Shown here: piece after piece, positions 1-64,000 of the stretch
Layout: each line of letters begins with the position of its first letter
How positions within the stretch are numbered: position 1 is the first letter of the stretch
Origin: an uncultured Bacteroidota bacterium
GTDB taxonomy: Bacteria > Bacteroidota > Bacteroidia > Bacteroidales > F082
Direction: 5' to 3'
Assembly: GCA_913009685.1 (NCBI GenBank)
Contig: CAJVXP010000009.1
Span: 1 to 64,000, forward strand
Length of the DNA: 64,000 bases
Translations under genes and position numbers: made by a program
The notes under the pieces: generated by a model
What the model was told of the DNA's origin: nothing
The model's database searches: none
Seen by the model: the letters and a program-made list of their open reading frames with translations, nothing else

Positions 1-28
1 CTTGCCCTACACGACGATCTTCCGATCT
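1..28. other. Illumina TruSeq adapter remnant (assembly artefact at contig edge)
   Basis: Bases 1-28 CTTGCCCTACACGACGATCTTCCGATCT match 26/28 to the 3' end of the universal adapter CTTTCCCTACACGACGCTCTTCCGATCT. Confidence 0.95.
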
Positions 29-1822
29 ACCACCCATTACGTCCGGGACCGAATTATAAATCATGACAGCATGCCGGGTACGTTGCAACAGCCGGAAGAA
101 ATGATAAGAAGCTACAGCTGTTTTGGTGTGCTGTAGGGGAAGATTGTAAGCGTTTCTTAAATCGTAAGGGATGAACGATTCCTGAAAACCGGTTTTGGGT
201 AAAATCCCTTCATTTGCTCCGAGAATTATCACCCGCTCAAAATCCAGGTTTCTGGTTTCCAGCATACCCATCACCTGAATTCCGGTCAGCGGTTCACCTT
301 TCAGGCTAACTTCCTTACGTCCCATAAGTTGCAGCAATATCTTTTGAATACTCTGAAAGCCAAGATATTGTTTCTGATCGGAGAAAATTCCTTCTGCCAG
401 TTTTACTATCTGCATCATCAGTGTCAGCTGAAAACGCAACAAAATATTCTTCTTTTCCAATATCGCCGGCAATGCCTGGAGCTTCTGCAACAAATTTTTC
501 AGCTTCTCCGTAAACTGTCCGGGTCTTTCCCATCCGAAAAACAGCAACCGGAATAGACTTTTAAGTTGTTCATCCTTAGCGGACTCCATTATTTCGTCAG
601 GAGAAGCGTAAAAACGGTTTAACGGGAAGAAATCCGTATGCCGGCGCCCTTCCAGCATTTCCATCAGTGGGTTTTGCAGCAGACCATTCAGAGCCGGCAA
701 AGAAATCCGCATAGAGGCATCCTCACTACGCAAAGTCAGCAGTTGTGTCCAGCGATAAATCAAATCGTAAAACGGACTCTGCATTAGCGGGTAACCGAGT
801 GTTACATTATAATGAAACGCCGTTTCGCCATCTGCACCTGCCGGAACAGAACTCAACAGCGGAACAAGCAGTCGCTCGTCAGCGAGTATCACGGCGATAT
901 TCCGGGCATCTGTTTTCTGCACCACCAGCCACTCATACAGAAGCTGTCCGGCATATTTTACTTGTCCCATTTGCCGGGGAACCGCTGCAATTTCAATTGT
1001 TTTCTCCTGCGTCAGCAAAGCATTTCCAACCCATTCGGGTTTGTCAATTTTCAAAAACCTCGTGATTTTCCGCAGAAAAGTTCCCGCTTCATGATTTCCA
1101 TTGCTGCCACCATCAAAGTAATAGCTGTCTGCATCAATAAAAAAATGTAAATTAAAATGCTCTTTTAAAGAGGCAACCACGCTTTTCTCTGCTTCGGTAA
1201 GTGCATTAAAACCAACAAAAACATAATCAGTCCATGGTTTCTTTTCAAAATTTCCGTTACTTAGTCTTTCAGCAGCAAAACGGTATGCCATAGCTTTGTA
1301 TGCGGTTTTTTTCTCATACAAACGCATTTGAAGTCGTTCGTAATAGCCGAATAGCGAGTGGAAAAAAGCAAGATAAGCCATTTGCATTTCCGTTAAAGGC
1401 CGGTCATTCAGATTCCATTTTTCCAGCGCTTTCACTTCGGAAAGCTCGGAAAAAAGTCTGTGAGCATCAGCGAGAGAGTAATCGATATCGCTAAAATCGT
1501 TTAGCATGAGTGGCGCCCACGACAAAAAATCGTCCAGATTACGGGCCTTATCACCTGTCATCTCACGGTGAATCTTAAAAAGCTCAAAATAGGCAATCAA
1601 AGGATCTATCACCGTTAAACCGGACAGCTGCGCCATAAGCTCATCAATCGTAAGCATGTCGGGCAGCCAGTAATCACGACCGGCATTTTTGGCAAGATAT
1701 TGCTTAAGAAAGACCTGTGAACGCCGGTTGGGTAACACTACCAACGTGTGGACAGCATCTCCGTTTTCGCGGTGAACAAGAAAACCGGCTATTTCGTCTA
1801 AAAAGGACACAGGGTATGGCAT
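29..1822 (-). CDS. AddB-like / PD-(D/E)XK nuclease family protein, truncated by the contig edge
   Basis: Uninterrupted minus-strand frame reading ...MPYPVSFLDEIAGFLVHRENGDAVHTLVVLPNRRSQVFLKQYLAK...ILGANEGILPKTGFQESFIPYDLRNAYNLP...HAVMIYNSVPDVMGG then adapter. Absent from the ORF track because it has no stop. Start codon is approximate. Confidence 0.75.
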
Positions 1823-1877
1823 AAGCGTAAGCACCTGAACTTGTGCTGTTTCTATAATTTTTTCAATACAGGGAAAC

Positions 1878-3527
1878 CTACTGATACAAAAAGCGTTTAA
1901 TACTCAGTTTAGGTGTTTTTTCAAAGGGGTCGGGATGTAACACAATGCGGGAAACAGCCATGAAAGAAGGGAACTCTTTGTTCATCTCTTTCCTGTAATT
2001 TTCCAGCTTATCTTCGAGTTCTTTGTTGGAAAGCATCATGCTTTTAACCACATCATCATCGGGATAAACCAGTGCTATTAATTTTCCATCTCTTTGAATA
2101 ACAATAGATTCAGCTACGCAGGAGCGGTTATTCAGCTTCGATTCGATCTCTTCGGGATAAATATTTTGTCCCGATGAGCCGAGAATCAGACTTTTGCTAC
2201 GCCCTTTAATAAAGATAAAACCATCCTTATCCATGAGCCCGAGGTCACCGGAATGTAGCCAGCCATCGTTATCCAGCACCATTTTAGTTGCTTCTTCATC
2301 TCTGTAGTAACCAGCCATCACATTTTCACCGCGCATAAGAATTTCGCCCACCTCATTTTCAGGGTCATTCGAGTCTATTTTCACTTCTAACGTGTCAACT
2401 GCTATGCCGCAGGATCCGATCTTCGCATCTTTTGCAGGAGCATAAGATATCAACGGACCACATTCCGTCATGCCGTAGCCCACGGTAATGGGGAAGCCAA
2501 TCTGTCTAAAGAAAGTTTCAATTTCGTGGCTCAGGGCAGCGCCGCCGACAACTACTTCCACAAAATTGCCACCAAAGCCTTCGCTTACGCCTGCCAGTAC
2601 TTTTTTATAAATGAGTTTGTTCAGCAACGGGGTTTTTAGCATCCAGCTAATGGGAGACTTGTTCACCACAGGTAGAATTTTCTTCTTATAAATTTTTTCA
2701 ATAACCAGTGGCACGGAAAGGATCAGCCGTGGTTTAATCTCCTGAAAAGCGCGGGTAATAATCTGCGGACTGGGTGTTTTGGTAAGAAAGGTGATATGAC
2801 ATCCGAGCGAAAACGGAAATAAAAATTCAAAAGCCAGGCCGTAGGCATGTGCCAGAGGCAGGAATGAGACAATCTTATCGCCCGATTCCAGCGGCATGTG
2901 GGTGCGGGCAAAGCGCACGTTGGCAGCCAGGCTATTGTGCAGGAGCATAACACCTTTGGAAAAGCCCGTGGTTCCGGAAGTATAGCTAATCTCTCCGAGT
3001 TGCTCATTTCCCGTAGTGGGAAGTGCAAAATTTTCGGCATTCAGTCCCTGAGGGAACTTCTCTTTAACCCATCCGTTAAGCGAATGGATGACCTCCTCAA
3101 GATGGTCGATGCGCGAAAACAGCGGCATGAGTTCTTCCACGCCCATAACAAATTTCAATTCCAGCATTTGGTCGATGTCCAGCGTACTCCAAATAGAAGA
3201 AGCTGCGATGAATACTTTTGATTCGGAATGATTCACAATGAAATGGATATCCTTCGGAAGGAAATCCGGTAAAATGGGGACAATTACCGCACCGTAGGTG
3301 AGAACTGCAAGGTAAGCAACAGCCCAGTTGGCAGAATTTTTCCCGATAAGGGCAATCTTATCACCTCTTTTAATGCCGGTTTTTTCAAAGATAATGTGAA
3401 TTTTATGAATGGTTTCTCCCACTTCTCTAAAAGTAATGGTCTTGCCGTTGTAATCGGATACGGCTGGCTTTTCCCAGTTTTCTTTAATGGCTGTTTCAAA
3501 ATATTCAACCAAATTCTCTTTTATCAT
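1878..3527 (-). CDS. AMP-dependent acyl-CoA synthetase/ligase (long-chain fatty acid CoA ligase type)
   Basis: ISYTSGTTGFSKGV, GYGMTECGP, HSGDLGLMDKDGFIFIKGR motifs of the ANL superfamily. Confidence 0.92.
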   Translation of the reverse strand: MIKENLVEYFETAIKENWEKPAVSDYNGKTITFREVGETIHKIHIIFEKTGIKRGDKIALIGKNSANWAVAYLAVLTYGAVIVPILPDFLPKDIHFIVNHSESKVFIAASSIWSTLDIDQMLELKFVMGVEELMPLFSRIDHLEEVIHSLNGWVKEKFPQGLNAENFALPTTGNEQLGEISYTSGTTGFSKGVMLLHNSLAANVRFARTHMPLESGDKIVSFLPLAHAYGLAFEFLFPFSLGCHITFLTKTPSPQIITRAFQEIKPRLILSVPLVIEKIYKKKILPVVNKSPISWMLKTPLLNKLIYKKVLAGVSEGFGGNFVEVVVGGAALSHEIETFFRQIGFPITVGYGMTECGPLISYAPAKDAKIGSCGIAVDTLEVKIDSNDPENEVGEILMRGENVMAGYYRDEEATKMVLDNDGWLHSGDLGLMDKDGFIFIKGRSKSLILGSSGQNIYPEEIESKLNNRSCVAESIVIQRDGKLIALVYPDDDVVKSMMLSNKELEDKLENYRKEMNKEFPSFMAVSRIVLHPDPFEKTPKLSIKRFLYQ

Positions 3528-3717
3528 AAAGCAATGATTTACGTTTCGGGCTTAAAGATAACAAAAGTAAAGAAAATGCCGGCAAAATAATATAATATAA
3601 TACTCCCCGGAAATCAGACCACTGCTTAAGTTGAAAAAAGATTAATGGGGACTTCTAATAATTCCTTTCTTTTCAAGAAACAAATGTGGATATTCCGGGC
3701 ATATTGTGCCCCTTTTT

Positions 3718-4062
3718 CTATTCAAAATTGTTAAAAATTCTTTGTCTGTCTTCATTCTTTTTATCGTTTTTGTGATACAGCTCGATGAAGACAATTTTTT
3801 CTTCTTTTTGAAAGTGTGCATAAATTAATCGCAAACCTGAATTTACGCCCCGACCTTTTAATGCCCTGCAAGCAATCTTTTTCACTTTAATTACACAGGT
3901 TTCCAAATCCAAATTGTCTATGCGAAAACTGAAAGGCGGTCTTTCATCAGGAGAGAACTCCAAAATTTTTTTCACTACATCCAAATCATCGTTCAGCGTT
4001 CTGTATTTTTTCAGAAGTTTTTTCAAATCTCGTTTAAATTCTGTTAGTTCATCGAAGGTCAT
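3718..4062 (-). CDS. RelE/ParE-like toxin of a type II toxin-antitoxin pair
   Basis: 114 aa; FKRDLKKLLKKYRTLNDDLDVV...RALKGRGVNSGLRLIYAHF...IELYHKNDKKNEDRQRI pattern; overlaps the upstream antitoxin gene by 4 nt. Confidence 0.75.
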   Translation of the reverse strand: MTFDELTEFKRDLKKLLKKYRTLNDDLDVVKKILEFSPDERPPFSFRIDNLDLETCVIKVKKIACRALKGRGVNSGLRLIYAHFQKEEKIVFIELYHKNDKKNEDRQRIFNNFE

Positions 4063-4862
4063 CGTTCTTCAATTTCATCTCCGTAGTTTCTTACCGAGAA
4101 AGGAGCCTCTCTGTAAAAAGCTAATTCATAATTTATTTCCTCTCCTTCTTTTGAGGCTAACCAAGGCATATCCTTATGAGAGTAATTGCTTATGGCAGCA
4201 GCAGACCAATCGCTCATTTGTTCAATAACCTTATCAATTATCTCTTTTTCACTTGCTTTCAATTCTGTCAAATCTGCTTTTACCAAAGGCAGGTAACGCG
4301 TTTGTGGATAACTATAGTACTCGGTTTTAACGCGTTGCAATTTGCCTTCGTCAATCATTTGACTAATAATTGTGTTTAAGTTTTGTGGAACAGGACCGTA
4401 TGGTAATTTCCGGTATTTAGCACCGGTTAAATGCTCTTCATACAATTCATAGTAATTAAAATCAGAAAAATACAGCAACTTATAAAGGACTGTTTCACCT
4501 ACATTCGGTTTGCCTGCACATTTTTCCAAAATATAGAGCAACACATTTTTAAACTTATTGATATTCGGGACTGGAACAGAAATACGTTCTTCAATTTTTT
4601 GTGACTTTGCTTCAGTTTTATCTATAATATGCTGACCGGCCAAAAAATCTTCAGACATAAAATCATCTAAAGAAAAGCCCAACACCATTGACAGCCGTTG
4701 CAATTCCATAATATTAACACTTCTGTTACCTAACTCTATTTGAGCTAATGACGGACGGGATATTTTGACACTTCTCGCTAAATCTTCCTGAGATAATCCT
4801 TTCATTTTGCGTAGTTTGGTTATCCTCTGACCTATTTGTTTTTGTGACAATTTTGTATTCAT
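4059..4862 (-). CDS. XRE HTH plus Panacea (DUF4065/SocA-like) domain antitoxin
   Basis: N-terminal HTH (LRKMKGLSQEDLARSVKISRPSLAQIELG) and C-terminal KLLYFSDFNYYELYEEHLTGAKYRKLPYGPVPQNL typical of DUF4065. Confidence 0.85.
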   Translation of the reverse strand: MNTKLSQKQIGQRITKLRKMKGLSQEDLARSVKISRPSLAQIELGNRSVNIMELQRLSMVLGFSLDDFMSEDFLAGQHIIDKTEAKSQKIEERISVPVPNINKFKNVLLYILEKCAGKPNVGETVLYKLLYFSDFNYYELYEEHLTGAKYRKLPYGPVPQNLNTIISQMIDEGKLQRVKTEYYSYPQTRYLPLVKADLTELKASEKEIIDKVIEQMSDWSAAAISNYSHKDMPWLASKEGEEINYELAFYREAPFSVRNYGDEIEER

Positions 4863-5196
4863 ATCGTTTTAACTTTTACTATTCACGGGTACAAAGATAA
4901 TAAATGTTTTAATATAAAACAATGAAATGATTTAAAACAGAACAAATATTTTTTAAAAGAAGTCCTGCCTTTTGTATCCATTCACATTGGCAAGTCACTC
5001 GAAAAGCCAACTGCACAAACCAAATCTTACCAAAGAATATGGTTGCCCCGACGCTCTGGAGAAGAAAACACGGGCATATAACAGTTGAGTTTCAATAAGT
5101 CAGGAAGTCCCGTGCAGTTGTCGGGATGACTTATTTGGGCGGCGTGTTGCAATCAACCTTCCAGCACTGAGAACAAGGTGATTTTCTATGTGATTT

Positions 5197-6855
5197 TTAC
5201 TTATTTCCATAGGCTCTCTCTCCCTGCACAAAAGTAAACAGCACACGGGTGCGGAGGATATCCGCTTCCGGACAATGCATAATATCGCGGTCAAGTATTA
5301 CAAAATCAGCCAGTTTCCCCGGCTCAATACTGCCTTTTATTTTTTCATCAAAGCTTCCCTTTGCCGGCCAGATGGTTATGGAACGGAGCGCATTTTTCCG
5401 TGAAATGGCATTTTCCATTTGAAAACCGCCCGGCGGCCGGCCGTTCAAATCTTTCCGGCTCACAGCAGCATAAAATGTTTTTACGGGACTTATATCCTCA
5501 ATGGGAAAATCGGTTCCGTTCACTTCCCAGCCGTTTTGTTCCAGCAATTGTTTGTAAGCATAGGCCGTCTTCAACCGTTCATACCCAAGCCTCTCCCCTG
5601 CCCAGTACATATCCGATGTGCAATGCGTGGACTGGATGGAAGGAATAATGCTGTAATCACCGAAATAATGAAAATCGTCCGGCGAGAGCACCTGCGCATG
5701 TTCAATACGCCAGCGCCGATCATTTTTTCCTTTCAAAAAGCGGGCATAAATTTTCAACATAATACGGTTTCCCGAATCACCAATGGCGTGTGTGTTTACC
5801 TGAAAACCAGCGGCATAAGCCTTGCGGCAAATGGAGTCATAATAAGGCAGCGGATGAAGCCGCAGGCCGTAATGACCGGGCATATCGCTGTAAGGCTTTA
5901 GCAGCAAAGCACCGCGCGAACCCAACGCTCCGTCGATGTACAATTTCACCGCACTTACCGTGAGCCGGCCGGTGTGCAAAGGACCTTTGGGGAAAAAATA
6001 ATCAAAATCCTCTTCTGTAGGATCCATCATGGCATAAATCCTTATTTTCAGTAGCCCTTCCCACTGCAGGCTGTCCATGAGCAGAATATCATCTTTCGGT
6101 AATCCCGCATCTGTAACCGATGTAAGCCCCACGGCAAAACAATTTTTCTGAGCCAGCTTGAGTGCTTTAATTTTGGCACTTCTGCTCATTTCGGGGATCA
6201 AAGCCCGCATCCGGTCGGCAGCATTATCAATGAGTACGCCGGTAGGCTTGCCATTTTTCAACACTACCTCTCCCCCATCGATTTTTGTAGAAGCCGTGAT
6301 ACCGGCCAGCTTCAGCGCTTCAGAGCTGGCCAGCAAGGCATGTCCGTCGATGCGCGAAAGCACCACAGGATGGCCGGGGAAAAGCTTGTCTAATTTTTCG
6401 TTGGTGGGATATTTTTGTACAGTCCAGTCGTTCTGATCCCAGCCGCGCCCGAGAATCCACTCTTCGGGATACTTTTGTTGATGGGCTTTTAACACTTTCA
6501 ACACAGCACCAAAAGAATCTGTACCCACCAGATTAGCCCAGCGCATCAACGTTTGCCCGTAAGCCAGGAAGTGACTGTGACCATCATTAAAACCGGGATA
6601 AACAGCTTTGCCACGCGCATCGATTGTCTTTTTTGCCTCGTAGTGGTCAAGAATTTCGCGGTCTGTGCCAACGGCAAGAAACTTTCCGCCTTTCACGGCA
6701 AAAGCACTCGCCGTATCAAACTGTGGATTCACCGTGTAAACCACAGCATGATAAACAATTAAATCAACTTTCTGTTTCGACTGACAAGCGCTCATAAGCG
6801 TTATCGTTAATATCGTGACCAATGTCAAAAATAAGTAGGATTTTTTCATACACAA
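5197..6855 (-). CDS. YtcJ-like amidohydrolase, predicted lipoprotein
   Basis: Lipobox-like LTITLMSACQS; GFNDGHSHFLAYG, DGALGSRGALL, NTHAIGDSGN motifs. Confidence 0.88.
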   Translation of the reverse strand: MCMKKSYLFLTLVTILTITLMSACQSKQKVDLIVYHAVVYTVNPQFDTASAFAVKGGKFLAVGTDREILDHYEAKKTIDARGKAVYPGFNDGHSHFLAYGQTLMRWANLVGTDSFGAVLKVLKAHQQKYPEEWILGRGWDQNDWTVQKYPTNEKLDKLFPGHPVVLSRIDGHALLASSEALKLAGITASTKIDGGEVVLKNGKPTGVLIDNAADRMRALIPEMSRSAKIKALKLAQKNCFAVGLTSVTDAGLPKDDILLMDSLQWEGLLKIRIYAMMDPTEEDFDYFFPKGPLHTGRLTVSAVKLYIDGALGSRGALLLKPYSDMPGHYGLRLHPLPYYDSICRKAYAAGFQVNTHAIGDSGNRIMLKIYARFLKGKNDRRWRIEHAQVLSPDDFHYFGDYSIIPSIQSTHCTSDMYWAGERLGYERLKTAYAYKQLLEQNGWEVNGTDFPIEDISPVKTFYAAVSRKDLNGRPPGGFQMENAISRKNALRSITIWPAKGSFDEKIKGSIEPGKLADFVILDRDIMHCPEADILRTRVLFTFVQGERAYGNK

Positions 6856-6874
6856 AGTGATTGAAGTTTAAAGT

Positions 6875-6918
6875 GCCTGCCTTCGCCTCGTTTTAAACGA
6901 GGCTACGCGCAGGCAGGC
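6875..6918. repeat. Nested inverted repeat / REP-like palindrome
   Basis: Outer GCCTGCC/GGCAGGC (6875-6881/6912-6918) enclosing inner GCCTCGTTT-T-AAACGAGGC (6885-6903). Confidence 0.8.
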
Positions 6919-7170
6919 CTAAAGTTAGAGATTTCGGAGTGATAAAAGTATGTAAATATGAGTTTGTATTGACGATTTACATACATTTTTATCGTGAACA
7001 TAAATGACGTTATCCTGTAAAACTGATCTGTACTTTTTTGTCTTATACCAAAAATGACACGTCTTCAGATTATGCGGTGTATTTGTTAAGGGGACTTATA
7101 ATTAAAAATTGTGTATTTTTGTAAATGTAAATTAACAAAATAGTTTAATAATTGATAAAACACTTTAACA

Positions 7171-8367
7171 ATGCTTACGGATTTGCTTTTACAATCAAAA
7201 CAAGTCATTGAACAGGTTGACTTAACATTCAGTCGATATTTAATGGACAACATCAACTGGAATAATCGTTTAATTGCAATAAAGGGAGCAAGAGGAAGTG
7301 GCAAAACCACCTTAATTCTTCAATATATTGCCAAAAACCTGAGCGTGGACCACACCATTCTCTACATCAGTATGGAAGATTTATTTTTTTACAAAAACAC
7401 ACTCCTGTCTCTCGCCGATGATTTTGTCATCAACGGAGGAAAATATTTGTTTCTTGATGAAGTTCATAAATATCCCGACTGGTCACGGGAATTAAAACTC
7501 ATTTATGATAAACACAAAAGTCTGAAAATAGTTTTCACCTCCTCCTCTATCTTGGAAATTCACAAAGCAGCATACGATTTAAGCCGCCGTGCTGTTGAAT
7601 ATTATTTAAAGGAGCTCTCTCTGAGAGAATACATTGCTTTAAAATACAACATGGAGTTATCCACTTACAACCTTCAGGAAATATTAGAAGACCACGCCCT
7701 GATTTCGAAGAAAATTTCTAAAATAATTAAGCCGGTTTTTGAATTTAATCAATACATTTACAATGGTGCTTATCCCTATTTCAACGAAGGAGAAAAGGAA
7801 TATGTACAAAAACTCCAAAATACACTTGCACTTGTTTTGGAAACCGATCTGCCCGCAGTTTTTAAACTTGATTTCAATTTAATTTACAAAACCAAGAAAT
7901 TATTATATTCTCTGGCCACGTCGTCCCCTTTTAAACCCAATATTACCAAGCTAAGCGAAAGAACAGGCGTTTCACGACCGACACTGCTTCAACTGCTGGG
8001 CTATCTTGAGAAAGCGGAAATAATTTACCAGCTCAGGCGAAATCGTACCGGAATAAGCAGCCTGTCGAAACCGGAAAAAATATATTTACACAATACAAAT
8101 TTGTTGTATTTGCTTGCCAGTGACAATTTTAATACCGGAAATATCAGAGAAACATTCTTTCTAAACCAACTATCCACTGCGCATCATGTTAATTATTCAA
8201 ACGAAATGGATTTTATTGTTGATGGAAAGTTTTCGTTTGAGATAGGCGGTAAAAACAAGCGGCAAAAACAGATACATAATTTAAAGAATGCCTATATTAT
8301 TAAAGACAATATCGAAACCGGTATGGCCAATATTATTCCCCTGTGGCTCTTTGGTTTTTTGTATTGA
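7171..8367 (+). CDS. AAA_14/DUF4143-type ATPase (short variant)
   Basis: Walker A GARGSGKTTL, Walker B KYLFLDEVHKYPDW; C-terminal MDFIVDGKFSFEIGGKNK resembling a degenerate PD-(D/E)XK motif; upstream TATTTTTGT. Confidence 0.8.
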   Translation: MLTDLLLQSKQVIEQVDLTFSRYLMDNINWNNRLIAIKGARGSGKTTLILQYIAKNLSVDHTILYISMEDLFFYKNTLLSLADDFVINGGKYLFLDEVHKYPDWSRELKLIYDKHKSLKIVFTSSSILEIHKAAYDLSRRAVEYYLKELSLREYIALKYNMELSTYNLQEILEDHALISKKISKIIKPVFEFNQYIYNGAYPYFNEGEKEYVQKLQNTLALVLETDLPAVFKLDFNLIYKTKKLLYSLATSSPFKPNITKLSERTGVSRPTLLQLLGYLEKAEIIYQLRRNRTGISSLSKPEKIYLHNTNLLYLLASDNFNTGNIRETFFLNQLSTAHHVNYSNEMDFIVDGKFSFEIGGKNKRQKQIHNLKNAYIIKDNIETGMANIIPLWLFGFLY

Positions 8368-8416
8368 CAGGGGTTGAAATCTACGAAAGGCATGGCATCT
8401 TACCATTACCTATGCT

Positions 8417-8439
8417 CATTCGGGTTTGTAACCCGAATG
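8417..8439 (+). repeat. TTTGTAA-core hairpin, copy 1
   Basis: CATTCGGGTT-TGT-AACCCGAATG, perfect 10-bp stem, 50 nt downstream of the 7171-8367 stop. Confidence 0.85.
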
Positions 8440-8632
8440 AAAAGAGCCAAAGGATTTTCAATCCGTTGTTCAGCAGGATAATACCGATGTAAATTTAAAA
8501 ATGCTTGTTAGCGTATTTTGAAAAACAGATGGTGTAATAGTTTTTTTTTGCATAAAACCACACAAAGTCATTTGGATTTATGTATCTTTGCTCAAAAAGA
8601 CGTTCGATTTAATGTAAATATAAAAATTACCC

Positions 8633-9952
8633 ATGGAACGATTTGCAATGCAGAACCTTAAAAAATGGAAAAACAAAGATAACCGCAAGCCTCTGGTCAT
8701 AAGGGGCGCACGGCAAGTGGGCAAAACCTGGTTGATGAAAGAATTTGGGGAAAATGAATATGAACAAACCGCTTATGTGAATTTTGAGAGTTCTAAACGG
8801 TTAAAATCACTTTTTGTTGATGATTTCGACATCCAAAGGATTATTACTGCTTTGCAAATTGAAACCGGGATACAGATAAATGCAAAAAACACGCTTATTC
8901 TTTTTGATGAAGTTCAGGAAGCGGAAGGAGCCATTACTTCACTAAAGTATTTTTATGAAAATGCTCCGCAATATCATATTATAGCAGCCGGTTCGCTGCT
9001 TGGTGTGGCCCTGCACCAAAAAACATCCTTTCCGGTGGGAAAGGTTGAGTTCCTTCAACTCTACCCGCTATCGTTTTTTGAATTTCTATTGGCAATGGGG
9101 CAGAAACCGTTGCTTGATTTGTTAAACAATAAAGATTGGCCGCTTATAAAGAGTTTCAGGGAAAAGTACATTCAATATTTGCGACAATACTATTACATTG
9201 GCGGCATGCCCGAAGTTGTACGCTCATTTAAAAACAATAACAATTTTCAGGAAGTAAGGGATATTCAAAAGCAGATACTTTCGGCTTACGAACAGGATTT
9301 CTCAAAACATGCCCCACACGGAATTGTCCCCAGGATCAGGATGCTGTGGAACTCCATACCGGCACAATTGGCAAAAGAGAATAAAAAGTTTATCTATAAA
9401 GTTGTTAAAACGGGAGCAAGGGCAAAAGATTATGAACTGGCCTTATCATGGCTTACCGATTGTGGTTTGGCATACAAAGTTACACGTTCGTCAAAACCGG
9501 GCATTCCGCTCAAGGCTTACGAGGATAACCATGCCTTTAAACTGTTTGTTGTTGATGTCGGGCTTTTGGCAGCCATGGGTGATATTGATGTGAAGACCTT
9601 ACTTGAAGGCAATTTAATTTTTGAAGAATTTAAGGGGGCTTTAACAGAACAATACGTACTTCAACAAATCAAGACCATTTCTGATATGGCAATACATTAT
9701 TGGTCTGCCGAGCGGTCAGCTTCTGAAATAGACTTTTTGGTACAATATGCAGGGGCTGTAATCCCTGTTGAGGTAAAAGCCGGGGAAAACCTGCAAGCTA
9801 AAAGTCTGAAAGCATTTTGTCAAAAGTACTCCCCTTCCCTGGCCATCAGAACTTCAATGTCTGACTACAGAAAAGAATCCTGGCTGATAAACATTCCGCT
9901 GTATGCTATAGGCAAGTTAACTTCAATAATAAAAAAACAAAACGGAAAATGA
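8633..9952 (+). CDS. AAA_14/DUF4143 ATP-binding protein
   Basis: GARQVGKTWLMKEF, LILFDEVQ; C-terminal SEIDFLVQYAGAVIPVEVKAGEN. Confidence 0.92.
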   Translation: MERFAMQNLKKWKNKDNRKPLVIRGARQVGKTWLMKEFGENEYEQTAYVNFESSKRLKSLFVDDFDIQRIITALQIETGIQINAKNTLILFDEVQEAEGAITSLKYFYENAPQYHIIAAGSLLGVALHQKTSFPVGKVEFLQLYPLSFFEFLLAMGQKPLLDLLNNKDWPLIKSFREKYIQYLRQYYYIGGMPEVVRSFKNNNNFQEVRDIQKQILSAYEQDFSKHAPHGIVPRIRMLWNSIPAQLAKENKKFIYKVVKTGARAKDYELALSWLTDCGLAYKVTRSSKPGIPLKAYEDNHAFKLFVVDVGLLAAMGDIDVKTLLEGNLIFEEFKGALTEQYVLQQIKTISDMAIHYWSAERSASEIDFLVQYAGAVIPVEVKAGENLQAKSLKAFCQKYSPSLAIRTSMSDYRKESWLINIPLYAIGKLTSIIKKQNGK

Positions 9953-10138
9953 CAAAAGCAAATCATTGCAGGGCACCGTATCAACAGGATAAAGGCTCTT
10001 TTTTTGGTTTATATCCGGAAATTGAACAGTCTTCCAATACTTTTTCTAAATTAGTAACCTGAGTTCGATATAAGACTTACCTACGGAAAGTCTACAAAAT
10101 GTGAGATTTGGAGCAAAAAAACATGTAGGAATAGCGGG

Positions 10139-11191
10139 TTATTTGCCGGCTTGTGTATAGTTGCCCCAAGCCTCTAACTTTTCCAACACCCCGGCAATAC
10201 TGTGAACCTCTCCCACCAGTTTAGCATCCCGGTACAATCGAAAACTTCCACTTTCATATTCCACAAAAATCCCATTCTCAGGAATATTTTCCGTCTGTAC
10301 AACAGCAAAGCCTTTGCGTTCCAGCGCATTGGCTATCCAGACACCTTCATGGCTTCCGTTTTTTACAAAAACAATTCTTCGGCTCTGCAACGATTTACTC
10401 TCTACCCTGAAACGACCTTTTCCCACATCGAAATGCAACCCTGACCGTTGAAAATATTCTCCCACTTTCCCCTGCAAAACCATGTCTTCCGGAATTCCCG
10501 CCAGCAACGGCTTCCGGCGATGCATCAGCCACAGTGTGTCAGCATAACGCAAGCCCGTTTCCATGTCGTGGGTCGTCATCAGGATGGCTTTCCCCTGCCG
10601 ATGTGCCAGTTCTGACAAGATTTCCATGATTTCAATGCGTCCGGGAGAATCGATAAACGCTACCGGCTCATCCAGGAACAAAAAGGGAGTGTCCTGCACC
10701 AAGGCTCTGGCAATAAGTACTTTCTGCCTTTCACCATCACTCAGATTATAAAATAATTTCTCTTTTAAACTGCCGACATCGAGTTTATCCATGGTCTGGT
10801 TAATCAGTGATAAGTCCCCCGTTTTCATCCTGCCGAAGAAGGAAGCATACGGAAAACGCCCCATACGTACCACATCAAAAGCGGTGAGGTACAAATCTGA
10901 AAATCGGTCGGTGAGCACCACCGAGACCAGCCGTGACAACTTCTTTAAATCCAATTTATTCAGCGGATTATCGCCAAAGTAAATTTCACCGGATAACGGA
11001 TTCAGAAAGCCGGCAAGTGTTTTCAGCAGGGTGGACTTCCCGGCGCCGTTGGGGCCGAGCACACAAACCAGCTGACCCGTTTTCAGCGTGGCATTTATCC
11101 CCTGCTGTAGAACCACATCCGCTTTTTTTGCAGAACCATATCCGGTGGTCAGGTTTTCTATTTTTAAAGTCATCTCCATGCTTATCCCCAT
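10139..11191 (-). CDS. ABC transporter ATP-binding protein, FecE/BtuD-like, with ~100-aa C-terminal extension
   Basis: GPNGAGKSTLLKTL, LSDGERQKVLIARAL, FLFLDEP. Confidence 0.9.
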   Translation of the reverse strand: MGISMEMTLKIENLTTGYGSAKKADVVLQQGINATLKTGQLVCVLGPNGAGKSTLLKTLAGFLNPLSGEIYFGDNPLNKLDLKKLSRLVSVVLTDRFSDLYLTAFDVVRMGRFPYASFFGRMKTGDLSLINQTMDKLDVGSLKEKLFYNLSDGERQKVLIARALVQDTPFLFLDEPVAFIDSPGRIEIMEILSELAHRQGKAILMTTHDMETGLRYADTLWLMHRRKPLLAGIPEDMVLQGKVGEYFQRSGLHFDVGKGRFRVESKSLQSRRIVFVKNGSHEGVWIANALERKGFAVVQTENIPENGIFVEYESGSFRLYRDAKLVGEVHSIAGVLEKLEAWGNYTQAGK

Positions 11192-12237
11192 TTTACATGA
11201 CGGCTTTTCATAATCACCCAGATAATTACCGGTGCTCCCACCAGTGAAGTTACCGCATTGATAGGCAACGAGATATCATAACCCGGAAGCTTGGCCAACA
11301 AATTACAAAACAGTGCCAGCGAAGCGCCAGTGAGAATGGTTGCCGGCAGCAAAACGCCCTGCTGTGAGGTTTTAAAAAACCCACGTGCCAGATGCGGCAC
11401 TGCCAGCCCGAGAAACGCAATGGGGCCGGTAAAAGCCGTTCCCACAGCCACCAGAATGCCGGTAACAAAAATCAAAACCCGCTGGATGCGCATCGGGCGA
11501 AAGCCGATGCTACGGGCATAGTCATCGCCCAAAAGCAGGGCGTTCAGCGGTTTCACATAAAAAAACAGGATGACCACGCCGGACAAAGCCGTAAAAAGCA
11601 GCAGAAACGACTGCTGAATTGTCGCTTTCGAGAAACTACCCAACCCCCACAGCACATAAGCATGCAGGTCCTCCGAACCACTGAAAAACTGCAAAACACT
11701 CACCACAGCCGAGACAGCATAGCCCAACATGATACCGATAATCAATACCGTAATAACGTTGGCCACCCGTGCCGATACAAACAGTATAATCCCCAGCACT
11801 AACAGAGCGCCTGCCAACGCAGCCAGCACCACTGCAAGGTTTCCCACAATCGCCAACGATGACAAATCAACACCTGCCACACTTCCCGAGAGCAATATCA
11901 CCGCCACACCGAGACTGGCGCCGGAGCTTATCCCCAGCACCGACGGACCGGCCAGCGGATTGCGGAAAAGCGTCTGTAATACCAGTCCGGACATGCTCAG
12001 CAAAATTCCTGTAGCCAGTGCTGTAATGGCCTGTGGCATGCGGTACTGGTTTACAATAACCAAGGCGGTAGCATCTGTGTGGGGGGCATGAAACAGTGCC
12101 CTTATCACCTCAGTCCACGGCAACATTACCGAGCCGAAACCCAGATTAGCCACAAAAAGCAGCAGACTCAACAGCCCCAGCATCAAAAACCACAAATTAT
12201 TCCGGAAGGTCGAATGCATCATTATTCTTTTCGGCAA
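11182..12237 (-). CDS. FecCD/BtuC-family ABC permease
   Basis: RMPQAITALATGILLSMSGLVLQTLFRNPLAGPSVLGISSGASLG and GPIAFLGLAVPHLAR. Confidence 0.93.
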   Translation of the reverse strand: MPKRIMMHSTFRNNLWFLMLGLLSLLLFVANLGFGSVMLPWTEVIRALFHAPHTDATALVIVNQYRMPQAITALATGILLSMSGLVLQTLFRNPLAGPSVLGISSGASLGVAVILLSGSVAGVDLSSLAIVGNLAVVLAALAGALLVLGIILFVSARVANVITVLIIGIMLGYAVSAVVSVLQFFSGSEDLHAYVLWGLGSFSKATIQQSFLLLFTALSGVVILFFYVKPLNALLLGDDYARSIGFRPMRIQRVLIFVTGILVAVGTAFTGPIAFLGLAVPHLARGFFKTSQQGVLLPATILTGASLALFCNLLAKLPGYDISLPINAVTSLVGAPVIIWVIMKSRHVKWG

Positions 12238-12312
12238 TAAAAATAAAGTTTTTTCCGACAGGAAAACCTTTTCAAAACCGGACTGTGAAAAACAGCCCTC
12301 TTTCGGCCATCC

Positions 12313-13422
12313 TTATTTCAGCACACGGTAAAAGACCGGCTGATAATCAGGTAATAACTTCGGGTGAAAGGCCTTTATAAAATCGGCCAGCACCCATTGT
12401 GGCTCCATTGCACTACGTTCAAAATAGGCTGTTTTCTTCGGGTCGCAATAAATAATATGATGTTTTCGGAAAGCGTTAAACCGGGGATAAAGTTCATTTT
12501 CATCGGCAATTTGCGTGTACGATGGCTTACTTCCAAACGTTCCCACAATTCGCCAGTAGTCAGCACCTTGTGCTTTCTCAAAGACCGTTTCAAAATTTAA
12601 TGGAAAGCTGGCTATATGCGTGTCGTTACGCCAGAGATAGTTGGCTCCGGCATCAGTAAAAATACGGGCAATGTAACTCTTGCCTCCGGCCACAAACCAC
12701 TGGCCGCTGAAAAACTTATCCGAAAATACGGTGGGACGTTTGGAGAGCGTATCCGTCATTTTTTTCAAAGCAAAGTATTGTTTTTCAATGTCTTGAAAAA
12801 TACTGTCCGCTTCCTTTTCTTTTCCAAAAAAGAGGGCGCTAAATTTTATCCACTCTGCCCTTCCCAGCGGACTGCTTTCCGTATAGTCAAGGTACGGAAT
12901 TGCCGTCAGTGACGACAAAGTCCGGGGCAGTTTGAGGTTTCCCTGAAAAGGCGAAAAGAAAATAGCTTGGGGTCTTTGTTGAAGAATGCGTTCAATAAAA
13001 TAATGGCCTCCGGCTGCCAGCTCGGTCATTTTGCCGGCTGCCAGCGCCTTTTTCACCTGCGGATTGGAGATAAACCGCGCTTCCGAAATGCCAGTTACCT
13101 TGTTGAGAACTCCCAACATCCGCAAAGCATTCAACTGTGTGGACGAAAAAACCGCCACACTGTCCAGTGGTACTTTTATTTCCCCTTTGCCGGGATGGCT
13201 TTTCACCAGTACAAAACGCGCCAGCACTTTTCCTTTCTGCCATGGGTTGTAAACCACCACTTCCTGCTTCCCATCATGGTTGAAGACAGCAAAATCTTTG
13301 GCATATTTTATTTCAATTGTTTTTTTACTTCCCTCAAGAGGAGCTTTTGTTTTTCCACTTCCGCCACATCCGGCAACGAGCAACCAAATGATGGCCGGCA
13401 TCCAAAGAATAATCTTTCTCAT
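12313..13422 (-). CDS. Periplasmic-binding lipoprotein (FecB/BtuF-like)
   Basis: Lipobox LLVAGCGG; operon with FecCD permease and ATPase. Confidence 0.85.
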   Translation of the reverse strand: MRKIILWMPAIIWLLVAGCGGSGKTKAPLEGSKKTIEIKYAKDFAVFNHDGKQEVVVYNPWQKGKVLARFVLVKSHPGKGEIKVPLDSVAVFSSTQLNALRMLGVLNKVTGISEARFISNPQVKKALAAGKMTELAAGGHYFIERILQQRPQAIFFSPFQGNLKLPRTLSSLTAIPYLDYTESSPLGRAEWIKFSALFFGKEKEADSIFQDIEKQYFALKKMTDTLSKRPTVFSDKFFSGQWFVAGGKSYIARIFTDAGANYLWRNDTHIASFPLNFETVFEKAQGADYWRIVGTFGSKPSYTQIADENELYPRFNAFRKHHIIYCDPKKTAYFERSAMEPQWVLADFIKAFHPKLLPDYQPVFYRVLK

Positions 13423-14579
13423 ATCGCCTTCTCTGTTTTTGCTCTTTTTTCCAAAACATACCAGCCCACAAGGCCTATAAACACGAGGATTGGAGAAATA
13501 ATTTCTGCCTGCGTAATGTAGTGTCCGAAAATATTGTACGTGTTGTCGACCCGGATATGCTCAATAAAAAATCTTTCTGTCCCGCTGAAAATCAGATAAA
13601 TGGAAAATAAAACGCCAGGTGTTTTTATTTTTTTGCGAATAGACCAAAGGATTACAAAAATGACAACCATCATAATGGTTTCGTAAACCGAGGTCGGAAA
13701 AACACCTTGTGGCAGTTGCATACAATGCGGACCGGTGCAACCCGGAATAGGAACTCCCGCATTGATAATGTTGTGCGGGTAGGTATAACTCCACAGCCAG
13801 TCAGGCAGAAAACCCAACCAGTGCGGTTTTGTCAGGTGGTTTACAATTCCCCAGTCGCCATCGCCGGCCACATGACAGCCGATGCGGCCTATGCCGTAAG
13901 CAATAGCCAGTCCGGGTGCAAAACTGTCGGCCATGGGTTTCCACGGGATACCATGTTTTTCACCGTACCAGACTATGGCAATAGCTCCAATGATAAGACC
14001 GCCGTAAAAAGTGAGTCCGCTGAAGGAGAAAAGTTGCCCGAGAGGATCGGCGAGAAAAGCCTGCCAATTTTCTAACTGGTCAAAAATCTTAGCACCGATA
14101 ATCCCGAAAACCGCAGCCACTAAAACAATCATCCATGTTTGCTCATAGGCATGAACAAGCACCTCTTTTTCGACCGGCTTCTCCAGCCTTCTTTTGTTCT
14201 TGTCATACCAGATATAAGCCGTGTAAAGCACACCGGCCAATAAGCCTACCCACACAGAACCTTCGCCGGAAAATAAAAATTGCTGCGGATCATTGGCAAA
14301 ATGCTGGTAATCGGTGATGGCGGCAGCCGCTTTAAAAGCCAGAAAAAAACTAACCGCAAAACTAATGAGCAGCTCACCGGCAGAAACCGGTTTCCCCTCC
14401 GTAATTTTCCTGGTTGTTACCTTTAACAGTCCTTCGTTCTCTTTGCGGATAAATTCGAGATAGAGCAGATATGCCCCTACAAGAAAGGCCAGCGCCACAA
14501 AAAAGCCGTAACTCATAATGGGCAAATTGATGTGGGTTCCGAAGAGCGAATTAATCAGGTCGCTGATTTTAGGATACAT
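13419..14579 (-). CDS. lgt: Prolipoprotein diacylglyceryl transferase
   Basis: YGIGRIGCHVAGDGDWG, GTERFFIEHIRVD; multi-TM; 4-nt overlap with the next gene. Confidence 0.88.
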   Translation of the reverse strand: MYPKISDLINSLFGTHINLPIMSYGFFVALAFLVGAYLLYLEFIRKENEGLLKVTTRKITEGKPVSAGELLISFAVSFFLAFKAAAAITDYQHFANDPQQFLFSGEGSVWVGLLAGVLYTAYIWYDKNKRRLEKPVEKEVLVHAYEQTWMIVLVAAVFGIIGAKIFDQLENWQAFLADPLGQLFSFSGLTFYGGLIIGAIAIVWYGEKHGIPWKPMADSFAPGLAIAYGIGRIGCHVAGDGDWGIVNHLTKPHWLGFLPDWLWSYTYPHNIINAGVPIPGCTGPHCMQLPQGVFPTSVYETIMMVVIFVILWSIRKKIKTPGVLFSIYLIFSGTERFFIEHIRVDNTYNIFGHYITQAEIISPILVFIGLVGWYVLEKRAKTEKAI

Positions 14580-14938
14580 ATCGTCGTGCTTTTTTCAAAA
14601 ATAATTTCGTGTTCATATCGCAAATTTACATTTATTCTTCGACCGCGGAAACGGGGAATGAAAAACTTAGGAATTGTTACGAAATAACCATTCGGAAGCG
14701 CAGAAACAATTACGCAACGAGCCGGATATCATCGAAAAGCCGGGATTTCCCTGACACACTACGCTGTTATCCTTTTCGCGAACAGGATGTTTACATAATC
14801 ATGGGAAAAAGTAATTGAAGAATACAGCATGCGGCATGAAAATTCAAAAGATGGCAACATTACCGCTGAAGCCCGATCCTCGAGAAAAATAAAAGTTCAG
14901 TATAAATCTTTTTTGAAATCCGGTTAGTGTTTTATTCC

Positions 14939-14947
14939 TACTTTTGA
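14939..14947 (+). promoter_or_regulatory. Bacteroidetes -7 promoter element
   Basis: TACTTTTGA matches TAnnTTTG; immediately precedes the ORF ATG at 14948, so the real start is probably 14975. Confidence 0.5.
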
Positions 14948-14974
14948 ATGCATATAACATTTTTCCGTAAAGCA

Positions 14975-16096
14975 ATGATTAAACGTAATTTAACTTTTTT
15001 AGGGCTGCTGCTTTTTGCCTTTTCCGCAACCCTGAATGCCCAGGTGAAAACATCTTATTCCCGAATGGACGGGAAAATGGGCAGAAATATTGATGTCATC
15101 GGCAATTTCAACCGGGTAGGCACCAAAGTGGAAGGCAATTACTCTTACAATCTCAATGTGGATGACAGCCTGCTGCATTTGGCCCGTATCGTTCGGCTTT
15201 ACGGCGGTATCGACAAACGTAATAAAGTGATTTTAAATCAGTTGCAAAAAACAGACAGTACTATTACAGGACTGTTTGCCGATCATCGGTTTATTGGAAG
15301 CTGGCATGACCCCGATTCCACTGAAATTCCCTTCCTGCTTAAGGAGGATTATCCTGACGGGAGTATCCGGATGGATATTTTTTACCTGCATTCGGACAAA
15401 GAACTTGTAACCGGAGCCAAAGGCACCCCATCGGCAGAAATTGAATTAACACTTCTCTATCCGAAAAAAAGCATCCACATCCCTTCGACCGTAGCCGATT
15501 CCGTGAAAAAATTTATTCAGGAGCAATTCTTCGGGCAATTCAAATCCAAACAAATGCCGGAAGCTATGATGAGCCGGACAGAAAAGGATTTCTACAACCA
15601 GTTTGTCGAATTGAACAACCACTGGAGAACCAACCACAAGATGGGATTTAATCTTGAAAAAAGAGAACAGGTTTCCGTTATTTTTAACAGTTACCATCTT
15701 CTTTGCCTGCAATATAAAAAGCTGGGCTACGCAGGCCGCGGAAATCCGCTGGAACACCTTTCTTACGATTTGGTCGATTTGAGAAACGGGGAGAAGCTCA
15801 CTTTTGACAGAATTTTTAAACCGGGGTCAAAAGCTATCCTGACTGCCCTCATCAACAAAAAAATCAGGGAAGACAACGACCTGACCGACAGTACTTCACT
15901 TAAAAGAATCGATTTCTTTACTGACAGTATTTCCATAAGCAAAAACCTGTCCTTTTCCGGTAACGGCATCAACGTGATTTACAACATATATGACGTTGCG
16001 CCTCCTGCCAGGGGAATCATAAAAGTTTTTTTGCCGTTTAGCCAAATAGGTTCCTGCATAAAATCCACTTCCGTACTCTACCCTCTTAGCCGATAG
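14975..16096 (+). CDS. Secreted DUF3298/RsiV-like domain protein
   Basis: Signal peptide MIKRNLTFLGLLLFAFSATLNAQ; C-terminal LSYDLVDLRNGEKLTFDRIFKPGSKAIL typical of DUF3298. Confidence 0.55.
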   Translation: MIKRNLTFLGLLLFAFSATLNAQVKTSYSRMDGKMGRNIDVIGNFNRVGTKVEGNYSYNLNVDDSLLHLARIVRLYGGIDKRNKVILNQLQKTDSTITGLFADHRFIGSWHDPDSTEIPFLLKEDYPDGSIRMDIFYLHSDKELVTGAKGTPSAEIELTLLYPKKSIHIPSTVADSVKKFIQEQFFGQFKSKQMPEAMMSRTEKDFYNQFVELNNHWRTNHKMGFNLEKREQVSVIFNSYHLLCLQYKKLGYAGRGNPLEHLSYDLVDLRNGEKLTFDRIFKPGSKAILTALINKKIREDNDLTDSTSLKRIDFFTDSISISKNLSFSGNGINVIYNIYDVAPPARGIIKVFLPFSQIGSCIKSTSVLYPLSR

Positions 16097-16150
16097 GATA
16101 TTAACTTCAGAAACAGAATACTCAACTGTCTGTATTTTGAAGAATAAAGT

Positions 16151-16690
16151 TTACCGGATACGTGCTGTCCTTTTTTGTTTCACCTCGTACAACGCCGGAT
16201 CAATGGAAAGCAGCAACTCGAAAAGTTTCACCGTTGCCAGCGCATCGCCGGCGGCCCGGTGACGGGCATGATTGTCGATGCAGAGACTTTTACACAGTTT
16301 TCCGAGGCTGTAGGAAGGATGGCCGGGGATCAGTTTCCGGCTCACCTTTACCGTGTCCAAAGTCTCCCGTTGAAAATCGAAGCCGAGCCGCAGAAATTCC
16401 TGCCGGATAAAACCGTAGTCGAACCGCACGTTGTGACCGACAATGATGACGCCTTCGGTGAACTCCACAATTTTCCGGGCCACTTCGAAAAACCGCGGGG
16501 AGTTCTCCACCATGCGGTTGTTGATACCTGTCATTTGGGTGATGCTGTACGGAATCTTCCTTTCCGGATTAATGAGCGTGCTGTACTCGTCCGTTATTTT
16601 CGTCCCGTCATGCAGAAAGATGGCGATTTCGGTGATTTTCTCCCGTGCCGGACTCAGCCCGGTGGTTTCGATGTCGAGGATGGCATACAT
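16151..16690 (-). CDS. DnaQ-like 3'-5' exonuclease
   Basis: AILDIETTGLSP (ExoI), IVGHNVRFDYGFI (ExoII), HRAAGDALAT (ExoIII). Confidence 0.92.
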   Translation of the reverse strand: MYAILDIETTGLSPAREKITEIAIFLHDGTKITDEYSTLINPERKIPYSITQMTGINNRMVENSPRFFEVARKIVEFTEGVIIVGHNVRFDYGFIRQEFLRLGFDFQRETLDTVKVSRKLIPGHPSYSLGKLCKSLCIDNHARHRAAGDALATVKLFELLLSIDPALYEVKQKRTARIR

Positions 16691-16693
16691 AAT

Positions 16694-17458
16694 TTACATT
16701 ATTACCGGCATCTCTCTATAAACTTTCCCATCCAGTTGACAACCTCCTTTGGCATGATACAAATTTTTTGACTCAATAGTCGGGTCATTATTGTCAACAT
16801 TAGAATTTTTCCGGCCCCATTGCTTAAAGAAAAAAGGAGTTCCGTTTTCACTGCAAATCTTTAAAATATTATCGACCCATGATTTTTCCATTTTTCTTGC
16901 TCCGGCACCAGATTCACCTCCGACTATGACCCAATCTATGTAAGAAATATATTTATCAAGAGATATTACAGGCCCGATGAGAGGTTCACAGGAAAGGAAT
17001 TTTGTTTTTGCAGGAGTTTTTAAAAGGTCTGCTATCCTCGGAGTAACTTTTTCATTTTCAACGGTTACTCCCATCCATATATTTTCAGCCCATGTTAATT
17101 CGCCGGCAATTTGAAGCAATCGTTCGGAACGCTTTGTCAGTATCTGGTAATTGTGCTGCGGCGTTTCATTCATAACCTTAAAAACAGCTTTAATAAACTC
17201 GTCCGGTACTTCCGGGTGAAACAGGTCACTCATAGAATTGACAAAAACCATTCGGGATTTTTTCCATGTGTAAGGCCTCTTCAATTCTTCGGGATGCAAA
17301 GTAAGCCTAAACCCGTTTTGGTATTTAGGCAAACCCATGGACTTCAATCTCAATGATAGAGGTTCAGCATAACAGAACAAGCAGCCATCTGATATCTTGG
17401 TACATCCCGTTGTGGGGTTCCATGTCATTTCCGTCCATTCAATATTTGATTTTGCCAT
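16694..17458 (-). CDS. DUF5131 / phage Gp37-Gp68 family protein
   Basis: MAKSNIEWTEMTWNPTTGCTKISDGCLFCYAE (C-x6-C-x2-C), VIVGGESGAGARKM. Confidence 0.88.
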   Translation of the reverse strand: MAKSNIEWTEMTWNPTTGCTKISDGCLFCYAEPLSLRLKSMGLPKYQNGFRLTLHPEELKRPYTWKKSRMVFVNSMSDLFHPEVPDEFIKAVFKVMNETPQHNYQILTKRSERLLQIAGELTWAENIWMGVTVENEKVTPRIADLLKTPAKTKFLSCEPLIGPVISLDKYISYIDWVIVGGESGAGARKMEKSWVDNILKICSENGTPFFFKQWGRKNSNVDNNDPTIESKNLYHAKGGCQLDGKVYREMPVIM

Positions 17459-17728
17459 AACAAATAATCTCTTTATTTTTTAACAAATTTAAATGTAACA
17501 ACTTTCTCTGGAGGCCGTTTATAATTATCGTAGCCCCGTATTCTGCTTCACTCCATACGTGACCTACCATATAAAACCCCTAAGGGATTTTTTAATCACC
17601 CTTCTCCGGTTTGAAACGGGACAAGTTGTGTGTTTAACTTGTTAATCATGGATTTTTCATATTGCTATTTTAGAATTCTAAATTTAGTACAAAATTACGT
17701 ATGAAAAAAACCAAGTGCTTTGCACTTT

Positions 17729-18532
17729 CTACAGATTCAACTTCATCTGAATAGCCTGCACCTGCTGTTTCAGCTGTTTCACCTCTTCGGCCAACTGGTC
17801 TTTTTCTTTGTTGGGTTCGGGGACTTCGGAGCTGATATAATTGACAAATTTCCAGATTTCCCTTATTTCGGTAACGGGTAATTCGTAAGGCAGGTACAAC
17901 GGATTAAGAGAATAAAGTTTAAGTTTCCCTGACTCTTTTATATTGTTTTCCAACACTTTAAAAACAATCCCGTCCTCTTTGGTCAGCACAATGTAAGCGT
18001 GGTGGTTACGAATATAATTCCAATCCTGCACAAACTCGCCGGTTACATAAGAGCCATCGGGAATGGGGAGCATGGAGTCGCCGCTCACCTGAAACGTGCG
18101 GTATTTTTTCTGCTTAGACAAAAAAGGTAGTTTAAAAGTCGGCAGCACTTTGATGTAATCAGGATCGGCAAAACCGGTGGCATAGCCGGCCTTGGCTTTT
18201 TCGTTCACCAGTTCGATATTTTCTTCATTGTCCTGATCAACCGTGGTGGCCAGCACACGCAGGTTACTCCCCTTCACATAGATGTCGTAGCCGCGCTCTA
18301 ATTGTGACAACTGGCTTTCCGAAAGTGAAGACAAATCCACCTTTACCAGTGTGTCGATGGCTACACCGTAGTATTCCGAAAACCGCATAAGTGCGTTCAG
18401 ATTGGGTTGTGCCACACCGTTTTCGTAACCGCTAAGGGAGGAACGTTTCATCTCTAAGGCAGAAGCCACCTCGTCCTGTGTGCAGCCTTTGCGTTTTCTC
18501 AGTAATTTAATGTTGTCTTTAAAAAATGACAT
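17729..18532 (-). CDS. XRE-family HTH plus S24 (LexA/CI-like) peptidase-domain repressor
   Basis: N-terminal HTH; KAKAGYATGF (Ala-Gly cleavage-like); FQVSGDSMLPIPDGSYV; KVLENNIKESGKLKLYSLNP. Confidence 0.88.
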   Translation of the reverse strand: MSFFKDNIKLLRKRKGCTQDEVASALEMKRSSLSGYENGVAQPNLNALMRFSEYYGVAIDTLVKVDLSSLSESQLSQLERGYDIYVKGSNLRVLATTVDQDNEENIELVNEKAKAGYATGFADPDYIKVLPTFKLPFLSKQKKYRTFQVSGDSMLPIPDGSYVTGEFVQDWNYIRNHHAYIVLTKEDGIVFKVLENNIKESGKLKLYSLNPLYLPYELPVTEIREIWKFVNYISSEVPEPNKEKDQLAEEVKQLKQQVQAIQMKLNL

Positions 18533-18604
18533 GATTTCCTCCTCCTGTTTTTCTGTTATTAATACTGTTTTTATTTTTAAAATGATTATATTGCCGTCGT
18601 AAAA

Positions 18605-18623
18605 TTGATTAAATTTTAATCAA
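18605..18623. promoter_or_regulatory. Candidate repressor operator between S24 repressor and dinB
   Basis: TTGATTAA-ATT-TTAATCAA perfect 8-bp arms; adjacent minus-strand -7 element TATTTTTG (18628-18621). Confidence 0.6.
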
Positions 18624-18675
18624 AAATACACAATATATTTTAAATGTCAAGTATTTAGGCGAAATATTTAAAAAA

Positions 18676-19821
18676 ATGGGAGAGCGGACGATTGTTCATT
18701 TGGATTTGGACAGCTTTTTTGTATCGGTGGAACGGTTGCAAAATGATACTTTGAAGGGGAAACCGGTGATTATCGGCGGCTTTTCCGACCGGAGCGTGGT
18801 AGCCAGTTGCAGCTACGAAGCCCGCCGGTTTGGCATCCATTCGGCTATGCCCGTGCACATGGCCAAACAGTTGTGTGGCGATGCCATTTTTATCAGTGGC
18901 GACATGGAACGTTACAGCAAATATTCCAGGCTGGTAACGGAAATCATTGCCGAAAGCGCCCCCGTTTATGAAAAAGCCTCCATCGACGAGCACTATCTTG
19001 ACATCACCGGCATAGATCGTTTTTTCGGAAGTCTGAAATGGACGCACGAGTTGCGTCAGCGTATCATCAAAGAGTCGGGGCTGCCCATCTCTTTTGGTCT
19101 GTCGGTGAACAAAACCGTTTCGAAGATAGCTACAAACGAGTCTAAACCCAACGGCGAGTTGCACATCCCGCCTGGACGGGTAAAGCCTTTTCTGTTTCCA
19201 CTTTCCATCCTGAAAATCCCCATGATCGGACCTAAAAGTTACCAGCTGCTGCGTTCTATGGGCATTTCTACCATCCGTACTCTGAGTCTGATTCCGCCGG
19301 AAATACTGATGCAGGTCATGGGCAAAAACGGGTTGGTTATCTGGAAGAAAGCCAACGGCATCGATCCAGCTCCGGTGATGCCTTATACCGAGCAGAAATC
19401 CATCGGTACCGAACGTACTTTTGACCGGGATACCAACGACATGGACAAACTGCGTCACGTACTTATCGGGATGGTGGAAAAAATTGCTTTTGAGTTACGC
19501 AGAAAAGGAAAGCTCACAGGCTGTGTTACGGTAAAAATCCGCTATGCCAATTTCGACACCCACACGCTGCAAAAGCAGCTCCCCTACACAACCTTTGACC
19601 ATATTTTAATAACAACCGCACTGGGACTTTTCGGGCGCCTCTATCAGCGCAGGATGCTCATCCGCCTGATTGGCGTGCGTTTCAGCCATTTGATGGGAGG
19701 CAGCCAGCAGTTAGATATCTTTGAGGATAAACCGGAACTGACCAATCTTTACCAGGCTATGGACCACATCCGGAAGCGTTACGGGAAACAGGCAGTGGGG
19801 AGGGCGGCGGGTAATGTTTGA
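18676..19821 (+). CDS. dinB: DNA polymerase IV
   Basis: IVHLDLDSFFVSVE, YSRLVTEII, KASIDEHYLDITG, LSVNKTVSKIATNESKPNG. Confidence 0.95.
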   Translation: MGERTIVHLDLDSFFVSVERLQNDTLKGKPVIIGGFSDRSVVASCSYEARRFGIHSAMPVHMAKQLCGDAIFISGDMERYSKYSRLVTEIIAESAPVYEKASIDEHYLDITGIDRFFGSLKWTHELRQRIIKESGLPISFGLSVNKTVSKIATNESKPNGELHIPPGRVKPFLFPLSILKIPMIGPKSYQLLRSMGISTIRTLSLIPPEILMQVMGKNGLVIWKKANGIDPAPVMPYTEQKSIGTERTFDRDTNDMDKLRHVLIGMVEKIAFELRRKGKLTGCVTVKIRYANFDTHTLQKQLPYTTFDHILITTALGLFGRLYQRRMLIRLIGVRFSHLMGGSQQLDIFEDKPELTNLYQAMDHIRKRYGKQAVGRAAGNV

Positions 19822-19891
19822 AGTTTAGGGTTGCGGATGCCGTCATGAGTATAAGTAAAATTATGGAATGTAGACACTGGGATAAATACGC

Positions 19892-19908
19892 CCACGTTAC
19901 AAACACGG
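19892..19908 (-). repeat. TTTGTAA-core hairpin, copy 2
   Basis: Minus strand CCGTGTT-TGT-AACGTGG, 7-bp stem with two G.T wobbles, 59 nt between its edge and the VIT1-like stop. Confidence 0.6.
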
Positions 19909-19967
19909 ACAAGTGGCAAAGAAGCTGATTCTTTAAAGATCATAAGAATGAACAGGCCGGTAGCACC

Positions 19968-20840
19968 TTATATGGACACGCCCAGCCAGGTTTTGGCCAG
20001 AAATCCGATACCGAAGGAGATCGCTGCCACGCCCAGCGAAATCAACGCCATGGTTAAGAACCGCTTTTTGAAGTTGACCTCTTTGGCCACTGAAATGTAA
20101 TAGTTGTAAGTGGCAATGATGAGCAGCGTCATGATGAGCATGACCACCATGGCTATTTTGGTGTCGGAAAACAGAAAATAGGGAAAGACCAGCAGCAGCA
20201 CTGTTATCAGATAGGCTACGCCAGTGTAAATAGCAGCCGTAACCGGGTTGACATCCTCTTTTGCCTCCTCTTCCTGTGAGGCGAGATAGCCGGACGACGC
20301 CATAGACAGGGCGGCGGCAATGCCCATAATGAGGCCGGTAACGCCGATGACGAGGTTATCGCTGAAGGCAAAACTCAGTCCCACCAGCGTTCCGGTCAGT
20401 TCAACCAGTGCATCGTTCAGCCCCAGCACAATAGCGCCCACGTAAGAAAGCCTTTTGTCGTTTAAAATACCGAGCAGTTCCTTTTCGTGTGCCTCTTCGT
20501 CCTGTGCTATCTTACTCACCTCCGGGTGTTTTTTGGCTGCTTTTTCATAAAATTCCTGTGCATGTACCTCGCCGCTTTCCATGAGTTTCAGCGCAAAACT
20601 CAACCCAAAAAGACGGGCCAGCAGCACATAGAAAAAGACTTTCAGTCGTTGGGGCTTTAACTCCTTCCCGGTAATATTTTTCCAGGTATGATAATGCCGC
20701 AACTCATCATCGGAGATACCTTTTAAAATGGATTTGTTTTTTTCGTCTTCACAAAATTTACTCAAACGGGCATAGACCTGATATTCCGTAATTTCAGCTT
20801 TTTGCTGGGACAGGAAAAGGGCATCTGTTGCTTCATTCAT
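19968..20840 (-). CDS. Ferritin-like/rubrerythrin domain fused to VIT1/CCC1 membrane transporter
   Basis: N-terminal EYQVYARLSKFCEDEKNKSILKGISDDELRHYHTW (diiron-like ExxH) and C-terminal GLNDALVELTGTLVGLSFAFS...MAASGYL-like VIT1 region. Confidence 0.88.
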   Translation of the reverse strand: MNEATDALFLSQQKAEITEYQVYARLSKFCEDEKNKSILKGISDDELRHYHTWKNITGKELKPQRLKVFFYVLLARLFGLSFALKLMESGEVHAQEFYEKAAKKHPEVSKIAQDEEAHEKELLGILNDKRLSYVGAIVLGLNDALVELTGTLVGLSFAFSDNLVIGVTGLIMGIAAALSMASSGYLASQEEEAKEDVNPVTAAIYTGVAYLITVLLLVFPYFLFSDTKIAMVVMLIMTLLIIATYNYYISVAKEVNFKKRFLTMALISLGVAAISFGIGFLAKTWLGVSI

Positions 20841-21265
20841 GAAATTGATTTTTGCTTATATTTTTTTTTGTTATGGCGCAAAAATAGACAAATGCGGGAA
20901 ATTCGGAAGAGCTGCGTGAGAGGAAGTCACCTCTCTACAAAACTACCCTTTTGTGCGGGGAGGTTGCTTCAGCTGCCTTATTCAATTTTATTGTCAGGGT
21001 CTGCTGAAAAACACTCTATTACATAATAATCAATAAGATATATTAAACTCGGCAACTTCAAATGCAAAGTTTTTGACTGAAAGGCGTTAATTTCCCTGCA
21101 TTTTTTGTTTAGTTAGCCCGTAGCACATTAGGGGACTTCTAATAATTCCTATCTTCGAGCTTTTGGCTTTTCGTTCCTTCTTTCCTCTTTTTTTACAACC
21201 ATACAGTTGCAAGGTCACTTGAACAGGGCAAACGCATCATATAAATGACAACCTGTTTTATTGAC

Positions 21266-21368
21266 CCTATAAATGAATTTATAGGCAAGGATTGAGTCGT
21301 CCCTAACGGGACTTTATTGAAGTCCCGTTAGGGACGACTCAAACAATAGTAGTGGATTTTAATCCACT
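21266..21368. repeat. Array of three perfect hairpins upstream of argS
   Basis: CCTATAAA-TGAA-TTTATAGG (21266-21285); TTGAGTCGTCCCTAACGGGACTT-TATTG-AAGTCCCGTTAGGGACGACTCAA (21292-21342, 23-bp stem); AGTGGATT-TT-AATCCACT (21351-21368). Confidence 0.9.
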
Positions 21369-21539
21369 GCGAAAAAAGTACTTTTGTGGTTTACAATAAC
21401 TTATCGATATAAATTGTTATAAAACGTATTCTCTGTAAAATTTGTGTAAAAGATGATACGTTTGCCCAGGTCACTTGAAAGATACTGTGTTCACATACGG
21501 CATTTTTCCCTAATTTTGCCCCTCAAAATATTGTATAGC

Positions 21540-23327
21540 ATGATTGAATCCAAACTGGCAGAAGCGCTGACAAAAGCTGTAAAAATACTGTACCAACAAG
21601 TGGTGCAACCGGAAATTTTCCAGATACAGAAAACCCGTCCGGAGTTTGAGGGCGACCTGACCGTTGTGGTTTTCCCGCTGTTGCGTCTGTCGCACAAAGC
21701 GCCTGAACCCACTGCTAACGAGCTGGGACGATGGCTGACGGAGCAGTTGGATGAAGTGAAAGCTTACAATGTCATCAAAGGATTTCTGAACCTGGAAATT
21801 AACGATGCTTACTGGCTCTCCTTTTTCAAGACGGCCACAGAAGAAAAAAATTTCGGCTTTAAGCCGCAGCAGGATGAGCCGCCGGTGGTGATTGAGTACT
21901 CGTCGCCCAACACCAACAAGCCGCTACATCTGGGGCATGTTCGCAACAACCTGCTGGGATGGTCGGTGGCTGAAATATTGAAAGCCAGCGGAAAAAAAGT
22001 TTTTAAAGTTAACCTGGTAAATGACCGGGGCATTCATATTTGCAAGTCTATGCTTGCCTGGCAGAAATGGGGCAATGGAAAAACACCGGAGAACACCGGC
22101 CTGAAAGGTGATAAGTTGGTGGGAAACTTTTATGTACTTTTTGATAAGGAGTACAAAAAGGAGATCGCCCGGCTGATGGAACAAGGTATGGACGAAAAAG
22201 AGGCTGCTCAAAAAGCGCCGCTCATCCTCGAAGCCAAAGAGATGCTCGTAAAGTGGGAAGTCGGTGACGCAGAAGTACGCCAGCTGTGGAAAGAGATGAA
22301 CAGCTGGGTTTATGCAGGTTTCGATATGACTTACAAGCATATGGGCATTGATTTTGATAAAATCTATTACGAATCGGAGACTTATCTGCACGGCAAGGTG
22401 CTGGTAGACGAAGGATTGGAAAAAGGTGTCTTTTACAAAAAAGAAGATGGCTCCGTATGGTGCGACCTGACCGATGAAGGGCTGGACAAAAAACTGCTGC
22501 TCCGCGCCGACGGCACTTCCGTGTACATGACGCAGGACCTGGGAACGGCACAGTTGCGCTATAACGATTTCCACCCACAAAAGCTTATCTATGTGGTAGG
22601 CAACGAACAAAACTATCATTTCGAAGTGCTGCAACGCATTTTTAAAAAGCTGGGTAGAAGTTGGAGCGAAGGTATTTATCATCTTTCGTACGGCATGGTG
22701 GAGTTGCCGAACGGCAAGATGAAATCGCGCGAAGGTACTGTGGTGGATGCCGACGACCTGATGGAAGAGATGGCAGACACAGCACGAAGGACTTCCGAAA
22801 AGCTGGGAAAATTCGATGATTTTACCCCGGAAGAATCCTTTAAACTATTTGAAATGATTGGCCTTGGCGCTTTGAAGTATTTCATTTTAAAAGTAGATCC
22901 AAAGAAAACCATGCTTTTCAATCCGGAAGAGTCCATTGACTTCAACGGCAACACCGGCTCGTTTATCCAATACACACACGCCCGCATTCGTTCGGTCATC
23001 CGAAAAGCTGCTGCTGCCGGCATTAATGCAGAAAAAGAGGATATGTCCGGACTATCACTTGAGAAAAAAGAAAAATCGCTTATAAAACTGCTGTACGATT
23101 TTCCGCAAGTTATCAATGCTGCCGCAGAGGCATACAGTCCGGCACAAATTGCCAACTATTGCTATGAGCTCGCCAAAGAGTACAACCAGCTTTACCACGA
23201 TTTGTCCATTTTGAAAGAAGCAAATATCTCAAAGCGTGCCCTGCGGCTGATGTTGTCTGATTTCACCTCGCAGGTGCTGCACTCGGCCATGGGAATGCTG
23301 GGGATTCAGCTTCCGGAAAGGATGTAA
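21540..23327 (+). CDS. argS: Arginyl-tRNA synthetase
   Basis: VIEYSSPNTNKPLHLGHVRN, VVGNEQNYHFEVLQRIFKKLG, C-terminal LHSAMGMLGIQLPERM; start set to internal MIESKLAEAL. Confidence 0.95.
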   Translation: MIESKLAEALTKAVKILYQQVVQPEIFQIQKTRPEFEGDLTVVVFPLLRLSHKAPEPTANELGRWLTEQLDEVKAYNVIKGFLNLEINDAYWLSFFKTATEEKNFGFKPQQDEPPVVIEYSSPNTNKPLHLGHVRNNLLGWSVAEILKASGKKVFKVNLVNDRGIHICKSMLAWQKWGNGKTPENTGLKGDKLVGNFYVLFDKEYKKEIARLMEQGMDEKEAAQKAPLILEAKEMLVKWEVGDAEVRQLWKEMNSWVYAGFDMTYKHMGIDFDKIYYESETYLHGKVLVDEGLEKGVFYKKEDGSVWCDLTDEGLDKKLLLRADGTSVYMTQDLGTAQLRYNDFHPQKLIYVVGNEQNYHFEVLQRIFKKLGRSWSEGIYHLSYGMVELPNGKMKSREGTVVDADDLMEEMADTARRTSEKLGKFDDFTPEESFKLFEMIGLGALKYFILKVDPKKTMLFNPEESIDFNGNTGSFIQYTHARIRSVIRKAAAAGINAEKEDMSGLSLEKKEKSLIKLLYDFPQVINAAAEAYSPAQIANYCYELAKEYNQLYHDLSILKEANISKRALRLMLSDFTSQVLHSAMGMLGIQLPERM

Positions 23328-23466
23328 ATAAAGTCTGAAGTGTGCTAAAGTGTCTAAAGTACTTGAAGTTAGGGGTTCCCGGAAGGAAATTATATTTCAG
23401 GCTCCATAAAATGCGTGTTTGTTACCCGTTTCCTTTAGCACACATTTCATTCAGCCACAGCCCTCG

Positions 23467-25131
23467 CTACTTCCTGTCCTTCACAACTTTACCGTAATAG
23501 TTTTCCCCAGCACCGGAAAGGCGAAGCAGATATATTCCGGGCTTAAGCCGGGATAAAAAAGTATTGTGCAGGGAAAGCCGGGAACCGGTGACCGAAAATT
23601 CTCTCTCAAACAACTTCTTTCCATCCAAAGAAAACAGTGTCAGCCGGAACTTCCCGGAAATATTTTGGGGAACTTTCACAAAAAAACCATCATGGAAGGG
23701 ATTGGGATAAGTGGTTAAAGTGTTCTCCCCTGTTTTCCGGTTCGGGACACCGAGATAGGCATCGGCTTTGGCGAAATCGGGAATACCCCAGCCCATAAGC
23801 GAATTGGGGTTGTCTGATAAGGAAGCCGTCTTCTTCAGTGCTTCAATAATCTGCATATTTGTAGCCAGGGGATGCGCTTCCCACAAACAGGCGCTCATGC
23901 CCGCCATGACTGGCGAGGAAAAAGAAGTTCCGCTGGCGCGCATAACAGAATCCGTTGAATTGGCCACTGCATCGCCTTGTCCCATAGCCATTACTGTGGG
24001 TTTAATACGCCCGTCGCAGGTCGGGCCAATGGAGCTGAATGAGGCTCTAATGCCGGTGGCGGTAACCGCCCCGACAGTCAAAACACTGTCGCCATCGGCA
24101 GGAGCGCCAATCCATGGAAATGTTTTGCTACCACCGCTGTTTCCGGCGCTGTTTACCACGAGTATTCCTTTGCTTGCCGCAATCTCTGCTCCTCGTGTAG
24201 AGATACAGGTTTTACCATCCATATCGGAATACGGATGAGAATAAGTGGTATCATCAAAATCGATATATCCAAGCGAGCTGTTTATGACATCGGCTCCCAC
24301 GCTGTCGGCAAACTCTGCTGCAGAAACCCAGTTGTACTCTTCAATCACGTTTTCCGAACGTGCATCTTCCGAACGCAACAGCCAGTAAGAAGCTTTCGGC
24401 GCCGTCCCAATCATGGTTCCGGGTATATCTGCTGCCATACACGAAAGCACCATACGGCCATGGTAATGTTGAGGATAAACATCACCGCCGGGATTGACAA
24501 AATCACGGGTTCCCAAAATACGGTGGTCATTCCGCAAGCTGTCAAACAAAGGCTGTGTCTGCACATAACTGTATCCGGCATCCAGAACGGCAATCACCAT
24601 ACCCTGTCCCCGGAAACCTTTCCTATGCAAGTAAATGCCGTTAATTTGTTTAATTTGCGTCAAAGCAGCGCCATACTGCGCATCCGGAATATCATCGGCT
24701 TTAAAAACCGGAGCAACCCCTTTCGGCAACACCGCTTCTTTTCGGAATTTATCCTGTTTCTGCTTTGCAGCACCAAGTTTAAGCGTCTTCCTGACAAAAG
24801 AAAAGCCTTTAATACTATCCAACAGCACCGTATCAGTAGTATAAACCGTTACGCCGTTCAGCCAACGGCTGGTATTTAAAATTTTTACACCTGCATTAGC
24901 CACAGCTCTAACATATTGAGGGTTCACCGGAAGGTCATTTTCTTTTATGGGGATATGAAATTTTGCCCGTCTTGCCAGTGCCCTGGCGGTAAGAAATTCT
25001 TCGGGATGATTCAGCGAGTAAGGTGAATTGTTTTTATCCGTAAACTGAATATAATATTTGTCGGGAGCAATCTGAGAAAAGACCTGAAAGCTTAGGAGAG
25101 CCAGCAAAAAGAATAGAAAATATTTTTTCAT
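23467..25131 (-). CDS. Subtilisin-like S8 peptidase with T9SS type A C-terminal sorting domain
   Basis: AVLDAGYSYV (Asp), YHGRMVLSCMA (His), SGTSFSSPVMAG (Ser); C-terminal TYPNPFHDGFFVKVP...LKPGIYLLRL...GKVVK. Confidence 0.93.
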   Translation of the reverse strand: MKKYFLFFLLALLSFQVFSQIAPDKYYIQFTDKNNSPYSLNHPEEFLTARALARRAKFHIPIKENDLPVNPQYVRAVANAGVKILNTSRWLNGVTVYTTDTVLLDSIKGFSFVRKTLKLGAAKQKQDKFRKEAVLPKGVAPVFKADDIPDAQYGAALTQIKQINGIYLHRKGFRGQGMVIAVLDAGYSYVQTQPLFDSLRNDHRILGTRDFVNPGGDVYPQHYHGRMVLSCMAADIPGTMIGTAPKASYWLLRSEDARSENVIEEYNWVSAAEFADSVGADVINSSLGYIDFDDTTYSHPYSDMDGKTCISTRGAEIAASKGILVVNSAGNSGGSKTFPWIGAPADGDSVLTVGAVTATGIRASFSSIGPTCDGRIKPTVMAMGQGDAVANSTDSVMRASGTSFSSPVMAGMSACLWEAHPLATNMQIIEALKKTASLSDNPNSLMGWGIPDFAKADAYLGVPNRKTGENTLTTYPNPFHDGFFVKVPQNISGKFRLTLFSLDGKKLFEREFSVTGSRLSLHNTFLSRLKPGIYLLRLSGAGENYYGKVVKDRK

Positions 25132-25242
25132 ATATACTATGTTATTGTCAATAAACGCATTAAACTTTTATATCTCCCTGACGATTCCTAATAAATTACC
25201 ATTCCTCAGCTCATCCAGATTTAAGGCTCTAATTTACAATAC

Positions 25243-25263
25243 TTTCGGATTACAAATCCGAAA
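25243..25263 (-). repeat. TTTGTAA-core hairpin, copy 3
   Basis: Minus strand TTTCGGATT-TGT-AATCCGAAA, 9-bp perfect stem, 43 nt downstream of the M1 peptidase stop. Confidence 0.8.
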
Positions 25264-25305
25264 AAGCGAAAACGGAAACGATAAATTCGAAAGAGAGGAG
25301 CTTCT

Positions 25306-27195
25306 CTAATTTTCCCAAACGTTATTACTCATATCCACATCCGGCACATCGGGCGCTCCGAGAATAACTTTTATAATGGTTTTGGCTTTATTGGCCTGGA
25401 TACTGATTGTATCCTGCCCTTTGTTCCACACAGCCGTAGATTCCAAAAAAGTATCTTTTGAGCCATCGGCATATACGCAAACCACTTTGACCGGCATAGG
25501 AAGACCGCCTGTATTTTCAATAACAATTTTATTGTCAGCGGTAACCTCTTTCACCGCCTGATCAGCGTAACCGGGGCCAAAAAACCAGGGTTTGAAAAAC
25601 CACATCAAATTTTGTCCTGTGGTATTCATAAAGCAATTGAAAAAGTCAAATGGGATGGGATGTTTCCCGTGCCAACGGTTTATGTAGGTATGCAAAGCCT
25701 TTTTAAATTCAGTATCGCCGAGGGCATTACGCAAAAACTTATAAGCCAGTGACGGACGCGTATAAGCATGAATTCTGTAAGAGGAATAATCACAAATCAG
25801 GTTGGAAGGAAGCATAAGTGTTACCTCCATTTGCCGTCCGCTGGTACGGCTAAAGCGCTGTGCTGTCCTCTGAAAATAGTGATACTCCGGGGCCATATTT
25901 TCACTAAAAGCACCGGTAAAATAGGAAGCCCAGCCTTCATCCATCCAGGCATATTTACGTTCGTTTGTCCCCATGAAAAACGGGAAATAGGAATGGGAAA
26001 TTTCGTGGAATACCAGGCCGGCAGTGGAGGTAGTATCTTTCGGGTCGCCATCGTTGGCCATCATCGGGGTTTCCATGCCTCCGTTGCGCGTACCATTGCT
26101 GAAAGAGGTCATATGCTCAAAGGGATATGCGTACCCCGGCCATTCGTATGACATAAATTCAATGCTTTTGCGCGCATAGTAAGCCGTCCGCTGAAAGGTG
26201 TTCGACGAATCGGGATAAATAGCTTCCACGCGAACGCGCCGGCCGGTAGCGGAATCAACCAAAACCGACGAAGCATCCCAGTTGTACCGCAACGTGGCGG
26301 CAAACGAGAAATCCGTTACATATTTAGCCGTAAAATGCCAGGTGTTGACGCCTTTGTTTTTCAACACCTTGTTCTTGTCCCAGTCTTTTTGACTGACAAC
26401 AGCAATGATTTTGTCCGATCTTTTTACCTTTTTCAGCCGTTTCAAAACCGGTTTGGCATACACCTCATCTGCATTGTTTAAATGTCCGGTAGCCCAAACG
26501 GCATAATCCGGAGGTGTGGTGATATGAATATCATAATTGTTGAAATCGTTATAAAATTCGGTGATACCGTTAAATTTAGTCTTGTCCCATCCACTGATAT
26601 CATCATAAACGCTGATTTGCGGATACCAGTAGGCGATAAAAAAACGACCTTTTCCGTAGTTTCCCATGCGGTTCCGGGTAGTCTCCGGAATATGAAATTT
26701 CCATCCGGCTGTCAGGATTAGCGAGTCTCCCGGAGTCAGCGCATGGGGCAGCCTGATATAACGGTTTGTGCCTAAAAAATAGCCATATTGTTTTGCCGGC
26801 ATTTTAACCGGCTCACCGTTAACCTTTATGTAGTCTATTTGGACGCCATTGGTAAGGTCGGCAGAGCCAATATTCCAGGCACGGGCAGCGCCTTTCTTGT
26901 AAAAATCCTGATAAAGCCTGATAACCAGCATGTGCAACGTGTCGGGACTATTGTTAAAATAGGTAACTTTTTCTGTTCCTTTCAGGCTGCTTTCCGCCGC
27001 GAGCAGTTCTGCATTAATTTGATAATGTGCATGGTTTTCCCAATAATTTGGTCCCGGATTACCATCTTTCGACCGTGTTCCGGCTGCATAAGCCTTTTGT
27101 ATTTCAATGGGAATGAGCTGGTTAGATTGTGCCATCAACGCAGAAAATTGAAGCCCCAGAAAAAGAGCTGTCAATAAAAAGGAAATTCTTTTCAT
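25306..27195 (-). CDS. M1 family metallopeptidase, secreted
   Basis: GMETPMMAN, VFHEISHSYFPFFMGTNERKYAWMDEGWASY (HExxH-x18-E); signal peptide. Confidence 0.95.
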   Translation of the reverse strand: MKRISFLLTALFLGLQFSALMAQSNQLIPIEIQKAYAAGTRSKDGNPGPNYWENHAHYQINAELLAAESSLKGTEKVTYFNNSPDTLHMLVIRLYQDFYKKGAARAWNIGSADLTNGVQIDYIKVNGEPVKMPAKQYGYFLGTNRYIRLPHALTPGDSLILTAGWKFHIPETTRNRMGNYGKGRFFIAYWYPQISVYDDISGWDKTKFNGITEFYNDFNNYDIHITTPPDYAVWATGHLNNADEVYAKPVLKRLKKVKRSDKIIAVVSQKDWDKNKVLKNKGVNTWHFTAKYVTDFSFAATLRYNWDASSVLVDSATGRRVRVEAIYPDSSNTFQRTAYYARKSIEFMSYEWPGYAYPFEHMTSFSNGTRNGGMETPMMANDGDPKDTTSTAGLVFHEISHSYFPFFMGTNERKYAWMDEGWASYFTGAFSENMAPEYHYFQRTAQRFSRTSGRQMEVTLMLPSNLICDYSSYRIHAYTRPSLAYKFLRNALGDTEFKKALHTYINRWHGKHPIPFDFFNCFMNTTGQNLMWFFKPWFFGPGYADQAVKEVTADNKIVIENTGGLPMPVKVVCVYADGSKDTFLESTAVWNKGQDTISIQANKAKTIIKVILGAPDVPDVDMSNNVWEN

Positions 27196-27265
27196 CTGAT
27201 TTTGGATGTTATGTTTAAAGGGTAAAATTAAAAAAATCTATTGATAAACATTTTTCCAGTGAGAC

Positions 27266-27282
27266 ACGCATTACAAACGCGC
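27266..27282 (-). repeat. TTTGTAA-core hairpin, copy 4
   Basis: Minus strand GCGCGTT-TGT-AATGCGT, 7-bp stem with G.T wobbles, 45 nt downstream of rex stop. Confidence 0.6.
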
Positions 27283-27326
27283 GCCGGTGATTCGGCGAAG
27301 GCAGGTACTTCAGGCTTAAGCAATAA

Positions 27327-28022
27327 TTATTCTTCCGGACAGGAATCTTTGTTGGTAAAATAAGCCAGTTTTTCCAGCTTGCTAATCATGTCATAGTTTT
27401 CCACATGAATTTCTTTTGGCACTTTAAGGTGTACAGAAGTAAAATTCAATATCCCCCTTACTCCCGAGTCGATAATGATTTTTGAAATATCACCGGCAAA
27501 AGAGGAAGGCACTGCCAGAACAGACAGTTCAATATTTTCCCTTCGCATAATCTCTTTCATTCGCGAAATATTATAGCATTTCACATCAGGAAATTGCATC
27601 CCCGGCTCTTTGTCTATGCGGAAGGTTGCCGCCACTTGCAGCATGGTATCCTGATAATTGAAATAGTCGGCTACAGCCCGGCCCAAATCACCAACACCCA
27701 CAAAAGCAACTTTCTGTACATAAACACAGTCGATGGCACGTCCGATACTTTTGATAAGTTCAGAAACATCATAACCTTTGTGAATATCACCGGAAAAGCC
27801 GATGAGCATCAGGTCGCGACGTACATGCACCGGATTAATTTTCAGCAAATGCGCCAGTTGGTGCGAATGGATATGTGTTTTATCTTCCGTCTTTAAATTA
27901 AGAAGGGTTCGCCGGTAATTGCTCAGCCGTTCTACAGTGTTGCCAGGTAAATTCTTTATCATCGAAGTATGTATTCGTTTCTTAGTTTTTTGAGGGGCGC
28001 AATTTATAAATAATTCCAACAT
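27327..28022 (-). CDS. rex: Redox-sensing transcriptional repressor Rex
   Basis: LLKINPVHVRRDLMLIGFSGDIHKGYDVSELI, VAFVGVGDLGRAVADYF NAD-binding motif. Confidence 0.93.
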   Translation of the reverse strand: MLELFINCAPQKTKKRIHTSMIKNLPGNTVERLSNYRRTLLNLKTEDKTHIHSHQLAHLLKINPVHVRRDLMLIGFSGDIHKGYDVSELIKSIGRAIDCVYVQKVAFVGVGDLGRAVADYFNYQDTMLQVAATFRIDKEPGMQFPDVKCYNISRMKEIMRRENIELSVLAVPSSFAGDISKIIIDSGVRGILNFTSVHLKVPKEIHVENYDMISKLEKLAYFTNKDSCPEE

Positions 28023-28333
28023 TAAAGCTAAGAATTCTGTCCCGGTTTTATATTGATTTGAAGATTGGGGGAAAACGGGGTCAGACCAAAATAAGATGCC
28101 GGCTTAAAAAGCAAAGGTCATATTTTCATTAAACCGGTAAACCATAATGAAAGAATTCTGAAACTGAAGCATATTTTCCGGTTAACACATTTGTCAAACA
28201 AGAATTTCATTTTCCCGGTTAAGCAATGGTTTTCAGTAAGGTTGTTTTAAATAACTTCTATCAAAAAAATCCGAAATGGAAACATCTTCTATCAAAGTTT
28301 TTTGTATATTGCACCATAAAATAAAGCTAAATC

Positions 28334-28735
28334 ATGAAAAAATACATTTCATTATCAGTAAAATGTCCCTTTTGCGGAAAATCGCTCATGGATGGGGATG
28401 AGCTCCTTCATGGAGAGCCTACCATTAAACTGAATATTCAAACACGGGAAAGCAGAGGAATTATTCATCTGTGTTCCATTTACGAGTGTTTTGATTATAA
28501 AACAGAGGTGGCTCTTACCGAAAAGGAGGTTGTGGAATTTGTCTGTCCTCACTGCAATAAGGAGCTGAACACCAAAGATGTATGTCGCATTTGCCATGCT
28601 CCTATGGTTTCATTGCTTCTTAAAACAGGCGGAAGAGTAAGCCTGTGCTCACGAACAGGATGTGCCAATCACTATGTAGCTTTTGAGGATTTATCCACAG
28701 AGCTGCAAAAATTTTATGAAAAGTATGAGATTTAG
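28334..28735 (+). CDS. Small multi-zinc-ribbon-like protein
   Basis: Cys motifs CPFC, CPHC, CRIC, CSRTGC in 133 aa. Confidence 0.6.
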   Translation: MKKYISLSVKCPFCGKSLMDGDELLHGEPTIKLNIQTRESRGIIHLCSIYECFDYKTEVALTEKEVVEFVCPHCNKELNTKDVCRICHAPMVSLLLKTGGRVSLCSRTGCANHYVAFEDLSTELQKFYEKYEI

Positions 28736-28897
28736 GGTTTGTGAGGTAATAACCTAACTGTTTCGGCTCGTTCTTTTGCGCTTTTACTTTGTTGCAAAAG
28801 TTTTAAATAAACTGTGGCTATTCGCAACTTTTGCGCCTTGAAAAACCACAAAATTACTTCGTCGATTCCAGTCACGTTATTTCCTCACAAGCCCTTA
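28734..28897. mobile_element. MITE-like element, copy A
   Basis: Imperfect terminal inverted repeats AGGGTTTGTGAGGTAATAACCTAACTG / reverse complement of CAGTCACGTTATTTCCTCACAAGCCCT; internal GCAAAAGTT/AACTTTTGC; shares architecture with 56117-56277. Confidence 0.6.
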
Positions 28898-29911
28898 GCA
28901 AATTCGGGGTAATTGCTGCCCCGAAAGCATCTCAATCATTCTTTTGCCACCTACCGATGTGTTGAGCCAGGCTTTTCCGGGATGCTCGCTGGTTATCTCG
29001 CCAATAACAGCAGCTTGTTTACCCAGTGGATTAGCCTGCATGGCTTCGACGATTCGGTCTGCATCATTTGCTGCCACTACCATCACCAGTTTTCCTTCGT
29101 TTGCTACATAAAGCGGGTCGAAGCCCAGCAGTTCACACATTCCCCTCACCGAATCTTTCGGCACAAGTTTATCCTCATTTATCTGAATGCCGAAATCCTT
29201 TTTTCGCACCAGCTCGGACAATACCGTTCCGAGTCCTCCGCGGGTAGCATCGCGCATGAAGCGAATATTTTCCGAAACTTCCAACGCCTCTGCAATAAGT
29301 CCGTTCAAACAAGCACAATCCGACAAAACAGACGTTGAAATATTCATGTCATTTCGTGCCGCCATAATGGCCATGCCGTGCTCGGCAATTCCGCCGTTGA
29401 TAATGATTTTATCGCCTGCTTTTATGTTCTTTCCAGAGCTGATGGCCAACAAGTTATCGTCTATCTCCCCTACTCCGCTGGTATTGATGAAAATTTTATC
29501 GCATTTTCCTTTTTCCACTACCTTCGTGTCGCCGGTAGCGATGAAAACACCGGCCTTTTTGGCTTCTTCCGACATGCTTCTCACAATCTTTTCCAGCTCA
29601 TCAAGCGGAAATCCTTCTTCAAGGATAAATCCCACGCTCAGGTATTTGGGAACGGCCCCGGAAACGGCCAAATCGTTAACTGTTCCTGCAATAGCAAGCT
29701 TGCCAATGTTTCCGCCGGGAAAGAAAACCGGATCTACCACAAACGAATCAGTGGTAAATGCCAGATTTTGCCCATGTAACTTCAGAAGCGCCGAATCGCC
29801 CTGTTCGTGCAGGATAGGATTGTCGAAATAGCGAACAAACAAACTTTCAATTAATTCGTGGGTCATGCTGCCTCCGCTACCGTGTCCCATTAATATTTTA
29901 TCGTCTTTCAT
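28895..29911 (-). CDS. hypE: Hydrogenase expression/formation protein HypE
   Basis: MGHGSGGSMTHELIE, FTTDSFVVDPVFFPGGNIGKLA; C-terminal LPRIC. Confidence 0.97.
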   Translation of the reverse strand: MKDDKILMGHGSGGSMTHELIESLFVRYFDNPILHEQGDSALLKLHGQNLAFTTDSFVVDPVFFPGGNIGKLAIAGTVNDLAVSGAVPKYLSVGFILEEGFPLDELEKIVRSMSEEAKKAGVFIATGDTKVVEKGKCDKIFINTSGVGEIDDNLLAISSGKNIKAGDKIIINGGIAEHGMAIMAARNDMNISTSVLSDCACLNGLIAEALEVSENIRFMRDATRGGLGTVLSELVRKKDFGIQINEDKLVPKDSVRGMCELLGFDPLYVANEGKLVMVVAANDADRIVEAMQANPLGKQAAVIGEITSEHPGKAWLNTSVGGKRMIEMLSGQQLPRIC

Positions 29912-30066
29912 GATTATTTCTTATTATTTTTTTATGATTACTCTAAATTTCCAGGCCTCAGGTCAATTTGTATGAGAGAATATGAATATTCGCCGTGTGT
30001 TTTGTAGTTTATACTACATTTAACAAAGAACCAATTTCCGATTTCCAACCAATGACGCCGGAGCAC

Positions 30067-31149
30067 CTAACGATTATATAAATAGTACGCCTGGCAGGCT
30101 CCTTCGCTGGACACCATGCAGCTTCCCACCGGATCGCGGGGCGTACAGACTTTGCCAAACAGCCGGCAATCTTTCGGCTTTTTTAATCCCTTCAGCACTT
30201 CCCCGCAAATACATCCTTTTGGCTCACGCAAAGGCACCATTCCGTCTGCGCTGATGTTTACTTCCGCATCGTGAGCGGAATATTTGGATCTTAATTTCAA
30301 GCCACTCTCTTTTAGAACTCCCAAACCACGCCACCAGTCATCGGCAGGTTCAAAAACTTCATTCATCATCTGCTGTGCTTTTACATTTCCCTCCGGTTTT
30401 ACTGCTCGTTTATACTGAATCTCCACACGGGTATTTCCGGTTTCAATTTGTTTTATCAACATCAAAATCGACTGCATAAGATCGACCGGCTCAAAGCCAC
30501 TGATAACTACTCCAAGTCCGTATTTTGCAGGAATTCCCTCGTAGATTTTCATTCCGGTTATGGTACTCACATGGCCGGGACCGATGTAACCGTTAATCTT
30601 AACTCCTTCATCAATCAGTGCAGACATGGCAGGCGGCATAACTTTGTGAGCGCTGAATACAAAGAAGTTTGTTAGCTTTTCTCTGTATGCCTGCAAGATC
30701 GCTACTGCTGATCCCGGCGCTGTGGTTTCAAAGCCTATACCAAGAAAAACAATTTTCTTCTGCGGATGCTCACGGGCTATCTGCAAGGCATCCATAACAG
30801 AGTAAACCACCCGGATTTGCGCTCCGCCGGCATGCTCCTTTTCCAGAGAACTTTCCGAACCGGGAACGCGAATCAGATCGCCATAAGTAGCAATGATCAC
30901 ATCCTTTTGTTGACTGTATGCTATCGCTTTGTCGATATAAGAACGACTTGTTACACACACCGGACATCCCGGACCCGATATCAGCTCAACTGTGCCGGGC
31001 AGCAATGCCGGGATACCAAATTTTTGTATTGACATGGTATGACCTCCGCACACCTCCATGAGTTTAACCGGTTGTGTGGAAGCTTTCCTAATCTCCTGTG
31101 CAAGCGCCTGCACCACCTTCCTGTCTCTGAATTCATCAATATATTTCAT
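30067..31149 (-). CDS. hypD: Hydrogenase formation protein HypD
   Basis: MEVCGGHTMSIQKFGI, SGPGCPVCVTS, GFETTAPG. Confidence 0.97.
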   Translation of the reverse strand: MKYIDEFRDRKVVQALAQEIRKASTQPVKLMEVCGGHTMSIQKFGIPALLPGTVELISGPGCPVCVTSRSYIDKAIAYSQQKDVIIATYGDLIRVPGSESSLEKEHAGGAQIRVVYSVMDALQIAREHPQKKIVFLGIGFETTAPGSAVAILQAYREKLTNFFVFSAHKVMPPAMSALIDEGVKINGYIGPGHVSTITGMKIYEGIPAKYGLGVVISGFEPVDLMQSILMLIKQIETGNTRVEIQYKRAVKPEGNVKAQQMMNEVFEPADDWWRGLGVLKESGLKLRSKYSAHDAEVNISADGMVPLREPKGCICGEVLKGLKKPKDCRLFGKVCTPRDPVGSCMVSSEGACQAYYLYNR

Positions 31150-31415
31150 ATCAGCCTTTGGTTTTTTTCATTTTCTTCACGATCCATTTCCTCATTGAGC
31201 TTTTTAAAATCTGCGAAAGCCTCTAAACTTGCCTCCGCCTCATCTTTATCCAGTTTCTGAATAGCAAAACCGGTGTGAATCAACACATAATCACCGGGTT
31301 CCAGTTCCTCCACTGACAACATCATTAAATTGGCCTCATACGTTGAGCCTCCCACAGAACAGACCGCTGTCTCTCCATTAATTTTTTCAATTTTTGCCGG
31401 AATACTTAAGCACAT
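31146..31415 (-). CDS. hypC: HypC/HybG/HupF chaperone
   Basis: MCLSIPAKIEKI...GDYVLIHTGFAIQKLD. Confidence 0.96.
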   Translation of the reverse strand: MCLSIPAKIEKINGETAVCSVGGSTYEANLMMLSVEELEPGDYVLIHTGFAIQKLDKDEAEASLEAFADFKKLNEEMDREENEKNQRLI

Positions 31416-31448
31416 ATTTTTTTGTTTTTATGATTTTCTACTTGATTT

Positions 31449-33734
31449 TCAATATTTTATGGATTTTCCCGTTTCCCGCCTCCGGGCTGCAATAGCGAGT
31501 TGTCCCAGCGCGATACCGCCATCGTTTGAAGGAACCTGCTCTTGGCTGTAAACTTCAAAGCCCTTTTTACGCAGCAAAATTTCTGTATTCTTTAACAGGA
31601 TTTTATTTTGAAAACTACCTCCTGAAAGTATTACTTTTTTCAAACCCGTTGTCACCGACAGTTTTTCCACGATCTTTTCGACAACCGTCACAACCGTATT
31701 ATGAAACTTTGCAGAAATTACAGACGAAGATTTTCCGTTTTCCAGATCATCTATCAAACCCGAAAACATTGGTTTAAAAGAGATTTGATCTTCCTGAATA
31801 GTAAACGGATAGCTGTCCCGAACATTTTCAGCGGCTACTGATTCGAGTCTCATGGGCGCTTCGGCATGATAAGAAGCTTCGGTGCAAACACCGGTAAGTG
31901 CTGATACGGCATCAAAAAGTCGCCCTGCACTGCTGGTTTCGGGACAATTTATTCTGTTTTTCAGCATAATCAAAACCATGTCGAAAGCTTCCTGCTCCAC
32001 ATAAGGGAAGAGCTCCCCTTGCATTTTCCGCAAAAAATCCTCACCAAAATAGTGATAAAGAGAGGAAACGGCCATTCGCCAGGGTTGCCGGATGGTCAAA
32101 TCCCCACCTGGTTGTAAAATATTTTCAAAATGAAACGGCCTTTCAAAATCTATCAGGTCGCAAATTAAAAATTCACCACCCCATATTTTCCCATCGGTAC
32201 CGAGTCCGGTTCCATCAAAGCTAACCCCTATTACTTTTTCATCAAGGTTATGCTCTGCCATACAGGAGGCTATGTGCGCATGATGATGCTGGATGAGTTC
32301 TATAGGCATCCCTGTTTCCATAGCGAATTTTGTAGAAAAATAATCCGGATGTAAATCGGCCGCTGCCAGAGAGGGCTTAAAGCGAAACAAATGCCGGAAT
32401 CGTTGAAAGGATTCGGTATAAAAATCAAGAGTTTCCGGATTTTTCAGATCACCAATATACTGACTCAGTAAAACTTTATTCCCTTTTCCGACGGCAAAAC
32501 AGTTCACCAATTCCGCACCTGCGGCAAAAAGCCCTTCCGTATTATGGCTGAGGGTTATTGACGCCGGCACATAAGCACGCGAACGTCTGATAACCCGCTC
32601 CTTTCCGTTCACCACCATACAAACCGAGTCGTCCAACCGGTTATAAATTTCGCGGTTGTAAGTGAGGACGTCATCTGCAATGCCGGCAAACTTCTCCACT
32701 GCCTTTTCATTATCAATAATAACCGGTTCGCCCGACAAATTTCCGCTGGTCATCACCAAAGCAGGGGTGCGTAATTTTTCAAAAAGCTGATAATGGAAAG
32801 GCATGTAAGGCAGCATGGCCCCCACGGTATTAAGCCCGTTGCTGACGGAGAAGGGCATCGGCTTCTTCTCCCGCAGCAGCACTATGGGACGGCGCCAGCT
32901 TTGCAGCAATTTTTCTTCTTCAGTATTTACATGTAGATAATTTCTCACCGTTTCCACATTGGCAAACATAACGGCCAGAGGTTTCCCCTCTCTGTTTTTT
33001 TTCAAACGTAACAGGCGAATGGTATCTTCATTGAAAGCATTACAGCTCAAATGGAAACCACCCAACCCTTTCATAGCCAATATTTTTCCCCCGTCCAGCA
33101 AGCGGACAACCTTTTTCAAAATGGTTTCAAAATCATCAAGGATTTCTCCATTGGACAAATGCAGCGAATATCTTGGACCACAGTGGTTGCAAGCTACCGG
33201 TTGGGCATGAAAACGCCTGTCAGGCACATCGGTGTATTCCGAATGGCAGGTATCGCACATTTTAAACGGTGCCATGGTAGTATTGTGCCGATCGTAGGGC
33301 AATACCTTTATTATACTAAACCGGGGGCCACAGTGCGTGCAATTTGTAAAAGGATAATCTATCCGGTGCGGTTGGCTTTTCATATCTTCCAGGCAGTCAT
33401 CACAAACCGCAATGTCAGGACTCACCTCTGTTATTTCATTGGAATAAGAATGACTTGGAAGAATGGAAAAGTTCTCGAAACCTGTTATTGGTTCCACCTT
33501 AATATTTATTGCGGCAATTTTAGAAGCCACAGGAGCCTCCGCTTTCATCGCCTTTATAAATTGTTGAAGATGGTTTCGGTTTCCCTCGGCCTGTACCAAA
33601 ACACCCTCGTTGTTGTTCTCCACATTTCCACGGATGGAGTGCCTTTTGGCCAGTTTATAAATAAAAGGGCGAAAGCCTACACCCTGCACCAGCCCTTTAA
33701 TCTCTATCTTATAAGCCTCAACAATCATTCCCAC
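31449..33734 (-). CDS. hypF: Carbamoyltransferase HypF
   Basis: Acylphosphatase domain, CDDCLEDM zinc fingers, YrdC-like region, HHHAHIASCMAEH. Confidence 0.97.
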   Translation of the reverse strand: MGMIVEAYKIEIKGLVQGVGFRPFIYKLAKRHSIRGNVENNNEGVLVQAEGNRNHLQQFIKAMKAEAPVASKIAAINIKVEPITGFENFSILPSHSYSNEITEVSPDIAVCDDCLEDMKSQPHRIDYPFTNCTHCGPRFSIIKVLPYDRHNTTMAPFKMCDTCHSEYTDVPDRRFHAQPVACNHCGPRYSLHLSNGEILDDFETILKKVVRLLDGGKILAMKGLGGFHLSCNAFNEDTIRLLRLKKNREGKPLAVMFANVETVRNYLHVNTEEEKLLQSWRRPIVLLREKKPMPFSVSNGLNTVGAMLPYMPFHYQLFEKLRTPALVMTSGNLSGEPVIIDNEKAVEKFAGIADDVLTYNREIYNRLDDSVCMVVNGKERVIRRSRAYVPASITLSHNTEGLFAAGAELVNCFAVGKGNKVLLSQYIGDLKNPETLDFYTESFQRFRHLFRFKPSLAAADLHPDYFSTKFAMETGMPIELIQHHHAHIASCMAEHNLDEKVIGVSFDGTGLGTDGKIWGGEFLICDLIDFERPFHFENILQPGGDLTIRQPWRMAVSSLYHYFGEDFLRKMQGELFPYVEQEAFDMVLIMLKNRINCPETSSAGRLFDAVSALTGVCTEASYHAEAPMRLESVAAENVRDSYPFTIQEDQISFKPMFSGLIDDLENGKSSSVISAKFHNTVVTVVEKIVEKLSVTTGLKKVILSGGSFQNKILLKNTEILLRKKGFEVYSQEQVPSNDGGIALGQLAIAARRRETGKSIKY

Positions 33735-33766
33735 TTTCTAATTTATAACCATTTTAAATTCCGTAC

Positions 33767-33784
33767 CTGTGATTTATTTCACGA
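33767..33784. promoter_or_regulatory. Rex-operator-like site 1 in divergent hyp/hox promoter
   Basis: CTGTGATTTATTTCACGA, 11/14 arm positions match TTGTGAA-N4-TTCACAA; 9 bp upstream of the hox -7 element. Confidence 0.55.
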
Positions 33785-33793
33785 ATAAATTTA

Positions 33794-33802
33794 TACTTTT
33801 GC
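33794..33802 (+). promoter_or_regulatory. -7 promoter element for hoxF operon
   Basis: TACTTTTGC matches TAnnTTTG; 45 bp upstream of hoxF ATG. Confidence 0.55.
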
Positions 33803-33819
33803 TGTGAATTTTTTAACAG
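33802..33819. promoter_or_regulatory. Rex-operator-like site 2 at the predicted transcription start
   Basis: CTGTGAA-TTTT-TTAACAG, arms symmetric at 6/7 positions, 35 bp centre-to-centre from site 1. Confidence 0.55.
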
Positions 33820-33846
33820 GGCAAAAATAATACAAATTAATAATCT

Positions 33847-35733
33847 ATGGCAGAAAAATCGAAAATAAATCAGTTGCTGGCTCAATTTGGTTACGACAAA
33901 ACCAGATTGATGGATATCTTATTATCAATCAATGAAATGCAAGGGTTTGTAGGGCAAGAAGACATGCAAAACATATCAGACTCCTTAGGTATTTCAATGG
34001 CTCAGGTGCAGGAAACCCTTTCTTTCTATCATTTTCTCTCCCAAAAGCCACGCGGAAAGTATAATATTTATCTTGACAGCAGTATAATAGCCTTTATGAA
34101 CGGCAGAGAAGCCGTAAAAGAGGCTTTTGAAAAATATTGCGGAATATCGTTTGGAGAAGTGTCTGATGATGGTCTTTTCGGACTGTTTAACACATCCTGT
34201 ATCGGGATGAACGATCAGGAACCGGCCGCCATTATAAACGATAAAGTTTTCACAAACCTTACTCCCTATCGTGTTATGAATCTTGTGGAGGGAATGCGTG
34301 CCGGGAAGCACATAGACGATTTGGTATATGAAGACTATGGTAATGGTAACAATTCCGACCCTGATGTAAGGGCGATGGTCAACAATCATATCAGAAAGAA
34401 ATCTATCATTCTGAAAAATGATTATGAGCCCTATAGCCTTTTAAAATCAAAGTTAAAAGACTACAGTCCGGAAGAGGTCATTAGTGAAATTGAAGCCTCT
34501 AATCTGCGAGGACGCGGTGGAGCAGGCTTCCCCACGGGTCTGAAATGGCGTTTTGGTCGTCGCACGGAAGGGAAACACCGGGTGATCATTTGTAATGCCG
34601 ATGAAGGCGAACCCGGCACTTTCAAAGACCGCGTAATGCTAACTGAGTATCAGGAACTGGTGTTTGAAGGCATGGTTGTAGCAGCTTATGCAACAGGTGC
34701 TGACATCGGTCTGCTCTATTTACGCTATGAGTACAAGTATCTGCTCCGGTTTTTAAATCGCAAACTCGCCAAAATGCGTGAAGATCATTTCCTCGGAAAA
34801 AATATTGCCGGCGTGAAAGATTTCAATTTCGACATACGTATTCAATTAGGTGCAGGAGCCTACGTCTGTGGCGAAGAGTCAGCGCTGATTGAATCGTTGG
34901 AAGGCAAGCGGGGCGAACCACGCGACAAACCACCGTTCCCCGTCGAAAAGGGTTATCTTGGCTATCCGACAATTGTAAACAATGTGGAAACCCTTGCTAC
35001 CGCAGTAAAAATACTGCATCACGGAGCCGAATGGTATTCAAACTTCGGAACCAAAGATTCGCTTGGAACCAAATTGCTCAGTATTTCGGGCGACTGTCGT
35101 TATCCGGGCATTTACGAAGTGGAATGGGGAACAAGTATCCGCGAAATCCTGGCCATGAGCGGCGCTGACGATGTGCAAGCCATCCAGGTGGGTGGCCCTT
35201 CGGGTATGCTTATCGGCTTGAAAGACATTAACAATCTGGATAACAGCGAGCTGATGAAATGGTATAAACCTTCGGGTATGATGATTGCGGAGAAATTTTT
35301 CGACCGGAGGCTTAGCTATTCAGACCTCCCTACCGGAGGTTCTATCATTATTTTTAACAACAGCCGTAATTTGCTTAGAGAAGTCGTTATGAACTTCATG
35401 GACTTTTTCATTGAAGAATCCTGCGGTTCCTGCTCCACCTGCCGCAATATGCCGTTGCTGATGAAAAATAAATTGCAAAAGATTCTGGATGGACATGGTA
35501 TCAGAAAAGACATCTACGACCTTCTCAACTGGGGGAAAGTGCTGAAAGCCAGTCGCTGCGGATTAGGACAAGCAGCAGGCAATCCGATTCTTTCTTCTGT
35601 TTTTCATTTCAGGCATTTATACGAGCAACGTATTCAAAGTCTTACCAGTTTCGACAGTGGATTTGATCTGGGAAAGGCAACGGCCACATCAAGTGAATTT
35701 GTAAATAAAAAACCGGCATTTCATCATTTTTAA
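33847..35733 (+). CDS. hoxF: NAD-reducing hydrogenase diaphorase subunit HoxF (NuoE-NuoF fusion)
   Basis: N-terminal NuoE-like region; LRGRGGAGFPTGLKWRF, NADEGEPGTFKDRVM, GAGAYVCGEESALIESLEG; ESCGSCSTCR...C. Confidence 0.93.
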   Translation: MAEKSKINQLLAQFGYDKTRLMDILLSINEMQGFVGQEDMQNISDSLGISMAQVQETLSFYHFLSQKPRGKYNIYLDSSIIAFMNGREAVKEAFEKYCGISFGEVSDDGLFGLFNTSCIGMNDQEPAAIINDKVFTNLTPYRVMNLVEGMRAGKHIDDLVYEDYGNGNNSDPDVRAMVNNHIRKKSIILKNDYEPYSLLKSKLKDYSPEEVISEIEASNLRGRGGAGFPTGLKWRFGRRTEGKHRVIICNADEGEPGTFKDRVMLTEYQELVFEGMVVAAYATGADIGLLYLRYEYKYLLRFLNRKLAKMREDHFLGKNIAGVKDFNFDIRIQLGAGAYVCGEESALIESLEGKRGEPRDKPPFPVEKGYLGYPTIVNNVETLATAVKILHHGAEWYSNFGTKDSLGTKLLSISGDCRYPGIYEVEWGTSIREILAMSGADDVQAIQVGGPSGMLIGLKDINNLDNSELMKWYKPSGMMIAEKFFDRRLSYSDLPTGGSIIIFNNSRNLLREVVMNFMDFFIEESCGSCSTCRNMPLLMKNKLQKILDGHGIRKDIYDLLNWGKVLKASRCGLGQAAGNPILSSVFHFRHLYEQRIQSLTSFDSGFDLGKATATSSEFVNKKPAFHHF

Positions 35734-35746
35734 AGTATTTCAGATA

Positions 35747-36457
35747 ATGGAAAAAACAAATAATAAAATAAGGATTACCATTGATGGAAAGAGAACCTAT
35801 GTCACAAAAGGCTCTACCATTGTGGAAGCAGCGAAAGAAAACGGAATTTACATTCCTACACTTTGCCACTTTGAGGGGGCTGACCCCAAAGCTTGTTGTC
35901 GCATGTGTACCGTAAAAATCAACAACCGTATGATGACCTCCTGTACCACACCTGTAACAGAAGGTATGGAAATAGAGAATGATACGGAAGAGCTGAACGA
36001 AGTTCGGAAAAGCATCATCGAACTGCTGTTTGTCAGCGGCAATCATTTCTGCCCTGCTTGTGAAAAAAGCGGAAATTGTGAACTCCAGGCACTTGCCTAC
36101 CGTTACAAGATGCTGGTTCCGCGTTTCCCATACAGCTTTCCCCGCAAGGAAGTGGATGCCTCCAGCCCGAAAATTATAAAAGAACAAAACCGGTGTATTG
36201 CTTGCAAACGCTGCATAAAGACCATCCGCGATGAGCACGGGAAACACTATTTTGCCTACAAAAACCGCGGGCAGCATTTGGAAGTAATCCTCGATCCGGT
36301 TCTCGGGGACACCATGCCCGATGATCTTGCGAAAAAAGCCATGGAAAATTGTCCGGTAGGTTCTATCCTTTACAAAGAAAAAGGATTTGACCAGCCCATT
36401 GGAACCCGGAAATATGACAAGCAACCTATTGGAAGTGAAATTGAAAATAATGTTTAA
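35747..36457 (+). CDS. hoxU: Hydrogenase diaphorase subunit HoxU
   Basis: 2Fe-2S ferredoxin domain plus CPACEKSGNCELQ and CIACKRCIKT. Confidence 0.93.
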   Translation: MEKTNNKIRITIDGKRTYVTKGSTIVEAAKENGIYIPTLCHFEGADPKACCRMCTVKINNRMMTSCTTPVTEGMEIENDTEELNEVRKSIIELLFVSGNHFCPACEKSGNCELQALAYRYKMLVPRFPYSFPRKEVDASSPKIIKEQNRCIACKRCIKTIRDEHGKHYFAYKNRGQHLEVILDPVLGDTMPDDLAKKAMENCPVGSILYKEKGFDQPIGTRKYDKQPIGSEIENNV

Positions 36458-36467
36458 AGCGTAAATT

Positions 36468-37016
36468 ATGAATAAAAAAATATTAGCCACTACTTCACTT
36501 GCCGGATGTTTCGGCTGCCACATGTCCATACTGGACATTGATGAGCGAATTCTGGATCTCATAGAGCTGGTGGAATTCAACAAATCACCTATTGATGACA
36601 TTAAAAAATTTACCAAACCGGTAGATATCGGGATTATAGAAGGAGGCTGTTGCAATAGCGAAAACGTGGAAATTCTGAAATATTTCAGAGAAAATTGCAA
36701 GATTCTGGTTTCTCTCGGAGAATGTGCCATTATGGGAGGTTTGCCGGCTATGCGCAACGGAATTCCCATTGAGGAATGCCTGAAAGAGGCGTATATCGAT
36801 GGCCCTACCGTACAGGAAAACAAGGAGCATATCCTCCCCAACGATGAAGAGCTTCCTCTTTTGCTCGACCAGGTATATCCATGTCACGAAATTGTAAAAA
36901 TCGATTATTTCCTTCCGGGATGTCCTCCCCGTGCCGACCTTATTTGGAATGCACTTTATGCGCTCATTACCGACAATCCCATGGAAATACCTTACGAAGT
37001 AGTCAAATTTGATTAA
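36468..37016 (+). CDS. hoxY: [NiFe] hydrogenase small subunit HoxY
   Basis: TSLAGCFGCHMSILDID, EGGCCNSENVEIL, SLGECAIMGGLPAMRN, LPGCPPRADLIW. Confidence 0.95.
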   Translation: MNKKILATTSLAGCFGCHMSILDIDERILDLIELVEFNKSPIDDIKKFTKPVDIGIIEGGCCNSENVEILKYFRENCKILVSLGECAIMGGLPAMRNGIPIEECLKEAYIDGPTVQENKEHILPNDEELPLLLDQVYPCHEIVKIDYFLPGCPPRADLIWNALYALITDNPMEIPYEVVKFD

Positions 37017-37027
37017 AAAATAGCAAT

Positions 37028-38482
37028 ATGTCAAAGAAAATAACCATAGAACCTGTTACAAGAGTTGAAGGCCACGGAAAAGTTACAATCCAAATGGATG
37101 ATAATCATCAGGTTATAGATTCCAGGCTACACATTGTTGAATTTCGCGGCTTCGAACGTTTTGTTCAGGGAAGGCCTTACTGGGAAGCGCCCGTTTTGGT
37201 ACAACGGCTTTGCGGCATTTGTCCGGTAAGCCATCATATAGCTGCTGCTAAAGCACTGGATGTTATTGTGGGAGCCGGTGATGGCGATGGGCTGACGGCC
37301 GTAGGTGAAAAAATGCGTCGTCTTATGCACTACGGCCAGTTTTTCCAATCGCATGTTTTACATTTTTTTCATCTGAGTTCTCCTGATTTCCTGTTTGGTA
37401 TTGATGGCGACCCTGCCATGCGAAATATTGTCGGTGTTGCTCAGGTACACAAAGAGCTGGCAGTACAAGGTGTTATGATGCGAAAATTCGGCCAGGAGGT
37501 CATTCGTCTTACCGCCGGAAAGAAAATCCACGGAACGGGAGCCATTCCCGGTGGCATCAACAAAAATCTCAGCATTGCGGAGCGCGATGAGCTCTTAAAA
37601 GGTCCTGACCCGCTAAATGCTGACAAAATGATAGAATGGTCGCTGTCGGCTCTGGAGTTCTTCAAAAATTATCACAAGCAAAATCACGCCAAAGTCGATG
37701 ATTTTGCCAGCTTTCCTTCCAACCATTTGAGTATGGTAAGAAAAGATGGTGCTTTGGACATTTATCACGGTGTACTCCGTGCAGTGGACAGCGAAGGAAA
37801 CCGGATTCTCGACGATGTTGACTACCACGAATATTATAACTACATCGAAGAAGAAGTAAAAAGCTGGAGCTACATGAAGTTCCCCTATCTGAAACATTTG
37901 GGAAAAGAGAAAGGCTGGTATCGTGTAGGACCGCTGGCACGCCTGAACACTTGCGATTTTATCCCCTCTCCCCTTGCTCAAAAAGAATTTGAAGAGTATA
38001 AAGCTTATACCCACGGCAAACCCAACAACATGAGTCTGCATTATCACTGGGCACGGCTGATAGAAGTGCTGCATGCCGCCGAGGTCATCCGGGATTTACT
38101 CCATGATCCGGATTTACAAAATGAAGACCTCGTTGTTAAGGGAAAGAAACAAAAAGAAGGTGTGGGCGTCATTGAAGCACCCCGTGGGACACTTTTCCAT
38201 CATTACAAAATCGATGATAATGATTTGATTACCATGGCTAACCTGATTGTTTCGACCACCAACAACAACGAACCCATGAACCGGGCCGTTGAAAGTACGG
38301 CACGGGCGTTTATGAACGGACAGGAAACGATTACCGAACCCATGATGAATGCTGTTGAAGTAGCCATCAGAGCCTATGACCCCTGCCTGAGTTGCGCCAC
38401 ACATGCACTGGGGCAAATGCCTCTCGAAATGACCATTTTAGGAGCAAGCGGGCGGATTTTAGATCACAAAATGAAAGACTGA
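37028..38482 (+). CDS. hoxH: [NiFe] hydrogenase large subunit HoxH
   Basis: L1 motif RLCGICPVSHHIAAAKALD and L2 motif DPCLSCATH followed by a 25-aa C-terminal extension. Confidence 0.97.
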   Translation: MSKKITIEPVTRVEGHGKVTIQMDDNHQVIDSRLHIVEFRGFERFVQGRPYWEAPVLVQRLCGICPVSHHIAAAKALDVIVGAGDGDGLTAVGEKMRRLMHYGQFFQSHVLHFFHLSSPDFLFGIDGDPAMRNIVGVAQVHKELAVQGVMMRKFGQEVIRLTAGKKIHGTGAIPGGINKNLSIAERDELLKGPDPLNADKMIEWSLSALEFFKNYHKQNHAKVDDFASFPSNHLSMVRKDGALDIYHGVLRAVDSEGNRILDDVDYHEYYNYIEEEVKSWSYMKFPYLKHLGKEKGWYRVGPLARLNTCDFIPSPLAQKEFEEYKAYTHGKPNNMSLHYHWARLIEVLHAAEVIRDLLHDPDLQNEDLVVKGKKQKEGVGVIEAPRGTLFHHYKIDDNDLITMANLIVSTTNNNEPMNRAVESTARAFMNGQETITEPMMNAVEVAIRAYDPCLSCATHALGQMPLEMTILGASGRILDHKMKD

Positions 38483-38487
38483 AAACA

Positions 38488-38952
38488 ATGAAAAAGATTC
38501 TTGTTTATGGTTACGGAAATCCCGGACGGCAAGATGATGGCCTGGGTGTGAGCTGTGTAAAAATGTTGAAAGAATGGGCTGAGAAGAATTTTCCGGGTAC
38601 TATTGATGTGGATATGAACTATCAGCTTAATATTGAAGATGCAGAGAAAATTTCACATTACGATAAGGTGATTTTTGCCGATGCTTCCTGCGAAAATATC
38701 CATCAATTTGCATACACTACGATTAAGCCTTCCGACGCACAGCTCGAATTCAGCATGCATGCCGTCGCTCCGGCTTATGTGCTTTATTTGTGTCGTTCGC
38801 TTTTCGGGAAACAACCGGTGAGCCATCTGTTGCACATTCGCGGTTATGAATGGGGTATGCAGGAAGGGCTGACCGAAAGGGCAAAAGAGAATCTTGAAGT
38901 GAGCTTCCATGCCATGACCGGGCTTTTAACAGACTACTTATCAGATAATTAA
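38488..38952 (+). CDS. hoxW: Hydrogenase maturation protease HoxW
   Basis: VYGYGNPGRQDDGLGV, directly after hoxH; start set to internal MKKILVYG. Confidence 0.88.
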   Translation: MKKILVYGYGNPGRQDDGLGVSCVKMLKEWAEKNFPGTIDVDMNYQLNIEDAEKISHYDKVIFADASCENIHQFAYTTIKPSDAQLEFSMHAVAPAYVLYLCRSLFGKQPVSHLLHIRGYEWGMQEGLTERAKENLEVSFHAMTGLLTDYLSDN

Positions 38953-38963
38953 AAATTTATATT

Positions 38964-39962
38964 ATGGATTTATCCACAACCTATATGGGATTAAAGCTGA
39001 AAAATCCGATAATAATCAGCAGTTCAAGAATAAGCGGCGAAGTGGAGACTATTCGGCAATGTATTAGCTACGGCGCCTCAGCTGTTGTTCTTAAGTCGAT
39101 TTTTGAGGAACAAATGAGCCTGCGGGCTGAGGCAAGGTTAAAACAGAGCAAAGAAAATGAAGCCTACTACTGGTTTTCCGAAGCCAGGGAATATATTTTA
39201 AATCTTTCTAAAGAAGCTGTACTGGACCACTATCTGCAATTTGTTAAAACAACCAAGGCTATTGATGCTTCCGTACCGATTATCTCCAGTATCCATTGTA
39301 AAAGTGCCGACAACTGGCCAAAATATGCCAAAGAAATTGAAAATGCAGGTGCTGATGCACTGGAGCTGAACATTTCCATTTTTCCGTTCAACAACAGCAT
39401 GTCCAGCATTGAAATTGAAGACCTTTATGTGAAAATTCTGGGAAAGGTAAAACAGGAAGTCAGTATACCGGTTTCCATAAAGCTGGGACCATTCTTTACC
39501 AATCTCTGCACGCTCATCAGGCGTTTGGTTGATGCAGGTGTCGATGGATTGGTACTGTTTAACCGCTACTTCAGACCCGATATTGACATTGAATCCTTAA
39601 AAGTCGTCAGCCGCGAGCATTTTTCCTCTCCTGAAGAGATGAGTCTGCCCTTGCGATGGATAGCCCTGCTGAGTGGTAACGAGGTGTCCTGCGATCTGGT
39701 CGCCTCCACCGGCATTCATTACGATACGGCTCTAATAAAACAAATTCTTGTAGGGGCACGGGCTGTAGAAGTTTGCTCTACCCTTTTTCAAAACGGGATT
39801 CCCCATATTGCAAAAATGCTGGGAGGCTTGGAGAACTGGATGAAGAAACATCACTTTGAAAGTCTGGATGACTTCCGCGGAAAATCGCTGGATTATCAAA
39901 CCACTGATGCCAGCTTCGAACGTATTCAGTATATGAAAAGAGATTTTGAAGAAATATTTTGA
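38964..39962 (+). CDS. Dihydroorotate dehydrogenase-like (PyrD-like) flavoprotein inside the hydrogenase operon
   Basis: MDLSTTYMGLKLKNPIIISSSRIS...ADALELNIS...PVSIKLGP...DGLVLFNRYF. Confidence 0.88.
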   Translation: MDLSTTYMGLKLKNPIIISSSRISGEVETIRQCISYGASAVVLKSIFEEQMSLRAEARLKQSKENEAYYWFSEAREYILNLSKEAVLDHYLQFVKTTKAIDASVPIISSIHCKSADNWPKYAKEIENAGADALELNISIFPFNNSMSSIEIEDLYVKILGKVKQEVSIPVSIKLGPFFTNLCTLIRRLVDAGVDGLVLFNRYFRPDIDIESLKVVSREHFSSPEEMSLPLRWIALLSGNEVSCDLVASTGIHYDTALIKQILVGARAVEVCSTLFQNGIPHIAKMLGGLENWMKKHHFESLDDFRGKSLDYQTTDASFERIQYMKRDFEEIF

Positions 39963-39976
39963 TAAAACGCCGAACA

Positions 39977-40324
39977 ATGCACGAGTTATCCATAGTTATG
40001 AGTATCGTTGACACGGTGGAAAAAGAGCGCGGAAAGCAACAGGCTGATGCCGTGGAATCCATTGAACTGGATATAGGCATGATCTCCGGCGTGGAAATGG
40101 ATGCTTTTTATTTCGCCTGGGATGCCGGGGTGAGCAAAACAATTCTGGAAAACACAAAGCTAAAAATCAACCGGCCACCGGCAAAAGCAAAATGCACAGC
40201 GTGCGGACATTCTTTTGCCGCCACCAGCAGCTTCGATGCCTGTCCGGAATGTGGAAATCCTTTTTGCGACATCATTTCAGGCAAAGAGTTAAGAATAAAA
40301 AGAATGATAGTAATCAAAAATTAA
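39977..40324 (+). CDS. hypA: Hydrogenase nickel incorporation protein HypA
   Basis: MHELSIVMSIVDTVE; zinc site CTACGH...CPECG. Confidence 0.95.
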   Translation: MHELSIVMSIVDTVEKERGKQQADAVESIELDIGMISGVEMDAFYFAWDAGVSKTILENTKLKINRPPAKAKCTACGHSFAATSSFDACPECGNPFCDIISGKELRIKRMIVIKN

Positions 40325-40336
40325 AAAGACAGCATT

Positions 40337-41137
40337 ATGTGTATGACATGCGGTTGTGGTAATTCCACAGAGAACAACGTACTGATAGCCAGGCCGGGAA
40401 AAGTAAATCCGGAGGAGCTGTCGTTGATGCCCGAACAAAAACATGACCACGAGCATCCTCATCACCATCATCACGACCATCCGCATACAAAAACCGTGGT
40501 TGAGATGGAACAGGACATCCTGCAAAGCAACAATCTGACTGCCGAGCGAAACAGAGGCTTTTTCGAAGCAAAAAATATTCTTGCACTGAATCTTGTTAGT
40601 TCTCCCGGTTCCGGAAAAACCAGTTTTCTCGAAAAAACCCTTCACGACCTGAAAGATGAAATACCATTTTCAGTAATTGAAGGTGACCAACAGACTTTTA
40701 ACGATGCGCGACGAATTGAATCACAAGGCATTCCGGTAGTTCAAATTAACACAGGACAAGGTTGCCATCTCGACAGCGACATGGTTCACAGGGCGCTGAA
40801 AAAGCTGAACCCTCCGGAAAAGGCTGTCGTTATGATTGAAAATGTTGGTAACCTCGTGTGCCCTGCACTTTTTGACCTCGGCGAGAATAGCCGCATTGTT
40901 CTTATCAGTGTTACGGAAGGCGATGATAAACCCATAAAATACCCTGATATGTTTCAATCTGCGGATATATGTATCATCAACAAAATCGATTTATTACCCT
41001 ACGTAAACTTTGACATGGAAAAAGCCAAAGATTATGCAAAACGGGTCAACCATCATTTAAAATTCTTTGAAATATCCGCCACAACCGGCGAGGGCATGGA
41101 TGCCTGGTATGACTGGCTGAGAAAAGAGAGAACGTAA
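40337..41137 (+). CDS. hypB: Hydrogenase nickel incorporation protein HypB, His-rich
   Basis: MCMTCGCGN, HDHEHPHHHHHDHPHTKT, GTPase SSPGSGKTSFL, INKIDLLPY. Confidence 0.96.
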   Translation: MCMTCGCGNSTENNVLIARPGKVNPEELSLMPEQKHDHEHPHHHHHDHPHTKTVVEMEQDILQSNNLTAERNRGFFEAKNILALNLVSSPGSGKTSFLEKTLHDLKDEIPFSVIEGDQQTFNDARRIESQGIPVVQINTGQGCHLDSDMVHRALKKLNPPEKAVVMIENVGNLVCPALFDLGENSRIVLISVTEGDDKPIKYPDMFQSADICIINKIDLLPYVNFDMEKAKDYAKRVNHHLKFFEISATTGEGMDAWYDWLRKERT

Positions 41138-41165
41138 GAACGAGGGGGCGAAAGAACGCCTCGCT

Positions 41166-41188
41166 CATTCGGATTTGTAATCCGAATG
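41166..41188 (+). repeat. TTTGTAA-core hairpin, copy 5
   Basis: CATTCGGATT-TGT-AATCCGAATG, perfect 10-bp stem, 29 nt downstream of hypB stop. Confidence 0.85.
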
Positions 41189-41245
41189 TTTACGAATGTC
41201 CTGCAAGAGCACATTTTATTACTTTTACAAACCAAAAAAACGGCT

Positions 41246-43414
41246 ATGACACAGCGTTTTCTCTTGTTTGTAATCTCATTGATTTTTTCTGTTTCCCTCA
41301 CTGCACAGCAATGGGATGCCGATGCAGGTCTGGTGCATCCTTATGCAGCAAAAATTACCGTCAGTTCCGGTCAAAATTCACAAAATATCAACGACAACAA
41401 TCCGCATACTTTCTGGCAATCAGGAAATCCGCTACCGCACGGTTACATTGCACGAAAAGATTTGAACTACTTTCTGAATCCGCAGCATTTTTCTCTGCAA
41501 CCCGGACTTCCTGCACAAAATCCTGCATTCGATGGCAATACCAATACCCATCAGGAGATCCAAAACGGCAGGCTGTCCCTCCGTCTGCAGCCTGCCGCCT
41601 CCCTCCTGCTTTTGAGCTTAAAAGCAGAAACAAAGGATTCTTTGTTTCTCAGCCTGCAAACCCAAAGCCACCGGATCATCCGGTTTTCTTATCCGCCTTC
41701 AGACAATTTCCAGGCAAAAAATTTCATCATTAAAACAAAAGAAAAAATTATCAGTATCCGCCTGGAAAGTAACATATCATTCCAACTGTACGAACTGGCA
41801 GCCCTGCACAAACCGCCAACGGAATACGTGCTTTTTGATTATGGGCGAACGAGAGATATCGGCTGGATAAGCAGCCGCCAGCTCAACAGCCAATCCGTTA
41901 CGCGGATAGAAGTGCTTGCCGGCAACGACAAACACCGGTGGAAACCTGTAACCTCCTTAAATCCCAAAGCCATTCCTTTTTTATATGAACCCTTATCGCA
42001 CACGATACGGGCAAGATACCTGAAAGTTGTGTTTTCCCTACCGTTGCGTAATTATCAAAAAGCCGCTCTATGGGAGTTTGCGGTGTACGATAAAAACGGC
42101 CCCTGGGGTGCAAGACCTGCAGCGGAGCCTTCTCAAAATACTTTTGCCGAAGCATTTGGACTAAACACTTTCTGGGGCTGGGGCTACAGCGTTTATTCTG
42201 ACCTTCTGAAGCCAGGTACCGGACAGGAAAAATTCAAGGCTGTAAGCAAAAATTTAAGAAGTTACGAGCCCCTGAATTGGGATATGATTCGACCGCAACA
42301 GATTCCTGATTTTACGAAAATGGCAGCCGGCGGCGGAACACCGGCTAAAAAATGGCTTAACTGGGACCGGGAATACAAAACCTGGATACGGTCGGGATTT
42401 AGCATCGACATAAGCCTGGCTTTTACACAGGACAACTTCCCTGATTCGCTATGGAAAAATACTTATCACGAGGCTTATGCTTTCGGAAAAGCCTACGCTA
42501 CCCACTTTTGTGTTAAGAACAACATAGTGGATAAAATTGAAATTGGCAATGAGCCCTGGGGTTACAGTACGTTAACTTATCGTCAAATTCTCGCCGGGAT
42601 GAATGCGGGCATCAAATCCGTTTCAAAAGTCCCGGTAATTTCCTGTGCTGTTCAGGCTTTTGAGCCGGAAAACGACAACAACAATTACATTTCACGCTTT
42701 ATCACCGCTTCTGACAGAAATATTGATGGTCTGAACACCCACATTTATTCCTACGTTTTTCAGGAAAACGGAAAAAGAACGGCCGTAAATCCCGAAGACC
42801 CGCGTTCAGAAGTATGGTCTATAATCAATCTGATACGTTTCAGAAACAAAAACATGCCGGGAAAACCGATCTATGTTACAGAATTCGGTTTCGACAGCAA
42901 AGGCGGAGGCGAAAACTGCACGCACAGCGAGTGTGTTTCAGAGCAGAAGCAGGCGATTTACGGCGTACGGATGGCCATGATACTCTGGCGGCTGGGCACC
43001 CGGCAGTTTTACTGGTACTTTTTTGCCAATGTGGCCTACAGCTCTTTTTTACACAACCGCTCCGGACTTTGCGGTTCGTACAACACAGGGTTTCGTGAAA
43101 AACTCTCTTTTAAGGTGTTTGCTCTTCTGCAACAAAAAATCGGGAACTATCATTTTGCTAAAATCATAAGAGAGGACAACGATGTATATGCCTATTTATT
43201 AGAAGATTACACAACCGGAAGCAACATTATCATCGCCTGGAGGCCCACAGCATCTCACCATTTAGAGCAGCTGCCGGAAGAATTAGGTGTTCCTGAAAAA
43301 GTTTCAAAAATCAATTCCATTTTCAATAACAAAAATGTTTCATTCAGGGAAACAAACCGGGTTTTGAGGATAAATCTTTCCGGCGTACCCGTGTTGATTT
43401 ATTTGGAAAAGTAA
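41246..43414 (+). CDS. Secreted glycoside-hydrolase-like (TIM-barrel, clan GH-A-like) protein
   Basis: Signal MTQRFLLFVISLIFSVSLTAQ; discoidin-like N-terminal region; KIEIGNEPWGYS and PIYVTEFGFDS acid/base and nucleophile-like motifs. Confidence 0.65.
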   Translation: MTQRFLLFVISLIFSVSLTAQQWDADAGLVHPYAAKITVSSGQNSQNINDNNPHTFWQSGNPLPHGYIARKDLNYFLNPQHFSLQPGLPAQNPAFDGNTNTHQEIQNGRLSLRLQPAASLLLLSLKAETKDSLFLSLQTQSHRIIRFSYPPSDNFQAKNFIIKTKEKIISIRLESNISFQLYELAALHKPPTEYVLFDYGRTRDIGWISSRQLNSQSVTRIEVLAGNDKHRWKPVTSLNPKAIPFLYEPLSHTIRARYLKVVFSLPLRNYQKAALWEFAVYDKNGPWGARPAAEPSQNTFAEAFGLNTFWGWGYSVYSDLLKPGTGQEKFKAVSKNLRSYEPLNWDMIRPQQIPDFTKMAAGGGTPAKKWLNWDREYKTWIRSGFSIDISLAFTQDNFPDSLWKNTYHEAYAFGKAYATHFCVKNNIVDKIEIGNEPWGYSTLTYRQILAGMNAGIKSVSKVPVISCAVQAFEPENDNNNYISRFITASDRNIDGLNTHIYSYVFQENGKRTAVNPEDPRSEVWSIINLIRFRNKNMPGKPIYVTEFGFDSKGGGENCTHSECVSEQKQAIYGVRMAMILWRLGTRQFYWYFFANVAYSSFLHNRSGLCGSYNTGFREKLSFKVFALLQQKIGNYHFAKIIREDNDVYAYLLEDYTTGSNIIIAWRPTASHHLEQLPEELGVPEKVSKINSIFNNKNVSFRETNRVLRINLSGVPVLIYLEK

Positions 43415-43559
43415 ATGAAAATAGTAAATAAACGGCACAAGCAGACGCTCAAGTCATTTGGTTGATACATGCGATTTACCTATAACTTTTTGAGATTTTT
43501 TCTGTTATCAAATCCCCACATTTCATTATTTTTGTTGTTTCATTTAAACAGTCAAAATC

Positions 43560-45656
43560 ATGAAAAAATATGGCATCTTATTACTCATCGTCCTGTTTGG
43601 TTTTTCTGCCTGTAAACAGACAAACCGGATAAAACAGCAAAAAGCAAACCTCATTGAAAAACCCAACCTCAAGCTTTCCAGCGATATTATGACGCCGGAA
43701 GTTTTATGGTCTTTTGGCCGCCTGAGCGACATTCAGCTTTCGCCCGATGGCAAAACCCTTGTTTACGGGGTAACTTATTACAGCAAAAAGCAAAATAAAG
43801 GCAACCGCGAACTTTATAGTATAGGTGTGGACGGTAGAAACCTAAAACAGCTTACCCACACGGCCGGCAGCGAATACAATGCCCTTTGGCGGCCTGATGG
43901 CAAGAAAATCGGTTTTCTTTCCGCTCGTAATGGCTCCATGCAGCTATGGGAAATAAATCCCGATGGCTCCGACCCGATACAGATATCCCATTTCAAAGGC
44001 GGCATTACAGGTTTTAAATATGCTCCCGATGGAAAAAAAATTCTCTTTACCGCAGAGGTAAAAATTGACAAAACACCCCGCGACATTTATCCCGATCTGC
44101 CCAAAACCACAGGCAGAATTTACACCGACCTGATGTATCGCCACTGGGATACATGGGTTGACAGTTACAGTCATATCTTTGTTGCCAGTTACGATGGCTC
44201 TTCCCTGAAAAAGATCGTTGACATCATGAAAGGGGAACCTTACGAAAGTCCCATGAAACCCTTTGGTGGCATGGAACAAATAAACTGGACTCCCGATTCC
44301 AAAACTATTGCTTACACATGTCGCAAAAAGAAAGGACTTGCCTACACCCTTTCCACCAACTCAGATATCTACTTTTATCATCTGGCTGACAAAACCACTC
44401 AAAATATGACCAACGGCATGATGGGTTACGATGTGGCTCCGGTGTTTTCCCCCGATGGAAAATTTATGGCCTGGGAAAGTATGAAACACGACGGCTATGA
44501 GTCGGACAAAAACCGCCTTTTCATTATGAATCTGAAGACCGGTGAAAAAGCCGACTACACCAGAGATTTTGACCAAAACGCTCACGGTCTGGAATGGAGC
44601 AAAAATGGAAAATATGTTTACTTTATCAGTGACTGGCATGCTTCGGACGATATTTACCGGTTGGATGTTAAAAAAGGCAGGATCACCAAAGTTACCGAAG
44701 GCATCCACGATTACACCAATGTGATTCCGGCAGGTAAAACACTTTATGCCACACGCATGAGCATGTCGATGCCTGTTGAGGTTTATGCTGTAAATGCTAA
44801 AAACGGAGATGCCCGGCAGGTTACGTCCACCAACAAAGACCTCCTTGACCAACTTACCATGGGCAAGATTGAAAAACGCTGGGTAAAAACGACGGATGGC
44901 AAACAAGAGCTTACCTGGGTAATTTATCCGCCTCATTTTAATCCTGACAAAAAGTATTCCGCACTCCTTTACTGCCAGGGCGGCCCGCAGAGCACGGTCA
45001 GCCAGTTTTGGTCATACCGCTGGAATTTCCAGATGATGGCAGCCAACAATTACATTATTGTTGCTCCTAACCGCCGGGGGCTTCCCGGATTCGGCACCAA
45101 ATGGAATGAAGAAATCAGCGGTAACTACGGTGGTCAGGTTATGAAAGACTATTTCAGCGCCATCGATTCGCTGAAAAAAGAGCCTTACATCGACGAAAAC
45201 CGGCTTGGCGCTGTAGGCGCTTCTTTCGGCGGTTATTCCATTTACTGGATTGCCGGCCACAACCTGAACCACAGGTTTAAAGCGCTTATCGCTCACGATG
45301 GCATGTTCGATCTGAAGTCGATGTATCTCGAAACTGACGAAATGTGGTTCGTAAACTGGGATTTGGGTGGCCCCTTCTGGGACAAAAGCAACAAAGTGGC
45401 TCAGCATACTTACGCTACAGCTTCGCCAAGTAATTTTGTACAAAACTGGAATGCTCCCATTTTGGTGATTCACTCACAATTGGATTACCGTATTCCGGTA
45501 ACCCAGGGCATGCAGGCTTTTGATGCAGCCGTTCTGCTTCACGTTCCGGCCGAGTTTCTCTACTTCCCGGATGAAAGTCATTGGATACTAAAGCCGCAAA
45601 ACGGCATTTTATGGCAACGTACTTTCTTCAACTGGTTAGACAAATGGCTGAAATAA
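43560..45656 (+). CDS. S9 family prolyl oligopeptidase, lipoprotein
   Basis: FGFSACKQ lipobox; beta-propeller SPDGK repeats; GAVGASFGGYS Ser, DYRIPVTQ Asp, DESHWI His. Confidence 0.95.
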   Translation: MKKYGILLLIVLFGFSACKQTNRIKQQKANLIEKPNLKLSSDIMTPEVLWSFGRLSDIQLSPDGKTLVYGVTYYSKKQNKGNRELYSIGVDGRNLKQLTHTAGSEYNALWRPDGKKIGFLSARNGSMQLWEINPDGSDPIQISHFKGGITGFKYAPDGKKILFTAEVKIDKTPRDIYPDLPKTTGRIYTDLMYRHWDTWVDSYSHIFVASYDGSSLKKIVDIMKGEPYESPMKPFGGMEQINWTPDSKTIAYTCRKKKGLAYTLSTNSDIYFYHLADKTTQNMTNGMMGYDVAPVFSPDGKFMAWESMKHDGYESDKNRLFIMNLKTGEKADYTRDFDQNAHGLEWSKNGKYVYFISDWHASDDIYRLDVKKGRITKVTEGIHDYTNVIPAGKTLYATRMSMSMPVEVYAVNAKNGDARQVTSTNKDLLDQLTMGKIEKRWVKTTDGKQELTWVIYPPHFNPDKKYSALLYCQGGPQSTVSQFWSYRWNFQMMAANNYIIVAPNRRGLPGFGTKWNEEISGNYGGQVMKDYFSAIDSLKKEPYIDENRLGAVGASFGGYSIYWIAGHNLNHRFKALIAHDGMFDLKSMYLETDEMWFVNWDLGGPFWDKSNKVAQHTYATASPSNFVQNWNAPILVIHSQLDYRIPVTQGMQAFDAAVLLHVPAEFLYFPDESHWILKPQNGILWQRTFFNWLDKWLK

Positions 45657-45685
45657 AGTGAATTGATTTGACTGAATAATAATTA

Positions 45686-45726
45686 ACCCCTGAACATCAT
45701 TGGCAAATCTGATGATGTTCAGGGGT
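45686..45726 (+). terminator. Intergenic hairpin (terminator-like)
   Basis: ACCCCTGAACATCAT...ATGATGTTCAGGGGT, 15-bp perfect stem, 11-nt loop. Confidence 0.6.
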
Positions 45727-45740
45727 AATAAATTTAGATA

Positions 45741-46718
45741 ATGGAGATGAAGTTTCGTGTATTTGTTTTGGCGTTTTTATTTTTATCCATGGGACTAATG
45801 GCTGACGTCCCCGCAGATTCCATTCCCCGTGAAAAAGCCGATACCACCAACCCCTGGTCATATAAAGGGAAGTACGCATTTATGATTAATCAGATTGGCT
45901 TTAAAAACTGGGCAGCTGGCGGAGAAAGCTCCCTTTCGGGACGTGCCTCGGTGGACTATCATTTGAAATACAAAAAGAACAAATTCTCGTTTGACCACAC
46001 GGCTCACCTCGCTTACGGTATGGTTGGCTATTTTCATAAAAGAGTTCAAAAGACCGATGACAAAATTGACCTTTCGGTCACCGTTTCCAGCCAGGTTTCC
46101 AAAAAATGGTATTTCAGTAGTATTCTCTCTTTTAAAACACAATTTTCAAAAGGTTACAAAAATCCGGATTTCAGCCATGTGATTTCAGATTTTATGGCCC
46201 CGGGATATGTTACTATATCCACTGGTTTCCGGTTTAATCCCAAAAAGAACTTTGAGCTGTTTATGAGTCCCCTTGCGGGAAAAATAACCTTTGTCCTCGA
46301 CCAAAGCCTCGCTGACAAGGGAGCTTACGGCGTAAAAAAAGCTGTTTATGACTCGCTGGGAAACAGACTGGTGCCCGGCAAAGACCTCTCGGGGCAACTC
46401 GGAATCAATATCCTTAGCAGTTTTCAAACCAAAATTATGGAAAATATCCTTTTCAAAACCCGTGTAAGCCTTTATAATAACTATCTCGAAGAAGAGCCTT
46501 CCAAACGCTGGCAAATAGACATGGACTGGCATAACGAACTGACTTTTAAAGTGAATAAATATTTTTCAACGGTTTTGCTCTTACAATTAAAATATGACCC
46601 CAATGCCATGTTTCCCATTTACGAAAATGTTGATGGTACGAGCACGATAGTTTCTGAAAAAAGCAAGCTGCAATGGAAAGAATCGCTGGGTTTAAGTTTC
46701 TTATACCGCATTGAATAA
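45741..46718 (+). CDS. DUF3078 domain-containing outer membrane-like protein
   Basis: QIGFKNWAAGGESSLSGRASVDYHLKYKKNKFSFDHTAHLAYG. Confidence 0.75.
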   Translation: MEMKFRVFVLAFLFLSMGLMADVPADSIPREKADTTNPWSYKGKYAFMINQIGFKNWAAGGESSLSGRASVDYHLKYKKNKFSFDHTAHLAYGMVGYFHKRVQKTDDKIDLSVTVSSQVSKKWYFSSILSFKTQFSKGYKNPDFSHVISDFMAPGYVTISTGFRFNPKKNFELFMSPLAGKITFVLDQSLADKGAYGVKKAVYDSLGNRLVPGKDLSGQLGINILSSFQTKIMENILFKTRVSLYNNYLEEEPSKRWQIDMDWHNELTFKVNKYFSTVLLLQLKYDPNAMFPIYENVDGTSTIVSEKSKLQWKESLGLSFLYRIE

Positions 46719-46792
46719 CCGGCATAACTTAACCTGTCTATCTCAATTATTTATTTACTTTTGAAGATTATATTAACTGAAAAAAAGAAAAT

Positions 46793-48121
46793 ATGAAGAT
46801 AATAATGGTTGGTACCGGTTACGTCGGATTAGTAACCGGTTCTTGTTTTGCCGAAGTAGGCATTGACGTTACCTGCATTGACATAGATCAACAAAAAATT
46901 GAAAACCTGAAAAAGGGAATCTTACCCATTTACGAACCGGGACTGGAAGAGCTGGTTAAAAGAAACACAGAGAAAGAACGGCTTAAATTCAGCACGGAAC
47001 TTTCGAAAAATCTGGATGATGCTGATGTTATTTTCGGCGCTGTGGGAACACCGCCGGATGAAGATGGAAGCGCCGATCTAAAATATGTTTTGGGAGTAGC
47101 CAGGGAAGTGGGACAACACATGACCAAATACCTTTTGATGGTTACCAAAAGTACGGTTCCTGTGGGAACAGCCGAAAAAGTCAGAGCTGCCATTCAGGGA
47201 GAACTGGACAAAAGAGGAGTAAACATCCCCTTTGATGTGGCTTCCAATCCGGAGTTCCTGAAAGAGGGCGCAGCAGTGGAGGATTTCCTGAAACCCGACC
47301 GGATTGTGGTAGGGTTGGATTCGGACAAAGCAAAAAAAATTATGGAACGGCTTTACAAACCTTTCACCATGAACGGACATCCTGTTATTTTCATGGACAT
47401 TATTTCTGCCGAAATGACAAAATATGCCGCTAACTCCATGCTGGCTACAAAGATTAGCTTTATGAACGACATTGCCAACCTGTGTGAGATTGTCGGTGCC
47501 GATGTAAATTTTGTACGGAAAGGTATTGGCTCCGACCGGCGTATTGGTCCTTATTTTATTTATCCCGGCACGGGTTACGGCGGTTCCTGCTTCCCTAAAG
47601 ATGTGAAAGCGCTGATTATGACTGCTGAGAAAAACGGTTATAATATGGAAGTGCTTAAAGCTGTGGAAAATGTCAACGAACGGCAGAAATCTGTTCTTTT
47701 CGGAAAAGCGATGCATTATTTCGATGGTGACCTGAAAGGGAAAACTTTCGCTTTGTGGGGATTGGCATTTAAGCCGCAAACCGATGATATGCGTGAAGCT
47801 CCTTCACTTGTCATCATTAAAAAGCTGCTGGATGCCGGCGCCAAAGTGAAGGCTTATGATCCTGTTGCCCTGGAAGAAGCCCGGCGAATCCTGGGAGACT
47901 CTGTCCAGCTGATTGATGACCAGTATGAAGTACTCATCGATGCCGAAGGTCTTTTTGTAATTACCGAATGGCCTGAATTCAAATACCCCAATTTAAAGAT
48001 AATAGACAGGCTGTTAAAAGGGAAAGTCATTTTTGACGGACGTAACATTTACAGCCCTGATGATCTGGCGGAAGCCGGCTTTGACTACTTCGGCATCGGA
48101 CGAAACAATACAAATAAATAA
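46793..48121 (+). CDS. UDP-glucose/GDP-mannose 6-dehydrogenase family
   Basis: MKIIMVGTGYVGLVTGSCFAEVG, PGTGYGGSCFPKDVKAL. Confidence 0.95.
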   Translation: MKIIMVGTGYVGLVTGSCFAEVGIDVTCIDIDQQKIENLKKGILPIYEPGLEELVKRNTEKERLKFSTELSKNLDDADVIFGAVGTPPDEDGSADLKYVLGVAREVGQHMTKYLLMVTKSTVPVGTAEKVRAAIQGELDKRGVNIPFDVASNPEFLKEGAAVEDFLKPDRIVVGLDSDKAKKIMERLYKPFTMNGHPVIFMDIISAEMTKYAANSMLATKISFMNDIANLCEIVGADVNFVRKGIGSDRRIGPYFIYPGTGYGGSCFPKDVKALIMTAEKNGYNMEVLKAVENVNERQKSVLFGKAMHYFDGDLKGKTFALWGLAFKPQTDDMREAPSLVIIKKLLDAGAKVKAYDPVALEEARRILGDSVQLIDDQYEVLIDAEGLFVITEWPEFKYPNLKIIDRLLKGKVIFDGRNIYSPDDLAEAGFDYFGIGRNNTNK

Positions 48122-48135
48122 ATTTTGAACTTCTG

Positions 48136-48168
48136 ACTCCCGGACAACTTATGTTTGGGAGTTTTTTA
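48136..48168 (+). terminator. Rho-independent-like terminator
   Basis: ACTCCC...GGGAGT followed by TTTTTT. Confidence 0.5.
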
Positions 48169-48181
48169 AATACTTTTGGTT

Positions 48182-49132
48182 ATGAAACGAATTCTTGTTA
48201 CGGGAGGAGCTGGTTTTATCGGGTCTCACCTTTGCAAACGCCTTCTACACGAAGGAAACGAAGTTATCTCTCTCGATAATTATTTTACAGGACAAAAAAG
48301 AAACATTGTCTCCCTCATGGATGATCCCTATTTTGAGGTGGTTCGCCACGATGTTACCAGCCCTTATTTTGTGGAGGTTGATCAGATTTTCAATCTGGCT
48401 TGTCCTGCTTCTCCCATTCATTATCAATATAATCCCATAAAAACGGTAAAGACCTCGGTTATGGGAGCCATAAACATGTTGGGACTGGCAAAAAGAGTTC
48501 GTGCCAAAGTTCTTCAGGCTTCTACCAGTGAAGTTTACGGCGACCCGCAGGTTCACCCGCAAACGGAAGATTACTGGGGTCATGTGAATCCTGTCGGACT
48601 GCGATCATGCTACGATGAGGGCAAAAGGGTTTCCGAAACTTTGTTCATGAACTACCATCATCAGAACAATGTAAAAATTAAGATTATCCGTATTTTTAAT
48701 ACCTATGGACCCAACATGCATCCCCACGACGGACGGGTCGTCTCCAACTTTATCATGCAGGCACTTCGTGGCAAGGATATCACAATTTATGGAGATGGCC
48801 GGCAGACCCGTAGCTTCCAGTATGTGGACGATTTGGTAGAAGGTATGATAAAAATGATGGCTACCGGTGATGAATTTATCGGTCCGGTAAACATTGGCAA
48901 TCCGATAGAATTTACCATCCTGGAACTGGCCGAAAAGATTATCGGCATGATTGGAAGCAAATCAAAGCTTATTTATCATCCGCTTCCCTCCGATGATCCC
49001 ATGCAACGCAATCCGGATATCAGTCTTGCTAAAGAAAAACTTAACTGGGAACCAAAAATTCCCCTGGAAAAAGGGCTGAAGAAAACCATTCAATATTTCG
49101 AGAACCTTATTCGGGAAGATAAGAACATTTGA
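48182..49132 (+). CDS. UDP-glucuronate decarboxylase (UXS)-like SDR
   Basis: [53 protein letters not shown]. Confidence 0.9.
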
Positions 49133-49134
49133 CC

Positions 49135-50001
49135 ATGAAGGAAATTCTTGTTACGGGCAGCAACGGGCAGCTGGGATCTGAAATCAGGCAGTTGGAAAAG
49201 CAGTATCCCGGTTTTGCTTTTACCTATACCGATGTGGACGAACTGGACCTCACCGATGAAAAAGCGATTAATGATTTTCTGGAAAATTCGACTTTCGACT
49301 ATTGTATTAACTGTGCAGCATACACTGCTGTGGACAAAGCGGAGGACGACCGTGAGCTGGCCATGTTCATCAATGCAACGGCAGTGGAGTTTCTTGCCAA
49401 AGCATGTGCCGGCCACAACGTTTATCTGGTTCATATTTCCACCGATTATGTGTTTGACGGCACAAATTACCGGCCATACGCCGAAACCGACCCGCCTTCG
49501 CCCAACTCTTTTTACGGACTGAGCAAACGCAAAGGAGAAGAGGCGATGGAGCAGTTTGCCTGTAACGGATTGATTATCCGGACAGCTTGGCTTTATTCTT
49601 CTTTTGGCAACAATTTTGTAAAAACCATGCTCCGGCTCGGAAAAGAACGGGAATCGCTGGGCGTGGTAGCCGATCAAATCGGTACACCCACTTATGCCGG
49701 TGACCTGGCACGCGCCATTTTAAATATTCTTTCCGGCGAAAAGTTTCAAGACGACGTAGATATCTATCATTACAGCAACGAAGGCGTTATCAGCTGGTAC
49801 GATTTTGCGCAGGCTATTATGCGTGAGTCGGGAACCCCGTGCCGGATAAATGCCATTGAATCAAAAGATTTCCCGGCTAAAGCCAACCGACCGTTTTACA
49901 GTGTGTTGAACAAAACCAAAATCAAAAGAGATTTCGGACTGGAAGTTCCATACTGGCTCGACAGCCTGAAAATTGTATTGAAACAACTAAACAAGAAGTA
50001 A
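49135..50001 (+). CDS. rfbD: dTDP-4-dehydrorhamnose reductase
   Basis: ILVTGSNGQLGSEI, YVFDGTNYRPYAETDPPSPNSFYGLSKRKGE. Confidence 0.92.
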   Translation: MKEILVTGSNGQLGSEIRQLEKQYPGFAFTYTDVDELDLTDEKAINDFLENSTFDYCINCAAYTAVDKAEDDRELAMFINATAVEFLAKACAGHNVYLVHISTDYVFDGTNYRPYAETDPPSPNSFYGLSKRKGEEAMEQFACNGLIIRTAWLYSSFGNNFVKTMLRLGKERESLGVVADQIGTPTYAGDLARAILNILSGEKFQDDVDIYHYSNEGVISWYDFAQAIMRESGTPCRINAIESKDFPAKANRPFYSVLNKTKIKRDFGLEVPYWLDSLKIVLKQLNKK

Positions 50002-50185
50002 TATAAAGAAATCCATGTTATACAAAATTAAACACAACAGATTCTCACGGTATTCTTCCCCGCAAGGCTAACCAGTGGATGCCTAAGAATTAAACGAATG
50101 TCTGGTTTGGAATTATTTGCATAAAGAAAAAAATGCATATCAAGTTTAACAAATTGATAAACAGAATAATAAAAGCTATAAATCT

Positions 50186-51925
50186 ATGAAAACTATGATA
50201 GATCAAAATGTTCTGGACAAAGCCAACGTGTGGCTTAACGGCGATTACGATGAAGAAACCAAACAAGCCGTTCGCGATATGATGGAAAACAACCCTCAGG
50301 AACTTACCGAAGCTTTTTATCGTGATTTGGAATTCGGAACGGGAGGTTTGCGCGGCATTATGGGAGCCGGCTCCAACCGTATGAACAAATACACTGTTGG
50401 CATGGCAACACAGGGATTCAGCAATTACCTGAAAATGAATTTTCCTGAAAAAGAACAAATCAGCGTTGTCATTGCCTGTGATTCCAGAAACAACAGCCGC
50501 TATTTTTCCGAAGTGGCAGCCAACATTTTTTCCGCTAACGGTATTAAAGTCTATCTGTTTGATGACCTGCGGCCTACGCCGGAACTCTCTTTTGCCATTC
50601 GCCATTTGAAATGCCAGGGCGGCATAATGATTACCGCTTCGCATAACCCTAAGGAATACAACGGCTACAAAGCCTACTGGGAAGATGGAGGCCAGCTGAT
50701 TAGTCCGCACGACAAAAATGTAATTACAGAAGTCAGTAAGATTGGCAATATTGATGACGTTGAATTCTCCGGAAATCCTGCTTTAATTGAAAGTATTGGC
50801 AAAGAGGTGGATAATGTATATCTAAAAAAGGTAAAAGCGCTTTCCCTTTCGCCGGAAGTCATTAAACGCCGGAAAGATTTTAGCATCGTGTACACGCCAT
50901 TGCATGGTACCGGTATTAAGCTGGTTCCGGATTCGCTAACGAATTTCGGCTTCCAAAACGTCCATATCGTTGAAGAGCAGGCTGTTCCCGATGGTAATTT
51001 CCCAACCGTAAAATCACCTAATCCCGAAGAGCCGGCTGCTTTGAAACTGGCCATTGAGAAAGCCAAAGCCATTGGTGCCGACCTGGTTATGGCCACTGAT
51101 CCCGATGGTGACCGGGTGGGTATTGCCGTTAGAAGCGGAAATGATTTTGTTTTGCTGAACGGCAACCAGGCTGCTTCGCTGCTTATCAACTACTTGTTGA
51201 CAAAATGGTCGGAAAACGGCAAGCTTACTGGCAATGAATTCATTGTTAAAACCATCGTAACTTCCGAACTACTTTTTGATTTGGCTGAAAAATACGATGT
51301 GCAGCATTTCGATGTACTCACCGGGTTCAAATACATTGCCGATATTATCAAACGTTTTGAAGGAGAAAAAACCTTTATCGGCGGTGGTGAAGAGAGCTAC
51401 GGATATCTTGTCGGTGATTTTGTCCGCGACAAAGATGCTGTGATTTCCTGCTCGATGATTGCCGAAACGGCCGCATGGGCTGCCGACCAGGGCATTGGCA
51501 TGTATGAAATGCTGAAAGAATTGTATGTGGAATTCGGTTTCTACAAAGAAAAACTTGTTTCCATTGTCAGGAAAGGCAAAGCCGGAGCCGAAGAAATTAA
51601 TAAAATTATGGATGATTTTCGTACCCATCCTCCCAAAACGCTGGGCGGCTCCAAAGTGGTACGTATCAAAGACTACCAAACCGGCATTGACCATGACTTG
51701 GTTACGAACAGCAAAAAGACTATTGATTTACCGAAGTCAAATGTCTTACAATTTTTCACTGAAAACGGTTCAAAGGTGAGCGTTCGCCCTTCCGGGACGG
51801 AGCCGAAAATTAAATTTTATTTCGGCATCAAAGGACAGTTGAGAAAAAAGGAAGATTTCGATAAAATAAATGCCGTATTAGAAGCACAAATTGAAGATAT
51901 CATCTGTGAGCTGAAGCTGAAATAA
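50186..51925 (+). CDS. Phosphoglucomutase/phosphomannomutase family phospho-sugar mutase
   Basis: GTGGLRGIMGAGSNRMN, ITASHNPKEYNGYK, DPDGDRVG, RPSGTEPKIKFY. Confidence 0.95.
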   Translation: MKTMIDQNVLDKANVWLNGDYDEETKQAVRDMMENNPQELTEAFYRDLEFGTGGLRGIMGAGSNRMNKYTVGMATQGFSNYLKMNFPEKEQISVVIACDSRNNSRYFSEVAANIFSANGIKVYLFDDLRPTPELSFAIRHLKCQGGIMITASHNPKEYNGYKAYWEDGGQLISPHDKNVITEVSKIGNIDDVEFSGNPALIESIGKEVDNVYLKKVKALSLSPEVIKRRKDFSIVYTPLHGTGIKLVPDSLTNFGFQNVHIVEEQAVPDGNFPTVKSPNPEEPAALKLAIEKAKAIGADLVMATDPDGDRVGIAVRSGNDFVLLNGNQAASLLINYLLTKWSENGKLTGNEFIVKTIVTSELLFDLAEKYDVQHFDVLTGFKYIADIIKRFEGEKTFIGGGEESYGYLVGDFVRDKDAVISCSMIAETAAWAADQGIGMYEMLKELYVEFGFYKEKLVSIVRKGKAGAEEINKIMDDFRTHPPKTLGGSKVVRIKDYQTGIDHDLVTNSKKTIDLPKSNVLQFFTENGSKVSVRPSGTEPKIKFYFGIKGQLRKKEDFDKINAVLEAQIEDIICELKLK

Positions 51926-51957
51926 GACAGGTTTTTTTCAATAAAATTATTGTTTTT

Positions 51958-52200
51958 GATTAACCTCCTGATTGCCCGGCCGCCAAAGTAGTACGCCGGG
52001 CAGGCAAATCCGGAGGAGTTAGGCTTATACGTTCCCTCCGGGCAGGGATGGCAGTGGCATCCTGTGCTGCGCGGAGGCGATGTGAAGTAAGCGGGAAAGA
52101 GCGACCGGTGGAAGCTCCTTTGCCGCTTTACGGAATACGCCCCCGCACGGTACAGATAGAACGAACAGCCCGGCCGCCCGCCAAAAACAAATATCAGCTA
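51958..52200. ncRNA. Candidate structured conserved intergenic element
   Basis: GC-rich block with nested complementary segments (GCCCGGC/GCCGGGC, GTAAGCGG/CCGCTTTAC, TCCCT/AGGGA) and the recognisable string GATGGCAGTGGCATCC...GGTACAGATAGAACGAACAGCCCGG. Confidence 0.4.
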
Positions 52201-52235
52201 TAAAAAAAGAAACTATTTTTGCAAAAAAATTAAGT

Positions 52236-52793
52236 ATGAGTAACGAATCCTTTGACATCACTTTAAAAAAGCCCGTTTTGGAAATACTGACCGTGGCCAA
52301 CGAATATTGTTATTATTTTGAGCATTTGGGGGGAAAATCACACACTGAAATTCTCGAATTTATATACCGTGTCGGGCCGTTGCTTTATTTAAAAGGAAGC
52401 TTAATTCCTGATCTGGAAGTGGAAAACCCCGAGGCCAACGAACGATTTGTTACGCCCGAAGAATGGGAGACGTTGTTTTATTCTCTTCGGAAAATTTTTG
52501 GAAAATACGATGAGTTCTGGATTATCGACCCGCAGTATATTAATGAAAACGAGCCGTTAAAAGCGAGTCTTTCCGAAAACTTAACAGACATTTATCAGGA
52601 CATGAAAGATTTTGTATTGCTCTATCAACGAAATTCTTATGCGGCACGACAGAATGCTGTGAAAGGGATTCGGAAACTCTTTGCAAACCATTGGGGATAT
52701 CGCATTACAAACATCCTGCCGAAAGTACACCATTTGCTACACGAGGAGGATACCGATTCACTTCCTTACATGCAATCGTCAGACATGTTTTAA
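52236..52793 (+). CDS. DUF5063 domain-containing protein
   Basis: ANEYCYYFE...FIYRVGPLLYLKGSLIPDLE...NHWGYRITNILPKVH; preceded by TATTTTTGC. Confidence 0.75.
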   Translation: MSNESFDITLKKPVLEILTVANEYCYYFEHLGGKSHTEILEFIYRVGPLLYLKGSLIPDLEVENPEANERFVTPEEWETLFYSLRKIFGKYDEFWIIDPQYINENEPLKASLSENLTDIYQDMKDFVLLYQRNSYAARQNAVKGIRKLFANHWGYRITNILPKVHHLLHEEDTDSLPYMQSSDMF

Positions 52794-52890
52794 AGGAGTC
52801 TGTGGGAAAAATAATACCGTGAGTCAGGTATTTTTTAATTGATGGAAAGAAGCGTATTTTGCAAATAAATAAAAAAATGGAAAAGAGAAT

Positions 52891-55422
52891 ATGACCCTTG
52901 CAGAACTGAAGACCGGAGAGAAAGGAATCATCACAAAAGTACGGGGTCGCGGCGCATTCCGCAAGCGTATCATCGAGATGGGCTTTGTGGTGGGCAAGCA
53001 GGTTATTGTGATAAAAAATGCCCCGTTAAAAGACCCGGTTGAGTATAACATCATGGGTTACGAGGTTTCGTTGCGACGCAGTGAAGCATCACTGATTGAG
53101 GTTACCAAAAACCTGGACTTTATAAGCAAAGACAACAAATACCGGGGAACACTGGAGCTTGAAGAAACGCTGAACATCACTCCTCTGGGGCAGGTTCACA
53201 GCAAAGTTATCAATGTAGCTCTTGTGGGTAACCCTAATTGCGGCAAGACCACCATTTTCAATTTCGCTTCACATTCCAAAGAAAAGGTAGGAAACTACGG
53301 TGGCGTAACCATCGATGCCAAACAAGCGGTTTTTGTCCATCGCGGCTACACTTTTAAGCTGGTTGACCTGCCCGGCACCTATTCCATAACAAGTTACACG
53401 CCGGAAGAGCTTTATGTCCGCGACCACATCATAAACGAACTTCCCGACATTGTTCTCAACGTTGTGGACACTTCCAATCTGGAGCGCAACCTTTACCTCA
53501 CAACCCAGCTCATCGACATGGATATGAAGGTAGTGATTGCCCTCAATATGTGGGATGAATTTCTGGCAAAAGGCGACCATTTCGATTACGAAGCGCTGTC
53601 AAAAATGATTGGTATACCAATGGTACATACCGTTGGCTCGAAAGGAAATGGTATTGGGAAACTTTTCAATAAACTTATTGATGTTTTCGAAGACAACGAG
53701 CCTACCGTAAGGCACATCCATATTAATTATGGCCATCTTATCGAAAACGCCATAAAAGATCTTCAGCAGTTTATCAACAAACCCGGGAATGAAGCTGTAA
53801 CAACCAAAATTTCTCCACGTTACCTATCGCTCAAGCTTTTGGAGCGGGACGCAAAGGAAATAAGCAGAGTAAAAAAATATTGTGCCAATGCCGATGAAAT
53901 TCTTGCCTTTGCTGAAAAATCGGCAGAAAGCATTGAGAAACAGAGAAATGAGGCCATGGAGACCATTATTACCGATGCAAAATATGGTTTCATCGAAGGC
54001 GCCCTGCGGGAGACATTAAAGCCGTCCGAAGAGAAGGACAAAATCACCATGAGTCGCATTATCGATACGGTGGTTACCGGGAAGCTGCTAAGCTATCCTA
54101 TTTTTCTGTTTGCCATGTGGCTGACTTTTCAGGCTACCTTTTACCTTGGCGACTATCCCATGCAATGGATTCAAGCTGGTGTGAACTGGCTGGGAATGCT
54201 CTTCACGCGAATTCTGCCTGCCAATGCTTTTCGCGACATGATTGTGAACGGTATTATCGGCGGCGTGGGCGGGGTTATTATTTTCCTTCCCAACATTCTC
54301 ATCCTGTTCTTTTTTATCACACTTATGGAAGCTTCGGGCTACATGGCACGAATAGCTTTCATTGTGGACAAGCTAATGCACAAAATCGGCCTCCATGGTA
54401 AGTCGTTTGTCCCCATGCTCATGGGCTTTGGCTGTAATGTACCAGCTATTATGGCCACACGAACCATCGAAAACAAAAACGACCGGTTGGTTACAATGCT
54501 GATTATCCCGTTTATGTCGTGCAGCGCCCGTTACCCTGTTTACATACTGATTATCAGCGCATTTTTCGCGTCGTATCAGGGAACTATTTTGTTTGGGATT
54601 TACCTTTTCGGCATTTTTCTGGCCGGCGTTATAGCGTGGGTTTTCAAAAAGACTATTTTTAAAGCCACCACCATTCCTTTTGTCATGGAGCTTCCTCCCT
54701 ACCGCATGCCAAGGATCAGCTCTGTTTTAAAACAAACCTGGTTTAAAGGGGAAATGTATCTGAAAAAGATGGGAACCATTATTTTGCTGGCATCCATTAT
54801 TATTTGGGCGATGGGCTATTTCCCGCTGGGTAAAAAGTATGAGGTAGCATTTAATAAAAAGATTGAACAGGTTAATAAACATGCGTTCATCAAACTGAAG
54901 CAAGACAATTTAACACCTGTGCAAATCAAAACGTTAGAAGCTTCAAGAGATAGAGAAATAAACATTCTGAAAGGTGAACTTTCTATGAAAAAACAGGAAA
55001 ACTCTTTTATTGGTCGTATTGGCCACTTTATTGAACCGGCCATCCGTCCGTTGGGCTTCGACTGGAAGATGGGAGTCAGTCTGATTGCCGGCGGAGCAGC
55101 CAAAGAAGTAGTTGTTTCGACCATGGGTGTGCTCTATCCTTCCTCTCAAGGGAGAAATAGTAAGGAAGGACTTTCCCGGCGGTTGCGCGAGCAGGTTTAC
55201 ACCAGCGGGCCACACAAAGGTCAAAAAGTTTTCACGCCCCTTTCTGCCCTGACTTTTCTGCTGTTTTTCCTGATTTATTTCCCCTGTATTGCCGTAGTAG
55301 CCGCCATTAAAAACGAAACCGGCCAGTGGAAGTGGTCGCTATTTCTTGCTGCCTATACTACTACCCTGGCCTGGATTATGGCCTTTATTGTTTTTCAGGG
55401 AGGAAGTCTGCTGGGGTTTTAG
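52891..55422 (+). CDS. feoB: Ferrous iron transporter, FeoA-FeoB fusion
   Basis: N-terminal FeoA SH3-like domain; GNPNCGKTTIFN G1, DLPGTYS G3, NMWDE; FeoB membrane core. Confidence 0.96.
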   Translation: MTLAELKTGEKGIITKVRGRGAFRKRIIEMGFVVGKQVIVIKNAPLKDPVEYNIMGYEVSLRRSEASLIEVTKNLDFISKDNKYRGTLELEETLNITPLGQVHSKVINVALVGNPNCGKTTIFNFASHSKEKVGNYGGVTIDAKQAVFVHRGYTFKLVDLPGTYSITSYTPEELYVRDHIINELPDIVLNVVDTSNLERNLYLTTQLIDMDMKVVIALNMWDEFLAKGDHFDYEALSKMIGIPMVHTVGSKGNGIGKLFNKLIDVFEDNEPTVRHIHINYGHLIENAIKDLQQFINKPGNEAVTTKISPRYLSLKLLERDAKEISRVKKYCANADEILAFAEKSAESIEKQRNEAMETIITDAKYGFIEGALRETLKPSEEKDKITMSRIIDTVVTGKLLSYPIFLFAMWLTFQATFYLGDYPMQWIQAGVNWLGMLFTRILPANAFRDMIVNGIIGGVGGVIIFLPNILILFFFITLMEASGYMARIAFIVDKLMHKIGLHGKSFVPMLMGFGCNVPAIMATRTIENKNDRLVTMLIIPFMSCSARYPVYILIISAFFASYQGTILFGIYLFGIFLAGVIAWVFKKTIFKATTIPFVMELPPYRMPRISSVLKQTWFKGEMYLKKMGTIILLASIIIWAMGYFPLGKKYEVAFNKKIEQVNKHAFIKLKQDNLTPVQIKTLEASRDREINILKGELSMKKQENSFIGRIGHFIEPAIRPLGFDWKMGVSLIAGGAAKEVVVSTMGVLYPSSQGRNSKEGLSRRLREQVYTSGPHKGQKVFTPLSALTFLLFFLIYFPCIAVVAAIKNETGQWKWSLFLAAYTTTLAWIMAFIVFQGGSLLGF

Positions 55423-55525
55423 GATGTGAGATGTAAGATTTGGAGCGAATAGAGATTCCTGAATAACAAACACAATTTATTCTTATCTTTGGCCATATCT
55501 ATCAATAGCCGGCCAATCTAACAGA

Positions 55526-56071
55526 ATGATGTATAAACATGTCTTTGCTGAAACAGAAACCGAAGCAATAAAATATGTTTCGTCAGGCCAAATTGTTACC
55601 GGTTCAAAGGACGAGATAATAACTTCCAGCCCTTTGGGCTCCTGTGTTGCTGTTGTGGCTTATGATACCAAAAACAAAATTGGAGGCATGGCACACGTTA
55701 TGCTGCCGGGCAAATCATATAGAGAAAACAGGTGCGATAAAAACAAATATGTTAGCGATGGTATCAATAATTTATTAAGCAATTTATATGAGTCAGGAGC
55801 TCAAAATTCAAATATAGAGATTTGTCTGATAGGCGGTGCAAATGTGTTGAGAAAAGAAGATGATTTCATAGCAGAAACGCTTGTTATCAGTGTTATGAAA
55901 ATTATTGGCGAAAAGAAATTGAAAATATGCACAAGCTCATTGGGAGGTTTTGAAAGGCGCAGTGCCAGGTTATATATAGAAACCGGAACTGTTTGCTTCT
56001 CCATCGGGGAAGATGCGGAAAAAGTGTTATGGGAGTTTAACGGAAATTTTACGTCAGGTAAAAAGAAATAA
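55526..56071 (+). CDS. cheD: Chemoreceptor glutamine deamidase CheD-like
   Basis: SSPLGSCVAVVAYDTKNKIGGMAHVMLPG with Cys40/His57 in the expected spacing; GGANVL; SLGGFERRSARLYIETG. Confidence 0.9.
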   Translation: MMYKHVFAETETEAIKYVSSGQIVTGSKDEIITSSPLGSCVAVVAYDTKNKIGGMAHVMLPGKSYRENRCDKNKYVSDGINNLLSNLYESGAQNSNIEICLIGGANVLRKEDDFIAETLVISVMKIIGEKKLKICTSSLGGFERRSARLYIETGTVCFSIGEDAEKVLWEFNGNFTSGKKK

Positions 56072-56116
56072 ATATAAATTGAATATCAATATTGATTAAC
56101 TAATGAAGTTGAACTA

Positions 56117-56277
56117 AGGTATTGTTACGAAATAACCTGACCGTTCCGACTTGTTCTTTTGCACGCTAACTACGTTAATAAGCCTCGCCATAGCTGCGGC
56201 TATGTCTACGTTTTTTGCCTTGTTACCGCACAAAATAACATCGTCTGCTTTGGTCAACCTATTTCGTAATAATGCCT
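56117..56277. mobile_element. MITE-like element, copy B
   Basis: Termini AGGTATTGTTACGAAATAACCTGACC / reverse complement of GGTCAACCTATTTCGTAATAATGCCT; internal CATAGC/GCTATG; shares layout with 28734-28897. Confidence 0.6.
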
Positions 56278-56312
56278 AAAAGAAAATTACTTTTAAATAC
56301 AGGGAGTGTCTT

Positions 56313-59300
56313 ATGATGGACGATGCAACTAAAACGAGAGAACAGCTTTTAAACGAAATTAAAGCGCTAAAACAAAAACTTATAAAATCAGAAAAACTTA
56401 AGGCAAAGCTGAATGACATCAACCAACAACTTACAGCCAGCGAGCAACAGCTACAAGCGGCAAACCAGCAGCTTAAAGCAACTGAACAACAACTGAAAGC
56501 TGCTAACCAGCAACTTGGGGCAAATAATCAACAGCTTGTTGCAAGCGAACAACAACTACAAGCAGCAAACCAACAGCTAATGGAAAGCAAAGCCATAGTT
56601 AGTAAAAACATGGCCCTGTTGCACGCCATTCTGGAGAGCCCGTATGGTATGATTATTTTTGCTTTGGATAAAGAATACCAATATACGGCATTTACCTCTC
56701 AGCACAAACAAACTATGAAGAAAATCTGGGGGGTTGAAATTAAAATTGGCATGAGCATGTTGAAGGCTATCCCGGATATTGATGATCGTGAAAAGGCTAA
56801 AAAGAATTTTGACAAAGCGCTTCACGGAGAACATTTGGTGTTAGTGGAAGAGTATGGCGATAAACACATGCAACGTTTATTTTGGGAAAACCGCTATGCC
56901 CCTGTTTATAACGAACAAAATGAAATTATTGGTCTTTCCGTATTTGTAATTGATATTACGGAGCGCAAGATAGCTAAGGAAGAACTAAGTGCAAAGATCC
57001 AACAACTTATTGCAAACGAACAACAACTAAGGGCGGCAAATCAGCAGCTTAAAGCAACTGAACAACAACTGAAAGCTGCTAACCAACAGCTTGAAGCAAT
57101 CGAACAACAACTAAGAGCTGCTAACCAGCAACTTGAAGCAAATAATCAACAGCTCGCTGCAAGCGAACAAGATATCAAAAAGAAAGAGCACAATCTTCGT
57201 GAAAGAGTTAAAGAACTGAATTCTCTTTATGGAATCACAGAATCCATCAGAATTAGGAAAACTATTGAAGAAGTCCTGCAGGATACTGCCGATATTATTC
57301 CACCAAGCTGGCAATATCCGGAATTTACCCGGGCAAAAATTCTATTTGACGGAAAAGAATACGTATCGCAGCCTTTCAAAGAAACTGTTTGGAAACAAGC
57401 TGCCGAACTTGTTGTGAAAGACCGCGTGAGAGGTTCTATCGAAGTATATTATTTAGAGGAATGCCCCGAACTTGATGAAGGTCCATTCCTGAAAGAGGAA
57501 CGAAGCCTGATAAATAGTATATCAAAAATCATAAGTAAAGCAATCGAACGCAAGCAGGTGGAAGACGCACTTGGTGAAAGTGAGAAAAAATACCGAACCA
57601 TTCTTGAGAGCATTGAAGAAAGCTATTTTGAAGTTGACATCGCGGGGAACTTCACGTTTTTCAACGATTCGTTGTGTAGGCTTCTCGGATATTCCAAAGA
57701 TGAATTGATGGGTATGAATAACCGACAATATATGGACAAGGAGAACGCTAAAAAAGTATATCAAACCTTCAATATGGTCTTCCAAACCGGGAAACCAATC
57801 GAAGCATTCGATTGGGAATTTATCAAAAAAAACGGAGAGAGGAGATTCACAGAGGCCTCTTCATCTCTTATGAGGGATACCGCAGGCAAGCCGATAGGGT
57901 TTCACGGCGTCGTCAAAGACATCACCAAGCGAAAAAAAGCAGTGGAGGCTTTAAAAGAGAGTGAAGCAAAATTAAGTACAATCATTGAACATTCTCCGAA
58001 CGGGATATATGTTATTGATGATAATGAGAAAGTTATTCTAATTAACGAAGCAATAGTTAAGATTGTCGGATATCCGAAAAATGAGATTCTGCATCAACCC
58101 TTTAAGAAATTTATTGATAAAGAAAATCTGCAACTGGTAACTGAACGTTATAAAAAAAGACTATCCGGTGAAAAGGTTCCATCGCATTACGAATTTAATA
58201 TTATCCGAAAGAACGGTGAAAAACGTATTGTTGAGATTAGCTCATCTTCTGTTAAAGAGAAAACCGGAAAAAGTATAATCGTTGCACATATGGAGGACGT
58301 TACTGAAAAAAGAAAGTATGAAAAAGCACAGCAGTTTTTATACAATATCTCAAAAATTTCATTAACAGAAATTTCGCTTAAAAATTACCTTGGGCAGATT
58401 CATCAGGAATTGAAACAACTGATGAAAGCCGATAATTTTTATATTGCCTTATATGATCCGGCTAGTGGTAAATACAGCTTTCCCTATCATGTGGATGAGT
58501 ATGATGATTTTGAAGAGTTTGAAAATGTTCAGCTCGATGGAACCCTTACCGATTATGTGCGCAGAACAAGGAAGGGGCAAATAATTACCGAAGAAACGGA
58601 ACGCGAAATAAAGAAAAAAGAAAAGATAAAAACAGTTGGTGAACCTGCACCGGTTTGGTTGGGCGCTCCGCTTATGAATGCATCGGGTGAAGTAATGGGC
58701 GTGATTGCCGTACAGGATTACAAAAACCCAATGGCATACACGAATCGTGACCTGGAATTACTCGAAATTGTGGCAAACAACACCGGTGTTTTCATTGAGC
58801 GGGTAAAAAATATAGAGAAGCTTAAAAAAGCCAAAGAAAAGGCCGAAGAAAGCGACCGGCTGAAATCGGCTTTCCTTGCCAATATGAGTCATGAAATAAG
58901 AACACCCATGAACGGAATTTTGGGTTTTACAGAGCTTCTGGATGACCCTGATTTCTCAGGTGAAGAAAAAAATAAATTTATAAACAATATTAGAAAGAGC
59001 GGAGAACGCTTGTTGAACACAGTAAACGATATCATTGACATTTCCAAAATTGAAACCGGACAGGTAAAAACAGCCCTTCAAGAGGTTAATGTGAATGAAC
59101 AAATTGAAAATTTCTGTCAGTTTTTTAAACTTGAAGCAGAGGCAAAAGGGATGAAGCTCACTTATAACAACGCCCTTCCGGCGAAACCGGCTATCATCAA
59201 AACAGATAAGAACAAGTTTGGCTCCATCATGACCAATTTAATTAAAAATGCCATAAAATTTACCGATGAAGGCAGTATACAAGTCGGATACGAAACTGTT

Positions 59301-59990
59301 AGGGAAGATCATACCGATTTCCTGAGGTTTTTTGTGAAAGATACCGGCATTGGCATCCCGGCATCACGACAGGAAGCAATATTTAACCGTTTTGTGCAAG
59401 CCGATATTGGAAACACCAGGGCTTTACAGGGCTCAGGGCTGGGTTTGGCAATTTCAAAATCCTATGTCGAAATGCTGGGTGGTAAAATTTGGGTAGAATC
59501 GGTTGAAGGTAACGGGTCTAAATTTTATTTTACGCTTCCTTATCATAATACGGAAACAATAACTACCCCCGGTAAAAAGGAACTAAGCGAAAAAAAACAG
59601 GAAATCAAAAGCGACCACAAAAAGATACTGATTGCTGAAGATGAAAAATTTGCTATTGACTATTTATCCATCGTACTTAAGAAGGAGTCGAATGAAATTT
59701 TATATGCTAAAAACGGGGTCGAAGCCGTTGAGCTTTGCCACATCCATCCCGATATTGACGTTATTCTGATGGACATAAAAATGCCCGTAATGGATGGTTA
59801 TGAAGCCTCCCGAAAGATCCGCGAATTTAATAAAGATGTAATCATCATCGCACAAACAGCCAATGCTTTTTCCGGCGACAAAAAAGAGGCACTTGAAGCG
59901 GGCTGTAATGATTATATTTCGAAACCAATAAAGAAGGAGGCGCTTTTAGTAATGATCGATTATCATCTGAAGAAGAAAAAACGTTCTTAA
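56313..59990 (+). CDS. Hybrid histidine kinase: Gln-heptad coiled coils, several PAS, GAF, HisKA, HATPase, REC
   Basis: FLANMSHEIRTPMNGILGF H-box, GSGLGLAISKSYVEMLGG G-box, VILMDIKMPVMDGYEASRKIR REC Asp. Confidence 0.95.
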   Translation: MMDDATKTREQLLNEIKALKQKLIKSEKLKAKLNDINQQLTASEQQLQAANQQLKATEQQLKAANQQLGANNQQLVASEQQLQAANQQLMESKAIVSKNMALLHAILESPYGMIIFALDKEYQYTAFTSQHKQTMKKIWGVEIKIGMSMLKAIPDIDDREKAKKNFDKALHGEHLVLVEEYGDKHMQRLFWENRYAPVYNEQNEIIGLSVFVIDITERKIAKEELSAKIQQLIANEQQLRAANQQLKATEQQLKAANQQLEAIEQQLRAANQQLEANNQQLAASEQDIKKKEHNLRERVKELNSLYGITESIRIRKTIEEVLQDTADIIPPSWQYPEFTRAKILFDGKEYVSQPFKETVWKQAAELVVKDRVRGSIEVYYLEECPELDEGPFLKEERSLINSISKIISKAIERKQVEDALGESEKKYRTILESIEESYFEVDIAGNFTFFNDSLCRLLGYSKDELMGMNNRQYMDKENAKKVYQTFNMVFQTGKPIEAFDWEFIKKNGERRFTEASSSLMRDTAGKPIGFHGVVKDITKRKKAVEALKESEAKLSTIIEHSPNGIYVIDDNEKVILINEAIVKIVGYPKNEILHQPFKKFIDKENLQLVTERYKKRLSGEKVPSHYEFNIIRKNGEKRIVEISSSSVKEKTGKSIIVAHMEDVTEKRKYEKAQQFLYNISKISLTEISLKNYLGQIHQELKQLMKADNFYIALYDPASGKYSFPYHVDEYDDFEEFENVQLDGTLTDYVRRTRKGQIITEETEREIKKKEKIKTVGEPAPVWLGAPLMNASGEVMGVIAVQDYKNPMAYTNRDLELLEIVANNTGVFIERVKNIEKLKKAKEKAEESDRLKSAFLANMSHEIRTPMNGILGFTELLDDPDFSGEEKNKFINNIRKSGERLLNTVNDIIDISKIETGQVKTALQEVNVNEQIENFCQFFKLEAEAKGMKLTYNNALPAKPAIIKTDKNKFGSIMTNLIKNAIKFTDEGSIQVGYETVREDHTDFLRFFVKDTGIGIPASRQEAIFNRFVQADIGNTRALQGSGLGLAISKSYVEMLGGKIWVESVEGNGSKFYFTLPYHNTETITTPGKKELSEKKQEIKSDHKKILIAEDEKFAIDYLSIVLKKESNEILYAKNGVEAVELCHIHPDIDVILMDIKMPVMDGYEASRKIREFNKDVIIIAQTANAFSGDKKEALEAGCNDYISKPIKKEALLVMIDYHLKKKKRS
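56421..56588 (+). repeat. Tandem 21-bp repeat block 1 (8 QQLxxx heptads) within the kinase
   Basis: NQQLTAS EQQLQAA NQQLKAT EQQLKAA NQQLGAN NQQLVAS EQQLQAA NQQLMES. Confidence 0.95.
56997..57164 (+). repeat. Tandem 21-bp repeat block 2 (8 QQLxxx heptads) within the kinase
   Basis: IQQLIAN EQQLRAA NQQLKAT EQQLKAA NQQLEAI EQQLRAA NQQLEAN NQQLAAS; shares a 44-bp identical stretch with block 1. Confidence 0.95.
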
Positions 59991-60158
59991 CAAGTAATCA
60001 ACGGGACACCGAAATTGTCCTGAACGGATTTATTGGGAAATAATTGCACTCTTTTCCCCTAAGGTATGGCTTTTATGAATGATTCACAGAGAATTTACCT
60101 TGCGACTCGGAAAAGAAAATAATTTTTCTATTTTTGAAAAGAATTTAAACAGGGGATC

Positions 60159-60506
60159 ATGGAGATAATTGACAAGAAACAGTTTTTAGAAAACTTTCAG
60201 TATTTTGACGATAATATTGTATTGGAAATTATCAATATTTTTATTGATGAGTATCCGGAACGTATGGAAACCCTGAGAAAAAACATTGACGAAAAAGATT
60301 TTGACCAGCTCAAATTCAATGCCCATAGTCTGAAAGGCGTGGTGGCCAATTTTGTCGCCCCCGAAGTGCAGGAGCTGGCACGGCAGATTGAAATAAAAGG
60401 AGGAAGCAAGGATATGACCGGGATGGAGACGCTCTATGAACAGCTTCATGAAAAAGCGGATATTGTAATTGAAGAGCTGAAGGAACTCAGGAAAAACTTT
60501 GAGTAA
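60159..60506 (+). CDS. Hpt domain phosphotransfer protein
   Basis: FNAHSLKGVVANF phosphoacceptor motif. Confidence 0.88.
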   Translation: MEIIDKKQFLENFQYFDDNIVLEIINIFIDEYPERMETLRKNIDEKDFDQLKFNAHSLKGVVANFVAPEVQELARQIEIKGGSKDMTGMETLYEQLHEKADIVIEELKELRKNFE

Positions 60507-60582
60507 GCACTGACTTTTTTCTGTGTCAACAAGTGTATAGATGCTTTTTCTAACCATGCACCGTTCCCTGCGATTTCTCTTT

Positions 60583-61014
60583 TTATTCGTTTGTTTCAAA
60601 CAGGGTTTTAAACTCTTCGGGAACCGGTAATTTCTTCTGCGTCTCATAATCGAAAAAGACAATGTGGGTTTTGGCCCGGGCCACCTCTTTTCCGGTTTCT
60701 CCGTTGGTGAGCAGATAGAAAAAATCACATCCGGCAGTGGTAAACTCTTTTACCCCAACCGCCATATCAACCACCTCACCATAAAAAGCCTGTGATTTAA
60801 AAACCACAGCCGCATCGTACTGGATGAGAGCCGTGCCGCACACATCAAATTCTGTGTAACCATAATGTGCTAAAAAACGCACACGGCTTTCATGGATAAA
60901 TCCCATAATTGACACATTACCCAAATGTCTGCCATAGTTAAGGTCTGTAATCCTCACGGGAATCTTTGTATGAAAAGGAAATTTTTCAGGGAGGGTAAGC
61001 TTTATTCTTGCCAT
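60583..61014 (-). CDS. Acyl-CoA thioesterase (4HBT hotdog family)
   Basis: VRITDLNYGRHLGNVSIMGFIHESRVRFL. Confidence 0.88.
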   Translation of the reverse strand: MARIKLTLPEKFPFHTKIPVRITDLNYGRHLGNVSIMGFIHESRVRFLAHYGYTEFDVCGTALIQYDAAVVFKSQAFYGEVVDMAVGVKEFTTAGCDFFYLLTNGETGKEVARAKTHIVFFDYETQKKLPVPEEFKTLFETNE

Positions 61015-61060
61015 GATGCTTTTAAAATTTTTTTTTCCAAAAATACAAAAAACCGGATGT

Positions 61061-61108
61061 TAGACGGTATTAAAAAAGCTGTGGAAACTACTTTTTTAAT
61101 ACCGTCTA
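61061..61108 (-). terminator. Long perfect intergenic hairpin
   Basis: TAGACGGTATTAAAAAAG-12 nt-CTTTTTTAATACCGTCTA, 18-bp perfect stem, downstream of the PLP lyase gene. Confidence 0.65.
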
Positions 61109-61117
61109 AGCCTCAAA

Positions 61118-62323
61118 TCAAATGTATTTTAATTCACGCAATGTCTCTTCCACCATGTTATAGCTCCGTTCAATGTCATGGTCAAGGCCGACGGAAAAAC
61201 GAACCAGTCCGGCCGAAAGTCCCATCTCTTTTTGCAGCTCTTCGGGGACCTCCGAGGAAGTGCTTTTCCCTGAGTTAGAGAACAAGGTTTTGAAATAGCC
61301 GAGGCTGACAGCATGATAACCCACACCTTTGTCCTGCATTAACTCCATAAACGGAGCGGCCCGTTCAGCTGTCTCTAGGTCGATGGCAATAATACCCCCG
61401 TAGCCGAAATCTTTATTCATCAGCTTGTCCATTAATTTATGCTGCGGGTGATCGGGCAGCCCGGGGTAGATATGTTTCAACCCTATTTTGTGAAATTTTT
61501 TCGCCATGAACATGGCATTTTCACTGTGTTTTTGCATGCGAATGTGCAATGTGGCCAGGTTTTTCAATATATTGGATGAACGCAACGGATCCAGTACGGG
61601 ACCCAGCAGCATAGCAGTTCCATCGTTCACATTGCTAATGGCATTGATAAATTCTTCCGAAGCACAAATGGCACCGGCAACAGCATCATTTTTCCCGTTA
61701 ATAAACTTTGTCATGCTGTAAACCACAATATCAGCGCCCAGCTGTGCAGGAGAAAAAATCATCGGTGTAAAAGTGTTGTCCACCACCAGTTTAATACCAT
61801 GTTTTCGGGTGATTTTAGCAAGTTCAGGAATATCGGAAATCTGCAACATCGGATTGGTCATCGATTCAGTGTAAAGCACTTTGGTGTTGGGGCGGATAGC
61901 TTTTTTAACACTTTCCAAGTCAGTTATGTTCACAAAAGAAACATCAATTTTAAATTTTTTCAGATAATTGGCAAGAAAGGCATACGTTCCCCCGTAGGTC
62001 GTTACACTGGTAATGATATGGTCGCCTGTGTTGCAAAGCTGCAACAGTGTTGTTGTAATGGCAGCCATTCCCGAACCTGTTACCCATGCCGATTCGGTGT
62101 CTTCCATAGCGGCGAGCGCTTCAGCGAGGTATTTATTTGTAGGGTTCCAGTGTCGCGAATAGAGGAAGCATCCCTCGCTTTCGCCATGAAAGGTCCTTAT
62201 CATTTCCTCTTCTGTCATAAAAGTAAAAGTGGCAGAATCTGTTATCGAAGGATTTACGCCTCCGAATTCGCCGAATTGTTCCAGCTTCTGAATAGCTGTT
62301 GCCGGATCTAAATGTTTTTTCAT
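61118..62323 (-). CDS. Cys/Met metabolism gamma-family PLP enzyme (methionine gamma-lyase-like)
   Basis: YSRHWNPTNKYLAEALAAMEDTESAWVTGSGMAAI, VVDNTFTPMIFSPAQLGADIVVYSMTKFINGKND. Confidence 0.9.
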   Translation of the reverse strand: MKKHLDPATAIQKLEQFGEFGGVNPSITDSATFTFMTEEEMIRTFHGESEGCFLYSRHWNPTNKYLAEALAAMEDTESAWVTGSGMAAITTTLLQLCNTGDHIITSVTTYGGTYAFLANYLKKFKIDVSFVNITDLESVKKAIRPNTKVLYTESMTNPMLQISDIPELAKITRKHGIKLVVDNTFTPMIFSPAQLGADIVVYSMTKFINGKNDAVAGAICASEEFINAISNVNDGTAMLLGPVLDPLRSSNILKNLATLHIRMQKHSENAMFMAKKFHKIGLKHIYPGLPDHPQHKLMDKLMNKDFGYGGIIAIDLETAERAAPFMELMQDKGVGYHAVSLGYFKTLFSNSGKSTSSEVPEELQKEMGLSAGLVRFSVGLDHDIERSYNMVEETLRELKYI

Positions 62324-62385
62324 ATATTTAAATTTTTCAGGTTATTTTTTCTGCAAATTTAAGCATTGACAATAGATATTGCAAG

Positions 62386-62667
62386 GGGCCGGGCTACCAC
62401 ACCACTGCTTTTGTCGGAATACGGGTCAACCTTATCAACACACGGACGCATGAGGAAGTTTTTGAAAAAATATCTCTCATTCCCGAGGTTGTGGAGTGTC
62501 ATCACACCACCGGAAAATACTCTCTGTTTTTAAAAATCTACGCCCACAGCAACGAGCATTTGAAAAAGATTCTCGTTGAGAACATTCAGTCAATTCTTGA
62601 GGTAACGGCAACAGAGACATTCATTTCGCTGAAGGAAGGTTTTAGAAGGCAGCTTCCTGTCAATTGA
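62386..62667 (+). pseudogene. Remnant of Lrp/AsnC family regulator (C-terminal RAM domain only)
   Basis: In-frame GPGYHTTAFVGIRVNLINTRTHEEVFEKISLIPEVVECHHTTGKYSLFLKIYAHSNEHLKKILVENIQSILEVTATETFISLKEGFRRQLPVN* without ATG or HTH; not in the ORF track. Confidence 0.8.
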
Positions 62668-62806
62668 CAAGAATCTTTTTCCCGTTTCTAAAATAAGAAT
62701 GAGACAATAAAGGAGAGCGACAAGCGTTTCCATCTTTTATCCTGTGCCCGTGAAGTCATATTTTCCGTTAAAATTTTTTGTATTTTGGCACACTAAAATA
62801 AGATTT

Positions 62807-63838
62807 ATGAAATTTACAGCAGAGCAAATTGCAGTAGCTTTAAATGGCGTTGTAGAAGGGAATTCGGAGGTAGAAGTTTCCTCCCTTGCAAAAATTGAGG
62901 AGGGGAAACCGGGCAGTCTGAGTTTTTTGGCAAATCCCATTTATACAAAATATATTTACACGACAAAGGCAGATATTATCATTGTAAATGAGGATTTTAA
63001 GCCGGAGAAACCGGTAAAAGCCACCCTTATCAGAGTGAAAAATGCTTATTCGGCTTTTACAGCATTGCTGGAAATGTATCAGCAGGCAAAAAACAATAAG
63101 TCAGGGATATCGGAGAGAGCCGTCATTGCCGCTACTGCCAAAGTCGGGAAGAATGTTTATATCGGTGATTTTGTTGTGATTGGTGAAAGTACTACTCTTG
63201 GAGATAACACAAAAGTTTATGCCAACACCTGCATTGGTGATCATTGTAAAATTGGCAGCAGTACCACCCTTTACTACGGGGTAAAAATCTATGATGAATC
63301 TGTGATTGGTGACGAGTGTACATTGCATGCCGGGGTTACCATTGGAGCTGATGGTTTTGGTTTCGCCCCTCAAAGTGATGGTGATTTCAAAAAAATCCCT
63401 CAGATTGGCAATGTAATCATTGAAGACCGGGTAGAAATCGGCACCAACACCACCATCGACCGTGCAACGTTAGGCTCAACCATTATCCGGAAAGGGGTAA
63501 AGTTAGATAACCTCATTCAGATAGCACATAATGTGGAAATCGGTGAAAACACGGTTATCGCCGCCCAGAGCGGAATTGCAGGTTCGACAAAAATCGGAAA
63601 AAACTGCATGTTTGGAGGTCAGGTTGGAATTATCGGACATCTTACCATAGCTGAAGGAGTAAAGATCACAGCACAATCCGGAATTGGAAAAAGTATAAAG
63701 AAACCCAATAGCGTTTGGGAAGGCTCCCCGGCTTTTCATCTATCTGATTTTCTGCGTTCTTATGTAAATTTTAAGAATTTGGATCGTATTGTTGAGCGTA
63801 TCAGCAGGCTGGAGCAGTACCTAAAAGAGAAGCATTAA
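62807..63838 (+). CDS. lpxD: UDP-3-O-acylglucosamine N-acyltransferase
   Basis: Left-handed beta-helix hexapeptide repeats; [48 protein letters not shown]; start set to internal MKFTAEQIA. Confidence 0.95.
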
Positions 63839-63971
63839 AAATAATGATTTCCCCTTTTTGTGCGCTTTGACTCTTTTGACATATCCATCTTTGTGAGAAA
63901 AAAGGTCGTAGTAAATAAAAAAAATACTAATTTTGCACCCAATTATTTAACAATAACATAACAGAGTTTTA

Positions 63972-64000
63972 ATGACTGAAAGGCAAACAACCCTGGAAAT
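63972..64000 (+). CDS. Start of next gene, possibly lpxC/fabZ bifunctional (truncated by window)
   Basis: MTERQTTLE...; upstream TAATTTTGC -7 element; gene order lpxD-lpxC is usual in Bacteroidetes. Confidence 0.35.

Follow-up and report, generated by a model that had tools for sequence, protein, structure and literature searches.

What controls the divergent promoter between hypF and hoxF in the window analysed here (a 64,000-nucleotide stretch of the metagenome-assembled genome of an uncultured Bacteroidales bacterium), and to which signal would the hydrogenase genes on its two sides respond? Most of what is known of Rex repressors comes from Gram-positive bacteria and Thermotogae, and the regulators known for hox operons are of other kinds (HoxA type; LexA/AbrB in cyanobacteria). 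A sequence-only reading had proposed that two Rex-operator-like palindromes bracket the -7 element of hoxF, that the second lies next to a minus-strand -7 element of hypF, and that a rex gene ~6 kb away could sense NADH/NAD+ for an NAD-linked hydrogenase. Rex proteins are DNA-bound with NAD+ and released with NADH (PMC8836258, PMC6125430), and the Rex consensus is given as TTGTGAA-N4-TTCACAA (Ravcheev et al. 2012, as cited in PMC5317091). From comparative analysis we consider it highly probable that the palindromes are Rex operators, that the hox-hyp genes are repressed at low NADH/NAD+ and released as NADH builds up, and that RexH, a Rex paralogue encoded in the window, is the most likely regulator.

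The supposition of an NAD-linked hydrogenase proved sound. The genes to the right of the promoter (Table 1) encode an NAD-reducing-type [NiFe] enzyme in which a HoxH/HoxY catalytic pair is accompanied by the NAD(H)/FMN-binding subunits HoxF and HoxU. HoxH is closest to that of the Hydrogenophilus HoxFUYH enzyme (PDB 5xf9), with which the cluster also has in common a HoxF of the NuoE + NuoF type, a HoxU and a small subunit. Homologues of hoxF were detected in most related genomes, and hypF is divergent from hoxF in most orthologous loci. Many relatives keep the dihydroorotate-dehydrogenase-like gene within their hox operon. A small zinc-ribbon-like protein without confident family assignment (28334-28735) likewise adjoins hypE in many relatives.

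Table 1. Features of the hydrogenase region and of related loci. Positions are those of the window unless a contig or locus is named.
Feature	Position	Strand	Family match or remark
rexH, Rex paralogue	27327-28022	-	NCBIfam NF003995, PF06971 + PF02629
hypE	28895-29911	-	TIGR02124
hypD	30067-31149	-	TIGR00075
hypF, divergent from hoxF	31449-33734	-	TIGR00143; alternative ATG at 33728 possible
Element U, palindrome AATTTATAACCATTTTAAATT	33740-33760	.	absent from the sequence-only reading
Candidate Rex operator site 1, CTGTGATTTATTTCACGA	33767-33784	.	upstream site, overlaps -33 region of hox promoter
hoxF -7 element TACTTTTG, Bacteroidota type	33794-33801	+	between sites 1 and 2
Candidate Rex operator site 2, CTGTGAATTTTTTAACAG	33802-33819	.	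abuts -7 box downstream, covers expected transcription start
Candidate hypF -7 element TATTTTTG (plus-strand letters CAAAAATA)	33822-33829	-	beside site 2
hoxF, fused NuoE + NuoF type diaphorase	33847-35733	+	PF01257, PF01512, PF10589
hoxU	35747-36457	+	PRK07569 HoxU, 182.7 bits, under model cut-off 333
hoxY, hydrogenase small subunit	36468-37016	+	PF01058
hoxH, [NiFe] hydrogenase large subunit	37028-38482	+	best PDB match 5xf9, 539 bits
Hydrogenase maturation protease	38488-38952	+	TIGR00072
Dihydroorotate-dehydrogenase-like protein	38964-39962	+	PF01180
hypB	40337-41137	+	TIGR00073
Canonical rex	genome studied (G000), contig C5:68603-69256 (L113)		
Nickel-locus site pairs	L240:5549-5599 (G000 contig C25), L239:4249-4300, L238:4687-4738		

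Both palindromes are present exactly where the sequence-only reading had placed them, on either side of the hoxF -7 box; site 2 over the expected transcription start and site 1 at the -33 region are classical repressor positions. Their likeness to Rex operators depends on the form of the motif that is used. Sites 1 and 2 each have 3 mismatches to the textbook TTGTGAAN4TTCACAA, and at this threshold (<=3 mismatches) the window holds 11 matches versus 6.5 +/- 2.4 in shuffled sequences and the 2.1-Mb genome 223 versus 135 for the reversed pattern, so the textbook consensus alone proves little, and ranking sites by it was set aside as uninformative. The motif had been named correctly in kind, but the consensus that applies locally is (C/T)TGT(G/T)AA-N4-TT(A/C)ACA(G/A) and not the textbook form. 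Compared to the 18-bp inverted repeat TTGTKAA-N4-TTMACAA, site 2 has 2 mismatches, which fall on the outermost bases, and site 1 has 3. A matrix was constructed from the canonical rex promoter sites of 17 other genomes, with the genome studied left out. In the 64-kb window it placed site 2 first (19.75 bits, ~9 bits above the top non-hox position at 10.85) and site 1 third (9.68 bits). A ranking across the genome by a Bacteroidota motif had been suggested as a check; here the matrix was applied to the window and the whole genome was scanned by pattern searches. A second matrix, derived from the hox promoters of other genera, gave 23.8 bits for site 2, 13.7 for site 1 and 9.2 for the next position in the window.

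Lack of conservation at orthologous hox/hyp loci had been named beforehand as the refuting outcome, and the relatives' promoters did not show it. A TGT(G/T)AA-N4-TT(A/C)ACA palindrome like site 2 was found in 62/62 same-family hoxF promoters (50 in the first set and 12 further ones). With <=2 mismatches and directly 3' of an exact TANNTTTG box, site 2 occurs in 47 of the 50 orthologous promoters, a phylogenetically non-independent sample, and in 0/4000 simulated promoters. Site 1 is paired with it at 33-36 bp in 39/50 orthologues (0.00175 in simulation) and is absent from the other 11. The palindrome arms average 1.66 bits per base over the 50 promoters versus 0.25 for the downstream sequence; HoxF identity among the relatives drops to ~60% and the flanking DNA is not conserved. 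At the level of the order, hoxF homologues are mixed for the presence of a site, and no convincing site was detected at those below ~45% identity. Given the conservation with fixed spacing, we accept the palindromes as real despite the weak textbook match.

The claim of a minus-strand -7 element for hypF stood in its position and in part in its conservation: CAAANNTA lies <=14 nt past site 2 in 8 of the 10 genus members that have a hox promoter and in 16/50 overall, the chance of finding it near site 2 being 0.7% per promoter. Within the genus, hypF and the hox operon are thus likely to share control via site 2.

The genome studied encodes two Rex proteins. The canonical one, encoded on contig C5, has CTGTTAAATGAATAACAA in its promoter just past a TATATTTG box, as would be expected under autoregulation; of the 20 relatives compared, at least 17 have such a palindrome just past TANNTTTG at canonical rex (17 by an automatic rule), and the others have motif matches nearby. 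In addition to canonical rex, the motif precedes pta, nqrA, a 3-hydroxyacyl-CoA dehydrogenase gene and a phosphofructokinase gene in this genome (names read from the gene sequences). Of these, pta, nqrA, 3-hydroxyacyl-CoA dehydrogenase and rex are typical Rex targets. Conservation of the nqrA copy does not reach beyond the genus, and for this reason it was counted as weak support.

The rex gene thought to lie ~6 kb away was found at 5.7 kb from the promoter, and its product, RexH, is a genuine Rex (178.7 bits against NCBIfam NF003995, cut-off 126) with an N-terminal PF06971 winged helix and a PF02629 Rossmann domain in which GVGDLG fits GxGxxG. The NADH-switch residues of Thermus aquaticus Rex are Arg16, Tyr98 and Asp188 (PMC6125430); by alignment to B. 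subtilis Rex, the RexH segments RLSNYRR, ADY and VENYD retain the switch Arg, Tyr and Asp. The canonical Rex proteins of the genome studied and of relative G002 have Asn at the expected position of the switch Asp, which RexH keeps. The RexH clade comprises 30 sequences with support 100/100 on a long stem. The recognition helix reads NPAHVRRD in most of its members versus T(A/P/S)VQVRRD in canonical Rex, and the wing reads GD(I/V)HKGY versus mostly G(S/T/N)LRKGY. In the complex of Thermotoga maritima Rex with DNA (PDB 7WB3), Lys43, Gln46, Arg48, Lys49 and the wing residues Arg60 and Gly61 contact DNA (PMC8836258). Arg48 and the basic residue 49 have their counterpart in the RRD that the two Rex proteins encoded here share. 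RexH departs from the Thermotoga protein at Lys43 and Gln46, which are replaced by Asn and His, and in its wing (GDIHKGY). With its altered recognition helix and wing, RexH might read a different sequence. The upstream region of rexH contains no convincing Rex site, and autoregulation of rexH was dropped from consideration.

In 13 genomes rexH is located within a few kb of hoxF. Family genomes with RexH are 36 hox-positive and 5 hox-negative, and those without it 29 hox-positive and 20 hox-negative (p = 0.004; the counts are approximate, as RexH and canonical Rex were classified by identity). RexH as sole regulator of all hox operons is ruled out, since 22/50 hox genomes are without RexH and retain the operators, so that canonical Rex must suffice there. 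In the genome studied, RexH, alone or together with canonical Rex, is the most likely regulator.

Three other explanations were weighed. The palindromes could be a chance AT-rich likeness around the transcription start, to which no regulator binds; the 3 textbook mismatches of each site, the 223 genome places of equal quality and the AT-rich surroundings would allow this, but it is hardly credible when the -7 box plus site arrangement never arose in the 4000 simulated promoters and the conserved arms stand out so sharply from the downstream sequence. A regulator of the Crp/Fnr family, at least 4 of whose DNA-binding domains are encoded in the genome, might bind instead, as site 1 reads TGTGA-N6-TCACG and is one mismatch away from TGTGA-N6-TCACA. 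This alternative was set aside, since only 33/100 half-sites of site 2 (50 orthologues) have the G of TGTGA; most half-sites are TGTTA, the inner AA/TT is nearly fixed and the identical motif occurs at rex promoters, which together make this a quite improbable reading.

Closer to the evidence is the proposal that canonical Rex alone binds the sites, with RexH a bystander or acting on other targets. The hox operators do match the canonical rex promoter motif and are kept in the 22 hox genomes that lack RexH, the DNA-contact residues are altered in RexH, and two genomes (G004 and G056) have RexH and no detected hox genes. The proposal is nevertheless at odds with a RexH clade that is conserved, sits near hox in 13 genomes and shows a statistical association with it across the family, and with the Asn of the resident canonical Rex where RexH keeps the NADH-switch Asp. 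TGTGA half-sites are also more frequent with RexH (25/56) than without it (8/44; p = 0.006), a hint of co-evolution that is confounded by phylogeny. We regard control by canonical Rex alone as unlikely, though deserving of serious consideration.

Under the preferred reading, control of the hox-hyp genes by Rex with RexH as the most likely regulator, we infer that Rex binds and represses and that it responds to NADH, as well as the direction of the response and the Rex protein that acts. At low NADH/NAD+ a Rex dimer would occupy site 2, atop the expected hox transcription start, as well as site 1 in the -33 region, and would block the hox operon. As site 2 seems to serve the divergent hypF promoter too, transcription of the hyp genes would probably be shut off along with it. 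On accumulation of NADH, Rex would leave its sites, and the cell would express the NAD-linked [NiFe] hydrogenase together with its maturation genes. The hydrogenase is then predicted to dispose of excess NADH as H2; expression upon NADH accumulation suits the oxidation of NADH with release of H2. In this way the NADH/NAD+ ratio would be tied to H2 metabolism by a HoxFUYH-type enzyme that many members of the family have, and perhaps also to its nickel supply.

A Rex regulon on an NAD-linked hydrogenase is of a known kind. In Caldithrix abyssi an operon (Cabys_3675-3679) containing rex and an NAD-dependent [FeFe]-hydrogenase has the site cTGTGAATCAATTCACAt, and repression at low NADH/NAD+ was predicted by the same reasoning (PMC5317091). 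The two systems have in common a local rex, a near-identical operator, an NAD-linked hydrogenase and the predicted logic; in Caldithrix the enzyme is a bifurcating [FeFe] hydrogenase and rex heads the operon, whereas in the Bacteroidales cluster the enzyme is a [NiFe] one of the HoxFUYH type, the hyp genes are divergent and rex sits at the cluster edge. Features shared with Rex regulons in general are the length and spacing of the palindrome, its outer and inner bases, its placement over the promoter, its occurrence at canonical rex and a set of targets that belong to NADH-linked energy metabolism. The Bacteroidales form differs in that T is allowed at the fifth base (TGTTAA) and the ends are often C/G, and here the sites are paired 33-36 bp apart and a second Rex paralogue is linked to the target cluster. 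The open-access papers searched gave no account of Rex acting on known hox operons or on any Hox-type hydrogenase of Bacteroidetes. Comparative genomics now defines a Rex motif, its targets and a hydrogenase-linked paralogue for uncultured Bacteroidales; the added interest lies in the dedicated paralogue, the tandem operators and a nickel locus.

At that locus, three genomes of the genus have paired Rex-like sites 33-34 bp apart, with nikR and the TonB-receptor gene on one side and nikM, for a nickel/cobalt importer, on the other (Table 1); G002 and G008, which also have nikM, carry a single site there. The nickel locus gave no Rfam match, and a riboswitch was therefore set aside. If these sites work, metal supply would be coupled to the same signal as hox. 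Elsewhere in Bacteroidales, a rex gene of another lineage lies directly upstream of hoxF in G131 (L290) and G103 (L293), and downstream of hox in G101 (L289). This placement suggests that rex genes may have been recruited repeatedly to hox clusters in this order; each of the three loci has a candidate Rex site. Somewhat short of an even chance, in our estimate, is a dedicated circuit in which the duplicated RexH controls hox, the maturation genes and nickel uptake via tandem operators, apart from the housekeeping Rex, and in which rex genes of other lineages were recruited beside hox elsewhere in the order. With short DNA targets and two Rex proteins, the division of labour is open to direct test.

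A third palindrome, element U (AATTTATAACCATTTTAAATT), is also present in the intergenic region. It occurs with <=2 mismatches in 50/50 hox promoters, 38 of them perfect, compared to 2.5% of simulated promoters; it lies 59-63 bp before site 2 in 46/50 and is also kept in lineages that lost site 1. From this conservation, element U is probably the binding site of a second regulator, and its position ~58 bp upstream of the expected start makes an activator site probable. The copy in the hox promoter is the sole perfect one in the genome; near copies upstream of PFOR/gdhA, rpoD, enolase and other genes rule out a purely hydrogenase-specific element. Upstream of rpoD (L154:1501-1541; G000 contig C23:11089-11129), an element-U-like palindrome is directly followed by the Rex-like sequence TTGCGAAACTTTTCACAA.
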